Source: Candidatus Poribacteria bacterium (GTDB lineage Bacteria > Poribacteria > WGA-4E > WGA-3G). Taken from it: 48,162 bases of DNA. The notes below the pieces were generated by a model, which did not search any database, was not told where the DNA came from, and saw only the letters and a program-made list of their open reading frames with translations. The stretch spans positions 1-48,162 of the forward strand of contig VXPE01000021.1 of NCBI GenBank assembly GCA_009839745.1, read 5' to 3'. The position numbers and the translations under genes were made by a program. Each line of letters opens with the position of its first letter. Within the stretch, counting starts at the first letter, position 1. Shown one piece after another: positions 1-48,162 of this stretch.

Positions 1-2
1 CG

Positions 3-170
3 AGGTCCCCTCGCCCGCTGTCAAATGTCCCATTAATTATGGGTTTTACTATAAATCAGATTGTTGGGGATTTACAGGAGATGCGTCTTGAATTAGAGGA
101 GGTGGAACCGTATCTACGAAATGTAGAATTTTTAAGATACGCCCGCCAGAACCGAAAATCAGAGAATTAG
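3..170 (+). CDS. C-terminal end of an unrecognised protein, cut by the window edge
   Basis: An open frame enters from the left edge and ends at a TAG at 168-170. The last 43 codons from an ATG at 39 encode a charged, probably helical peptide (INQIVGDLQEMRLELEEVEP and onward). A palindromic hairpin follows 28 bases after the stop, as expected for the end of a transcript. No family is recognised. It may be only a short open frame, since no start or ribosome binding site can be judged. Confidence 0.35.
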   Translation, partial: RSPRPLSNVPLIMGFTINQIVGDLQEMRLELEEVEPYLRNVEFLRYARQNRKSEN

Positions 171-197
171 CATCGTAAAGTGGAGAAGGACGAAAAG

Positions 198-225
198 TAG
201 GCAGGACACGTTTTGGTCCTGCCTA
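198..225. terminator. Terminator-like hairpin
   Basis: A perfect 10-bp stem TAGGCAGGAC/GTCCTGCCTA closes an 8-base loop. No long T run follows on the plus strand; on the minus side it is followed by CTTTTC. It lies between the partial plus-strand frame and the minus-strand phosphoesterase and may serve both. Bases 226-417 hold nothing else recognisable. Confidence 0.5.
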
Positions 226-417
226 TTGCATTGCAAGAATATATTTTGAAGTCATCTAAGACGTTACAGATAAACCCGCTACAATCCCCTTGCATTTTAC
301 GGGTAGGGTTACCACAGCGGGGCATCTTTTTCAAGGGGCTTGTAGGGCATTCTCGAAAGTTTTTTTTACAAGTTGTGTTTCCGGTTTAAGACACACCAAT
401 AGAAAATCTCTAAAATC

Positions 418-1605
418 CTAAAAAGTCAGCCATTGATGAAAGAGGACACCTTTCCCTTCGGGTTCGACCACTCGTAATAATACTTTCCCATCGTTGAGAA
501 AATCTATCGCCATGAAACCGGTATGTTGATGTGCGAACAGGGTATTGTCCCCAGACATCACTTCCGTCACTTTTCGGCGCGCCGCTGCACCACTCACAAG
601 AAGATAATCGGTAACGTCGCCTTTCAAAACCTGCAGGGAATGTTCATGTCCGGCAGCGTAAATTAAGAGCGGTGGACCTTGGGGCGGCAATTTTCGCGTG
701 GCAAATGCTCGGTTTAGTGCCGCGACCATAGCTTTGTTGCGTGTGCTATGCATGTCTTGATCGGATCTAAAGAGGTGCGATCGTGCATAAGGATACATGG
801 AGCCGACTATCGGTATCGGGATCCAGAGCCACTCATTCAGAGCTCTAACGGGAAAGAGGTGTGCCTTCCAGTCGTAGACCCCGCCATGTTCACCATACGT
901 TTCCAATGGATGGTGTCCGACAACGATGACCGGTAATTCCGTATCTAAGAGTGCGATGAGCTCTTCTATCACCTGTTCAGGTGCTTTCTTCGGTTTTTCA
1001 TGCTGATGGAGCCACCACTGCGTGTCCAGCACGATAAGACGCAGAACCGGATCGGTTTTCGGGAGTTCAAGGGCAACAGGACCCGGTGAGCCGCCGGGTG
1101 GCAGAAAATTCGATTCACCAGCGAGGGCATCGTTGATAAACTTTTCTTGTGCAAGGACTGCCCTAAGTCCTTCTGCCCTTCCACTCGCCCAATCATGGTT
1201 TCCGGGGATAAAGAGTCCGTGGGCACCAGCAGTTTTGGTAACAGCAAGTTGTGGGGTAAGTCGAGATGAGGCTTCATGTTTTCTCCGTTCCGTCATCCCG
1301 TCAGGATACATGTTGTCTCCTAAAAAGATGACGCTTGTGCGTGCCGCATCCTTCTCTGCCCATTTGCTGAGCGTTTTCAAGACAGGTTCATCCGGTTCCG
1401 GTTCTCCACCATCCCCCAATAATAAAAGGCGGTATTGGAGCGTGCCTTCCGTTTTGCTCTCATGTTTCGCGCTATCGGGTATATCGGGATGGTAATACGG
1501 TTTTGTGTGACTACACCCCGCGATTGTCAGTTGCACTGCTTGAACAATACAACAAAGAAGGATAATATAGCGAGTGAAATTGGGACGTTGATAAATTTGC
1601 CTCAT
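418..1605 (-). CDS. Lipoprotein calcineurin-like metallophosphoesterase
   Basis: A 395-residue secreted metallophosphoesterase. The N-terminus is a hydrophobic signal ending in the lipobox LTIAGC (Cys31), so it is probably lipid-anchored outside the cytoplasm. Metal-binding motifs follow family order: GDGG (64-67), GDNMYP (96-101), GNHDW (135-139), GHH (230-232) and GHEH (319-322), as in the tartrate-resistant acid phosphatase branch. The start has AGGGA six bases upstream. It is the last gene after hisZ-hisG-hisS, 51 bases behind hisS, and may be cotranscribed, although it has no evident role in histidine metabolism. The substrate is not predictable. Confidence 0.87.
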   Translation of the reverse strand: MRQIYQRPNFTRYIILLCCIVQAVQLTIAGCSHTKPYYHPDIPDSAKHESKTEGTLQYRLLLLGDGGEPEPDEPVLKTLSKWAEKDAARTSVIFLGDNMYPDGMTERRKHEASSRLTPQLAVTKTAGAHGLFIPGNHDWASGRAEGLRAVLAQEKFINDALAGESNFLPPGGSPGPVALELPKTDPVLRLIVLDTQWWLHQHEKPKKAPEQVIEELIALLDTELPVIVVGHHPLETYGEHGGVYDWKAHLFPVRALNEWLWIPIPIVGSMYPYARSHLFRSDQDMHSTRNKAMVAALNRAFATRKLPPQGPPLLIYAAGHEHSLQVLKGDVTDYLLVSGAAARRKVTEVMSGDNTLFAHQHTGFMAIDFLNDGKVLLRVVEPEGKGVLFHQWLTF

Positions 1606-1656
1606 GTTTCCCTAACGTTGCTATTGCTATTTGGAAGATTCAAGTGAATAATCGTT

Positions 1657-2985
1657 TTAACTGTCTATCCATCGTTGGATGTGCTCGACGAGTGCTTCCC
1701 GCGGGACGACCTGCTGCTCTCTGATTGCGAGATTCCGAATCGCTACGTTGCCTGCCTCCAATTCGTCAGAGCCAAGGATAACAGCATACGGGATACCTTT
1801 CGTATCCGCATATTTTATCTGCGTGCTGAGACGCGTTGGGCGACTGTAGACCTCTGTCCGAATACCATTTTGGCGTAGAAGCGTCGCCAATTTCAGGGAT
1901 TCTTGGGCGAGTTCAGCATCGAAAATAGTGACTAACACCTGTGTCACCGTTTTGCCCACAGTCGTGGGGAACATATCAAATTCTTCCATCACGTCAATAA
2001 TCCGCTCAATGCCAAAACTGGTCCCAGTTGCCGGGTAACCCTGCTTGCTGAAACTTCCGATGAGTTCATCGTATCTGCCTCCACCAGTGATGCTCCCAAT
2101 TTTCGGTTCCTCTACAACGGTTTCATAGATCGGACCGGTGTAGTATTCCAAGCCGCGCACCATTGAAACGTTCATCCTATAGAATTTGTCCGGCACGCCA
2201 AGCGTTGTGAGATAGCCATTCAGCTCTTCTAATTCCGCGACACCCTCTCTCGCTATCTCAGAATCCCCGAGTTGTTCACTGAGTGCATTCAGCACCGTCG
2301 CTGGATCGCCTTCAATCTGCAGCAGCGCGAGCAACTGTTCAATGACGGGTCCCGGAATCTGATTCTCCGCCAACTCGTCCCTGACACCCGAAAGCCCAAT
2401 TTTGTCCAACTTATCAATGGATCTATAGAGTCCGCCGAGTTGTTCTTCAGGCACACCAGCGAATTGCCCGATACCGGTGATTAATTTTCGATCATTGATA
2501 TTAACCTCGAATTGTTCAAAACCGAGTCGCGTTAGCACTTGATAGATGAGATTTACATTTTCAGCATCAGCGAGCATACTTTCGGTGCCTACGGTATCCG
2601 CATCACACTGGAAAAATTGACGATAACGTCCTTTTTGTGGGCGTTCTGCGCGCCAGACAGGATCGATTTGGTATCGCTTAAACGGTTTCGGAAGTTGCGG
2701 ATGCATCGCAACCACTCGGCAAAGTGGTACTGACAGGTCGTAACGAAGGGAGATGTCCTCCTTTCCGCCAACATGTCCTGCCTGATAAATGAGTTTCTCA
2801 GCATCCGGTCCGTATTTGCCCGTGAGCACTTCAGACAATTCAAGCGCAGGGGTTTGCAGAGGTTCAAATCCGAATTCCTCGAACACGTCCCGAATCACAT
2901 CTATAACATACTGTCTGCGAATCATCTGCTCAGGCAAAATGTCTCGCATCCCGCGCGGAACACGCGGTCTAATAAAGGTTGCCAT
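1657..2985 (-). CDS. hisS: Histidyl-tRNA synthetase
   Basis: A 442-residue class II synthetase that charges tRNA-His. It has the motif 2 region (about 103-129, RAERPQKGRYRQF), the histidine-specific RGLEYYTG (277-284), GGGRYDEL (301-308), motif 3 around 319-329, and a C-terminal anticodon-binding domain. Length is normal for the family. The ATG is preceded by AAAGGAGG at good spacing. It is the third gene of hisZ-hisG-hisS, 42 bases behind hisG, so charging and synthesis of histidine probably share the attenuated promoter upstream of hisZ. Confidence 0.96.
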   Translation of the reverse strand: MATFIRPRVPRGMRDILPEQMIRRQYVIDVIRDVFEEFGFEPLQTPALELSEVLTGKYGPDAEKLIYQAGHVGGKEDISLRYDLSVPLCRVVAMHPQLPKPFKRYQIDPVWRAERPQKGRYRQFFQCDADTVGTESMLADAENVNLIYQVLTRLGFEQFEVNINDRKLITGIGQFAGVPEEQLGGLYRSIDKLDKIGLSGVRDELAENQIPGPVIEQLLALLQIEGDPATVLNALSEQLGDSEIAREGVAELEELNGYLTTLGVPDKFYRMNVSMVRGLEYYTGPIYETVVEEPKIGSITGGGRYDELIGSFSKQGYPATGTSFGIERIIDVMEEFDMFPTTVGKTVTQVLVTIFDAELAQESLKLATLLRQNGIRTEVYSRPTRLSTQIKYADTKGIPYAVILGSDELEAGNVAIRNLAIREQQVVPREALVEHIQRWIDS

Positions 2986-3027
2986 GCGTTTTCCTCCTTC
3001 AAAGGGGCTTCCCTTCTAACCTAAGGT

Positions 3028-3807
3028 TTATATGTGTCCGGGGAGCACTCGACTCCGCCGTCTGCGCAAACCTTTCCGCAAGGTCTGCTTCAGTTCTTCA
3101 ATCTTCCCATGTTTCCATGAATCCCGGAGTGCCTTCGGATTCGCAATAAGCGTAGATTCGGATTCGCGCAACAGTTCGATCACCTTAAGTTCATTCGCCT
3201 TGAGCGTGCGCCGCGATGTCGTCGAATTGTCAATGATCGCATCCGCCTCTTCCGGAGGTTTCCCCTCAGTGGCACCAAACGACAGCATGAGTGTGATAGG
3301 TGACTGGTAACTGCCAAGCGTGTTTAGTCGCTTCCATGGTGTTAGAATCGTAGGAGCGACCCTATTTTCCGTCTTTTCAAGGATATATTTCTCGGCGATG
3401 TTCAAATATTCGGTAGATATTCGGATGTCTCTATCTGAGAAATTCACCAGCTCGTCGAACGTGTTGATATCGTCTCGTTCTTCACGTACCGCGAGGATAA
3501 TATCAATATGCCCGTATTCCAGAGGCAAGATTTCCTCAACATCTGCGTCAGTTTCTTCGACCCAATCTTGACCGGTAATTCCTACATCGTAGAAGTCATC
3601 CATGCCGACATAAACCGGTATCTCTTGGGGACGTGAAATCTTGATTTGAAATGCGTTGTCGTTACGGAAGGTCGCGCGATAAGACCTATCCGTTTCGGTA
3701 TAACCGTTGAGTTCATAACCGGCACGCTGAAACATTTCAAGCGTATCCCCCTGTAGACTCCCTTTCGGTAAAAGTAGTTTCAGCGTCCGTTGTGATTCCG
3801 TTTTCAT
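3028..3807 (-). CDS. hisG: ATP phosphoribosyltransferase, short form (HisG)
   Basis: Catalyses the first step of histidine synthesis, joining ATP and PRPP. Family features are LPKGSL (13-18), DVGITGQDW (74-82) and the PRPP-binding stretch at 189-207 (DAIIDNSTTSRRTLKANEL). At 259 residues it lacks the full C-terminal ACT-like regulatory domain of long HisG and ends in a basic tail. Short HisG needs HisZ, which is encoded immediately upstream, 38 bases away. The ATG follows AAGGAG at 8 bases. Confidence 0.93.
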   Translation of the reverse strand: MKTESQRTLKLLLPKGSLQGDTLEMFQRAGYELNGYTETDRSYRATFRNDNAFQIKISRPQEIPVYVGMDDFYDVGITGQDWVEETDADVEEILPLEYGHIDIILAVREERDDINTFDELVNFSDRDIRISTEYLNIAEKYILEKTENRVAPTILTPWKRLNTLGSYQSPITLMLSFGATEGKPPEEADAIIDNSTTSRRTLKANELKVIELLRESESTLIANPKALRDSWKHGKIEELKQTLRKGLRRRRSRVLPGHI

Positions 3808-3845
3808 CGTAAATTCTCCTTCTTCTATAAAGTGCGAAGAAATAT

Positions 3846-5282
3846 TTATAGAAGATCTGCGACAGTAACCATCTGTGTATCGCCGGTTTTGATATGAATC
3901 CTGCGGATCGACGCATCCGGGACCAGGCGGAGCAGATAATCGTAGTTCGCTTGACTGGCGTAATCTTGTTGTGCCTGCAAATTGCGTTCCATCAAGTCTA
4001 CTTCAACGTTCTTACCTGATCCCCGAAGTATTTCAGCAAGTCGTTGTGCTTCAGCAATACCTTCGGGTGTTTCCGCTGCGATGAAGTAGTCTTTTCTCCC
4101 GTTAACAGTTGTCTTATTTGTGTCATTAAAGGCTTCCACAAGCACGTCAAATTGGAAAGCAAATCCAGCACCAGGTATTGACGGCCCACCGAAGGAAGCG
4201 ATCAAATTGTCGTATCTCCCACCACCACAAAGCGATAGACGTTTCTCAGGCAATTCGATTTGAAAAACCGTGCCGGTATAGAAATCGAAACCACGCGTGA
4301 TACCCAAATTGATTTCAAAATCTGTAATACCGTAGTTTTCCAGAGAGTCACAGAGGGTAAGTAGTTCTTGGCGCGCGGGTTGCGCGGTATCCCCGAGACA
4401 CTTCTCCCACACTATCATCACAGTGTTCTTATCACCACAAACTTTTGAAACCTCTATACAACACCGCGCCATTTCTTCAGCAACATTGAAATAACGGTGC
4501 CATCTCGCCTTATAAGTCTCCTCAGCGATAGTCGGTAGTTTTTCTGCAAAAGTGGGGACGGTGCTTTCGGTTAATTCCTGAATCCAGTCAGTCTCAATTT
4601 TGCCATCGCCTTGGTAATCAACTCCTTGCAGACGCCGCAGCATATTGAGCGTATCTCGTAGTGTTTCGAGATCCCAAAGTTCACTGTCATTACGGAGACT
4701 TACAAGATGGTCGATGTCCCAAATCATTTCTGCTTGGTCTTTTGGATCAAGCCCGCCTTGTTTGAAAATCTCACGGAAAACACCTGTATTGCCAATTTTT
4801 AACTGTGTATGTGAGATGTTGAGTTTCTCAAGGACTCGAATCGGCATCGTAATAATTTCAGCATCTGCGTGGGCGGAAGCCGGTCCAATGAGTTCAACAC
4901 CTGCCTGTCGGAATTCCCGCTTTACTTCAGCACCATCAGTAATCGGTTCCTGTCGGGCACACTGCCCAATATAATAGAGTTTATACGGATAGGGAAGGTG
5001 TTGTAGTTCGCCATTGGCAATGAGTCTGCAGACAGGGGCAGTCAACTCAGGTCTCAGGGCATAATCCACCCGATCCGAACCCACGAACGTGAACATCTTG
5101 TGTCGGATCTCTTCACCAGATTGCGCCGATAATAGAGCAAAGGATTCAAACAAGGGGGTCTGAACTTGTGCATATCCATAAGTTTCAAAGGTTTCACGGA
5201 CAATATTTTCAACAAAATTTCGCTGAACCATCTGCTCAGGTAGAAAATCGTTCGTTCCAGCGGGTTTCTCAAACTTTTCCAT
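3846..5282 (-). CDS. hisZ: HisZ-type regulatory subunit of ATP phosphoribosyltransferase (HisRS paralog)
   Basis: A 478-residue histidyl-tRNA synthetase-like protein next to short-form hisG, so it is called HisZ. The motif 2 region (about 97-133) carries the HisZ-like REFRQAGVELIG instead of the canonical arginine-rich synthetase version. It is unusual in keeping RGFDFYTG (330-337), GGGRYDNL (353-360) and a C-terminal domain of about 80 residues that resembles the anticodon-binding domain, which typical HisZ lacks. A second functional HisRS is possible, but a full hisS lies two genes downstream. It starts at ATG 5282 behind AAGGA with an 11-base spacer, and is the first gene of the attenuated his operon. 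Confidence 0.85.
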   Translation of the reverse strand: MEKFEKPAGTNDFLPEQMVQRNFVENIVRETFETYGYAQVQTPLFESFALLSAQSGEEIRHKMFTFVGSDRVDYALRPELTAPVCRLIANGELQHLPYPYKLYYIGQCARQEPITDGAEVKREFRQAGVELIGPASAHADAEIITMPIRVLEKLNISHTQLKIGNTGVFREIFKQGGLDPKDQAEMIWDIDHLVSLRNDSELWDLETLRDTLNMLRRLQGVDYQGDGKIETDWIQELTESTVPTFAEKLPTIAEETYKARWHRYFNVAEEMARCCIEVSKVCGDKNTVMIVWEKCLGDTAQPARQELLTLCDSLENYGITDFEINLGITRGFDFYTGTVFQIELPEKRLSLCGGGRYDNLIASFGGPSIPGAGFAFQFDVLVEAFNDTNKTTVNGRKDYFIAAETPEGIAEAQRLAEILRGSGKNVEVDLMERNLQAQQDYASQANYDYLLRLVPDASIRRIHIKTGDTQMVTVADLL

Positions 5283-5315
5283 ATTTTAATTTTTCCTTAA
5301 TATGTCAAAAAAAAA

Positions 5316-5389
5316 CCCAGTAAACGGTTTGCTCTTTTTCTCACGGGCACCGACAACGCGGTGCGGAGGAGAGCGGCTTGTTTACCAGG
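5316..5389 (-). terminator. Attenuator terminator of the his leader
   Basis: The outer stem, read on the minus strand, pairs CCTGGTAAAC (5389-5380) with GTTTACTGGG (5325-5316) and includes two G-U pairs. It encloses two further helices and is followed directly by nine T (5315-5307). It sits between the leader peptide and hisZ, so it can only act on the operon's own transcript. Confidence 0.8.
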
Positions 5390-5453
5390 GTCCAGACAAG
5401 TTAGACTTGCTTCGTATCAAAGATAGTTATTCATATTCCCTCATCCGCTCAAC

Positions 5454-5507
5454 TTAGAAGTGGACCGAATGATGGTGATGAATGTTAAATGTATTGATGT
5501 TACACAT
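5454..5507 (-). CDS. Histidine leader peptide (HisL-like, 17 aa)
   Basis: The short frame reads MCNINTFNIHHHHSVHF and stops at TAA 5456-5454. Five of 17 residues are His, four of them consecutive (codons 5480-5469). It lies 63 bases after the predicted transcription start and 172 bases before hisZ, ahead of a T9 terminator. This is the arrangement of enterobacterial hisL, but no sequence relation is claimed. The ribosome binding site is weak (AAGCGA nine bases before the ATG). It is a regulatory peptide, with no expected function as a protein. Confidence 0.75.
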   Translation of the reverse strand: MCNINTFNIHHHHSVHF

Positions 5508-5552
5508 TTTTTAGTATCGCTTGCAAGTTGGAATTTGCCATTAATAAAGTCG

Positions 5553-5581
5553 TTGATTTTAATTCAATTTAATGATATTAT
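5553..5581 (+). promoter_or_regulatory. Promoter of the membrane glycosyltransferase gene
   Basis: TTGATT (5553-5558), 17 bases, TATTAT (5576-5581). Its -10 box occupies the same bases as the -10 box of the divergent his promoter, so the two polymerases could not bind together. Confidence 0.55.
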
Positions 5582-5605
5582 ACCTCATTGAAGAATGAAT
5601 GTCAA
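5577..5605 (-). promoter_or_regulatory. Consensus promoter of the his operon
   Basis: Read on the minus strand, a perfect TTGACA (5605-5600), 17 bases, and a perfect TATAAT (5582-5577). Transcription would start near 5570. The -35 box lies inside the first codons of the longest frame of the divergent membrane-protein gene, which argues for the later start of that gene. Confidence 0.8.
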
Positions 5606-7340
5606 ATTTTTTTACAGACCACCGAACAACGCAATGCAAATTAAACCTATTTACATCATCTCTATCCTCGGTGTCCTGCTATCGATATTCCTATGCGGTA
5701 TCTATTTTCAGTTCTCCTACTTTGAGCCAGACACCGTCTCGTATCTATTCCAAGCAAAGCTGTTCGCCGAGGGTAAGCTCTCAGTACCATCCCCCCCGGA
5801 ACACGGATTCTCCTCTTCTCCGCATATCAATGTGCTAAACGGGAAATGGTATTCAAAATACCCATTCGGAAACGCCTTGATGCTGATGTTCGGCGTATTT
5901 ATCAACGCGCCGTGGCTGATTCCCGCACTTGCAACAGGGGGCGCGTTGCTGCTGCTCTACCTATTTGTGAAAGAGATATATGGAGACATCCATCCGGGAA
6001 TCGCACTGATTGCCGCAGGATTCGCGCTTATTTCGCCAGCAACGCTTGGGATGGGTTCGACGTGGTTTAGTGAACCGGTAAGTCGTTTCTACCTTTCACT
6101 TTATCTCCTTACACTCCTCAGGACGCTGAATTGCAAAGACGATGCCTCTCTGCTCGCACGGATTGGCTACCCGCTTCTCTCAGGGTTTGCGTTGGGATAT
6201 GCGTTTAATACACGTCCACTCTCGGCGGTCGTCTTTGGTGTTGTCGGTGCGGGGTTAACCCTTTACCATCTGTTCACCCAATGGTTCAAAGTATCTGATC
6301 ATCGCAAGTCCCTCGAAGGTTTATTAACACTTGACTATCTGTTCACCCAATGGAAACATCAACACGAAGCAGCGCAGGCGTTGCTTCCTACACTGAAACG
6401 CTTAGGGTTCTTCTTTATTCCATTCGTTGTGATGTTGGGTGTGTGTATGTCATGGAACGCACATTTTACGGAAGATCCGTTCATGTTCACGCATACGGTC
6501 GCGCAGCCTTACGACAAAATCGGTTTCGGGCTTCGCATGGAAGGATACGAACCCAATCTTGAAGAGGGGTTTATTTTTACACCCGCATGGGCACTCGAAC
6601 GGACCTGGCGACACATCCTCCCAGGCATCAGTTTCAACGCCCTCGGTTGGGGAAGTTATCACCATAATTTATTGAAGGAGATAGAACTATCAGTGACGTG
6701 GTTCATCGCCTTTGTGCCGTTAATCCTGCCGTGGTGTCTCGTCCTTCTGCCGTTCTTCCACGGCTCGCGCAACAGATACGATGTGTTTTGCATCGCCCTA
6801 CTCGTGGGCAATTTATTGCTTTATGCCTTCTTCTACTTTGAGGGTTCGACGTGGGGATTCACGCCTGTGAATGCGCGTTATTATACCGAGTCAACATTTC
6901 TTGGGTTCATCCCGTTAGCAGCGCGTGGTATATGTATCCTCTATGAACGGTTCAAACCGTTCCAAAGACGCGGGCTTGCAATTGGGGTCGGGATATGTTT
7001 TCTGTTGCTCAGTGTCAACATCGTGTGGAGTTATGTCCGCATCGGAGAGGTGTATCAGAATTGGGACCCTGTCTATCAAAAATTGCCGCCGATGGTAGCG
7101 GAGCAGAACATTCATAACGCTGTTATTTTTGTACCCCAGCGCCGCGATGCACCGATTGGAGATTATCCCTTTCAGTCTCTGGAAGAGGCGGATATTGTCT
7201 ATTTTAAACTCGGTCCCTTACCTCGATGGAAATTGACAAACAGTGATTGGCAGAATGTCTACGCCCAGTATTTCACGGGTCGGAACGCCTATCTGTATGA
7301 CCGGAGCGAGAATAGCCTTACACAGCTGAAACAGGAGTAA
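5595..7340 (+). CDS. Polytopic GT-C/PMT-like glycosyltransferase
   Basis: A 581-residue integral membrane protein with about ten hydrophobic segments and a soluble C-terminal part. After the first membrane span comes FEPDTVSYLFQAKLFAEG, where an acidic residue in the first extracytoplasmic loop resembles the catalytic loop of the dolichyl-phosphate-mannose transferase (GT39/ArnT) fold. It would move a sugar from a lipid carrier to an outside acceptor; donor and acceptor are unknown. ATG 5595 or ATG 5634 (MQIKPIYIIS) could be the start. The second leaves a normal leader after the promoter. Residues around 225-255 contain a short duplicated stretch (HLFTQW/YLFTQW). Confidence 0.75.
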   Translation: MNVKFFYRPPNNAMQIKPIYIISILGVLLSIFLCGIYFQFSYFEPDTVSYLFQAKLFAEGKLSVPSPPEHGFSSSPHINVLNGKWYSKYPFGNALMLMFGVFINAPWLIPALATGGALLLLYLFVKEIYGDIHPGIALIAAGFALISPATLGMGSTWFSEPVSRFYLSLYLLTLLRTLNCKDDASLLARIGYPLLSGFALGYAFNTRPLSAVVFGVVGAGLTLYHLFTQWFKVSDHRKSLEGLLTLDYLFTQWKHQHEAAQALLPTLKRLGFFFIPFVVMLGVCMSWNAHFTEDPFMFTHTVAQPYDKIGFGLRMEGYEPNLEEGFIFTPAWALERTWRHILPGISFNALGWGSYHHNLLKEIELSVTWFIAFVPLILPWCLVLLPFFHGSRNRYDVFCIALLVGNLLLYAFFYFEGSTWGFTPVNARYYTESTFLGFIPLAARGICILYERFKPFQRRGLAIGVGICFLLLSVNIVWSYVRIGEVYQNWDPVYQKLPPMVAEQNIHNAVIFVPQRRDAPIGDYPFQSLEEADIVYFKLGPLPRWKLTNSDWQNVYAQYFTGRNAYLYDRSENSLTQLKQE

Positions 7341-7363
7341 TACGATCCCTACGAGGCGAGATT

Positions 7364-8470
7364 CTACATTACCTGTTCCAAGATGATAATATCCCCAGGG
7401 TTCCACGATTGCGCAATAATGTAAAGTTTGCCGTCAATCTTGCGGATTACCGCGCCATGCAGATGCTGGAAGGTCTCCACACCCAATTCCGCTTTTAACA
7501 TAACCGTTGAAACAAGGTTGTTGCCCTCCAAGATGTAGAGCGGTGCGCCTTTTTCCTTGTTGGGTCCAAACAGACACGCGACGACAGCGTATCCCGCTTC
7601 GTAGTCAATGCTACACGGGAATGATCCTTTAATAAGCGGGAGTGTTTCCAAGTAGGCGCCATCTGGAGAATAGCGTTCAATTTCTGCATTTGCCCGATCA
7701 GAAGCATCCAATCGCTTTGTTCCGTCCGGCACGGTAATGTGATGTCCTGTACCGAATTGCCCCGGTTCATCACCTTTACCCCCGAATGCCAACGGATACC
7801 AACTCGCCTCAAGCGGTTCAAGGCTCGTGAGTTCCGCGCCCAAAATGTAATCTAAATCGGAGTAACCCGTCGTAACGTAAAGCATTCCATCAATATGTGT
7901 TATGCCGGTAGGCACAAACTTCCCACCTTCGCTGAAATAGGTGTTAACTGCCTGATGTTTGAAATCCGTCATTGCGTCCGGAGCTTCCAGTGTATGGACG
8001 AGTGTTCCCTCCATCGTCGTCGTGAAAATCTTGCCGACATCGTTTGCTGGGAAAGAGAGATAGGGAGTTCCTTCAGAGGTCATCCAGACGGTTGTGTAGT
8101 GTGCGTTGGCTGCTTTCAGAGCTGGAGGGGTCTCGATGAGGTGTGTGGTCTTCAGGTCAGCACTTATCTGGATGATGCCGACCCCCGGTAGTGCGAAATA
8201 GGTTTCACCTTTCCCGTCCCGTCGGTCCACATCAAACCCACCGTGTGCCGTGTCGAGTGCGGCGACAACTTCTGGCGGAAAATGGTCACGCATATAAAGC
8301 ACCTTGAACTTCAGCGCGCCCTGCCCACTGGTCCGCTCAGATACTTCATGGTGTGCTACAAACTGGAAATCTCCTGTTTCTGTTGGGGGGTGTTCTGGCA
8401 CGTGTGCATAAACGTGTCCAACTGTTATTATAAAGGTAAGGGCAAAAATTAAAAAGGCAATCCGTCTCAT
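7364..8470 (-). CDS. Secreted NHL/beta-propeller-like protein
   Basis: A 368-residue protein with a signal peptide (about 1-22, cleavage after VYA). The rest has repeating beta-rich units with Gly, Asp and aromatic residues (YVTTGYSDLDYILG, ERYSPDGAYLETLPL), as in NHL or six-bladed propellers. No catalytic residues are evident. It starts 14 bases behind the TIM-barrel gene 8485-9258 on the same strand, so the two are probably cotranscribed. It may bind a carbohydrate or another protein outside the cytoplasm. Family assignment is by pattern only. Confidence 0.65.
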   Translation of the reverse strand: MRRIAFLIFALTFIITVGHVYAHVPEHPPTETGDFQFVAHHEVSERTSGQGALKFKVLYMRDHFPPEVVAALDTAHGGFDVDRRDGKGETYFALPGVGIIQISADLKTTHLIETPPALKAANAHYTTVWMTSEGTPYLSFPANDVGKIFTTTMEGTLVHTLEAPDAMTDFKHQAVNTYFSEGGKFVPTGITHIDGMLYVTTGYSDLDYILGAELTSLEPLEASWYPLAFGGKGDEPGQFGTGHHITVPDGTKRLDASDRANAEIERYSPDGAYLETLPLIKGSFPCSIDYEAGYAVVACLFGPNKEKGAPLYILEGNNLVSTVMLKAELGVETFQHLHGAVIRKIDGKLYIIAQSWNPGDIIILEQVM

Positions 8471-8484
8471 CCGAAATCTCCTTT

Positions 8485-9258
8485 CTATGCTTGTATCATC
8501 GCTCGGAACTTTTGGGTGAACTCGCAGCTGCGCGCGATACTCGCGACATCTTCCATCTTGTACTGGACAACGAGCGGCCCTGAAAAACCGATCTCTTTTA
8601 AGCCTTGCGCAAACGTTTCAAAATCGAAAACGCCACCCCCCGGTTCGCCGCGATTACTCCCTGATAGATGCACATCACCGAGGCATGCCTTCATCGCGTG
8701 CGCTGCTGTGTGCGGTTCCGCACCATCGTTAAAAAGATGATACGTATCACACGTCAGATAGACCTGCAGACCGGTATCCTCAACAAATTCCACGCCTTCG
8801 CGATAGTTATCAAGCGGACACCCCTTTTCAAACTCAAGCGCTATCTTCATTCCATTTTCATTGCAAACGGGTATCATCTGAGACAGACTGTCAGCAAGTG
8901 CGTCCAGAGATTCCTGTCGCGATACCCCCTCGGAGGGGTTCACCCACACCCCGATAACTTCAGCGTCAAATCGGCGAGCGACTTCGAGGACAATCTCAAA
9001 GTGCTGCAGTGCCTCTTCTTTTCGGGCGGGCGTTGTCAGGATGTGATTGCCGAATCCGATCGTCGGGGCAACGAGATTGTGTTGCTCAGCAAGACTCACA
9101 GCGTCATCTATCTCCGCAGTCGAGAGTTCACCGAGAAAGCCGGAATTCACAGGGATGTTGATACCTTCGTAGCCTGCATCAGCAACGAGGTCAAAAATCT
9201 CGGCACGTGTGAATCTGCCTAATGTGCCAGAATACGGGTCGTAACAGATAGTTAACAT
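8485..9258 (-). CDS. Sugar-phosphate isomerase/epimerase-like TIM barrel
   Basis: A 257-residue member of the xylose isomerase-like (AP endonuclease 2) TIM-barrel superfamily. Likely metal ligands are in ALEFE (E142), TCDTYH (D171, H174) and DVHLSG (D195, H197). It is a cytoplasmic enzyme that would isomerise or epimerise a keto-sugar or inositol-type substrate; specificity cannot be read. The ATG has GAGGA four bases upstream. It is the first gene of a pair with the secreted propeller protein. Confidence 0.85.
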   Translation of the reverse strand: MLTICYDPYSGTLGRFTRAEIFDLVADAGYEGINIPVNSGFLGELSTAEIDDAVSLAEQHNLVAPTIGFGNHILTTPARKEEALQHFEIVLEVARRFDAEVIGVWVNPSEGVSRQESLDALADSLSQMIPVCNENGMKIALEFEKGCPLDNYREGVEFVEDTGLQVYLTCDTYHLFNDGAEPHTAAHAMKACLGDVHLSGSNRGEPGGGVFDFETFAQGLKEIGFSGPLVVQYKMEDVASIARSCEFTQKFRAMIQA

Positions 9259-9398
9259 TTTTCCTCGCTTGAATCGGTTTCTTTCGATAAGGGATACGGG
9301 TCTTCTTTCGTCAGTTCACCGTATTGTCCTTACCAATGGCGACTTCCTGAAAGTGTTCCGCAGAGTTGTAAAACAGATGCCACCGATCCACCAGATCA
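9252..9398 (-). pseudogene. Possible remnant of a small gene
   Basis: Between the radical SAM stop and the TIM-barrel start, the minus strand carries two coding-like pieces in different frames: VDRWHLFYNSAEHFQEVAIG and, one base out of phase, YGELTKEDPYPLSKETDSSE. They would join with a single-base shift near 9315. No start or ribosome site is clear. It may be the tail of a decayed gene, or chance. Confidence 0.25.
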
Positions 9399-10685
9399 CT
9401 TTTTGTTTAGACAGCACTGCTTATATTTCCGTCCACTACCACATGGACACGGCGAGTTTCGTCCGATTTTCCGTGAGATTGTTGTGGCGCTGACGCGTGT
9501 TTTCTCCTGTTGACGTTGACGGAGGAGTGGCATAATACTATTTGCAGGGCGTCCGGCTTGTAGTGCGGAAGCCATCATCTTCATCGGTTCGTCAATGTGA
9601 TTGAAAAACCGTTTATAGCCAGCACAGAGGTAGTTCAAGCCATCTTCACCTGTAGGCGTTTTGATGAATCGGTTCTTTGGGCAGCCCCCATTGCAGACGA
9701 ACTTCACTTCGCAATTCCGGCAGTATTCAGGCAATGTATCCCGTTTATCGGTCCCGAATTTGCGTTGGAATGTTGAATCCACCATCTCGGCAATCGTATT
9801 TTCGGCAATGTTTCCGACGTGATAGTCGGGTGTGACATAATGATCACAGGAGTAGAGGTCGCCGTTATGCTCAATGGCAAGCGCATCCCCGCAGGTTTCA
9901 TTGAATATACAGAGGCTCGGATTATAACCCAGCCATCCCTCTAATGCGACATCAAAAATTTGGACGAAGATCCTTCCGATGTCGTTGACGACCCATTCAT
10001 CGAAAATAGTGCAAAGGAATTTGCCATATTGACGCGCCGTGACGGAACGCGGGGATACATTCTTGCCCCCGAAATGCTCAACCGCTGGGATAAACTGCAT
10101 GAATTCTGCGCCGAGCTCTTTGAAATAGTTGTAGACCTCCAGCGGATATTCAGCGTTATGTTTATTGACGACGCACAGTATATTGTAATCGACCCGATGC
10201 TGCTGCAAGACACGCAACCCGCGAATTACCTGATCAGAGGATGGCCTGCCGCGTTTGTCATAGCGGTATTTATCGTGAATTTCTGGGGGACCGTCGATGC
10301 TGACCCCGATTAAAAATCTGTTCCGCTTGAACAGTTCCGCCCATTCATCATTGAGGAGGGTGGCGTTCGTCTGAAACGTATTTTGGATCTGCATACCGGG
10401 ACGTCTGTACTTCTGCTGGTATCTGACTGCCTGTCGGAAGAAGTCTACCCCCATCAACGTGGGTTCTCCGCCTTGCCATGCGAACGTGACTTCGTTGGTC
10501 TCCTGTGCATCAATGTATTGCTTGATGTAGTTCTCCAAAATTTCGTCAGTCATGCGGAAGGAGCGCGTTTCGGGATAGAGTTTCTCTTTATCCAGATAGA
10601 AGCAGTACTCACAGTCTAAGTTACATATCGGCCCGATCGGTTTCGTCATTACGTGAAATACGCGCGGTGTGTTCTGTTGAACCAT
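9396..10685 (-). CDS. Radical SAM/SPASM anaerobic sulfatase-maturase-like enzyme with SEC-C tail
   Basis: A 429-residue radical SAM protein. The 4Fe-4S cysteines are C21, C25 and C28 (CNLDCEYC), followed by WQGGEPTL and a SPASM region with several Cys (CDHYV, YCRNCEVKFVCNGGCP). The overall order matches anaerobic sulfatase-maturating enzymes, which convert a Cys or Ser of sulfatases to formylglycine. The last 22 residues (408-429, GRNSPCPCGSGRKYKQCC) form a SEC-C zinc motif. No sulfatase lies nearby, so it would act in trans. The ATG follows GAGGA at 7-8 bases. Confidence 0.85.
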   Translation of the reverse strand: MVQQNTPRVFHVMTKPIGPICNLDCEYCFYLDKEKLYPETRSFRMTDEILENYIKQYIDAQETNEVTFAWQGGEPTLMGVDFFRQAVRYQQKYRRPGMQIQNTFQTNATLLNDEWAELFKRNRFLIGVSIDGPPEIHDKYRYDKRGRPSSDQVIRGLRVLQQHRVDYNILCVVNKHNAEYPLEVYNYFKELGAEFMQFIPAVEHFGGKNVSPRSVTARQYGKFLCTIFDEWVVNDIGRIFVQIFDVALEGWLGYNPSLCIFNETCGDALAIEHNGDLYSCDHYVTPDYHVGNIAENTIAEMVDSTFQRKFGTDKRDTLPEYCRNCEVKFVCNGGCPKNRFIKTPTGEDGLNYLCAGYKRFFNHIDEPMKMMASALQAGRPANSIMPLLRQRQQEKTRVSATTISRKIGRNSPCPCGSGRKYKQCCLNKK

Positions 10686-10772
10686 CTGATTGTCCTCTTT
10701 TCACCTTAACCGTGTAACATAAAGTTTCCAAAGATGTCTTAAAGTTTAGCATATTCCACATGAATCTACAAG

Positions 10773-10860
10773 TTTTAATTTTTCCTTGCGGTTCGGTCAG
10801 GTGCATTTGAACTTTAATGTGCCTTTACGTAGAACCGCTTGCGCCGTTGTTGCAAGCTAC
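10773..10860 (-). repeat. Leader repeat, copy A (minus strand)
   Basis: Read on the minus strand it begins GTAGCTTGCAACAACGGCGC and ends ACCGAACCGCAAGGAAAAAT plus TAAAA. It matches the repeat at 44955-45043. In the first stem CTTGC/GCAAG replaces CCTGC/GCAGG, a compensated change. It lies 87 bases before the radical SAM start, not directly at the ATG as the plus-strand copies do. Confidence 0.75.
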
Positions 10861-10884
10861 GGGTTTGGTGAAAAAGAACATCTC

Positions 10885-10912
10885 TTAACTGATAACTGAG
10901 AACCGACTGCCA
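10885..10912. repeat. CTGATAAC-type short repeat tract
   Basis: Degenerate units of about 7-8 bases (CTGATAA, CTGAGAAC, CGACTGCC) in a row. Related tracts lie at 16371-16400, 24071-24090, 26960-26988 and 44911-44927, all between genes. Confidence 0.5.
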
Positions 10913-10933
10913 ATTTTTCCTTGCGGTTCGGTC
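10912..10933 (-). repeat. Leader repeat, partial copy (3' end only)
   Basis: The minus strand carries TGACCGAACCGCAAGGAAAA plus TT, identical to the 3' end of the leader repeat, without the upstream stems. It lies about 50 bases from the full copy at 10773-10860. Confidence 0.6.
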
Positions 10934-10967
10934 ATGCACAAATCCTGGTTTAGAAAAAAGAGAGATG

Positions 10968-10976
10968 TGATATAAT
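10968..10976 (+). promoter_or_regulatory. Extended -10 promoter for the LamG gene
   Basis: TGA-TATAAT, an extended -10 box; no good -35 is visible. Transcription would start near 10983 and the leader then forms a hairpin GTTGG-CTCAGT/ACTGAG-CCAAC (11005-11037) before the GGAG site at 11064. Confidence 0.5.
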
Positions 10977-11075
10977 ATCTTATGTAAAAAATAGAGGATA
11001 ACCCGTTGGCTCAGTATTTTAAAACTGAGTGTCCAACAAGATTTTAGACGTTTCGCATTTCATGGAGAATTTCAA

Positions 11076-11846
11076 ATGAAACTATTATATATAGGTACTG
11101 CTTTGCTTTTATGCTTTGGTGTCACCTCGTGGGCATTAGAAGAAGACGATCCGGCGATTGTTGGCGTCTGGCTCTTTGAAGGCGATGTTAAAGATGCAAC
11201 AGCTAACGGCAATGATGGAAAGCTTGTCGGTAATTTTAAGTTTGAAGACGGTAAATTTGGTAAAGCCGTCGTTGCGGGTGGTGGGGGTAGCATTGATGTG
11301 TCAGATTCAAAAAGCCTCCAAAGTATATCAGACGAATTGACCGTGGCTGCCTGGTTTCGCGTAGATGCCGACTCAGATACCGGTGTCAGAAAAAACGGTG
11401 CCTACCTGTTAGAAGACCAGTCCGGTGGTGAACCGATACCCGACGGTTTCTCATTCAGAGTCTGGACAGGTGCCGGTATTACACCCGGATTCTACGGTAA
11501 AACAGAATTGGAACAAGGGAAGTGGTACCATGTCGCCGGGACATACGACGGAAAAAATGTTGAGATGTACGTTGACGGCGAACCTGAGAGCAAAAAAGGA
11601 GCGTTGTCATCCAATAAAGCAGATTGGAAACCGGAGTGGAACGGTAAGGTTAATCCTGGAGAAACGCTACAACTTAAATTCGGTCCAGAACAGTTTACAG
11701 GGGGTATCGACGAGATTGTCCTTCTCAGTCGTGCCCTTGAGGCGGATGAGATTCAGCAGCTACTCAATGGGTGGGACGAGGCTTTCGCCGTTGAACCGGA
11801 AGGAAAACTGGCGACGACATGGGCAAGAGTGAAGACAGCCCGATAA
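11076..11846 (+). CDS. Secreted LamG/concanavalin-like domain protein
   Basis: A 256-residue protein with a signal peptide (about 1-20, SWA-LEE) and one LamG jelly-roll domain. Recognisable features are GVWLFEGDVKDATANGNDG, FRVDADSD, W-Y-H-V-A-G-T-Y-D-G with MYVDGE, and GGIDEIVLLSRAL near the end. It probably binds carbohydrate or another surface ligand outside the cytoplasm. The C-terminus VEPEGKLATTWARVKTAR matches the ends of the proteins at 18806-19609 and 19687-20463, so it may be a common tail signal. The start has GGAG about 8 bases upstream. Confidence 0.8.
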   Translation: MKLLYIGTALLLCFGVTSWALEEDDPAIVGVWLFEGDVKDATANGNDGKLVGNFKFEDGKFGKAVVAGGGGSIDVSDSKSLQSISDELTVAAWFRVDADSDTGVRKNGAYLLEDQSGGEPIPDGFSFRVWTGAGITPGFYGKTELEQGKWYHVAGTYDGKNVEMYVDGEPESKKGALSSNKADWKPEWNGKVNPGETLQLKFGPEQFTGGIDEIVLLSRALEADEIQQLLNGWDEAFAVEPEGKLATTWARVKTAR

Positions 11847-11861
11847 GTTGATGATGAAACA

Positions 11862-13421
11862 GTGAATCAAGCAGAAGGTCGCGGTTCAGAGATTGACCCT
11901 GCGATGAAGAATCGCGACCAAAATACCGCTCTTACGATACCGAATTGGCAGACTATGTTGGATAAATCAACTACAATTGGAGAGGTATTTACCCCACTGG
12001 AATGGGCAAAGTGGCTCATCAATAAATGGGATATTTTCGATGCATGGATTGAGGGTGCACACATCTGCGACCCCGCAGCTGGGAAAGGCGCATTCGTCCT
12101 CGCATTTCTGGACATCGCGCGTCGTAGAGGTGTTCCAATTACCGCAGAGCGCTTATCCCGACTCACGCTCATCGAGATGAAGACTTCACATCTAACGTGT
12201 TTTAGAAAAAACGTCGCACAAGAATTCGGTTTTGATTTCCCAGCATCCCAACTCTTCTGCCAAGATGTGATTATAGAGTCGCACGCCGGAAAGTATGACA
12301 TTCTTGTTGGCAACCCACCGTGGGTGAATTTCGCAAATCTGCCATCGGATTACAAAACGCGTATAAAGCCTTTTTTTCTCTCAGAAGGGTTGGTTCCAGA
12401 CAAACAACGATTGCTCTTAGGTGCCTCTCGTATCGACATCGCGGCACTTGTTTTGAAGATCGGCCTCGGTCAATTGCTAAAAAAGAACGGAGTTGGGTAT
12501 TTCTATCTCCCGCTTTCCCTCTTTTTCGGTGACGGCGCGCATAGTGGTTTTAGAGAGTATCGCGCAAACCGGCGCGATTTCGCCGTAGATACGGTTTATG
12601 AATTCACGTCGACACGGGTATTTGAAGGGGTCGGCACGTCATACGGTTGTGCTAAATTTCGGTGCGATACGCCTCAGAAGTTTCCAGTTAGGTATTTCAG
12701 GGAACTGAACGGAAACTGGACCGAGCATCAGGCTGTTCCACTTAAAAAGTCTACAGACCCATGGCGGGTCGTGCGGGACCTCAACGAACTAAACACAGAC
12801 ATAACTGTTGACCTTAATTTGCCGCCGACACAAACCCCACGACAGGGCGTGAATACATGTGGTGCCAACAGTGTTTTTATTTTTGAAGACAAGCCTTCAC
12901 ATCTTCCTGAAGCATTTTTGTATCCGCTTGCAACAAAGGAGATTTGGCGACAGGACGCGTCATCTCCTTATAAATGGATACTGCTACCGTATCATCGGGA
13001 AACAGGAAAACCGCTTACGCAGCATCAGATTGAACAGCATCGTCCGTTGAAAGAATACCTCCGCGATGCTGAACAAACACTGCGATTCCGGAAGGGAACG
13101 CTTCTCAGAAGGGCGATTGATAGGGGGTATTGGTGGGCACTGTTGGGTGTCGGTCCCTACTCGTTTGCGCCGTTCAAAGTGATGTGGGAAGCGTATGGGA
13201 AAAGCCAATTTAAGCCTGTTGTGCTGAGCTGCGTAGATGGACAGGCGTGGCAAGGCAACCAATCGATGCATGCGTTTATCCCGTGTTGGTCTGAAGATAC
13301 CGCACACGAGATTAAGCGTGTGCTTGAGAACCCCGAAATCCCGAAATTGTTGCGGCAGCTCAACGGTGCAGGCAAATGCAATTGGGCACAGCCGGGAAAA
13401 ATCAAAAAACTTCTAATGTAA
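11862..13421 (+). CDS. Orphan N6-adenine DNA methyltransferase (Eco57I/TaqI-like)
   Basis: A 519-residue gamma-type adenine methyltransferase. Motif I is DPAAGKGAF (70-78), the SAM-binding loop; motif IV is NPPW (151-154), the catalytic motif for N6-adenine. An upstream EVFTPLEWAKWL resembles the entry region of Eco57I-type enzymes. No endonuclease domain or partner gene is adjacent, so it may be solitary. It begins with GTG 11862, 15 bases after the LamG stop; ATG 11904 is an alternative. Neither has a clear ribosome site. Confidence 0.8.
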   Translation: MNQAEGRGSEIDPAMKNRDQNTALTIPNWQTMLDKSTTIGEVFTPLEWAKWLINKWDIFDAWIEGAHICDPAAGKGAFVLAFLDIARRRGVPITAERLSRLTLIEMKTSHLTCFRKNVAQEFGFDFPASQLFCQDVIIESHAGKYDILVGNPPWVNFANLPSDYKTRIKPFFLSEGLVPDKQRLLLGASRIDIAALVLKIGLGQLLKKNGVGYFYLPLSLFFGDGAHSGFREYRANRRDFAVDTVYEFTSTRVFEGVGTSYGCAKFRCDTPQKFPVRYFRELNGNWTEHQAVPLKKSTDPWRVVRDLNELNTDITVDLNLPPTQTPRQGVNTCGANSVFIFEDKPSHLPEAFLYPLATKEIWRQDASSPYKWILLPYHRETGKPLTQHQIEQHRPLKEYLRDAEQTLRFRKGTLLRRAIDRGYWWALLGVGPYSFAPFKVMWEAYGKSQFKPVVLSCVDGQAWQGNQSMHAFIPCWSEDTAHEIKRVLENPEIPKLLRQLNGAGKCNWAQPGKIKKLLM

Positions 13422-13442
13422 TTTCTCGAATTGAATTTTAAC

Positions 13443-13471
13443 TTGATAAGGGGCATATAACGGGTTATAAT
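13443..13471 (+). promoter_or_regulatory. Promoter of the hicAB pair
   Basis: TTGATA (13443-13448), 17 bases, TATAAT (13466-13471). Transcription would start near 13478, about 45 bases before hicA. Confidence 0.65.
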
Positions 13472-13523
13472 TTTAAAGTGCTATCCTACCGATGGCAAAT
13501 GCCCTGTATGGAGTGCTATTTCC

Positions 13524-13763
13524 ATGCGTCGAGATAAATTGCTGGAAAAAATGAGGAATAATCCGCGCGATAACTGGCGGATTACCCATGTTGAGACCTT
13601 AGCAAGACGATATGGATTTTCAATCAACCGACCGAAACGCGGAGGCAGCCATGTTACACTACGTCACGATTCAGGTGTTCGGTTGACCATTCCTGACCAC
13701 CGCCCAATAAGACCTATGTATATTCGACGACTTGTGAAAATGATAGATCAATTGGAGGTATGA
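13524..13763 (+). CDS. hicA: HicA-type mRNA interferase toxin
   Basis: A 79-residue HicA (YcfA-like) protein with a small double-stranded-RNA-binding-like fold. The signature is RGGSHVTLRH (catalytic His43) followed by TIPDH and the C-terminal helix RLVKMIDQL. It would cleave mRNA unless bound by HicB, encoded 3 bases downstream. Slightly longer than usual because of an N-terminal extension. GGAG lies 8 bases before the ATG. Confidence 0.85.
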   Translation: MRRDKLLEKMRNNPRDNWRITHVETLARRYGFSINRPKRGGSHVTLRHDSGVRLTIPDHRPIRPMYIRRLVKMIDQLEV

Positions 13764-13766
13764 ATT

Positions 13767-14123
13767 ATGAATAAGCTCGGGTATCCATTTTATATAAGTA
13801 TACTGCCTGATGAAGAAGGTGGAGGGTATTTAATTGAATTTCCTGACTTGGAGGGGTGTATCTCCGATGGAGACACCATTGGGGAAGCAATAGCAAATGG
13901 TGCAGACGCGATATCCTGTTGGATAGAAACATCAAAACAGTATGGCGATGAAATCCCTCAGCCTCGCTCATCTGTGGACTCCCCCGAACTTTTTGAAACG
14001 GAAGTTGAGCAGGATGAAAATCCGTCAGGTGTTGACCTTGGTAACGTAATTCGCGAGTACGAACCTTTCCCTGAAATTTCGTCTTCAACTTGGCGGTTCA
14101 CTTGGGCTGTAACTTATCCTTAA
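13767..14123 (+). CDS. hicB: HicB-type antitoxin with atypical C-terminus
   Basis: A 118-residue protein. Residues 1-65 are a typical HicB partial RNase H fold (YPFYISILPDEEGGGYLIEF, PDLEGCISDGDTIGEAIANG) that masks HicA. The C-terminal half (acidic, ending SSSTWRFTWAVTYP) has no visible ribbon-helix-helix or HTH DNA-binding domain, so autoregulation may be lost or differ. GGAGG lies about 8 bases upstream, overlapping the hicA stop. Confidence 0.8.
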   Translation: MNKLGYPFYISILPDEEGGGYLIEFPDLEGCISDGDTIGEAIANGADAISCWIETSKQYGDEIPQPRSSVDSPELFETEVEQDENPSGVDLGNVIREYEPFPEISSSTWRFTWAVTYP

Positions 14124-14201
14124 ACTTCTTTGGCAATGAGGGCAGAATCGTTACTTGATACTGTGCTTTGGATATAACAAATGGGCATAGAGGAGAACAG
14201 C

Positions 14202-14534
14202 ATGGGAAAAATAGCCGATGCAACTTTTAAAGGCAAATTCAGCACCTATGCCTTTGAGGTTTATACTACAGACACAGTTTTCAATTCTGTTGGGGCAGTT
14301 TACATACTCTCAAGACGTACCGTTGGTTCAGACGGAATAGGTAAACACGCGTTTTTATACATTGGTCAAACCCACTCACTGAAGGATCGAATTCCAAGTC
14401 ACGAAAAGTGGCATTGTGCGAGAAATTACGGTGTTAATTGTATTTGTGTCCATCGGGACAATAATGCGAATTCCCGCCTGCACAAAGAACTCGACCTTCT
14501 CTCCGTAAACAAGACTCCGTGTAATACCCAATAG
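14202..14534 (+). CDS. Small GIY-YIG-like protein
   Basis: 110 residues counted from ATG 14202, chosen because GAGGAG lies 5 bases before it. An in-frame ATG at 14181 has no ribosome site. The pattern VYIL (33-36), YIGQT (53-57), R63, E96 and N108 fits the order of catalytic residues in GIY-YIG nuclease domains, although spacing and the first half (GKFSTYAFEVYTTDTVF) are unusual. Possibly a stand-alone nuclease linked to the hicAB and methyltransferase cluster. The function is inferred. Confidence 0.55.
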   Translation: MGKIADATFKGKFSTYAFEVYTTDTVFNSVGAVYILSRRTVGSDGIGKHAFLYIGQTHSLKDRIPSHEKWHCARNYGVNCICVHRDNNANSRLHKELDLLSVNKTPCNTQ

Positions 14535-14569
14535 TCACTCTAACAATCCAAGGTCCAAGGACTGCCAAT

Positions 14570-15523
14570 ATGACACAAAAAACAGGGTTCGCCTATCATC
14601 CAGATTACCTTAATCACGACACCGGTCCGAACCACCCAGAACGCCCCGATCGGCTGCGCGCGAGTTTAGCCGCACTTCAGGAAAGCGAGGTCTGGGAACA
14701 GTTACATCCCATAGAACCGGTACCCGCGAGTGTCGCACAACTCTGTTACGCACATAATCCTGCTTATCCGGAACATATCCGACGACACTGTGAACAGGAA
14801 ATTCCGCTCACTTATGATACCACCGTCGGGCATGAATCGTATGATATTGCTTTGCTTTCAACTGGGGGTGTGTTGCGTGTAGCGGAGGCGGTTGCAATAG
14901 GAACTGTGAAAAATGCTTTTGCGATGGTGCGTCCGCCCGGACACCACGCGACACAGGGACAGAGCATGGGGTTTTGCTTGTTCAACAACATTGCGATTGC
15001 TGCTCGTTATCTTCAACGGGAACAAGGGATTGGCAAGGTCGCGATTGTAGACTGGGATGTCCACCACGGAAACGGCACACAAGACATTTTTTATGAAGAT
15101 GAGACGGTCTTCTTTTTCTCGATTCACCAGTCGCCGCTCTACCCCGGCACAGGTTCCAGTTATGAACGTGGAAGTGGAAAAGCACGTGGCACAACGCTGA
15201 ACATGCCGATGCCTGAAGGGAGTGGTGATAATGAATACACTGCGGTCTTTACGGATGTTCTCATTCCTGCCTTAAGAGATTTCTCGCCGGAGGTCATCTT
15301 AATTTCAGCCGGTTTCGATGGGCACTACCTTGATCCGCTCTCAGGGACTGAACTCACGGCAGACGGATTTTCTACACTGACCGACCTAATCCTTGAACTT
15401 GCTCAGGAGACGGCATCAGGACGTGTTATCTCTGCGTTGGAAGGAGGTTACAGTTTAGAAGGGGTATCTGAATGCGTTGTGGGGCACGTTGAACGTTTAC
15501 TGAAGTTTGATGGCAGTGTTTAG
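14570..15523 (+). CDS. Histone deacetylase-family (AcuC/HDAC-like) amidohydrolase
   Basis: A 317-residue member of the arginase/deacetylase fold. RPPGHHA (catalytic H125, H126), DWDVHHGNGT (Zn ligands D163 and H165), SAGFDGH (Zn ligand D250) and EGGY (Y294) are all present, so it should be active. Bacterial members remove acetyl groups from polyamines, acetoin-pathway proteins or lysines; the substrate is not clear. Cytoplasmic. Related to class II-like bacterial deacetylases by length and motifs. Confidence 0.9.
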   Translation: MTQKTGFAYHPDYLNHDTGPNHPERPDRLRASLAALQESEVWEQLHPIEPVPASVAQLCYAHNPAYPEHIRRHCEQEIPLTYDTTVGHESYDIALLSTGGVLRVAEAVAIGTVKNAFAMVRPPGHHATQGQSMGFCLFNNIAIAARYLQREQGIGKVAIVDWDVHHGNGTQDIFYEDETVFFFSIHQSPLYPGTGSSYERGSGKARGTTLNMPMPEGSGDNEYTAVFTDVLIPALRDFSPEVILISAGFDGHYLDPLSGTELTADGFSTLTDLILELAQETASGRVISALEGGYSLEGVSECVVGHVERLLKFDGSV

Positions 15524-15566
15524 TGCCGATGCGTCTGATAGCATTAGGTATGAAGTGCCGATACAA

Positions 15567-16283
15567 TTAGGTCAGGCAGTTATCAGGTTTCTGACCAACA
15601 TGAATTGAAACGATACCGAACGTTTTTCGATAGAACCGGACATCTGTCAGTCCACACTGCTCCATAACGGCTTTCAACGCCTCACAATTCGGGAACTTCA
15701 TGACGGAACGGGGGAGATACCCGTAAGCGTCGTCCTGACTCCGAGAGATGAGGTTACCGACAAAGGGTAGGATCTTGGTGAAATAGAAATAGTAGAGGCT
15801 CCGGAATAGCGGATTCACGGGCTGCGTAAACTCCAAAATAACGACCCGACCTCCGGGGGCTGCGACGCGCGCCATCTCGCGTATCCCCATCTCCAGATCT
15901 GAGACATTTCGGATACCAAAACCGACAGAAACCACATCAAACGTATCGTCTAAAAAGGGAAGGATCAGGGTATCCGCTGCCAGAAAACTCGTGCCTGTTC
16001 CGCGTTCCTTCCGTTCCACCTTCTCATCGCCGATGACCAGCATCTCAAAGCAGAAGTCTGAAGCGATTACAAACCCTTCTGCTCCAATTTTATCGGCATA
16101 CGCAAGGGCGAGTTCACCCGTGCCTGTGCAGACATCCAGCACCTTACTCCGTAAGTCAACACCGCTTGCTTTGACCGTTTCGCGCCGCCAAGCCCTGTCG
16201 CGTCTGAGACTCAACAACGAGTTGAGAAAATCGTAGTGGTAGGCGACGGCTGCAAATAGATTTTGTATTCTTTTCTCGCTCAA
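15567..16283 (-). CDS. ubiE: UbiE/MenG quinone C-methyltransferase
   Basis: A 238-residue SAM-dependent methyltransferase for the last step of menaquinone (or ubiquinone) synthesis. It has the class I SAM loop LDVCTGTGELAL (49-60) and the family-specific VSVGFGIRNVSD and ILEFTQP. The N-terminal AVAYHYDFLNSLLSLRRDRAW is typical of UbiE. No other quinone genes are nearby. Confidence 0.9.
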   Translation of the reverse strand: MSEKRIQNLFAAVAYHYDFLNSLLSLRRDRAWRRETVKASGVDLRSKVLDVCTGTGELALAYADKIGAEGFVIASDFCFEMLVIGDEKVERKERGTGTSFLAADTLILPFLDDTFDVVSVGFGIRNVSDLEMGIREMARVAAPGGRVVILEFTQPVNPLFRSLYYFYFTKILPFVGNLISRSQDDAYGYLPRSVMKFPNCEALKAVMEQCGLTDVRFYRKTFGIVSIHVGQKPDNCLT

Positions 16284-16370
16284 ATTTGGTCGAAGCCTCA
16301 GATATATAGCAATCGGCTTTTAGTAGATCGTTGTGCGGTTACAAACGTTTTGTCCGGCACAAGCGGGCGA

Positions 16371-16400
16371 CTAACCACTGACCACTGACAACCGATAACC
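16371..16400. repeat. CTGATAAC-type short repeat tract
   Basis: CTAACCACTGACCACTGACA followed by ACCGATAACC: tandem degenerate 7-base units in the spacer between pheT and ubiE. Confidence 0.5.
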
Positions 16401-16406
16401 ATTAAA

Positions 16407-18803
16407 CTACATGCGTAATTCCGCGCCCAATTCACGATTCAGCCCTTTGACAACTTCGTCGTGAAGGGCATTGACGGCTTTATCTGTCAAGGTTTCGGTC
16501 GTAGAATGATAGGTGATCGTATAGGCGAGACTCTTTTTACCCTTCGGAACCTGTTCCCCTTCATAGACATCAAACAGACGCACCGAGTCTACGGAGTCGC
16601 CGCCCGTTGTATAGATAAGTGCCGTCGGCATATCTGACAGTATCTCCTTATCCACGACAATCGCAAGGTCGCGAGCCACCTTCGGATAGACGGAAATCGG
16701 TTCAAAGCGTTTGGCAAATGTAGCAACATCTGTTAAGCCGTCAAGGTCAAACTCAAAGAGGTATGCCTTATACGGTAAATCGTAATTTTCGAGAACTTCT
16801 GGATGTACCTCGCCGAAAACACCGATCCGTTTATCACCTAACAGCACTTCCGCGTTCCTACCCGGATGGAAGGTCGGAGTATCCGTCTTCTGTAGCGTCC
16901 AATCAACAACGCCGCATACCTCAAGCATCTCCTCTACAAGTCCTTTGATGTCAAAGAAATCTGGGGGACGGTAAGGATCGCTATAGACCCCTTCCCCAAT
17001 CTGCCCTGCCAGAACACCCGCAACGCGTTCCGGTTCTTTCTCTTCGCCATCGTGGACGAATACACCGCCGATTTCAAAGAGCGCGATAGTGTCTATCTGG
17101 TGGTTACGGTTATGCTGTGCATTTGCGAGCAGCCCTGGCGTTAGTGTTGTGCGTAGCACTGACATCTCTGGACTCAACGGGTTCTGGAGTCGCAAGGTGT
17201 TACGAAGTCGATCATCCGGATTCAACCGGATCTTATCAAAACAATTCGGGTCGCAAAAACTATAATTCACCGCTTCCATCATCCCAGCTGCGAGGAGAAA
17301 ATGTTTGATTCGCTTTCGAATTTCTGTCTTCGGATCCTGTGCTGGAACAGGAATATCGCCTTTGGGCAATGTTGTCGGGATGTTATCGTAGCCGTGGACC
17401 CGCGCGATTTCCTCGATGAGGTCGATTTCGCGAGTCATGTCAGCCCTGAACGTCGGCACAGTGACGTGATAGATATCTCCAGTAGCATCCACATCGAAAC
17501 CGAGACGATTCAAAATCTGCACCATTTCTGATGCTTCAAGGGTCGTCCCCAATACGAAATTGACGCGTTCCGGACGGAGTTGAATTTCGGTCAAGGGCTG
17601 TTGTCCCGGATAGACATCAACGACACCTTCACAGATTGTTCCACCCGCCAACTCCACAATGCGTTGGGACGCACGGTCAAGGGCAGCGAGGACAACACCC
17701 GGATCGGCACCACGCTCAAATCTGTAGGATGCCTCTGTGCTGATTCCTAACGCCTTTGCGGTGGCACGAACGCTTGATGGGTTGAAATAGGCACTCTCTA
17801 ATAGCACATCACAGGTCGCTTCCGTAATTTCCGAATCGTAGCCACCCATAATTCCAGCGAGTGCGACAGGTTGTTCAGCATCCGCGATGACGAGCATATC
17901 GGATGTGAGTTCGTGTTCAACTTCGTCAAGCGTTGTTATGTGTTCACCCTCCCTCGCCCGGCGAACAACAATACGGTTCTCTGTGAGTTTGTGATAATCA
18001 AAGGCATGGAGCGGTTGTCCATATTCCATTAAGACGAAATTAGTGACATCGACAATGTTGTTAATAACGCCTATACCGACAGACGCAAGTCGCTGTTGCA
18101 ACCATGCTGGAGATTCTGCTACCTTAACGCCTTGAATGACGCGTGCTGCGTAACGCGGGCAAAGATCTGGGGCATCAATCGTGACAGATGTTAACTCTTG
18201 GGCGTCGATGTCGCTTTCTGTCAGGTCAACAGTAGGCGGTTTTAAAGGATTTCCGGTTTCCGCTCGGATTTCGCGAGCGATACCGATCAGGCTGAGGCAA
18301 TCCGGACGGTTGGGCGTAATCTCGAGTTCAAAGACGACATCGTCCAATCCGAGAGCCTCTGAAAGAGGGGTCCCAAGGGGTATATCTGTCGGGAGTTCCA
18401 TCAAACCGGCGGCAGCGTCAGAGAGTCCTAATTCCTTTTCGGAACAGAGCATCCCTTCTGAAGTTTCGCCGCGCAGCTTCGCGCGTTTGATTGTCAAACC
18501 GACGGGTAGTGTCGCTCCGATTGTCGCAACAGGCGCGAGCATTCCCTCGCGGACATTCGGGGCACCGCAGACAATCTGAAGTTCTTCAGGACCACCAGTA
18601 TCTACCTGACACAGCACAAGCTTATCAGCATTTGGGTGAGGTCGGACCGAGGTGACACTTCCCACAATTACACCTTCGAGATCGGCTCCAAGATGCTTGA
18701 CGGATTCTACCTCAACACCTAACATTGTCAACCGATCGGCGAGTTCAGTTGGAGAAAATTCAAAATTGATGTAGTTTTTAAGCCAATTTAGGGTTACATT
18801 CAT
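16407..18803 (-). CDS. pheT: Phenylalanyl-tRNA synthetase beta subunit
   Basis: 798 residues, the normal length. Domain order is an N-terminal tRNA-binding (EMAP-like) domain around 40-150, B3/B4 editing domain, B5, catalytic-like core and a C-terminal anticodon-binding (FDX-ACB) domain, with FEISVYPKVARDLAIVVD near its start. It forms an alpha2-beta2 enzyme with PheS. pheS is not adjacent in this window. Instead pheT starts 2 bases after the stop of a secreted-protein gene and has no clear ribosome site, suggesting coupled translation. Confidence 0.93.
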   Translation of the reverse strand: MNVTLNWLKNYINFEFSPTELADRLTMLGVEVESVKHLGADLEGVIVGSVTSVRPHPNADKLVLCQVDTGGPEELQIVCGAPNVREGMLAPVATIGATLPVGLTIKRAKLRGETSEGMLCSEKELGLSDAAAGLMELPTDIPLGTPLSEALGLDDVVFELEITPNRPDCLSLIGIAREIRAETGNPLKPPTVDLTESDIDAQELTSVTIDAPDLCPRYAARVIQGVKVAESPAWLQQRLASVGIGVINNIVDVTNFVLMEYGQPLHAFDYHKLTENRIVVRRAREGEHITTLDEVEHELTSDMLVIADAEQPVALAGIMGGYDSEITEATCDVLLESAYFNPSSVRATAKALGISTEASYRFERGADPGVVLAALDRASQRIVELAGGTICEGVVDVYPGQQPLTEIQLRPERVNFVLGTTLEASEMVQILNRLGFDVDATGDIYHVTVPTFRADMTREIDLIEEIARVHGYDNIPTTLPKGDIPVPAQDPKTEIRKRIKHFLLAAGMMEAVNYSFCDPNCFDKIRLNPDDRLRNTLRLQNPLSPEMSVLRTTLTPGLLANAQHNRNHQIDTIALFEIGGVFVHDGEEKEPERVAGVLAGQIGEGVYSDPYRPPDFFDIKGLVEEMLEVCGVVDWTLQKTDTPTFHPGRNAEVLLGDKRIGVFGEVHPEVLENYDLPYKAYLFEFDLDGLTDVATFAKRFEPISVYPKVARDLAIVVDKEILSDMPTALIYTTGGDSVDSVRLFDVYEGEQVPKGKKSLAYTITYHSTTETLTDKAVNALHDEVVKGLNRELGAELRM

Positions 18804-18805
18804 AA

Positions 18806-19609
18806 CTAACGAGGCTCCGGTCTGCTATGTCGACGTTTCAAGTCCCCCCAAGCGATCGGCAATTTTGCACGCGGTGAAACATCAAATGGCACGAGAAGAT
18901 CTTCAAAATACTCAAATTGCGCGATCTGCTTACCTTTACCGTCACAAATACCGGCATAGATACCGACTTCAAGGGGTTCATCGAACTCCTGTTCGGTTTC
19001 GCCGATGTCTATCCATGTATCCTTGGCCTTCCGTTTCCACCATGCCGTGAAAGTATCTTTTTCACGGCGGAGTCGCATGTAAAGTGCCATTTCACCCACT
19101 GGGTCCTGGAAACCGGGGACGACCCCGACAAGTCCTTCACCGCCATCAAATTGTCGTTTCTGGTATTGGATAACGGCATTGTTGTTTTGCGCGGGACCGC
19201 GTCCCCAGAGTTTAATCGTCACCCATTCCCCTTCACGTCCCTGATGATCCTTTGTGGTCGGCGAGTACGCAACAACTCCCGCGACGACACAAGCATCTTC
19301 GTAATCCATAAAGAGATGCGTCTCTATATCAAAATCCCCTTCGTGTTCCTGATAGAGCCGATTCGTCGTGTCTGAGGGCCAAAGATTCCGGTTCAGTTCA
19401 CCTTTGATGTGAAGCCATCCGGCTTTCGTTTTGCCCATATCCCATTCTTTCGGTTCAACGCCTTCTTCGTCGGAAGTCTTCCATTTCCAATTCGGGTTCT
19501 TCAAGGCGGTTCCATCGAAAGGGTCCCCGAGAGAGGCCGCGGCTTGCACGGAAGTTATGCCGTAAAGCATCGCGAAGCCGATAGAAAATAAAATAATCGC
19601 TTGTTTCAA
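18806..19609 (-). CDS. Secreted concanavalin-like (DUF1349-like) protein, paralog 1
   Basis: 268 residues from TTG 19609, chosen because GGAG lies 7 bases upstream and it begins a clean signal peptide (MKQAIILFSIGFAMLYGITS, then VQA). The longer upstream frame would run through a terminator hairpin. The mature part is a beta-rich, Trp-rich lectin-like domain close to its neighbour (WVTIKLWGRG, QNNNAV, EPLEVGIYAGIC). It ends with VSPRAKLPIAWGDLK, the shared C-terminal motif. It immediately precedes pheT. Likely glycan binding; the activity is unknown. Confidence 0.7.
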   Translation of the reverse strand: MKQAIILFSIGFAMLYGITSVQAAASLGDPFDGTALKNPNWKWKTSDEEGVEPKEWDMGKTKAGWLHIKGELNRNLWPSDTTNRLYQEHEGDFDIETHLFMDYEDACVVAGVVAYSPTTKDHQGREGEWVTIKLWGRGPAQNNNAVIQYQKRQFDGGEGLVGVVPGFQDPVGEMALYMRLRREKDTFTAWWKRKAKDTWIDIGETEQEFDEPLEVGIYAGICDGKGKQIAQFEYFEDLLVPFDVSPRAKLPIAWGDLKRRHSRPEPR

Positions 19610-19628
19610 ATCTTGTCTCCATAAAGGA

Positions 19629-19652
19629 ACTGGCGGCATTAGAGCCGCCAGT
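19629..19652 (-). terminator. Hairpin between the two secreted paralogs
   Basis: A perfect 9-bp stem ACTGGCGGC/GCCGCCAGT with a 6-base loop, 35 bases after the stop of the upstream paralog. A weak T-rich stretch (TTCCTTTAT) follows on the minus strand. Confidence 0.55.
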
Positions 19653-19686
19653 AATTCAAAGTAGCTGCGAACATCGGTCGCTACTA

Positions 19687-20463
19687 CTATTGTCCTTTCA
19701 GTTCGCCCCACGTAACAGCGAGTCTACCGCGCGGATCAACAGGGGTCGCCGGACTTGACGCTTCTCGGAAATAGTCAAAAGTGACAGTCATCTTACCGGC
19801 ACCTTGACCTTCGCAAATACCGACGTAGATGCCGACCTCAAGAGGTTCCTCGAGTTCGTTAGTCGCTTTACCGACCGAGACCCAGTCACCTTCTGCGTTT
19901 GGCTTGAACCATGACTCGTATTCGTCGCCGTCGCGTTTGACGCGTAATTCAACCGGAATAACACCTTGATCTGGCATGTAGTCGGGTTGTGTGCCGACGT
20001 ATCCCAAAGCAGAATCATCATTTTGACGGCGTTGATACTGAAGCACTGCGTTGTTATTTTGTGCAGCACCGCGCCCCCACAACTTCAAGGTCACCCACTG
20101 ACCATCGCGATTCTGGTGATCCTTCGTCGTTGCAGAATACACAACGATGCCGGCTACGGTGCAAGCATCAGCGTAGTCAACAACCATTGATGTTTCTATG
20201 TCAAACTGATCCATATCTGTGATTTGATAGAAACGTGTGGTGGTATCGTCTCCCCACAAGTTCTGGTCGAAGCCTGCCTCGGCAACGAGCAGTCCGTCTT
20301 GGAGTTCCCATGGGCTTTTATCGCCGTCCTTGACCTGCCAAAAGGATTGAAGGTCTTGACCGGTTCCAGTGAATTCGTCGCTCATCAATGCCTGTGCGAA
20401 AACGCCGGGGATGAGACATACAGATAGAAACAAAATCGTAGTTATACAAGTAATCTGTTTCAT
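19687..20463 (-). CDS. Secreted concanavalin-like (DUF1349-like) protein, paralog 2
   Basis: 258 residues with a signal peptide (about 1-23, GVFA-QAL). The domain is clearly related to the next gene: QFDIETSMVVDYADACTVAG against DFDIETHLFMDYEDACVVAG, and the shared LKLWGRGAAQNNNAV pattern, so they arose by tandem duplication. It ends with VDPRGRLAVTWGELKGQ, the C-terminal motif seen also in the LamG protein. Extracytoplasmic; probably carbohydrate-associated. The start has AGAGGA at about 11 bases. Confidence 0.72.
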   Translation of the reverse strand: MKQITCITTILFLSVCLIPGVFAQALMSDEFTGTGQDLQSFWQVKDGDKSPWELQDGLLVAEAGFDQNLWGDDTTTRFYQITDMDQFDIETSMVVDYADACTVAGIVVYSATTKDHQNRDGQWVTLKLWGRGAAQNNNAVLQYQRRQNDDSALGYVGTQPDYMPDQGVIPVELRVKRDGDEYESWFKPNAEGDWVSVGKATNELEEPLEVGIYVGICEGQGAGKMTVTFDYFREASSPATPVDPRGRLAVTWGELKGQ

Positions 20464-20669
20464 TGAACATATATCCTCTCTATTTTATTTACATACTGGA
20501 CGACCTTTTTCGGTATCCAATGGGATTCTTTTACCCGTCAGATAACTCTTGGCGCGTCCGGACAGATAATTCATCTAAAATATGTTAACACATTGGTTGA
20601 AAAAAATCAACTTTTTTCACGTAGTTTCGTAATTAACACTATAATGTGAAAAACAAAAAGTGGATCTCC

Positions 20670-20699
20670 TTGCAATTCGTGCTAAGACTATGTTAAAAT
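20670..20699 (+). promoter_or_regulatory. Promoter for the second TIM-barrel gene
   Basis: TTGCAA (20670-20675), 18 bases, TAAAAT (20694-20699) with TG one base upstream (extended -10). Nothing else is evident between 20464 and 20757. Confidence 0.45.
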
Positions 20700-20757
20700 T
20701 CAGAATTAATGCAAAATTCAGTTTGAATCGCAGATTATATCCATCAGGAGGTTGTGT

Positions 20758-21522
20758 ATGAAGGTAGGTATTCGGGACGGGATGTTGCCCGTTCCTTTTG
20801 AAGAATCGTTTCAGAAGGCGAAAGAAATTGGGTTTGAGGGTGTCGAAATTTGCATGGGCGTTGACTACCGTGAACATCTGCTCTGGCAAGATGGCGGGAT
20901 TGACAAAGTGAACAGTTTGGCAGACGCCGCTGGCATTGAGGTATCTTCGCTGTCACCAGGTGGCTTCACGGCATATTCGTTTATGCATCCAACCGATAGC
21001 ACGCGGACCGAGGGAATCGCAAAATTACAATATCTGGCAGAAACATGTCCACAACTCGGAGCGAAAGTGATTTTGGTGCCGTTTTTCGGGAATGGTCAGA
21101 TCGAAGACGAACATATCAGCGCATCGCGGTTTATTGATGGTCTGAAAATGGCTGCTGAAACCGCTGAAAAACATGGTGTTTTCCTTGCAATTGAATCCAC
21201 TTTAAGTGCTGAACAGCATCAACAGATCATTGATAACGTCGGTTCGTCGACTGTTGGGGTTTATTACGATATGGGGAACGCCACAGGGCTTGGCTACGAT
21301 TCACCCTCTGAAATTCGCAGCTTAGGCGGGGCTATCTCACAGATGCACATCAAGGACACTGATGGGAATCACGCTGGGGAGGGCGATGTTGACTTTCCTG
21401 CTGTTTTTGATGCTATTCATGCCGTTGGATACGATAGTTGGTTTGTCCTGGAAACGCCCGGTAAAGATGATCCAATTGCGTCAGCATCAAAAAATCTCGA
21501 TTTTGTGAGAAATAGTTTTTGA
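20758..21522 (+). CDS. Sugar-phosphate isomerase/epimerase-like TIM barrel
   Basis: 254 residues from ATG 20758, behind AGGAGG at 6 bases; a TTG 6 bases earlier is in frame but worse placed. Xylose isomerase-like TIM barrel resembling L-xylulose-5-phosphate 3-epimerases. Probable metal ligands are in LAIEST, YYDMGNA, QMHIKD and LETPG, all at family positions. Cytoplasmic. The substrate is unknown. A separate lineage from the one at 8485-9258. Confidence 0.85.
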   Translation: MKVGIRDGMLPVPFEESFQKAKEIGFEGVEICMGVDYREHLLWQDGGIDKVNSLADAAGIEVSSLSPGGFTAYSFMHPTDSTRTEGIAKLQYLAETCPQLGAKVILVPFFGNGQIEDEHISASRFIDGLKMAAETAEKHGVFLAIESTLSAEQHQQIIDNVGSSTVGVYYDMGNATGLGYDSPSEIRSLGGAISQMHIKDTDGNHAGEGDVDFPAVFDAIHAVGYDSWFVLETPGKDDPIASASKNLDFVRNSF

Positions 21523-21601
21523 GGTAGGGACAGAGGCGATATTCATTATCAGAAATTGATGCACTTCAATATTGAAACCCCTTTCATGATGGAGGGTCGG
21601 C

Positions 21602-22408
21602 ATGAACAGCCCAAAAACAACAGCCCCACGTTCCGAAAGTAAGAAACTTTTGTCCCTACCGGCGCGTCAAGCGGAGCAACTCTTTCAAAGCTACGAGAAG
21701 CAACAGCAATTGGATATTCTCAGCGCGACTCGTAATCCGAGATCTCGGGAGAAACTCTACTACCTCGTCCCCGATTGCACTGAACTTATCCAAGAAAGTC
21801 CTACCGAAGATGTCCTCCAAGTCTTGGACACGATGCTCGGTACAGGACTCGCTTCAGTCCTATTGCCATGTCTCTCAAATGAGCAATTTGAGGAACTGCT
21901 GGACATTGCGGTCTGGCGCGACGGTAAACTCGATGAAGAGTCATTGGACCTCTGGCTTTTTGAACTTTCTGAATGTGAGCGAGATGATCTTGGACGGTTT
22001 CTCAGAGAACTTGATCTCCGTTTGTTGGCAGCACTTCTCCACAGTCGGGTCACACTTCAGGATGACCATAGTGGGATGCTGCTTGAAGCTGGGTATCTCG
22101 ATCCGAGTTCCCCAGCGATCAATTATGTAGATGAACGCGCCCGGGCGATTTGTAATGCTATCTGGGAAGCAGATGATGAAGTCTTTAGGATGTTCATCAG
22201 AGAACTCTTCGCAATTGATACGGAGGAAGATGTTGAGGCTGAACTCGCCGCTGTTTTCGATGCCGTCCAGGCTGACAGAGCACAGCGCGTCGCAGCACGT
22301 GATAAAGAAGCCGGTATTGATATCACTGAAGCCGACCTCATAGAAACGGTCGACTTAGAGTTGCTTACATTAGATGACGATGAGGACGACGATGACAAAG
22401 ACGAATAA
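21602..22408 (+). CDS. DUF6178-like protein, N-terminal half
   Basis: 268 residues, mostly helical and Leu/Glu-rich (LLPCLSNEQFEELLDIAVWR, FLRELDLRLLAALL), ending in an acidic tail DDDEDDDDKDE. The pattern resembles the first half of DUF6178 proteins of about 550 residues; the second half is the overlapping next gene. No function is known for the family. GGAGGG lies 6 bases before the ATG. The acidic tail is encoded by the same bases as the start region of the next gene. Confidence 0.6.
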   Translation: MNSPKTTAPRSESKKLLSLPARQAEQLFQSYEKQQQLDILSATRNPRSREKLYYLVPDCTELIQESPTEDVLQVLDTMLGTGLASVLLPCLSNEQFEELLDIAVWRDGKLDEESLDLWLFELSECERDDLGRFLRELDLRLLAALLHSRVTLQDDHSGMLLEAGYLDPSSPAINYVDERARAICNAIWEADDEVFRMFIRELFAIDTEEDVEAELAAVFDAVQADRAQRVAARDKEAGIDITEADLIETVDLELLTLDDDEDDDDKDE

Positions 22409-23354
22409 ATTTTCTCTCGTCGCCGAGGCGCAGCTTGACGGGCGACTCTTCCTCACACAAGCCTTAGCGCACGGAGACACTTTCGGTGGAATTCCGCGTG
22501 AACGGGCGGATACGCTCTATCAGAATATAGCCGCTATTGCGCACAAACTCATTACAATGAAGACGACCGACCTCTCCGATCAATCAGGACTACGGACGCA
22601 GATTCAGACGGCTTTCACGCTCACCAGTCTTGGGTTAGAGTATGGCAGCAAGGGCGATCTCGACAAAGCGGTTCGACTCCTCTGTAAAAATAGGGTCGTC
22701 AAATTTTTCCAAATCGGGAACACACTGACAGAAAAATTGTTAGACAGCGCGCGCCAACTTCTGCAACACGGTGTAATTCTACCTCCTGATAGAGACGAGG
22801 TAGGTGTGCTTGGGACTACCTACACTGACCTTGAAACAGAAGGTATCCAAATTTATACGCAAGCCGAACAGGAATTCTTAAAGGCGTTGTTGACCTATAG
22901 AACCACGATTCGGTCGCCTCAAATCACTATCAGAGATACGGATGTCCCACGAGCCCTTATCCATTTGGCTGAGGCCAATATGATTGATCAGCAGCTGGCG
23001 TGTATCGAAAATCGCTGCCACTACGTAAAAGCCTTACCACTGGATAATCTGTTCGCATTGGATCCGCCACTCAGTATCCTCCCTAACCCTATTGAACACC
23101 TTACTCTCGGACTGATAGTCAATCTTGTCCTCTATCGCCAGGTCGATTTTCAGTTAGATGACGACACACGGCTGGATTTCTACGAGTTGGCTTATGTGGA
23201 TGGCGAGATTCGACAATCACTCCGGCAACAGTTATTGGACTGGATAGCGCAATATCTTGAACAAGCGCACCAATCTGAACCTGTGAAGACGTATGCTGTC
23301 TCTTATTGGGATGATTGTCTTAGAATGGAAGGGGAGAAAGTTTCGGCTAAATAG
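22392..23354 (+). CDS. DUF6178-like protein, C-terminal half
   Basis: 320 residues from ATG 22392, chosen because GAGG lies 6 bases upstream; in-frame ATGs at 22374 and 22380 are possible. It overlaps the previous gene by 17 bases in another frame. Helical, with features of the second half of DUF6178-like proteins (EAQLDGRLFLTQALAHGDTF, TAFTLTSLGLEYGSKGD, VVKFFQIGNTLTEKLL, HLAEANMIDQ). The two halves probably associate. Unknown function, cytoplasmic. Confidence 0.6.
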   Translation: MTKTNKFSLVAEAQLDGRLFLTQALAHGDTFGGIPRERADTLYQNIAAIAHKLITMKTTDLSDQSGLRTQIQTAFTLTSLGLEYGSKGDLDKAVRLLCKNRVVKFFQIGNTLTEKLLDSARQLLQHGVILPPDRDEVGVLGTTYTDLETEGIQIYTQAEQEFLKALLTYRTTIRSPQITIRDTDVPRALIHLAEANMIDQQLACIENRCHYVKALPLDNLFALDPPLSILPNPIEHLTLGLIVNLVLYRQVDFQLDDDTRLDFYELAYVDGEIRQSLRQQLLDWIAQYLEQAHQSEPVKTYAVSYWDDCLRMEGEKVSAK

Positions 23355-23356
23355 TC

Positions 23357-24028
23357 TCAGCGATCCGCCAATCCTTTCTTTGCGTCCGCAATTGCCTTGC
23401 GGGCTTGTGGAGTACCGATGTCGTTCAGGGCGCGTTCTGCCATACGGCGGAGGTCAGCGTTAGGTGAATTGAATGCGACAACGAGAGAATCAACCGCAGG
23501 CGTACCGATTGTAGCCAAGGCACGCACAACCAGACGACGGACGTTCCATTCTGGATCTGTCAATGTATTGATGAGTGCTGGCAAAATTGCGTCAAGCGGG
23601 GTCCCGATTTCACCTAACGCATAAGCGGCATTCAGCCGAATCTCTGCTGTCTCCGCTGTTAAAGCATCAATGAGATACGGCACGGCAGGTTCACCTATAT
23701 TTTGTAGGGCAACAGAGCCGACAACTCGGATGTTTTCATCGGGATCTGTCAACACAGAGATAAGGGCAGGGACAATGCGATCAGCAGGTTTTTTGATTTC
23801 GCTGAGCGTCCATGCCGACATCTCACGAATCTGCGGATTTTCATCGGATACGCCTTCAATGAGAGCATTGACCGCCTTAGGTCCCATTTTGACTAAGGCT
23901 TCGGCGGCTTGGGTGCGACGCAGAGCCGCCCTGTCACCAAGTTGATTGACAAGCGTTTTTATCTGTTGCTCCTGGGACTGGCATGCCATCAGACACAGGA
24001 AAATAGGAAAAAAAAAGAAACGTTTCAT
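23357..24028 (-). CDS. HEAT-repeat lipoprotein
   Basis: 223 residues from ATG 24028 (MKRFFFFPIFLCLMAC), a signal with lipobox LMAC. The longer frame adds 19 non-signal residues. The mature protein is four to five HEAT/PBS-type repeats (ALVKMGPKAVNALIEGVSDE, VALQNIGEPAVPYLIDAL, YALGEIGTPLDAILPALI). It is a scaffold for protein contact, anchored outside the cytoplasm. The likely promoter (24037-24065) would place the transcript start only 2-3 bases before this ATG. Confidence 0.75.
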   Translation of the reverse strand: MKRFFFFPIFLCLMACQSQEQQIKTLVNQLGDRAALRRTQAAEALVKMGPKAVNALIEGVSDENPQIREMSAWTLSEIKKPADRIVPALISVLTDPDENIRVVGSVALQNIGEPAVPYLIDALTAETAEIRLNAAYALGEIGTPLDAILPALINTLTDPEWNVRRLVVRALATIGTPAVDSLVVAFNSPNADLRRMAERALNDIGTPQARKAIADAKKGLADR

Positions 24029-24036
24029 AAGGTATG

Positions 24037-24065
24037 AGTATAACATAGTTTTCCACTTTTTGCAA
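24037..24065 (-). promoter_or_regulatory. Promoter of the HEAT lipoprotein gene
   Basis: On the minus strand TTGCAA (24065-24060), 17 bases, TATACT (24042-24037). The implied start near 24030 would make a nearly leaderless mRNA. Confidence 0.45.
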
Positions 24066-24070
24066 GTTCG

Positions 24071-24090
24071 ACTGATAACCGACAACTGTC
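24071..24090. repeat. CTGATAAC-type short repeat tract
   Basis: ACTGATAACCGACAACTGTC, a short member of the intergenic repeat seen at 10885, 16371, 26960 and 44911. Confidence 0.45.
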
Positions 24091-24138
24091 AAAGGAGGAC
24101 ACGGGGTTTGCCACAGCGCGAAAACCGTCAATAAAGAG

Positions 24139-24678
24139 ATGAAATTAGAGACAGCGACGCTTGGAGCAGGGTGTTTTTGGTGTGTTGAGGCAGTCTTTCT
24201 GCAAGTGGAAGGGGTTCACACGGTCGTCTCCGGGTACACCGGCGGCACCACCGTCAACCCAACATATCAAGCGGTGTGTATGGGAATGACAGGGCACGCC
24301 GAAGTGGCTCAGATCCAGTTCGATCCGGACGTTATTTCTTACGAAGAATTATTAGAAGTTTTTTGGCATACACATGATCCAACAACCTTAAATCGGCAGG
24401 GGGCTGATGTCGGTACCCAGTATCGTTCAGCGATTTTCTATCACACAGAAACGCAACAACAGATCGCCGAAAAATCTAAAGCCGAAATGGACACATCCGA
24501 TATATGGAACGCTCCGATTGTTACGGAGATTACTCCGTTGGATGTCTTTTATCCTGCCGAAGATTACCACCAAAACTATTTTCAATTGAATCCAAACCAG
24601 CCATACTGTCAGTTTGTGATTCATCCAAAGATGCAAAAGTTCACAAAGGATTTTAAGGACAAACTTAAAAATGATTAA
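24139..24678 (+). CDS. msrA: Peptide methionine sulfoxide reductase A
   Basis: A 179-residue MsrA that repairs methionine-S-sulfoxide in proteins. The catalytic motif GAGCFWC spans 9-15 with nucleophile C12. SGYTGGT, GHAEVAQIQFDP and a C-terminal AEDYHQNYF complete the family pattern. It overlaps the next gene by 8 bases, so the two are coupled, linking oxidative repair to an export adaptor. Confidence 0.95.
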   Translation: MKLETATLGAGCFWCVEAVFLQVEGVHTVVSGYTGGTTVNPTYQAVCMGMTGHAEVAQIQFDPDVISYEELLEVFWHTHDPTTLNRQGADVGTQYRSAIFYHTETQQQIAEKSKAEMDTSDIWNAPIVTEITPLDVFYPAEDYHQNYFQLNPNQPYCQFVIHPKMQKFTKDFKDKLKND

Positions 24679-26233
24679 TAGACATCTACTGAGGGTTTGC
24701 GCTATCATCTTCTCTTTCAGTGTTGGAAGTGTAATTGCCCAAAAGGCAGCATCACCGATCACTGTGCCGGTGGCGACAGCGAGGCGCGGGACGATTGTTT
24801 CCACGAAGCAGTATACCGGACATTTAGAACCGCACGCTGAGGTGAAGGTATATGCCAATGTTCCCGGGAAGATTGTTGCCCTGACAGCGACCGTTGGTCA
24901 AAGTGTAGCGAAAGATGATGTGCTTGCAGAAACGGATTCAAGAGAAGCCACACTTGCCGTGATACGCGCGGAATCGGCATTCAGCAGTGTAAAATCCCGA
25001 CTTACCTCAACGGAAGCAAACGCTCAAGCAGATGTAGAATCTCAGTTGGCGATCGCACAAGAAACGTTAATGACAGCGCAGTCGAACCTTGTGGAGACAC
25101 AAGCGCTCGCTGAAATGCGGGTCCGTAACCAACTCGTGCAGGCAGAAGCGACGTCCCAAGCAGCCGTGGAGACGATTGAAAAATCGAAAACAAATGCGGA
25201 ACAAAGTTTAGAACGTGCGAAGGTGGAGCACGATGATGCTGAATCGGATTATAATCGAAACAAATCGCTCCACGAGAAGCAGCTCATCAGTGATAGCAAT
25301 TTTGAATCCGTAGAAAAACGTTTGAGATTGGCAGAAACCCGTTTAGAGGAAGCGCAGGTCACAGCGAGTCAGTTTGTGGACGACTCAACACACCCCTCCA
25401 TAGAGAAAGCAAAGGCGGAATTAGCCGTCGCTCAGAAACTCGTGGAGATCCGCAGCTGGGAACGCGAGATCGCTTTAGCAGAATCAAAAGTTACGCAGGC
25501 GCAAGCCGACCGCAACGCAGCACAGAAACTGGTAGCGGCGAAATCTTGGGAGCAAGAGATTGAAATTGCGAAAGCGGCAGTGCGTCAAGCTGAAGAACAA
25601 CGCAAACTCGCTCAAGAACAGGCGCGTGCTGCGACGCTTAAGTCCCCGATTGATGGCGTTATTGCCGAGCGCCACTTGAACATGGGAGACTATGCAGGAT
25701 CCGCCACCTCACCTACAGGGAAGCCGGTATTTACAGTCATCGGTGTTGATGCGCTCAAAGCTATTTGGAAAATGCCTGTCACGGATGCGCGTCGCATTCA
25801 CAGCGGCGAACTCGTCCTGATTTCTACGGATGCCGGTATTCGGAATATCGTCGGCACAATCGATTTTATCAGTCCTACGGTCAACCGTGAAGACAATACG
25901 GTGCTTGTCCATGCCAACGTCCCGAATTCTGTGGGGACACTCTCTCACACTGGCGGTCTAAGACCGGGTGGCACAATCACGGTTTCTGTCAAAATGGGTG
26001 AGCGGAAAAATGTGCAACTCCTTCCCTTGCATGCAGTTCTGCATATTCAGAATGGGAGCGGAACTACCTTCACCGTTGAAGGGAACACGGCACGCCGGGA
26101 ACAGGTCAGCGTTGGTGCTATTTACGGTGGCGAGATAGAAATTACCTCGAAACTTGCGGCAGGGACGCTGATAATTGTTGATAAACAACACCAGTTACAG
26201 GATGGAACCCCAGTGTCTATCCTTCGGGATTAG
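24671..26233 (+). CDS. HlyD/RND-type periplasmic efflux adaptor
   Basis: A 520-residue membrane fusion protein. Signal peptide about 1-23; biotinyl-lipoyl halves near 52-95 (EVKVYANVPGKIVALTATVG) and 325-350 (LKSPIDGVIAERHLNMGDYA); between them a very long Ala/Glu-rich coiled coil of about 230 residues; then beta-barrel and membrane-proximal domains. It would bridge an inner-membrane pump and outer-membrane channel, but neither gene follows. Starts at ATG 24671 inside the msrA stop region. Confidence 0.85.
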   Translation: MINRHLLRVCAIIFSFSVGSVIAQKAASPITVPVATARRGTIVSTKQYTGHLEPHAEVKVYANVPGKIVALTATVGQSVAKDDVLAETDSREATLAVIRAESAFSSVKSRLTSTEANAQADVESQLAIAQETLMTAQSNLVETQALAEMRVRNQLVQAEATSQAAVETIEKSKTNAEQSLERAKVEHDDAESDYNRNKSLHEKQLISDSNFESVEKRLRLAETRLEEAQVTASQFVDDSTHPSIEKAKAELAVAQKLVEIRSWEREIALAESKVTQAQADRNAAQKLVAAKSWEQEIEIAKAAVRQAEEQRKLAQEQARAATLKSPIDGVIAERHLNMGDYAGSATSPTGKPVFTVIGVDALKAIWKMPVTDARRIHSGELVLISTDAGIRNIVGTIDFISPTVNREDNTVLVHANVPNSVGTLSHTGGLRPGGTITVSVKMGERKNVQLLPLHAVLHIQNGSGTTFTVEGNTARREQVSVGAIYGGEIEITSKLAAGTLIIVDKQHQLQDGTPVSILRD

Positions 26234-26277
26234 CCTTTTCTTCCGCATCGCTCAGCATAGGAACGGACCCGTTTGTA

Positions 26278-26296
26278 GTAGTGCGATTCATCGCAC
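26278..26296. repeat. REP-like palindrome
   Basis: GTAG followed by the palindrome GTGCGA-TTCA-TCGCAC (26281-26296), sharing the G with it. The GTAG-plus-hairpin form matches the elements around the RAYT transposase gene at 34.2-35.1 kb. Confidence 0.5.
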
Positions 26297-26840
26297 GTTG
26301 AGAAATTATTGGAATTCATCTTATCAATGCTGCTCTCGCGTAACATCTGTTCACTATGGTTTTGGTGGAGTGATAGGAAATGTTTACGGCAGGCATGTAT
26401 TGGAATTACTGCCCGCGATGTTTGTTATAGGCAAATTCCAGCACAGGTCTAAGTTCTGTAATATCATCAGGGATATTGTAATAACGTGAGTTTGAAAATA
26501 AAACTGTAGGTGTTTTTGCTTGGGTGTTTCCTCTAGGTAGAGCGGTAAAGACGGACGAAACCCCTCGAAATTCGGACAAATCTGCGGTTTTCAAGGGCCT
26601 TCTTGGGGTCAGAAACCATAGCGAAACCCGACATGCCACTTTTATCAAACTGGCGTTGACAGTAGGTTGTCAGGGATAGCATTTTTAGGATTTCGGAAGG
26701 ATACAACACACATTAACAGGTTTCGCAAATTTGAAGATATTTTCATAGTTTTCATAGCAAACCGAAAAATCAACAAGTGTGGTGAGAGGCGATAAACCCT
26801 GATAGACATTGGGTTTTAGGAAATTTCATTAGGAGTCACT
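26297..26840. other. Spacer without a supported gene
   Basis: About 550 bases with only weak open frames. A minus-strand frame 26406-26648 ends with a coding-like stretch (PDDITELRPVLEFAYNKHRG) but lacks a ribosome site and resembles no family I recognise. It may be decayed sequence. Confidence 0.4.
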
Positions 26841-27197
26841 ATGAAAGCTGCTATGAAATTTGCTATGAAAATTTCACGAAGGTTGCGCGTAAAGTCTACA
26901 ATCATTAGCCCCAATCGCTCATTGCTGACTCTCTTGCTTGTAGGAGGGATCTCTGAATTTCGACTGCCGACCACTGACTGCCACTATCATGTAAAAAATA
27001 TAGGCGAGGAAAAAGATTCCTCGCCCAAAAAGAATTGGATGGCATGTCTAATAGACCTTTATCCATGCTCAGGACTTTTTAACTTCACTCACACTTCTCC
27101 CAAGATGATAGGCATCGGTTGGCATATCTTTCCGAGCCAGTGGGTGTGCCAGGTTATAATCTGCGCCCTGTTTTTTACCCGGAATGATGCCTTTTGA
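26841..27197 (+). CDS. Doubtful small ORF with good ribosome binding site
   Basis: 118 codons starting MKAAMKFAMKISRRLRVKST, with AGGAG 6 bases before the ATG and a hydrophobic LLTLLLVGGI. After about 45 residues the frame runs through an intergenic repeat (26960-26988), a terminator hairpin for the opposite strand, and then antisense to the gene at 27069-27374. It may be the start of a broken secreted-protein gene. Confidence 0.2.
   Translation: MKAAMKFAMKISRRLRVKSTIISPNRSLLTLLLVGGISEFRLPTTDCHYHVKNIGEEKDSSPKKNWMACLIDLYPCSGLFNFTHTSPKMIGIGWHIFPSQWVCQVIICALFFTRNDAF
26960..26988. repeat. CTGATAAC-type short repeat tract
   Basis: Units CGACTGC, CGACCACTGA and CTGCCACTATC, a degenerate member of the repeat found in four other spacers. 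Confidence 0.4.
27003..27025 (-). terminator. Terminator of the SDH-protease operon
   Basis: A perfect 9-bp stem GGCGAGGAA/TTCCTCGCC with a 5-base loop. On the minus strand it is followed by TATATTTTTT. It lies 44 bases after the stop of the gene at 27069-27374. Confidence 0.8.
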
Positions 27198-27374
27198 ATT
27201 AGTGACCATACGTTCGTGTTCCTCTAAGAGTTCGCGGTCAATCTTCGGATTGTTGAGAATTATTATGTCAGTTCCCTGTTTGCGTAACATAGGAACCCCG
27301 GTGGTTCTCCCAAAAGTCTTGTTTTCAACATCCACTACCGAAGAGGGAATCGAAAATTGACGTAGGTTTTTCAT
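27069..27374 (-). CDS. Small unrecognised protein, partner of the SDH-type protease
   Basis: 101 residues from ATG 27374 (MKNLRQFSIPSSVVDVENKT), behind AGGAG at 7 bases. Soluble and charged, with GTDIIILNNPKIDRELLEEH and the tail VSEVKKS. No family is recognised. It follows the protease gene by 20 bases and shares its promoter and terminator, so the two form a closed operon. It could be a substrate, adaptor or effector of the protease. Confidence 0.6.
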   Translation of the reverse strand: MKNLRQFSIPSSVVDVENKTFGRTTGVPMLRKQGTDIIILNNPKIDRELLEEHERMVTNSKGIIPGKKQGADYNLAHPLARKDMPTDAYHLGRSVSEVKKS

Positions 27375-27394
27375 TATGAAACTCCTTTCTTTAA

Positions 27395-28255
27395 TCAAAA
27401 ATATTCGCGAGTGTGCACAAATGTGGGAAACGATTCTCTCTGCACATAATCTTTGAGCAGTCCAACATAGTTATCAAGAGTAGGGAAAAGATTCGGGACA
27501 TCTTCAATATTCTCAATTTTCAAACGGATTTCTTCTGAGGTTAATATGTCCCTTGGAATCATACGACCGTGAGAATGCCAACGCTCATTGTTGCTCAACA
27601 CGGATGCAATTTTTTTTGCTCTTTTCTTTTTTTCTTCGGGCGTAACGGGTTTCCCTGTTGAACTATGAATGTCCCAATCCTTGAACTTATAAGTAGAAAG
27701 CCAATCAGTCAGAAGGTCATGGGACAATTGACGTGCTTGTTCAAATTGGTCAAGTTCACCTAAGTCAAGCTGACGGACAAGTTCAAACTCAACGGTGTTC
27801 AACTCACCATCCTCCGCTTTTTTACATAACCGTTCATATTGGTTTAAATATGACAAAGCTGGAACGAACTCTCCATTCTTATAAACTTGTGGATCAATCG
27901 GTCCCAAACAAGAAAAATAATTCATGAAGATCCGGTCGCCCGACATCGCAAAAACCGTTCCGGCAGACATAGCTCGGTCAGGAATCAAAAAGTCAACCTC
28001 ATTGTAGTGGTACCGGATAATAGAAACGATACGCTCAGCTACTTCAATTGTACCACCAAGTGTATCTAGAATAATTGATAATTTAGGTTTTCTGTTTTGC
28101 AGGGGTTCAACAGCAGTTTTTACTATATGTTCTAATCCCGGCAGTATGGGACTGGAAATTGTCAATATATCTGACTTAAGGACTTCTTCCATCGTGCCAA
28201 GATATTTACTGAGGTGTACGCTTATGTGATGATCAACTGGACGCATTGCCGCCAA
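27395..28255 (-). CDS. SDH-type serine protease of the ClpP/crotonase fold
   Basis: 286 residues from TTG 28255, chosen because AAGGAG lies 7 bases upstream and the strong promoter lies inside the longer frame. ATG 28246 is an alternative. ILDTLGGTIEVAERIV is the ClpP-fold oxyanion/GG motif, and DRAMSAGTVFAMSGDRIFM holds the candidate nucleophile Ser followed by SCLGPIDPQ. This matches the serine dehydrogenase proteinase (PF01972) and SppA-like group. No membrane segment is evident. The second half (WDIHSSTGKPVTPEEKKKRA) is charged and specific. It lies at the edge of a defence-type island. Confidence 0.7.
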   Translation of the reverse strand: MAAMRPVDHHISVHLSKYLGTMEEVLKSDILTISSPILPGLEHIVKTAVEPLQNRKPKLSIILDTLGGTIEVAERIVSIIRYHYNEVDFLIPDRAMSAGTVFAMSGDRIFMNYFSCLGPIDPQVYKNGEFVPALSYLNQYERLCKKAEDGELNTVEFELVRQLDLGELDQFEQARQLSHDLLTDWLSTYKFKDWDIHSSTGKPVTPEEKKKRAKKIASVLSNNERWHSHGRMIPRDILTSEEIRLKIENIEDVPNLFPTLDNYVGLLKDYVQRESFPTFVHTREYF

Positions 28256-28315
28256 TAGTTTACTCCTTGACTTAAGAACGTTTATCTGGTATATTGTATT
28301 ACGCTTATCAGAAAT

Positions 28316-28344
28316 ACTATACAACATTTTACCGCAAATGTCAA
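28316..28344 (-). promoter_or_regulatory. Consensus promoter of the SDH-protease operon
   Basis: On the minus strand TTGACA (28344-28339), 17 bases, TATAGT (28321-28316). Transcription would begin near 28309, leaving a leader of about 55 bases. Confidence 0.8.
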
Positions 28345-28406
28345 GAAAAAAACGCATAAAAACCGCAATCTACTAACTTTTTAGATTGTCATGAAGGGAA
28401 CACAGA

Positions 28407-30074
28407 ATGCCGAGAAGAAAACGCACCACCCAACAAAAAGAGGTCCAAGACTACCGACACGACACTGCTACCCGAAAAAACAATCCACCCGCTGGCATCG
28501 CCGCACAAGGCAAAATCCAAGAAACACCGAAACAGGAATACGCCTACAACCCGCACCTACCACCCAACCTCCGATCCGACCCAAACGGAGACGCTGACAA
28601 ACTCCCCGAACTGCTCCAAATAGCACAACAGCGACCCCTCAATGCCGAGGAAGCCCAAACTCTCGCCGATGCACTCCGACACCACGGACCATGGCTGGAA
28701 TGGGCAGGCAAACAGGAGACAAAATCTTTCAGCGTCGATCCGGTTGCGTTGCATATCCACGAGCGCGTGAGTGCTAAAGCCATTCTGCAGGTTGCTGAAC
28801 GCCAAAACGTTCAGCGTGAGCTCTTCGCCGACCCACAGCAGGATTATAGCAAAGCAGTCGATTTTTACCAACACGACGTAGATTGGGCGAACCGCCTCAT
28901 CCTTGGTGATAGCCTCACCGTGATGAGCTCCCTTGCACATCGAGAAGACCTTGCAGGCAAGGTGCAGATGATCTATATTGATCCACCCTACGGCATCAAA
29001 TTTGCCTCCAATTTCCAACCCACCCTCTTCCAGCGCGATGTAAAGGACAGAGAACAAGATTTGACTCGCGAACGGGAGCAGATTAAAGCCTACCGTGATA
29101 CGTGGACACTCGGTGTCCACTCCTACCTCGCCTATCTGCGCGACCGCTTGATTGTTGCTAAAGAACTATTGACGGACAGTGGGAGTATCTTTGTGCAGAT
29201 TGGTGATGAAAATGTTCATATTGTACGCAATTTAATGGACGAGGTATTTAGACCCAATAACTTCGTTTCTCAAATATCAGTATTTAAGACAACAACACCA
29301 AGAAAATTATTAGACAACAATTTGTTTTATTTACTCTGGTACGCGAGGAACATAGAAAACCTCGCATATCATCAGGTTTTTATAGATAAGCCGTGTGATG
29401 AATGGGCACGTGAAACTAAGGGAGGCTCTTGGGGCGTTACTATCGATATGAAGGACCGTCCTTTAATTCCAGAAGAAAAAGCAAATACAAATCTGCTACC
29501 ATCGGAAGCTAAAGTATATCAACTTTCGGGATTAACTTCCGCTGGAGCAGGTTCTGATAGACCTTCTTTTACCTTTGAGGGAAATACACATCTTACAGAT
29601 TCAAAGAGCCATTGGAAAACAAGTATAGAAGGGTTACAAAGACTTAATTCGGCTGGAAGATTGGAAAGCAGAGGGAAAAAACCATGGTTTAAAAAATATC
29701 ACCAAGACTTTCCCGTAAAACGTTTGACGAATGCTTGGATTGATACATCAGGTAAAGCAAACGAGAGATTTTATGTTGTTCAAACCCAAGATAAAGTCAT
29801 AGAGCGTTGTGTTCTAATGACAACAAGACCCGGCGACCTTGTTCTTGATCCCACCTGTGGAGGCGGCACAACCGCTTATGTTGCCGAGCAGTGGGGCAGA
29901 CGGTGGATAACCATGGATACGAGCCGTGTGGCGGTCGCTTTAGCACGCCAACGTCTTTTAACAGGGAATTTTGATTACTACAAACTCAAAGATTCGTCAA
30001 AAGATGTCGCGGGCGGTTTTGTCAACAAAACAGTTCCACATATTACACTTACTAAAGTTTGGACAATATTATGA
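28407..30074 (+). CDS. Mod-type (beta-class) DNA methyltransferase, C-terminus lost to an IS
   Basis: N6-adenine methyltransferase of the type III Mod-like group. DPPYGIKF (192-199) is the catalytic motif IV and comes before motif I DPTCGGGTT (481-489), the beta order; canonical motif I has GSG. Homologs of this type continue well beyond the stretch GFVNKTVPHITL. Here the frame enters the IS end, and the last residues (TKVWTIL) come from the inverted repeat. It probably lacks its C-terminal target-recognition part, and no Res partner is seen. The start has AAGGGA at about 8 bases. Confidence 0.8.
   Translation: MPRRKRTTQQKEVQDYRHDTATRKNNPPAGIAAQGKIQETPKQEYAYNPHLPPNLRSDPNGDADKLPELLQIAQQRPLNAEEAQTLADALRHHGPWLEWAGKQETKSFSVDPVALHIHERVSAKAILQVAERQNVQRELFADPQQDYSKAVDFYQHDVDWANRLILGDSLTVMSSLAHREDLAGKVQMIYIDPPYGIKFASNFQPTLFQRDVKDREQDLTREREQIKAYRDTWTLGVHSYLAYLRDRLIVAKELLTDSGSIFVQIGDENVHIVRNLMDEVFRPNNFVSQISVFKTTTPRKLLDNNLFYLLWYARNIENLAYHQVFIDKPCDEWARETKGGSWGVTIDMKDRPLIPEEKANTNLLPSEAKVYQLSGLTSAGAGSDRPSFTFEGNTHLTDSKSHWKTSIEGLQRLNSAGRLESRGKKPWFKKYHQDFPVKRLTNAWIDTSGKANERFYVVQTQDKVIERCVLMTTRPGDLVLDPTCGGGTTAYVAEQWGRRWITMDTSRVAVALARQRLLTGNFDYYKLKDSSKDVAGGFVNKTVPHITLTKVWTIL
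30052..30067 (+). repeat. Left terminal inverted repeat of the IS701-like element
   Basis: CTAAAGTTTGGACAAT, the exact reverse complement of 31657-31672. The first four bases (CTAA) may be target sequence of the YTAR type. Confidence 0.75.
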
Positions 30075-30077
30075 TAT

Positions 30078-31355
30078 TCAAGCTGCCTTGTCGAAAGGCA
30101 GCTCGGTATCTTGTTGAAAAACGGGTGTAATATTGTGTGAGTTTGTATTTTCAGTGGAACTCGTAGAAAATAGTTTCTCCCGGATTTGTGCTTGTAGATA
30201 AGCGATGCGAAGCCCTTGTGTGAGTTTCTTTGGGTGATACCAGTGAATGCCGAGAGACTCACAAACGGTCTTGACGTTTATCGGTTTCTGCGTGGGTTGT
30301 GGCAGTGTAAAGATGAGTTTTGTCACAGACGCTGCGATGAAGCTGAGTTGTACAAAGCGATTGATGCTTTTTCGAGACTTCACTTGATACGCGCTGAACC
30401 CGAAGTGTTGTTTTGCGTCTCGGAAGGCGGTCTCGATGTGCCACCTCTGCTGATAGTATTCTATGATCTGCGGTATTTCGAGGGTCAGGTCTGTTGTAAA
30501 GACGAGGAAATACCGATACGGTTTTGAGGGTTTCGGGCGTTTGCGTATCACGACGCGTCGAACATCCACGGGACACATTTTCGTGCGGACGACGGCTGCG
30601 GTGACGGAATATGTTTTCTCCAGTACCGACACTGTTTTATAGCGCAGGCGTCTGATATTCAGACGGTCTCCATACTTTTTGGGACGCCCGGGTTTGGGGT
30701 GTTTCGGGGGCTTAGGTATCCGATAGAACACGGCATTCGACTTCGCCCGACACAAGATGTGATGTCCCAAACCCAATAACATTTCAAAGACCTTTCGGCG
30801 TGCGAAAGCACTATCGAAGATGATAAGCCCCCGAGAGAGTTTTGAAGCGATACGTTTCAGGACGGCATCGCCTTTATCGCGAACCGTCTGCGGGACGATG
30901 AGTTTCACCCAGACCGGGAAAAGCAGCCTTTGGGTCGGAGTCGCACAGAGCAGCCCCAGGGCCCCAAACTCATGTCCATAGTGGAACTTTGATGTATTGA
31001 CGCGCCCTGAAGCATAAGAGAAGTTTCGGAAGAAGTGAAGTCCCCATTGCGAACGACCCGTTTTCAAGGCATGCGTTTGATCATAGACGTAGACCCACTG
31101 CGGAAATCTCGCTTGGAGATACTTTATCAAGTGCGCAGCGACCGCATCCGGGTCCCACTTCCCTTGGGACAGGAACTTTGGCAAAGACCAATATCGCGTC
31201 TGGGAACCACTCGCTTGGTAAAGCTGGGTCAAGGTACCAGAACCTGTGTGGGTAATAAACCCATAGATGAACGCTTGGAAAAGCGCAAAGTTTTGGGAGT
31301 TGAACATAAACCGAAACTCTGATAGAATACCTTCTAAGTGGAGAAGCAGGTGCAT
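30078..31355 (-). CDS. IS701/IS4-type DDE transposase
   Basis: 425 residues, intact. Candidate catalytic acids are D92 (YVYDQTHAL), D181 (LIIFDSAFARR) and E308 within YYQQRWHIETAFRDAKQHFG, the Y-2-R-3-E-6-K signature of the IS4/IS701 group. The last codons form a hairpin (AGCTGCC/GGCAGCT) close to the IS end. An intact frame suggests recent activity. Confidence 0.87.
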   Translation of the reverse strand: MHLLLHLEGILSEFRFMFNSQNFALFQAFIYGFITHTGSGTLTQLYQASGSQTRYWSLPKFLSQGKWDPDAVAAHLIKYLQARFPQWVYVYDQTHALKTGRSQWGLHFFRNFSYASGRVNTSKFHYGHEFGALGLLCATPTQRLLFPVWVKLIVPQTVRDKGDAVLKRIASKLSRGLIIFDSAFARRKVFEMLLGLGHHILCRAKSNAVFYRIPKPPKHPKPGRPKKYGDRLNIRRLRYKTVSVLEKTYSVTAAVVRTKMCPVDVRRVVIRKRPKPSKPYRYFLVFTTDLTLEIPQIIEYYQQRWHIETAFRDAKQHFGFSAYQVKSRKSINRFVQLSFIAASVTKLIFTLPQPTQKPINVKTVCESLGIHWYHPKKLTQGLRIAYLQAQIREKLFSTSSTENTNSHNITPVFQQDTELPFDKAA

Positions 31356-31430
31356 TGTTTCTTTCCTTTCAAAACAAGCGTTATGTTTATGAAAGGATAC
31401 CTGCTTTTCTGCTTTAATGCATCTTAATTC

Positions 31431-31660
31431 TTAAAATTGACGCCTTGTGCTAATTGACCATGTGTTTTGTTAAATTTCACAGTTGTTGGGTTTTCGTTGT
31501 AAATTGAACCTTGATTCCATTGCCTCTTTGTTTTCATATAGAGACTTTGGTTTAAAAATGGGGCAGTATGAACCGAAGCTGTCAAATTACAAGTGGCAAA
31601 AGATTAATACTGTGAAATCTAAATCTACAGAAAGTTAATTAGCACAAGCCGTTAAAATTG
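31431..31660. repeat. 9-bp target-site duplication flanking the MITE
   Basis: TTAAAATTG at 31431-31439 and again at 31652-31660, directly outside the inverted repeats of the 212-bp element. Removing one copy and the element restores a continuous IS end. Confidence 0.75.
31440..31651. mobile_element. Nested non-coding MITE-like element, 212 bp
   Basis: The ends are inverted: left CGCCTTGTGCTAATTGAC (31441-31458), right end read backwards CGGCTTGTGCTAATTAAC, 16 of 18 identical. Without any gap the match resumes at TAAATTTCACAGT/TAGATTTCACAGT 31-43 bases in. It is flanked by a 9-bp direct duplication. It has no coding capacity and must be moved by a transposase elsewhere. Confidence 0.75.
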
Positions 31661-33143
31661 TCCAAACTTTAGTAGTGAAGAAGTCACCAAAATAAGTTTG
31701 CAATGTTACCTTGTTAGTTGGACTAATCTTTTTACGTTCAATATATGGCGGATTGCCAATAGCGATATCAAACCCATCCTTTACACCGAACATCCACTCT
31801 GCATCAAAAAACTCGGCGGCTGCATTCTGGTCGTATGGATCCCAGGCAGCGATTTTTTTTGCTTCCTCAAGAACACTACTTTCCGACCCTAATCGCCACT
31901 GTCTTGCCACTGCTGCCAAGGCTTGTGTCAATTCAGCACGGCACACCTTTTCTTCCTCAATCAGTTTGAGTTTCTGTTGCCGAGTATTAGCCCTAAAATA
32001 GCGTTCTCGAATTTGGGTAATTGATTCACGATGTGCTTCAATATCTTCGGTTTCAAGGAGTAGCTGCGTTTCACTCCTATTTAACCCAATAAGCGTGTTC
32101 GCTGCGACAAACTTAACTTCCAGATTCGGCAGGGGGCGGATACCGTAGTTGTCGTCCGGATTGTTGTTCGGTACCTGGTCTATAATAAGTGAGATAAAGA
32201 ATCGGAGTTTGGCAATTGTGATAGCAATTGGTTGGATGTCCACACCGTAGATGCCCTTCTGAATGAGGTAAAGTTTCCTCCCGTAGTCATTATATCGGTT
32301 CGTTTTGGAGAAAACTTCCTTGATTATCTCAAGGGCACCATCTCGGATTTCCGGATCTTTAATACCCATTACTTGTTGGAGTTGTCGCTGTTTCCAATGT
32401 TTATTCTGTGGATCCAGTTTTTGAAGAATCAGTACCAATTTATTGAGAATTCCCATCGGGAACGCCCCAGAACCGACAGCAGGATCGATAATTTTTAATT
32501 CGTCTACTGCTTGAATCATCGACTCAATTTCAGTTTCATCAATAAGATGGTCGTCAGGTTTATCTGTATCGCCCTGGAATTCATAAGCGAGGAGATCGTC
32601 TCGAAGCCGTTCTGCTAAGAACTCTTTGTCACCGTCATAAGGCTCCACCTTCTGAAGGAAATAAGCGATAAGGGCTTCATCTACCATGTAATTGACAATC
32701 TGACGCGGCGTATAATAGGACCCAGTCGCTTTGCGCGCGGTAGACTGGGTTTCGGGGTTATATGCACCTAAGAGGTTTTCAAATACCTGACCGAGCAGCT
32801 CGGGATCAAGTGCTACCTCCTGTTCAACCGGTGTGTTTTCTTCAACAGTAAACTTATACCGGTCAAAGAGAGGGAAGATACCCATCTCTACATGAAAAAA
32901 GAGTTTGGTCGGAACATGGAGTTTTCGACGATCATTTGGGTTGTCCGTGAAACAGTCAATACGTTTCCCACCGTTGCCAGTTGCCTCAAACGTATCAAGG
33001 CAGTCGAACAAACCACCATTAACAAACGGAACTTGCTGAAGGCGTTGTAAAAATGCCTTGGGGTCTTGAAGCAAATCAGCATAGCGATATTTGTTTCCAT
33101 TGCGATGATCGCGATGACTGACGCTACTGAACCCTCGCGCATT
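31635..33143 (-). pseudogene. Eco57I-type DNA methyltransferase, main fragment (truncated by IS)
   Basis: It contains SAM motif I DPAVGSGAF and catalytic NPPY (IAIGNPPYIERKK), with the family regions FVNGGLFDCLD and ATGSYYTPRQIVNYMVDEAL. The usual start TTG 33074 is internal; coding continues upstream in the same frame (RGFSSVSHRDHRNGNKYRYA) to the frameshift near 33300. Downstream the gene stops at the IS: its last residues TKVWTILTACAN are encoded by the IS end and the MITE. The target-recognition half is gone. Confidence 0.8.
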
Positions 33144-33282
33144 TATCGGTGTGTTGAGCGTTGCGAAGAAAAGGTTTTGAAGGATAGCTTGATAATAATC
33201 AGATGCTTCTGCAGTGAAGTTGTGAAGATATGCCTGCGCACTTCTTCTCTGTATAGACTCATTGACGTTTTGAGATGAATAC

Positions 33283-34162
33283 TTATTTTTTGTAAAGTGG
33301 GGGGGCAGCGGTGCTTGTTAAAAGATCTGAGGGCACCAATCCCTTTTCCTTGAGAAACCAGATAAAAAGGAGGCGCGTTATCATACGGATAACCTGCATA
33401 TCATTTTCAGAATCCGGGAATTTGCATATTTTCGCTGCCCACTCATACCACTTTTCAAGGTCCTGATAGAACCGTTTATTAAGTGCCTCTGTATTGAGAA
33501 TGCGTTCCCAGACGTTGTGGAGGGTGTCAAAATTGTTAACACCTTCATTTTCAATCAATTGGTGAAGGTCGAGTTCAGATAGGATGTCAATATGGGCACG
33601 CTTCGGAGAATCAAGGTTAATATCCTTAATAAGCGTCACTTTTTCTAAGACTTGTTTTGTATCATTTCTGAGATTAGGTCTACGATTGATAATGGCGAGT
33701 GAGAGAACAGCACCGTATCGGAATATCACCATGATCGGTTTTTGATACTCCTTGTTGATGAAACGGGTGATGTCGGCGAGTTGTGTGCGAGTGTAGGTAT
33801 CCCAGAAAGATACAACGTGACGAACATATAGGAAATTCTGAGCCCATCTTCTATCTCGGTGCTCTCAAACAAAGACCCCTGGGCTGGTGTCGCCTGTTGG
33901 TTAATCTCTACATCTGATACTTGCATGATCTGACAAAAGGATCGCCAGTCATCAATGCGGAGTTTTGAGATGGATTGGCAGTCTCAAGCGCAGATTCCGT
34001 AAGACGGTTGAACCTCTCAGTGTCAAGGTCATCATTACCGACGCGTTTGCTATTGTAACCAAGAGTGTTTAAGAAGGTTGTAGCGGTTTCGCGTAGCGGT
34101 TGGTTATTGAATTTTTTTAGAACGTTCTCAATATTTTTCTTAGTTGTTATTTCTGAATTCAT
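33283..34162 (-). pseudogene. Eco57I-type DNA methyltransferase, N-terminal fragments
   Basis: Three consecutive frames make one N-terminus: ATTFLNTLGYNSKRVG (from ATG 34162), then DWRSFCQIMQVSDVEI, then YTRTQLADITRFINKEYQ through VLEKVTLIKDI and FLKEKGLVPSDL. Single-base shifts near 33950, 33805 and in a seven-C run (minus strand, 33299-33305) separate them; six C would restore the last junction. Three shifts plus the IS truncation make this a decayed gene, unless sequence errors contributed. Confidence 0.75.
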
Positions 34163-34198
34163 AGGCTACCTTTCTCAGTTATCAATTACTTCTATATC

Positions 34199-34224
34199 GT
34201 AGCACATACTTCCAGTTTGTGCTA
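34199..34224. repeat. REP-like palindrome downstream of the RAYT gene
   Basis: GTAG overlapping the stem TAGCACA/TGTGCTA (34200-34206/34218-34224) with a loop containing CTTCC. It sits 19 bases after the RAYT stop. Confidence 0.6.
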
Positions 34225-34242
34225 TGAAGATTTCAGATATTG

Positions 34243-34914
34243 CTACAAGTCGTATGTTTTGGATAGGTAGTTCCACTTCCATTCTTTCCATCCTTTGACT
34301 AAACCTATTTTTACCGGATTATTGAGGACATACCTAATAATCCGATGCAGTTCATCTGGATTACGGATACAATGGTCGTAACTTTCGTGTTGCCAGAATG
34401 CACCGCTACGTCCTAATATTTGATTTGCTTTTTGTGCTGTATAACTTTTGAGTGAATGCATGATGGAAGATAGCGAATGGTAACGCATATTGTGAGTCTG
34501 TTTATCGTCTGTTACAGAAGGTTGGATTTCCAGTGGTGTAAATACGACATGGACATGGTTTGCCATGATGCAGTATGAAATTAAAGAATATACTTTCCCA
34601 TTTAGGTGGTGAAGACTCTCAGTTACCAATTGAGCTATCTGTTCGTTTTTGAGCCATACGGGTCCGTTATTTGCTTGATCTAATGTTTCTTCAAATTTTC
34701 GGAACCACTCACGTTTCTTTTCTGGGATATCTTGTTTCTGTTTGAAAGTTATCTGTTCTGCTGCTTCAAGTTTTCTCTTTTCTGTGATGTACTGTTGTAA
34801 GATATGTTTTGGTATTGATCCTGTCAGGTTAAATGTTATGAAGAAGGTTGCCCCTGGGGGTTGTATATGTGGTAAGTTACGACGATAGTATGGTTTGTAG
34901 TTATATTGATTCAT
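34243..34914 (-). CDS. REP-associated tyrosine transposase (RAYT, Y1 family)
   Basis: 223 residues from ATG 34914; the longer frame upstream overlaps the helicase gene and is not coding. HVH (120-122, in MANHVHVVF) is the HUH metal site and Y179 (ESYDHCIRNPDELHRIIRYV) the catalytic tyrosine. This is the single-strand nuclease family that moves REP palindromes. REP-like hairpins lie on both sides (34199-34224 and 34949-35054). The ribosome site CGGA is about 12 bases away. Confidence 0.85.
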   Translation of the reverse strand: MNQYNYKPYYRRNLPHIQPPGATFFITFNLTGSIPKHILQQYITEKRKLEAAEQITFKQKQDIPEKKREWFRKFEETLDQANNGPVWLKNEQIAQLVTESLHHLNGKVYSLISYCIMANHVHVVFTPLEIQPSVTDDKQTHNMRYHSLSSIMHSLKSYTAQKANQILGRSGAFWQHESYDHCIRNPDELHRIIRYVLNNPVKIGLVKGWKEWKWNYLSKTYDL

Positions 34915-34948
34915 TTTTAGTTTTTTCCGTTTTACATCTATATTTTTT

Positions 34949-35054
34949 GTAGCGTCCACTTCCGAAGTGGCATATTCATTATCTGTGTAGCGTCCATTTC
35001 CGGTTGGCGAAAAACAGAACTCTACAGCAGACACAATCTGGAAGATTGTGGTAC
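34949..35054. repeat. Three REP-like palindromes upstream of the RAYT gene
   Basis: First: GTAG (34949) with CCACTTC-C-GAAGTGG (34956-34970). Second: GTAG (34987) with a decayed partner (CGTCCATTTCCGGTTGGCG). Third, read on the minus strand: GTAC then CACAATC-TTCCA-GATTGTG (35050-35032). All share a TTCC loop core. They fill the space between helicase stop and RAYT start. Confidence 0.6.
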
Positions 35055-35062
35055 AACATGGG

Positions 35063-38000
35063 CTAATGTCTAATGACCAACCACGTAACAAGTTCAAACT
35101 CGGTTTTTTCGGTAATCTGACTATCAACAGACGGCAGAAGGGCATCAGGGCTTGCGTCAAGTTGATCGTTGACCTTCCGATTGTATTCTTGGCGTATTGA
35201 GTCGGTAGCAGCATCAATGAGCATCTCATAGATTGTCATATCGTTACCGTTGTGGGTTTCTTCGTTGAACCAGTGGCAGAGGTCTTGATCATAACTCGTT
35301 TTCCCAACACAAAGTTGGCTGAGGCGTTCTAAAATCCGCTTTGGATTGGTGAATCCGATAGAGACCTCACCTTCATCGCTTATATGAAGGAGATAATAGG
35401 GATGAATCGGATTGAGTTTCTCTCCTTCACTATTGTCTTCTGTTTCACCGGCCTGCCTCAAACAGAAGATAACCCCCGGTTTGATATTCACGGGAACTCC
35501 GTCGTATGTAAGCGGGGCAGTGACGGCATATAAACCGAGGGACGCGTCCCTAAGTTTTGCTTCATCTTCGCGCAGATATTTGAGGAGCTGCGCCCGGAAA
35601 TCGTCAAGCGTAAATTGATTGAGATTGAGCTGCTCTTCAATGTCATCGAAATCAAGAATGTCAGTCTGCATGCTGCGGAGTTGTTCGTCTCGATGCGTCC
35701 ATACCTGTTCCAAACTATCATCCCTGTTTTCCAACGAGAGCAGATCGTCATCGCCTGTTGCGGTAAGATTGACGAGTGCCATTCGGGCCTCAACGCGAGG
35801 TTTCAGGTTGATGTATTCGTCGAGTTCAGGCGTGGGCCAAAAATTGACAAGGCGGACTTTCGTGTTCCTGCTGCCGATACGATCAATCCGTCCAAAACGT
35901 TGAATAATGCGGACAGGGTTCCAGTGGATGTCGTAATTGATGAGATAATCACAATCCTGTAAGTTTTGTCCTTCAGAAATACAATCAGTAGCGATGAGGA
36001 GGTCAATCTCTGGTGTATCCTCCTCTGTGTCGGTTGTTACTCGTTCTTTAGAGATCGGTGAAAAATTGGTCAAAATCTCATTAAAATCATTTCTGCCGAA
36101 GGTTGTCCTGTTTGCACTTCCCGTTACAACAGCGCACTCAATATTAAGCGTGTCAGTTGCCCACTCATGTAGGTATTTGTAGAGATAGTTGGCTGTGTCG
36201 GCAAATGCAGTAAAAATAAGAATCTTACGATTCTCTTTTCCGTTCTTGTTCGTTGTTGGGTTCTGGACCTTCTCTAAAATGAGTTGCTTGAGTTCTTCTA
36301 ATTTTGCGTCTCTGTCGGCTGTGATAGTGTTAGCGTTTTTATGAATCTTTTCCAGTTGCGTTTTATCGTTTCGCAGATCCCTCAGCCATGCATCAAGATC
36401 GAGGTGTTCAAATGGATAGAACTGGTTCTTTCCTGCCTCTATGCCAGCCTGTAATTCCTGATCTTCACCATCATTGTATTCTTCTTCCGCTTCAGCCAAT
36501 GGATCGAAACCTGCTCCTTTTTCAGTTTCTCCACTTAAAAAGGCTTCAATTTCGGATTCAAGTTCAACAATTTCTTTAATAGTGCGTCCCAATGTAGTCG
36601 CTAAGGAGTGAACACTGCTCTCAAGCCGTTTGAGGAAGTTCACCTTCATCATACCGATAAGGTTGAACTCGCGTTGGCGGAGCAATCCCTCAACGTAATG
36701 ATGTAGGCACTCAGGACGAATATAATTTGACGGGATAAAGCGCGCAAGTTTGTAGCCATCAATTTGTGTGCTAATCGTTGGGTAGGTAGGAAAGTTTTCT
36801 TGAAGGTCAATTTCGGGAAAAATAGACTGCGGCTTGCCACGGTCGGGGAACCCGCCGATCTGATCAATTGTATCACCATAGAAGTTTTCAATATGTGTTC
36901 GGGAACGTGCAATCGTAAGCCTGTCTAATAGCGTAAAAAAATCAGCGTTCAGACTTTCCGAAAGACTCTCCTGACGGTTGGATGGATTGGAGAGTCCCTC
37001 AGTTTCATCTGTCCATTTTTCAAACCTACCCTGTGCAGTATTGAGTGTTCCTCTGATACTTGGAATGCCTATCTGTTGAAAGATATCGTCTCTGTCCTCT
37101 GTGATGAGACGGATCTGATTTTCGAGGTCGGTGAGGCGATTGTTCACCGGTGTAGCAGATAGCATGAGGATTTGCGTTTTACAACCGCTCTGAATAATAT
37201 CTTCCAGTAGTTTATTATAGCGACTTTTGCGGATGAGATTGTCATCTTCATCGTATTTGTTAGTAGAGCGGTTTCGGAAGTTATGAGATTCATCAATCAC
37301 GACAAGATCGAAAGCATCCCATTCATAATCTGATGCGCCTCGGTCTGTTAGATCTGTGTGTGCCCGAACATCGTAACGGAAATTATCCTTTTTAAAAGGA
37401 TTGTGTTTTCTGTTATAGTTTAAGGAATAAAGGGTCCAATTTTGTTCTAACTTTTTAGGGCATAACACCAAAACATTCGCATTTCGCAATTCAAAATACT
37501 TGATAATAGCAAGTGCCTCGTAGGTTTTACCCAATCCAACACTATCAGCGATGATACAACCGTTATATGTCTTGAGTTTTTGGATGCACGCCTGAACGCC
37601 GTGCTTCTGAAAAGCGAAAAGTTTCTGCCAGATTTCTGTTTCCTGAAATTTGGGATTTGCTTGAGCGAACTCCGCATCCGTTGTGTCTTTCAAGAAATCC
37701 TCAAAGAGATGATAAAGAGTCTTGTAGTAGATAAATTCGGGGTCTTTGTCCTGATAAGCATTCGCCAGATTCCGCAAAACTTCGTCAGTGACATCTACGA
37801 CTTGATCTGATTCCCAAAGGTTATCGAACCATGTTTTCAGATCGGCACAGTCACTTTTACTGTCAACTTCAAGGTTAAGTTCAATGTTACTCGTCTTTTC
37901 ACTTAATCCCAAACCGCGCACCGTGAAATTAGAACTTCCGATGATTGCATCTTCACTCCCGTCCTTTTCAATATAATACATCTTGCCGTGCAGAAAATTA

Positions 38001-38347
38001 GTTTTACGGACCGATTTGATTTTAACCTTCTTCTCAATCCAATCCGCACATGCCTTGGCAGTTTCATTTTGGGAAAGTTCATTACGCAGTCCTAACCCTT
38101 CCTCGGTGAGACGAAACGCTTTACTCTCTGTTTTTGAGGGATCCATTCCACCGATGACATCCGGTTCACCGAAAAGAAAACGAAGGTTATCAATACCAGT
38201 GAGTGAATCCCTGAGAGCATTGAAAGCATTAATCGTAAAATAGGCGGAGACGAAGGAAAGGGAAGCACCGTCTTGGATTTTATCCTTCAAGAAATTGGCA
38301 ACGGTGCTATACATATTGTTATCGCGGATGCGGGAGGTTTTTGACAT
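35063..38347 (-). CDS. SNF2-type helicase with N-terminal phospholipase D-like nuclease domain
   Basis: 1094 residues, intact. Residues 1-180 are PLD-like with H120, K122 and GSSN (137-140; HGKMYYIEKDGSEDAIIGSS). The superfamily 2 helicase core has Walker A DSVGLGKT (268-275), DESH (352-355), SATPVNN and the C-terminal ATDCISEGQNLQ and QRFGRIDRIG. It resembles the nuclease-helicase subunits that accompany Eco57I-type methyltransferases and DISARM-like systems. The next gene in the same direction, beyond the RAYT insertion, is such a methyltransferase, now broken. It would cut or remodel foreign DNA; mechanism and partner are inferred. Confidence 0.82.
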   Translation of the reverse strand: MSKTSRIRDNNMYSTVANFLKDKIQDGASLSFVSAYFTINAFNALRDSLTGIDNLRFLFGEPDVIGGMDPSKTESKAFRLTEEGLGLRNELSQNETAKACADWIEKKVKIKSVRKTNFLHGKMYYIEKDGSEDAIIGSSNFTVRGLGLSEKTSNIELNLEVDSKSDCADLKTWFDNLWESDQVVDVTDEVLRNLANAYQDKDPEFIYYKTLYHLFEDFLKDTTDAEFAQANPKFQETEIWQKLFAFQKHGVQACIQKLKTYNGCIIADSVGLGKTYEALAIIKYFELRNANVLVLCPKKLEQNWTLYSLNYNRKHNPFKKDNFRYDVRAHTDLTDRGASDYEWDAFDLVVIDESHNFRNRSTNKYDEDDNLIRKSRYNKLLEDIIQSGCKTQILMLSATPVNNRLTDLENQIRLITEDRDDIFQQIGIPSIRGTLNTAQGRFEKWTDETEGLSNPSNRQESLSESLNADFFTLLDRLTIARSRTHIENFYGDTIDQIGGFPDRGKPQSIFPEIDLQENFPTYPTISTQIDGYKLARFIPSNYIRPECLHHYVEGLLRQREFNLIGMMKVNFLKRLESSVHSLATTLGRTIKEIVELESEIEAFLSGETEKGAGFDPLAEAEEEYNDGEDQELQAGIEAGKNQFYPFEHLDLDAWLRDLRNDKTQLEKIHKNANTITADRDAKLEELKQLILEKVQNPTTNKNGKENRKILIFTAFADTANYLYKYLHEWATDTLNIECAVVTGSANRTTFGRNDFNEILTNFSPISKERVTTDTEEDTPEIDLLIATDCISEGQNLQDCDYLINYDIHWNPVRIIQRFGRIDRIGSRNTKVRLVNFWPTPELDEYINLKPRVEARMALVNLTATGDDDLLSLENRDDSLEQVWTHRDEQLRSMQTDILDFDDIEEQLNLNQFTLDDFRAQLLKYLREDEAKLRDASLGLYAVTAPLTYDGVPVNIKPGVIFCLRQAGETEDNSEGEKLNPIHPYYLLHISDEGEVSIGFTNPKRILERLSQLCVGKTSYDQDLCHWFNEETHNGNDMTIYEMLIDAATDSIRQEYNRKVNDQLDASPDALLPSVDSQITEKTEFELVTWLVIRH

Positions 38348-38378
38348 GGCGTGTTCTTCCGTAAAGGATTATGGTCTT

Positions 38379-38407
38379 ATAATACCAAAGTCCTTGAAAA
38401 TTCACAA
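38379..38407 (-). promoter_or_regulatory. Promoter of the helicase gene
   Basis: On the minus strand TTGTGA (38407-38402), 17 bases, TATTAT (38384-38379). The implied start near 38372 gives a leader of about 25 bases. Confidence 0.5.
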
Positions 38408-38425
38408 GCACAAAAATCCAAAATC

Positions 38426-38434
38426 TGCTATACT
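38426..38434 (+). promoter_or_regulatory. Extended -10 promoter of the CotH-ankyrin gene
   Basis: TGC-TATACT. No clear -35 is visible. The start near 38441 leaves about 29 bases before ATG 38470. Confidence 0.45.
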
Positions 38435-38469
38435 AATTGCAACTAAAAAATTTAAAAATAGGTGAAAAA

Positions 38470-40719
38470 ATGACAAAATGGGCAGCCTGCTTGGCAACAC
38501 TTCTCTGTTTGGGAGTTGCTATCCATAGCAGCAGCGCAAAAGAATTAACAGTAAACGATATTTTCCCAACCGATCGAATTATAGATGTGCAAATCACCGT
38601 TCCACAGCGGGATTGGGACACAATCCGATACCAGTCACGAGATTTTATGACAGCACTCGGTGCGTCTCGGCAATTTAAGCCGATGGAGCGTCCGTATACC
38701 TACGTTGAGGCAAGCGTCAGTATTGATGGGGTCGTCTTTCCAAAGGTAGGATTGCGTAAAAAAGGGTTCATCGGTTCACTAAGCCACACCCGTCCGTCTC
38801 TCAAAATCAAACTCAATCATATTGACAAAGAGGGCGGGATTGAAGGACTCACGAACCTGACACTTAATAACAACAAACAAGACACAGGCTTAGTGAGCCA
38901 ATTTTTGGGGTATGCATTGTTTAATACAATCGGATCGCCCGCGTCGCGATGCGCCTACGCGAAAGTAACAGTGAACGGCGAAAACCTCGGAATATACGCA
39001 CACGTGGAGACTGTTCGGAAACCGTTGCTGGAACGCGCTTTCGGAAATAGCGAGGGGCCCCTCTATGAAGGGACAGTCGTGGACTTTTACAAGGGATGGG
39101 AAAACAGTTTTGAACATAAACGGGGGGATGACACACGCGGCAGAGCACATATCAACGCTTTGATCGACCTACTGGCAGACCCGAAAGCCACAGAGGCAGA
39201 TATTGGTGAGTTAGTAAACTTGGAGTCGTTCTATAGATTCTGGGCTGCTGAAAGTTTAGTCGGGTTCTGGGACGGTTACTCCGGGAATAAAAATAACTTT
39301 TTCGTCTATTTGAACCCGGAGGACAACAAATTTCACTTCATTCCGTGGGGGATGGACTCCATCTTTACCAAGATGAGTAAACTTGAGTTCATGAACGATG
39401 CCCGGGCACCAATCTCTGTCAAGACACAGGGCTTAATTGCTTATCAGTTGTACCAATCCGAGTCTGGACGGCAACGATATAGGGAAGTGCTCACTGAGAT
39501 CTTAGACAATCACTGGAATGCCGCTGAACTGTTAGCCGAATTAGACAGGATCGCTGTAAGGGTTGAACCCCATTTAGTGCCGGCGCAACGCGTCATTGAA
39601 GAAGATTGGAGTAGAGGTGGAAGACGATGGGGCAGCTCTAAAAATCCGACCTTTGAAAGCGAACTGGAAGCAGCCCGAAACTTCATCCGCAACCGTAAGA
39701 GCGATATACAGGCAGAAATTGTTGATGGAATGCCGGTATGGAGAAAACGTCCGGAGCCCCCCTTCCTCATTCCAGAAGATGGCGACTTCATGAAAGGCTT
39801 TCTGCAATCAATAGAAAATACCTTAGCAGGTGCCGCACGCGCAGGAGACCTTGAAGCCATCAAACAACACATAGCCGAGGGTGCCGATGTTAACGCGCTG
39901 CATTTTGAGATGCCGCCGTTGATGTGGGCGGTGACGACGGCGCAGACAAAAGCCGTTGAACTCCTGCTACAAGAGGGCGCGGATGTCAACGGTAGAAACA
40001 GAGACGCTAATACCGCCCTACATCTCGCCACAGTTTTCGGTAGGGCAGCGGTCGCGAAAGTGCTGCTTCAGAATGGCGCGGATCTTCAGGCACGCAATGA
40101 CGATGGCGCAACACCAGCGGATACCTTATCTCTGGATTGGGAAATGACTGCCTTCCTCGGGGGTTTGATTGGCATAGAGACCGGAAAAGAACAGGTCGCA
40201 GCGATGAAAACGGGTAGAACTGAAATTGCGAAACTTTTCGGTGTTGATGCCCCGCTTGAAGAAGTAAGCACATTCTCGCCGCAGCGGCTATCAGGAGCGG
40301 CGTTTGCCGGTGATGTCGCAGCCATGAAACAGGCACTAACAGAGGGCGCAGACCCGAATACCAAAGATCCACGATCCGGTAACACACTGTTGGCGACTGC
40401 TGCCCTGATGGGGCACACAAAAATTGTGGTGCTTCTCCTTGAACACGGTGCCGATGTGAATGCAAAAAGTCGAGACGACGGCACAGCACTGCATGCGGCA
40501 GCTTTCCTTGGACGTACCGAGATAGTGAAACTCCTCCTTGAGGAAGGCGCAGATACTACACTTCGAAATAATATGGGAGGCACAGCGATGGCTGGGGCAA
40601 CGTTAGACTGGGCATTTGCCAAAAGTATTATGGGTATGCTGCGAATTGAGGTAGACGAAGCAAAGGTGAAAGCCGGCAGAGCCGAGGTTGTGAAACTGCT
40701 CGAAGGACAGAATAAATAG
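38470..40719 (+). CDS. Secreted CotH-kinase-like protein with duplicated ankyrin module
   Basis: 749 residues from ATG 38470 (MTKWAACLATLLCLGVAIHS, signal cleaved near SSA-KEL), with AGGTG 5 bases upstream. Residues about 25-440 match the CotH atypical kinase fold (LRKKGFIGS, LTLNNNKQD, LGIYAHVETV, NFFVYLNPEDNKFHFIPWGM). The rest is two parallel modules of about 140 residues (near 449-590 and 606-749), each with ankyrin repeats (EGADVNALH, HGADVNAKS) followed by a shared LDW-x-FLGGLIGIE/SIMGMLRIE tail ending in AKLFG/VKLLEG. An extracytoplasmic kinase with a protein-binding tail is the likely role; the target is unknown. Confidence 0.82.
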   Translation: MTKWAACLATLLCLGVAIHSSSAKELTVNDIFPTDRIIDVQITVPQRDWDTIRYQSRDFMTALGASRQFKPMERPYTYVEASVSIDGVVFPKVGLRKKGFIGSLSHTRPSLKIKLNHIDKEGGIEGLTNLTLNNNKQDTGLVSQFLGYALFNTIGSPASRCAYAKVTVNGENLGIYAHVETVRKPLLERAFGNSEGPLYEGTVVDFYKGWENSFEHKRGDDTRGRAHINALIDLLADPKATEADIGELVNLESFYRFWAAESLVGFWDGYSGNKNNFFVYLNPEDNKFHFIPWGMDSIFTKMSKLEFMNDARAPISVKTQGLIAYQLYQSESGRQRYREVLTEILDNHWNAAELLAELDRIAVRVEPHLVPAQRVIEEDWSRGGRRWGSSKNPTFESELEAARNFIRNRKSDIQAEIVDGMPVWRKRPEPPFLIPEDGDFMKGFLQSIENTLAGAARAGDLEAIKQHIAEGADVNALHFEMPPLMWAVTTAQTKAVELLLQEGADVNGRNRDANTALHLATVFGRAAVAKVLLQNGADLQARNDDGATPADTLSLDWEMTAFLGGLIGIETGKEQVAAMKTGRTEIAKLFGVDAPLEEVSTFSPQRLSGAAFAGDVAAMKQALTEGADPNTKDPRSGNTLLATAALMGHTKIVVLLLEHGADVNAKSRDDGTALHAAAFLGRTEIVKLLLEEGADTTLRNNMGGTAMAGATLDWAFAKSIMGMLRIEVDEAKVKAGRAEVVKLLEGQNK

Positions 40720-40726
40720 AGGTATC

Positions 40727-40742
40727 GCGATCGGAAGATCGC
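40727..40742. repeat. REP-like palindrome
   Basis: GCGATC-GGAA-GATCGC, perfect; on the minus strand it follows GTAAGA and has the TTCC loop of the RAYT-flanking elements. It lies 8 bases after the CotH stop. Confidence 0.5.
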
Positions 40743-40762
40743 TCTTACGGGGGAGGAAACCG

Positions 40763-41332
40763 ATGCATAATTCGCAAACGAACCCTGAATCCATTCCCGA
40801 GAGCGCAGCACACGGGAAACCTATAACACCGGAAGAGTTTCTTGAAAACGATTTTGAGGGTTATGAATATGTAAAAGGAGAATTAGTCCCGATGGCACCT
40901 CCATCGATGGAACATGGTGAAATCAGTATCAGAGTTATTCGTTACTTAGATTTGCATGTTCATACACGTCAACTCGGACATCTGTATACTGCGGAAACGA
41001 CATTTCAATTGGAGGATCGGTGGGTAAAGCCGGATGTCGCGTTTGTTTCGACTGCCCGATTACCAGAAAACAGACGTAAAGGGTCGCCAGTCCCCCCCGA
41101 CCTTGCGATTGAAATCGTCTCTCCTACAGATAAACAGTACGACGTTACTGAAAAGGCGTTCGCCTATCTGAAAGCAGGGACACGTCTTGTCTGGGTTATC
41201 GAACCCATTGCCAAAACAGTAATGGTCTATCGTTCTGAAACAGATTTCACACTGCTCACGTGTGAGGATACATTGACAGGTGAGGATGTTGTTGAAGGGT
41301 TTGCGTGTCCAGTCGCGCAACTGTTTGAATAG
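40763..41332 (+). CDS. Uma2-family (DUF820) PD-(D/E)XK nuclease-like protein
   Basis: 189 residues. Typical Uma2 pattern: EFLENDFEGYEYVKGELVPM, WVKPDVAFVS, LAIEIVSPTDKQYDVTEKAF, YLKAGTRLVWVIEP. The PD-(D/E)XK acids would be D of KPDVAF and E of IEIVSP. Uma2 proteins are abundant in cyanobacteria and some other phyla, and their biological role is unclear. GGAGGAAACCG precedes the ATG. Confidence 0.85.
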   Translation: MHNSQTNPESIPESAAHGKPITPEEFLENDFEGYEYVKGELVPMAPPSMEHGEISIRVIRYLDLHVHTRQLGHLYTAETTFQLEDRWVKPDVAFVSTARLPENRRKGSPVPPDLAIEIVSPTDKQYDVTEKAFAYLKAGTRLVWVIEPIAKTVMVYRSETDFTLLTCEDTLTGEDVVEGFACPVAQLFE

Positions 41333-41350
41333 AAAAGGAAAAATTAAAAA

Positions 41351-43318
41351 ATGGCAAAACCGATTAGTTACACAGACATCTTAGAAACCGGTGATGGCGA
41401 AATCTATAACCTCAAAACGCACGCCGCCGGTCCCGAAGGCAGTCTGCCCCTTACGGAAGAAATGCTCCTCAATCGACCCAGTGGAGACATATTTGGTTTG
41501 ACGCACAACGCTGCTATGGGGTGGGCACCCACAGAACTTCGGCGAGAGGAATTCCTGATCCTTAGCACGCAAGGTGGAATCCGTGCCCCTGATGGAACCC
41601 CAATCGCGCTCGGATACCACACCGGGCATTGGGAAGTCGGACTTCTGATGCAAGCAGTCGCATATGAACTGAAGGAACTCGCGACAATCCCATTCGCAGG
41701 CTACTGTTCCGATCCGTGTGATGGACGGACGCAAGGCACTGTCGGTATGATGGATAGCCTCGCCTATCGCAACGATGCTGCACAGGTTCTCCGCCGACTT
41801 ATTCGGTCCCTACCGACGCGGAAGGGTGTTGTGGGGGTCGCCACCTGCGATAAAGGTTTACCCGCAATGATGATGGCACTCGCCTCAATGCGGGAACTGC
41901 CTGCAGTCCTCGTGCCGGGCGGTGTGACGTTGCCGCCTACCACAGGCGAAGATGCTGGGAAAATCCAGACGATCGGGGCACGTTTCGCACACGGCGAAAT
42001 TAGTCTACAGGACGCAGCGGATATGGGCTGCCGTGCCTGTGCAACCCCCGGTGGCGGCTGTCAATTCTTGGGAACCGCAGCGACATCACAGGTCGTCGGT
42101 GAAGCGTTGGGAATGAGCCTGACACATACGGCGTTAGCACCATCAGGGCAGGACATCTGGTCGGATATGGGACTCCGTTCCGCACGCGCTGTGGTGAATT
42201 TAGCCGCGAAAGGGTTGACGATGAATGACATCGTTACACCGGAAGCGATTCGGAACGCCATGGTCGTGCATGCCGCGTTTGGCGGTTCGACAAATCTCCT
42301 GTTGCATGTCCCTGCTATTGCACACGCCGCTGGGCTCGAACGTCCAACGATAGATGACTGGACAGAAATCAATCAAAACGTCCCGCGTCTTGTCGATGTT
42401 CTACCGAACGGACCTGTTGGACATCCCACAGTCAGAGTCTTCCTCGCCGGTGGTGTCCCTGAAGTAATGCTACACTTGCGTGAATTGGGATGCCTCAATG
42501 AAGACGTGCTAACGGCGACAGGTGAAACCCTCGGCAGCAACCTCGATTGGTGGGCAACCTCTGAACGGCGGGCCCGCATCCGTCAAATACTACAGGATGA
42601 AGATAACATTGCCGCTGATGAAGTGATCCTGAGCCCGGAGGCCGCCAAGGAAGCCGGATTGACGAGCACTGTTACGTTCCCACGCGGCAACCTGGCTCCC
42701 GAAGGATCTGTTATCAAAAGCACTGCCATTGATCCAAGCGTCGTTGATGCCGACGGTGTCTATCGGATGACAGGACCGGCGCGGGTCTTTGTTCGGGAAT
42801 CCGACGCGATACAGACCCTCAAAGGTCAGGGTGAAAGAGATATGCAGCCCGGAGACATCATGGTGTTGTGCTGTCGCGGTCCGAAAGGCACTGGAATGGA
42901 GGAAGTTTACCAACTGACCTCCGCGTTGAAGCATCTTTCGTTCGGTAAAAATATCGCCTTGATTACAGATGCTCGGTTCTCCGGTGTCTCGACGGGCGCA
43001 TGTATCGGGCACATCGGTCCGGAAGCACTCGCGGGAGGTCCCATCGGGAAGGTACTTGATGGCGATATAATTCAGATCGAGATTGACACCCGACAACTGG
43101 TAGGCAGCATTGATTTGGTAGGACACGGCAGCGAACACTTCGGTGTAGAAGCAGGAACACAGGTTTTGGCAGCACGCGGACCGCGTCCAGATCTCTCTTC
43201 AGACGAGGCACTGCCAGATGATACGCGGCTTTGGGCGGCATTGCAATCTGTCGGCGGCGGCACATGGGGTGGCTGTGTCTACGATGTAGATGCTATTCTC
43301 AATGCGCTAAGCCAATAA
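41351..43318 (+). CDS. yjhG: IlvD/Edd-family sugar-acid dehydratase of the YjhG/YagF (xylonate dehydratase) type
   Basis: 655 residues, the length of E. coli YjhG/YagF. Fe-S cysteines C123 ([11 protein letters not shown]), C166 (ATCDKGLP) and C237 (GGGCQFLGT) are present. Many stretches match the YagF/YjhG group rather than IlvD, e.g. [17 protein letters not shown] and [19 protein letters not shown]. It probably dehydrates D-xylonate or a related aldonate to a 2-keto-3-deoxy acid. The start lies behind AAAGGAAAAATTAAAAA, the same end as the leader repeat, with an 11-base spacer. RraA-like and UlaG-like genes downstream fit a sugar-acid pathway. Confidence 0.88.
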
Positions 43319-43360
43319 CCCCAAAGAGCAGGTATCACGAAAAATTAAAAAAGAGCGCGA

Positions 43361-43447
43361 AGCCTGAAACGAAGTGGTAGACAGGTCTACGGAGACGAGC
43401 GTGAAATCCCAGACGAACCTTATCGAACCGCAAGGAAAATTAAGAAA
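43361..43447 (+). repeat. Leader repeat, copy overlapping the VanZ start
   Basis: AGCCTGAAACGAAGTGG, then GTCTACGGAGACG, ending GAACCGCAAGGAAAATTAAG. The 3' half is translated as the N-terminus of the VanZ protein. Confidence 0.7.
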
Positions 43448-43805
43448 TTGGGTTCCGCCGTTTCTGTACATGATCCTTATTTTCGCCATCTCGTCTCTGG
43501 AGCAACCACCGCTCCCAATGCCGGAATTTGAATGGCTGACCATTGACAAACTCTACCATTTTGTTGAATATGCCATTCTCGGTGCCTTAGTCGCACGAGC
43601 ACTTGTGAAGGCGAAACCCCCTATATTGCCATCGCGATGGGTATGGTGTATCGCAGCGGTGTTCTCTATCCTCTACGGTGCAAGTGATGAATGGCATCAA
43701 ACCTTTGTGCCGGGCAGATTTGCTACCCTCGCAGATTGGGTCGCAGATGTGTTAGGGTCAATCGCCGGTGTGTTAGGGGTCTATTTCTATTACCAAAAAA
43801 AGTAA
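43401..43805 (+). CDS. VanZ-like membrane protein
   Basis: 134 residues from GTG 43401 (GGAG 7 bases upstream); GTG 43374 is an alternative. Four membrane segments with the VanZ motifs DKLYHFVEYAILG and YGASDEWHQTFVPGRFATLADWVADVLG. VanZ-family proteins are linked to glycopeptide tolerance or cell-envelope changes; the activity is unclear. The first 14 residues (KSQTNLIEPQGKLRNW) are encoded by the leader repeat. Confidence 0.8.
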   Translation: MKSQTNLIEPQGKLRNWVPPFLYMILIFAISSLEQPPLPMPEFEWLTIDKLYHFVEYAILGALVARALVKAKPPILPSRWVWCIAAVFSILYGASDEWHQTFVPGRFATLADWVADVLGSIAGVLGVYFYYQKK

Positions 43806-43976
43806 TTAGCAAGCGGCAATCAGGGCTGTCTGAACGGAAACACTTAAGCCAAAACACCCTGAATTTGATACTACACCGCAGATTTTAGTGTTATACCATT
43901 TCTGATTGAAAATGCTTCAATAAACGAACTCTTTGTAGCATAGGAGACCGTTAGCCTGTGCAGTCTGGTGGGGTCT

Positions 43977-44004
43977 TTGAAGCGATCTGTCAATGCAATA
44001 TAAT
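43977..44004 (+). promoter_or_regulatory. Promoter of the UlaG-like gene
   Basis: TTGAAG (43977-43982), 16 bases, TATAAT (43999-44004). Transcription from about 44011 would include the entire leader repeat 44033-44123 in the 5' UTR. The rest of the 43806-44032 spacer shows nothing else. Confidence 0.6.
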
Positions 44005-44032
44005 CTTTTAGAAATGTTATTAGATAGAACGT

Positions 44033-44123
44033 GTAGCCTGAAACGAAGTGGAAGGCGGGTCTACGGAAAGGAACGTTCAAATCGAAAACCCGCCTCAACG
44101 ATCCGCAAGGAATAATTAAAGAT
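44033..44123 (+). repeat. Leader repeat, copy abutting the UlaG-like start
   Basis: Begins GTAGCCTGAAACGAAGTGGA and ends GATCCGCAAGGAATAATTAA plus AGAT directly before the ATG. It has a stem GGCGGGT/ACCCGCC (44054-44060/44088-44094). AAGGA, 12 bases before the ATG, is the only ribosome site. Confidence 0.8.
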
Positions 44124-44912
44124 ATGCATCCACTTGTTAATTTGAAAGTACCAGAAGGAGCTGTCGCTGTTCATTGGTTTGAACAGAGCAGTTTTGCCCT
44201 GAAAGCTGCTGATGGTACTATTGTCCAAATCGATCCTTATTTTCCGCGTGAACGTCCCGCGGACCGTTTTATTTATACCGAATCACCACTTGACGAGTCA
44301 GCACTTCCAACCGATTTCGTCCTCTTGACCCACGCACACGGCGATCATACCTGCTCAGAGTCCATCCGTCGAATCTGGGAGACCTCTGATGCAACGCGGT
44401 TTGTTGGACCCGAAGAAAGCACACGCCAAATTGCTACAGAGACAGACGTTGCTGTTGGAAATATAACGGAGATCTCTGCTGGAGAATCAGCAACCCTAAA
44501 CGAGCTCACTGTGCATGCTGTCTATGCTAAGCCCCCTGAAGGCGACGCCTCCGCTGACATAGCACCCCCTGATGTTACACACTTGGGGTATGTGATTGTC
44601 AGTAACGGGGTAGCACTGTATTTCAGCGGCGATCCAATCAATAATTTCGCTGAACACGACACGCTGATTTCAGCAGTGTCCGCATATAAACCGGATATTG
44701 GTTTTCTGACGAACCATCCGACCGAAGGCGAGTTTCCGTTCTACGAGGGATGCGTCAAAATGGCAACACGGATTGGACTCAAGCACGCTGTCCCAGGACA
44801 TCGTGCCTGTTTCGTCACCCGAGATTACGATCCGAATGAGTGGGCAAATCAATTCCCCGCAGACGGACCCGAACCGCTTATTATTGAGAGAAATTCACAT
44901 ATTATTTATTAG
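44124..44912 (+). CDS. UlaG-like metallo-beta-lactamase-fold hydrolase
   Basis: 262 residues. THAHGDHTC (69-77) is the HxHxDH metal motif; further ligands are likely in SGDPINNF and in PGHR near the C-terminus. Closest in style to UlaG and YtkL-type hydrolases that open sugar-acid lactones or cleave phosphodiesters. It may act with the sugar-acid dehydratase upstream. Cytoplasmic. Confidence 0.8.
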   Translation: MHPLVNLKVPEGAVAVHWFEQSSFALKAADGTIVQIDPYFPRERPADRFIYTESPLDESALPTDFVLLTHAHGDHTCSESIRRIWETSDATRFVGPEESTRQIATETDVAVGNITEISAGESATLNELTVHAVYAKPPEGDASADIAPPDVTHLGYVIVSNGVALYFSGDPINNFAEHDTLISAVSAYKPDIGFLTNHPTEGEFPFYEGCVKMATRIGLKHAVPGHRACFVTRDYDPNEWANQFPADGPEPLIIERNSHIIY

Positions 44913-44927
44913 TTATCGGTTATCAGT
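44911..44927. repeat. CTGATAAC-type short repeat tract
   Basis: The minus strand reads ACTGATAACCGATAACT, overlapping the end of the UlaG-like gene. Confidence 0.45.
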
Positions 44928-44954
44928 AAAGAGGTTTTCGTTAAATCCAAAGAG

Positions 44955-45043
44955 GTAGCCTGCAACAACGGCGCAGGCGGGTCTACGGGGAAGCACATCA
45001 TCTGCGCAACCTCCCTGACCGAACCGCAAGGAATAATTAAAAT
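44955..45043 (+). repeat. Leader repeat, copy abutting purE
   Basis: GTAGCCTGCAACAACGGCGC at the start, GACCGAACCGCAAGGAATAA plus TTAAAAT before the ATG. Stem GCCTGC/GCAGGC plus GTAG/CTAC. AAGGA lies 11 bases before purE. Confidence 0.8.
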
Positions 45044-45571
45044 ATGTCCCTTCAAGATCAGAAAACACCGCTTGTCGGTATCGTCATGGGAAGTGACTCC
45101 GACTTAGAAAAGATGGCAGAAGCCGCTAAAGTTTTAGAGGAATTTGAAGTTCCATTTGAGATAACTGTATCCTCTGCACACCGTTCGCCGGAGCGGACGC
45201 TCACATGGACAGAAAAAATTAAAGCAGAAGGCGGAAAGGTAATCATCGCCGGGGCTGGACGCGCAGCGCATCTCGCTGGAGTCATCGCGGCACATACGAC
45301 GCTACCCGTTATCGGTGTCCCGATCGACGGCGGACCCCTCAACGGCGTTGACGCACTCTATGCGACAGTTCAGATGCCGCCGGGCATTCCCGTCGGAACG
45401 ATGGCAATCGGATCTGGCGGTGCTCGGAATGCAGGACTCTTCGCCGTCCAAATTCTGGCGACCCTTTTCCCAGAACTGGAAGCAAAACTGTTGGAATACA
45501 AAGAAAAATTGAGTGACGGTGTCGCAGAGAAAGCGGCCCGTCTTCAAGAGGTTGGCTACCAGGATTATTAA
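45044..45571 (+). CDS. purE: N5-carboxyaminoimidazole ribonucleotide mutase
   Basis: 175 residues, class I PurE of purine synthesis, moving the carboxylate of N5-CAIR to give CAIR. MGSDSD (15-20), SAHRSP (44-49), AGRAAHL (71-77), and MPPGIPVGTMAIG are diagnostic. No purK adjoins it; instead an RraA-like gene starts 3 bases after its stop. Confidence 0.95.
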   Translation: MSLQDQKTPLVGIVMGSDSDLEKMAEAAKVLEEFEVPFEITVSSAHRSPERTLTWTEKIKAEGGKVIIAGAGRAAHLAGVIAAHTTLPVIGVPIDGGPLNGVDALYATVQMPPGIPVGTMAIGSGGARNAGLFAVQILATLFPELEAKLLEYKEKLSDGVAEKAARLQEVGYQDY

Positions 45572-45574
45572 GTT

Positions 45575-46270
45575 ATGGGTACTTCGGCACCGCAAGGTAA
45601 AATCAAAAAGTGGAATAGTGATACAGAGTTGTTTGATATAATGGAACAGCAGTTATACGCCGCTGTGATTTCGGATGCACTTGATGCAGTCGGGTATCGC
45701 GAACAGGCACTGCGACATACCGTCCGTCCACTTCATCCAGAGGCAGTTGTCGTAGGTCGCGCCATGCCCGTGCAGTGTGTGGATGTCTACGAGATTCCGG
45801 ATGAACCCTATCAGCAGGAGATCGCAGCGGTGGACAGCCTCAAACAGGACGATGTATTTGTCTGTTCTACGAACCAGAGCACCCGTAACTGTATTTGGGG
45901 GGAACTCCTCTCAACAGCGGCACGGGCGCGCGGCGCGCGGGGTGCTATCATTGACGGATTTGTCCGAGATGCTCGCCAGATCTTAGCAATGGGGTTTCCT
46001 GTGTTTACAACAGGGCTGTCGCCCGTTGATTCCAGTGGACGCGGGGATGTGGTGGCGTATAACGTTCCTATTGAATGCGGAGGGGTTATGGTGAATCCTG
46101 GAGACATCGTGTTCGGTGATGCCGATGGAGTTGTTGTTATCCCGCGAACGGTAGAAATAGACGTACTCGAAGCTGCGTTTGCAAAGGTAGCCGGTGAAAA
46201 CCGGACGCGTGATGAACTCCGCGCTGGCGCAACGCTGCGCGAGGTCTACGACAAATACGGAATTTTGTAG
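45575..46270 (+). CDS. RraA/HMG-aldolase-like protein
   Basis: 231 residues of the RraA fold. Typical stretches: SDALDAVGYR, WGELLSTAARARGARGAIID, GFVRDARQILAMGFPVF and NPGDIVFGDADGVVVIPR. Members are 4-hydroxy-4-methyl-2-oxoglutarate or related keto-acid aldolases, or RNase E inhibitors in enterobacteria; the aldolase-like role fits the nearby dehydratase. The first residues MGTSAPQGKIKKW include a copy of the leader repeat's 3' end. A later ATG (45641, MEQQLYAA) is possible. The stop codon is part of a REP-like palindrome. Confidence 0.85.
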   Translation: MGTSAPQGKIKKWNSDTELFDIMEQQLYAAVISDALDAVGYREQALRHTVRPLHPEAVVVGRAMPVQCVDVYEIPDEPYQQEIAAVDSLKQDDVFVCSTNQSTRNCIWGELLSTAARARGARGAIIDGFVRDARQILAMGFPVFTTGLSPVDSSGRGDVVAYNVPIECGGVMVNPGDIVFGDADGVVVIPRTVEIDVLEAAFAKVAGENRTRDELRAGATLREVYDKYGIL

Positions 46271-46289
46271 CGCAAACTTTTAGTTTGCG
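46267..46289. repeat. REP-like palindrome at the RraA stop
   Basis: GTAG (whose TAG is the stop codon) followed by the perfect stem CGCAAACT-TTT-AGTTTGCG (46271-46289). May double as a transcript-end hairpin. Confidence 0.55.
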
Positions 46290-46305
46290 TACTTAGAAAA
46301 AGCGC

Positions 46306-46395
46306 GTAAGCCCAACCAACGGGCCGGGCTGGATATACGGAGAGGGACTTTCTTCACAAAACCCGCCTGACCGAACCGCAAGGAAAATTAAAAGT
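46306..46395 (+). repeat. Leader repeat, copy abutting the NIPSNAP gene
   Basis: GTAAGCCCAACCAACGGGCC at the start, GACCGAACCGCAAGGAAAAT plus TAAAAGT before the ATG. First stem is GCCC/GGGC. AAGGA lies 11 bases before the start codon. Confidence 0.8.
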
Positions 46396-46725
46396 ATGAT
46401 TTATGAATTACGAACGTATCAGGTCGTCCCGGGAAAGATGAAAAACCTGAACGACCGGTTTGCAAACATCACCGTTCCACTGTTCGAGAAACACGGAATG
46501 AAGGTGATCGGATTTTGGGAAACCGCTATTGGCGAGGCAACGACGACGGAACTTATCTATATGCTTGCTTTTGAAGATCTGGGACACTACCAGAGTGCGT
46601 GGGATGCGTTCATCGCCGATCCCGCGTGGCAAGAGGCGAAACGCCTAACGGAAGTCGGAGGTCCCTTGGTGAACGTCGCGAGTTCCAAGATTATTGAACC
46701 GACAGATTATTCACCACTGCAGTAG
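46396..46725 (+). CDS. NIPSNAP-domain protein
   Basis: 109 residues: MIYELRTYQVVPGKM is the NIPSNAP opening, with HGMKVIGFWE and a C-terminal SSKIIEPTDYSPLQ. A dimeric ferredoxin-like alpha/beta-barrel fold of unknown chemistry, often near sugar or aromatic catabolic genes. Intact, cytoplasmic. Confidence 0.88.
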   Translation: MIYELRTYQVVPGKMKNLNDRFANITVPLFEKHGMKVIGFWETAIGEATTTELIYMLAFEDLGHYQSAWDAFIADPAWQEAKRLTEVGGPLVNVASSKIIEPTDYSPLQ

Positions 46726-46778
46726 TTAACTCAGGTTTGGATAGTTCCTTTTTGGATCTGGCTTCCCCTATCCTCACC

Positions 46779-46822
46779 AATAGAGGCAGGCACGAGAACG
46801 ACCGAGAGGTAGCCCCTCTATT
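46779..46822 (+). terminator. Possible terminator after the NIPSNAP gene
   Basis: AATAGAGG (46779-46786) pairs with CCTCTATT (46815-46822), followed by TTGG. The loop is long, so this is tentative. Confidence 0.35.
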
Positions 46823-46859
46823 TTGGAAAAAAGTTTTTGGTGGCACGACAGAGAAGTGT

Positions 46860-46868
46860 TGCTATAAT
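46860..46868 (+). promoter_or_regulatory. Extended -10 promoter of the structured RNA/gsp region
   Basis: TGC-TATAAT. A start near 46875 coincides exactly with the 5' base of the first predicted stem. No convincing -35. Confidence 0.6.
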
Positions 46869-46874
46869 GTAGTT

Positions 46875-47056
46875 GACTGGCACACTCAGGAGACCGAAAA
46901 GCGGAATGCCAGTCGGGGCAGCGTCCTATTTTCATAGGGGTGCCGCCGGTGGGCAAACACCGTGCGACGCGTCGCACTGCCATAGTGAGAGTATGACAGT
47001 GCTAACCTAATTGTAGCAAGAAACGGCATCGTTTTGCGAAACATTTAGGTTAGCAC
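46875..47056 (+). ncRNA. Unidentified structured RNA or leader of the GspC operon
   Basis: Five successive hairpins: GACTGGCA/TGCCAGTC (46875-46882/46907-46914); CCTAT-TTTC-ATAGG enclosed by GGCA/TGCC; CGGTG-GGCAAA-CACCG; the perfect 16-base palindrome GTGCGACGCGTCGCAC; and a 12-bp stem GTGCTAACCTAA/TTAGGTTAGCAC (46999-47010/47045-47056) enclosing another hairpin. I checked by eye against common riboswitches (cobalamin, c-di-GMP, glycine, TPP, SAM, FMN) and found no match. It ends 106 bases before the GspC-like gene, so it could be a leader or an independent RNA. Confidence 0.6.
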
Positions 47057-47162
47057 CCTATTGGGACACATTGCCCAACCACTCTTTTGTAGACACTCTT
47101 CGGCATTCATTCCTTGTAGCATATTCATTTGTATCTGTTTCTACCCGAAAAGGAGTCAACGC

Positions 47163-47636
47163 GTGTTTTTGCAGCAGTTGACGTTTTGCGTGAGTCTTCT
47201 GATTTGTGTTGGGGGTCTGTTGGGTCTCTATAGTTTCCTACAGGCAGAGATGCCTGAGGGACCGCCGCCGCCCCATGCCCGCGAGGTAGCTGCGCCACCC
47301 CGTAGGACGTTTTTCGAGTCCATTGAGAGCGACTTCTATCAAACGATCATTCGGAATAACCTCTTTGCCCCATTGGGAACGGTGTTGAATCCCGAACCAG
47401 TCCCTGGGGCGAACTTGAAACTTCTCGGGACGTTTGTCAGCAAAGACGCTGTGCATTCGACGGCTATCATAAAAAATGAAACAACCGGTCGGCAAGAGAT
47501 GCTTTCGATCGGTGGGGGACTTGGCGATTTCCAAGTCGTCGAGATTCAGTGCCAGCAGGTGACGCTTGACCACTTGGGCAGTTCTGTTGTTTTACGCCTG
47601 CCGTCAGGTGTTCTGCTGAACGCCAAAAGGAGATAA
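47163..47636 (+). CDS. GspC/PilP-like secretion or pilus protein
   Basis: 157 residues from GTG 47163 (AGGAG 7 bases upstream). One N-terminal membrane segment (VSLLICVGGLLGLYSFLQ), a Pro-rich linker (PPPPHAREVAAPPR) and an HR-like domain: IIRNNLFAPLG, LKLLGTFVSK, TAIIKNETTGRQEMLSIGGG, VVEIQCQQVTLDHLG. This is the layout of type II secretion GspC or type IV pilus PilP, which link the inner membrane complex to the outer membrane secretin. Confidence 0.75.
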   Translation: MFLQQLTFCVSLLICVGGLLGLYSFLQAEMPEGPPPPHAREVAAPPRRTFFESIESDFYQTIIRNNLFAPLGTVLNPEPVPGANLKLLGTFVSKDAVHSTAIIKNETTGRQEMLSIGGGLGDFQVVEIQCQQVTLDHLGSSVVLRLPSGVLLNAKRR

Positions 47637-47648
47637 AAGGAGGTCTAT

Positions 47649-47816
47649 ATGATGGCAGTGATTGCGTTTTTGGAAGATAAAATTTATGACCTTCAGGCGT
47701 TTGTAGGTGTTATTGCAGCATACCCTGTCCACATCATGACTGTTGTGGGGAGTGTCTTACTTTTTTTCTGGTTCTACCACGCCGAAAAAGACGATATAAA
47801 CCGTCCTCAAAATTGA
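47649..47816 (+). CDS. Short membrane protein of the GspC operon (55 aa)
   Basis: A 55-codon gene with AGGAGG 5 bases before ATG 47649 (a second ATG follows). MMAVIAFLEDKIYDLQAFVG begins an amphipathic start, then a membrane segment HIMTVVGSVLLFFWFYH and a charged tail. 12 bases after the GspC-like stop. No family is recognised; it may be a small accessory subunit. Confidence 0.6.
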   Translation: MMAVIAFLEDKIYDLQAFVGVIAAYPVHIMTVVGSVLLFFWFYHAEKDDINRPQN

Positions 47817-48088
47817 ATATAGTTTCTGTGAGAAAAAAAGAGTTAACACCCGACGAGAAGAAAATCCTTGCTCAGAAAATTCGCGCCGGTGGCATTGAAA
47901 CTCTGAAAACGAGTTTTTCTCACCGCACGGCTCTCAAATACATCATCCCTGCGACAATTAGTTTTCTCGTGCCGGTGACGCTCTGGTTTTTCAATACCGC
48001 CGGTTTCATCGTATTGACTTTATTGTTTCTCGGATTCGGTCTTGCTGGATGGCTGAATCGTAGAAAAAAACCGCCGCTAAGGAGATGA
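47813..48088 (+). CDS. Small two-span membrane protein of the GspC operon
   Basis: Up to 91 residues. TTG 47813 overlaps the previous stop; GTG 47828 (MRKKELTPDEKKILAQKIRA) is an alternative start. A basic, helical N-terminus, then two hydrophobic segments (YIIPATISFLVPVTLWFF, GFIVLTLLFLGFGLAGWL) and a basic end RRKKPPLRR. Unknown family; translationally coupled to its neighbour. Confidence 0.6.
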   Translation: MNIVSVRKKELTPDEKKILAQKIRAGGIETLKTSFSHRTALKYIIPATISFLVPVTLWFFNTAGFIVLTLLFLGFGLAGWLNRRKKPPLRR

Positions 48089-48092
48089 AATC

Positions 48093-48162
48093 ATGTTAAG
48101 AAAACGTATCTGGATCCCGATTCTTTGTGTATTCGTGATAGCGATGGGGTGTGGTCTGTTCT
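48093..48162 (+). CDS. Start of a lipoprotein gene, cut by the window end
   Basis: ATG 48093 behind GGAG at 8 bases. MLRKRIWIPILCVFVIAMGC is a lipoprotein signal with Cys after AMG. It continues the GspC-like operon, possibly as a secretin-associated lipoprotein or the secretin itself. Confidence 0.65.
   Translation, partial: MLRKRIWIPILCVFVIAMGCGLF

Follow-up and report, generated by a model that had tools for sequence, protein, structure and literature searches.

The histidine operon and its leader region

The analysed window is a stretch of 48,162 nucleotides from a Candidatus Poribacteria bacterium (contig VXPE01000021.1), on whose minus strand the genes hisZ, hisG and hisS follow, in this order, 3' of a short leader and are separated by intergenic gaps of 38 and 42 nt. 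The first gene, hisZ (3846-5282), encodes a HisRS-like regulatory subunit of ATP-phosphoribosyltransferase, which matches PF13393 without matching an anticodon-binding domain; because its product scores below both relevant NCBIfam cut-offs, those of the hisS and of the hisZ model, its name rests on context. The second, hisG (3028-3807), is of the short form without HisG_C, and matches TIGR00070 and, among Pfam models, PF01634 only; no match to PF08029 (HisG_C) was found anywhere in the genome of the window. The third, hisS (1657-2985), encodes a complete histidyl-tRNA synthetase including the anticodon-binding domain, with a TIGR00442 score above the cut-off and matches to PF13393 and HGTP_anticodon.

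The leader elements lie upstream of hisZ and are read from the minus strand as well. The promoter (5577-5605) had been described as perfect, and indeed all 12 positions of TTGACA (5605-5600) and TATAAT (5582-5577), which are separated by a spacer of 17 nt, agree with the consensus; in relatives whose contig reaches that far, the hexamers are kept and the spacer has diverged. The predicted frame of 17 codons, MCNINTFNIHHHHSVHF, was found at 5454-5507, with its ATG at 5507 and a TAA ending at 5454. It contains the four consecutive histidine codons CAT CAC CAT CAT (CATCACCATCAT, 5469-5480), which form region 1 and the proposed stall site. No clear ribosome-binding site was found at the leader ATG. 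GAGCGG (5445-5450), here called region 2, is the putative 5' arm of an antiterminator and begins six nucleotides after the T of the TAA stop; its complement CCGCTC (region 3, 5371-5376), the putative 3' arm, is located in the terminator region, so that both partners of the pairing originally proposed are present.

The terminator stem (3:4, 5316-5393) is formed by the 5' arm GGACCCTGGTAAAC (5393-5380) and the 3' arm GTTTACTGGG(TT), of which GTTTACTGGG covers 5325-5316, and contains an inner hairpin. It is followed by a run of nine T (5307-5315), represented by at least six T in nearly all relatives. The terminator and the nine T expected before hisZ are thus in place, but the stem consists of 12 pairs with bulges and not of the 10 pairs first reported. 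A simple terminator scan misses it, because the stem encloses a large inner hairpin.

An additional element, absent from the original prediction, is a protector hairpin (1:2, 5427-5483), seen in the minimum free energy fold, in which the region of the histidine codons pairs with GCGGATGA..GG..ATGAAT; the histidine codons themselves are thereby engaged with GCGGATGAGGG...ATGAAT. A small hairpin, GCAAG/CTTGT (5396-5410), lies between regions 2 and 3, and 99.5% of its alignment cells are paired. A small hairpin similar to it (GCAAR...AACTTG) is also present before the leader, at 5538-5523, so that the region has two of this kind, the other being the one at 5410-5396.

On the opposite strand, the first ATG of a divergent frame of 581 aa (5595-7340, plus strand) shares bases with the his promoter, and translation more likely starts at a later ATG; no Pfam match was found for this frame.

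Conservation of the leader in homologous loci

Seventy-one loci were reduced to 47 distinct hisZ upstream regions, of which 44 entered the alignment; L021 and L052, where a contig end cuts the region, and L061, which reaches the downstream half only, were left out. The comparison of homologous hisZ leaders, suggested in advance as a check, revealed that tandem histidine codons, terminator and covarying stems are all retained in this set. Three or four histidine codons in a row are present in all 44 distinct leaders, always followed, in the same order, by G[AG]GCGGAT, by CCGCTC (CCACTC in L065, which scores poorly) and by a stem with a T run.

In 41 of the 44 leaders the distance from the leader stop to GRGCGG is exactly 6 nt. 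In two of the others (L054 and L059) one base has been lost and the stop of the new frame falls 2 nt before GRGCGG; in the third (L005), which lies near a contig end, the canonical stop is lost and the frame continues beyond the arm. Codon differences were counted between related pairs among the 32 leaders most similar to that of the window, so that the events are not independent: at codons 7-9, 81% of the single-base differences are synonymous in frame, against 0% and 3% when either of the alternative frames is read, and the F-N-I codons preceding the histidine run differ almost solely at the third position. This pattern of differences indicates that three codons of the leader are under reading-frame selection.

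The motif FNIHHHHSVHF is conserved within the genus, as would be expected if the histidine-rich peptide were itself a functional product, for instance in metal binding or acting in trans, and the terminator were constitutive. The N-terminal half of the peptide drifts, however, and the tandem histidines are its most constant feature across genera. Moreover, a fixed spacing separates the stop from the RNA arm able to pair with the loop of the terminator, which is a signature of action in cis; a function of the peptide as such is therefore extremely unlikely to account for the leader.

The presence of the terminator also bears on the level at which control would be exerted. Some leader-peptide attenuators have the ribosome-binding site as their target (PMC9413887), and the leader peptide could in principle switch access to the start site of hisZ instead of termination of transcription. 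This arrangement is very improbable here, since the stem with a T run directly after it is kept in the 44 leaders, and the distance from the terminator to hisZ varies among relatives between 22 and 539 nt, measured from the T run, so that conserved occlusion of the start site by an arm is not feasible.

Competing RNA stems

The three pairings 1:2, 2:3 and 3:4 were found to be mutually exclusive, with 2:3 recognized by complementarity and not by covariation. For the 1:2 stem, 31 double-changed cells were counted against 13.9 in shuffled alignments, and none of 500 shuffles reached a value as high. In slid controls far fewer cells are paired, one slide (-2) giving similar covariation counts; the outer helix of the stem is kept in part of the set only (71% of cells). 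On this evidence the 1:2 stem, in which the histidine codons pair with GCGGAT..., is predicted to sequester the antiterminator arm.

The pairing between GRGCGG and CCGCTC (2:3) is complementary in 263 of 264 cells, and the sequence is nearly invariant; because of this invariance no compensatory change is seen. As the shared GCGG is also paired in 1:2, the constancy of GRGCGG could be explained by that stem. In the 3:4 terminator stem 97.9% of cells are paired, and two of its pairs show double changes; the stem is also supported by alifold analysis. Within CCGCTC, the CCG has no partner in the terminator fold, yet is almost invariant, which leaves room for pairing with region 2 as a reason for its constancy.

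Modelled ribosome positions

The effect of a ribosome on the leader was modelled under the assumption that its footprint extends 12 nt downstream of the first nucleotide of the codon in the A site. For transcripts ending at CCGCUC, the mean probability of 2:3 pairing over the 44 leaders rises from 0.02 on ribosome-free RNA to 0.67, 0.84 and 0.94 when histidine codon 1, 2 or 3, respectively, is in the A site; for the sequence of the window alone, the corresponding values with the ribosome on codons 1, 2 and 3 are 0.03, 0.85 and 0.99. A ribosome at the stop covers region 2, and the probability of 3:4 pairing is then 0.99. Folding in the two states, proposed as a check, thus reproduces the expected switch between a stalled ribosome and one at the stop codon. 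These modelled positions, along with the spacing of the stop, support the idea that a ribosome at the leader stop would cover GAGCGG and a stalled one would free it; together with the near-complete complementarity of the arms, they also favour GAGCGG/CCGCTC as the antiterminator.

On the full transcript, with the ribosome on histidine codon 1, 2 or 3, the mean probability of 3:4 pairing at equilibrium is 0.93, 0.91 and 0.76. Since most leaders favour 3:4 at equilibrium, antitermination would have to be kinetic, taking place during transcription, as in other attenuators.

Proposed mechanism

The most probable reading, to which a probability of about 0.93 is assigned, is that the leader is a ribosome-mediated (leader-peptide) transcription attenuator sensing charged tRNA-His and controlling hisZ-hisG, together with hisS in nearly every relative. 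At the level of sequence, the reading is carried by the parts, their conservation, the selection on the reading frame, the covariation of 1:2 and 3:4 and the geometry; from these we infer the stalling of the ribosome, the kinetics of 2:3, the termination and the response to histidine. In a leader without a ribosome, region 1, with the histidine codons, would pair with region 2 (GCGGAT...), and the 3:4 terminator would form. Under an ample supply of charged tRNA-His, the ribosome would get to the stop codon with its footprint over GRGCGG; with this arm covered, 2:3 could not form and 3:4 would halt the polymerase some 25 nt upstream of hisZ. A shortage of His-tRNA would cause the ribosome to stall on the histidine codons and cover region 1, and the GRGCGG thus freed would pair with CCGCTC as region 3 emerges. 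As CCGCTC is contained within the terminator loop, 2:3 would cross the 3:4 stem and delay its formation, and the polymerase would continue into hisZ-hisG-hisS.

Other regulatory sites in the genome

In Firmicutes, T-boxes are known regulators of his and hisS genes (PMC2965389, PMC9413887), and the genome of the window does contain one T-box; a T-box riboswitch for tRNA-His could accordingly be imagined to control the operon, the short frame being incidental. The T-box model RF00230 gave no match in the window at the gathering score and none in 5250-5640 up to E = 10, while the same model detects the T-box before ilvB at 105.5 bits; in addition, a T-box has no need of the reading-frame selection and stop-codon spacing observed in the leader. 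Control of the his operon by a T-box is thus vanishingly unlikely, and attenuation by the leader peptide remains the preferred reading.

The ilvB T-box (L147 1030-1325, corresponding to G000:C70:27066-27361, plus strand) is the only one found in the genome and, together with the his leader peptide, implies that two different sensors of tRNA charging coexist. No leader-peptide attenuator was seen upstream of trpE in the same genome.

Thirty of the 32 four-histidine codon runs of the genome were examined, and that of the leader alone lies in a short frame and was shown to precede complementary arms and a terminator, the other runs being judged by frame length and T-runs, and not by folding. A second copy of the attenuator, for example before hisD, was sought and rejected: the covariance model detects a single copy, and hisD is located away from the his operon, directly after murA.

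Distribution and downstream genes

The covariance model, built from 33 leaders, was matched in 55 of 58 genomes of the family, once per genome except for G024, which has two matches and a contamination of 6%. Of the three genomes missed, two lack any hisZ match and one has hisZ cut at the contig start; the leader of G058 was added by pattern search. The leader precedes hisZ wherever the contig permits the check. No match to the covariance model was obtained in 14 order-mates or in 26 more distant genomes. One pattern match in another family of the order (G067) is regarded as due to chance, because reversed-pattern controls also match there, three times. HisG_C is present in all 14 order-mates and in none of 59 family genomes.

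Downstream of hisG, hisS is found in 39 of 40 loci. In the exception (L038, genome G006) the attenuator stays with hisZ-hisG, and hisS lies elsewhere (L143, G006:C188), where it follows an unrelated gene and is preceded by neither tandem histidine codons nor a terminator. The original prediction had included hisS in the regulated set, with synthesis and charging responding together: the inclusion proved to be general but not obligatory, hisS having moved in one genome, and a common response of the two may follow from the arrangement of the genes.

Two further observations concern individual loci. In L069 and L004 (G034) the hisS match spans 350 of 442 residues, and the gene is possibly truncated or frame-shifted. 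The spacer between the T run and hisZ has apparently grown by repeat-like insertions in some relatives (e.g. L023, L024), and in some of them a small hairpin is found at the hisZ start.

Relation to known systems

The enterobacterial leader hisL (RF00514) likewise has tandem histidine codons in a short leader, competing 1:2, 2:3 and 3:4 stems, a terminator and his genes downstream (PMC9413887). The Poribacteria leader differs from it in having three or four histidine codons in a row, in its target hisZ-hisG-hisS and in the location of hisD elsewhere; the Rfam model His_leader RF00514 had no match in the window at the gathering score, nor in 5250-5640 up to E = 10. A T-box (RF00230) also senses tRNA charging and ends in a terminator, whereas the Poribacteria his leader would sense charging by translation.

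Counterparts are also found among the Firmicutes. In bacilli, histidine leader peptides have been described before hisZ and, separately, before a hisS paralogue (PMC2965389), and a hisZ leader with histidine codons is also known in Clostridium difficile (PMC4833913), along with other Firmicutes leaders (PMC9413887). The leaders of bacilli and Clostridium difficile thus share the histidine-codon run before hisZ, and one hisS paralogue is controlled in the same way; compared by description, bacilli use separate leaders for hisZ and the hisS paralogue, whereas in Poribacteria one leader stands before hisZ-hisG-hisS.

The original prediction knew of no described example in this kind of lineage. 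For Poribacteria this still stands, in that no paper on attenuation was found in the open-licence literature, but in bacilli leader peptides are already known to control hisZ and, separately, a hisS paralogue (PMC2965389), so that novelty is confined to the lineage and to the arrangement of the targets in a single operon. The leader, whose target set is HisZ, HisG and HisS, accordingly adds a new lineage to an established mechanistic class.

Discussion

With this leader, classical attenuation by histidine leader peptides is extended to a lineage that is uncultured and largely associated with sponges, and the alignment of 44 leaders is of sufficient quality to build a new RNA family model. It also offers a compact test case, in that more HisRS acts on charged tRNA-His, the very signal that the switch would read, and one genome combines a leader peptide for histidine with a T-box for ilvB.

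A broader scenario, held to be slightly more probable than its negation, is that a single family in one order of Poribacteria swapped a self-contained long HisG for HisZ and a short HisG, and may thereby have gained a translation-sensing attenuator, which would set histidine synthesis and tRNA charging together, the T-box being kept for branched-chain synthesis. The change of HisG form and the attenuator coincide in the genomes compared; the scenario further supposes that the two are linked and that hisS does respond.
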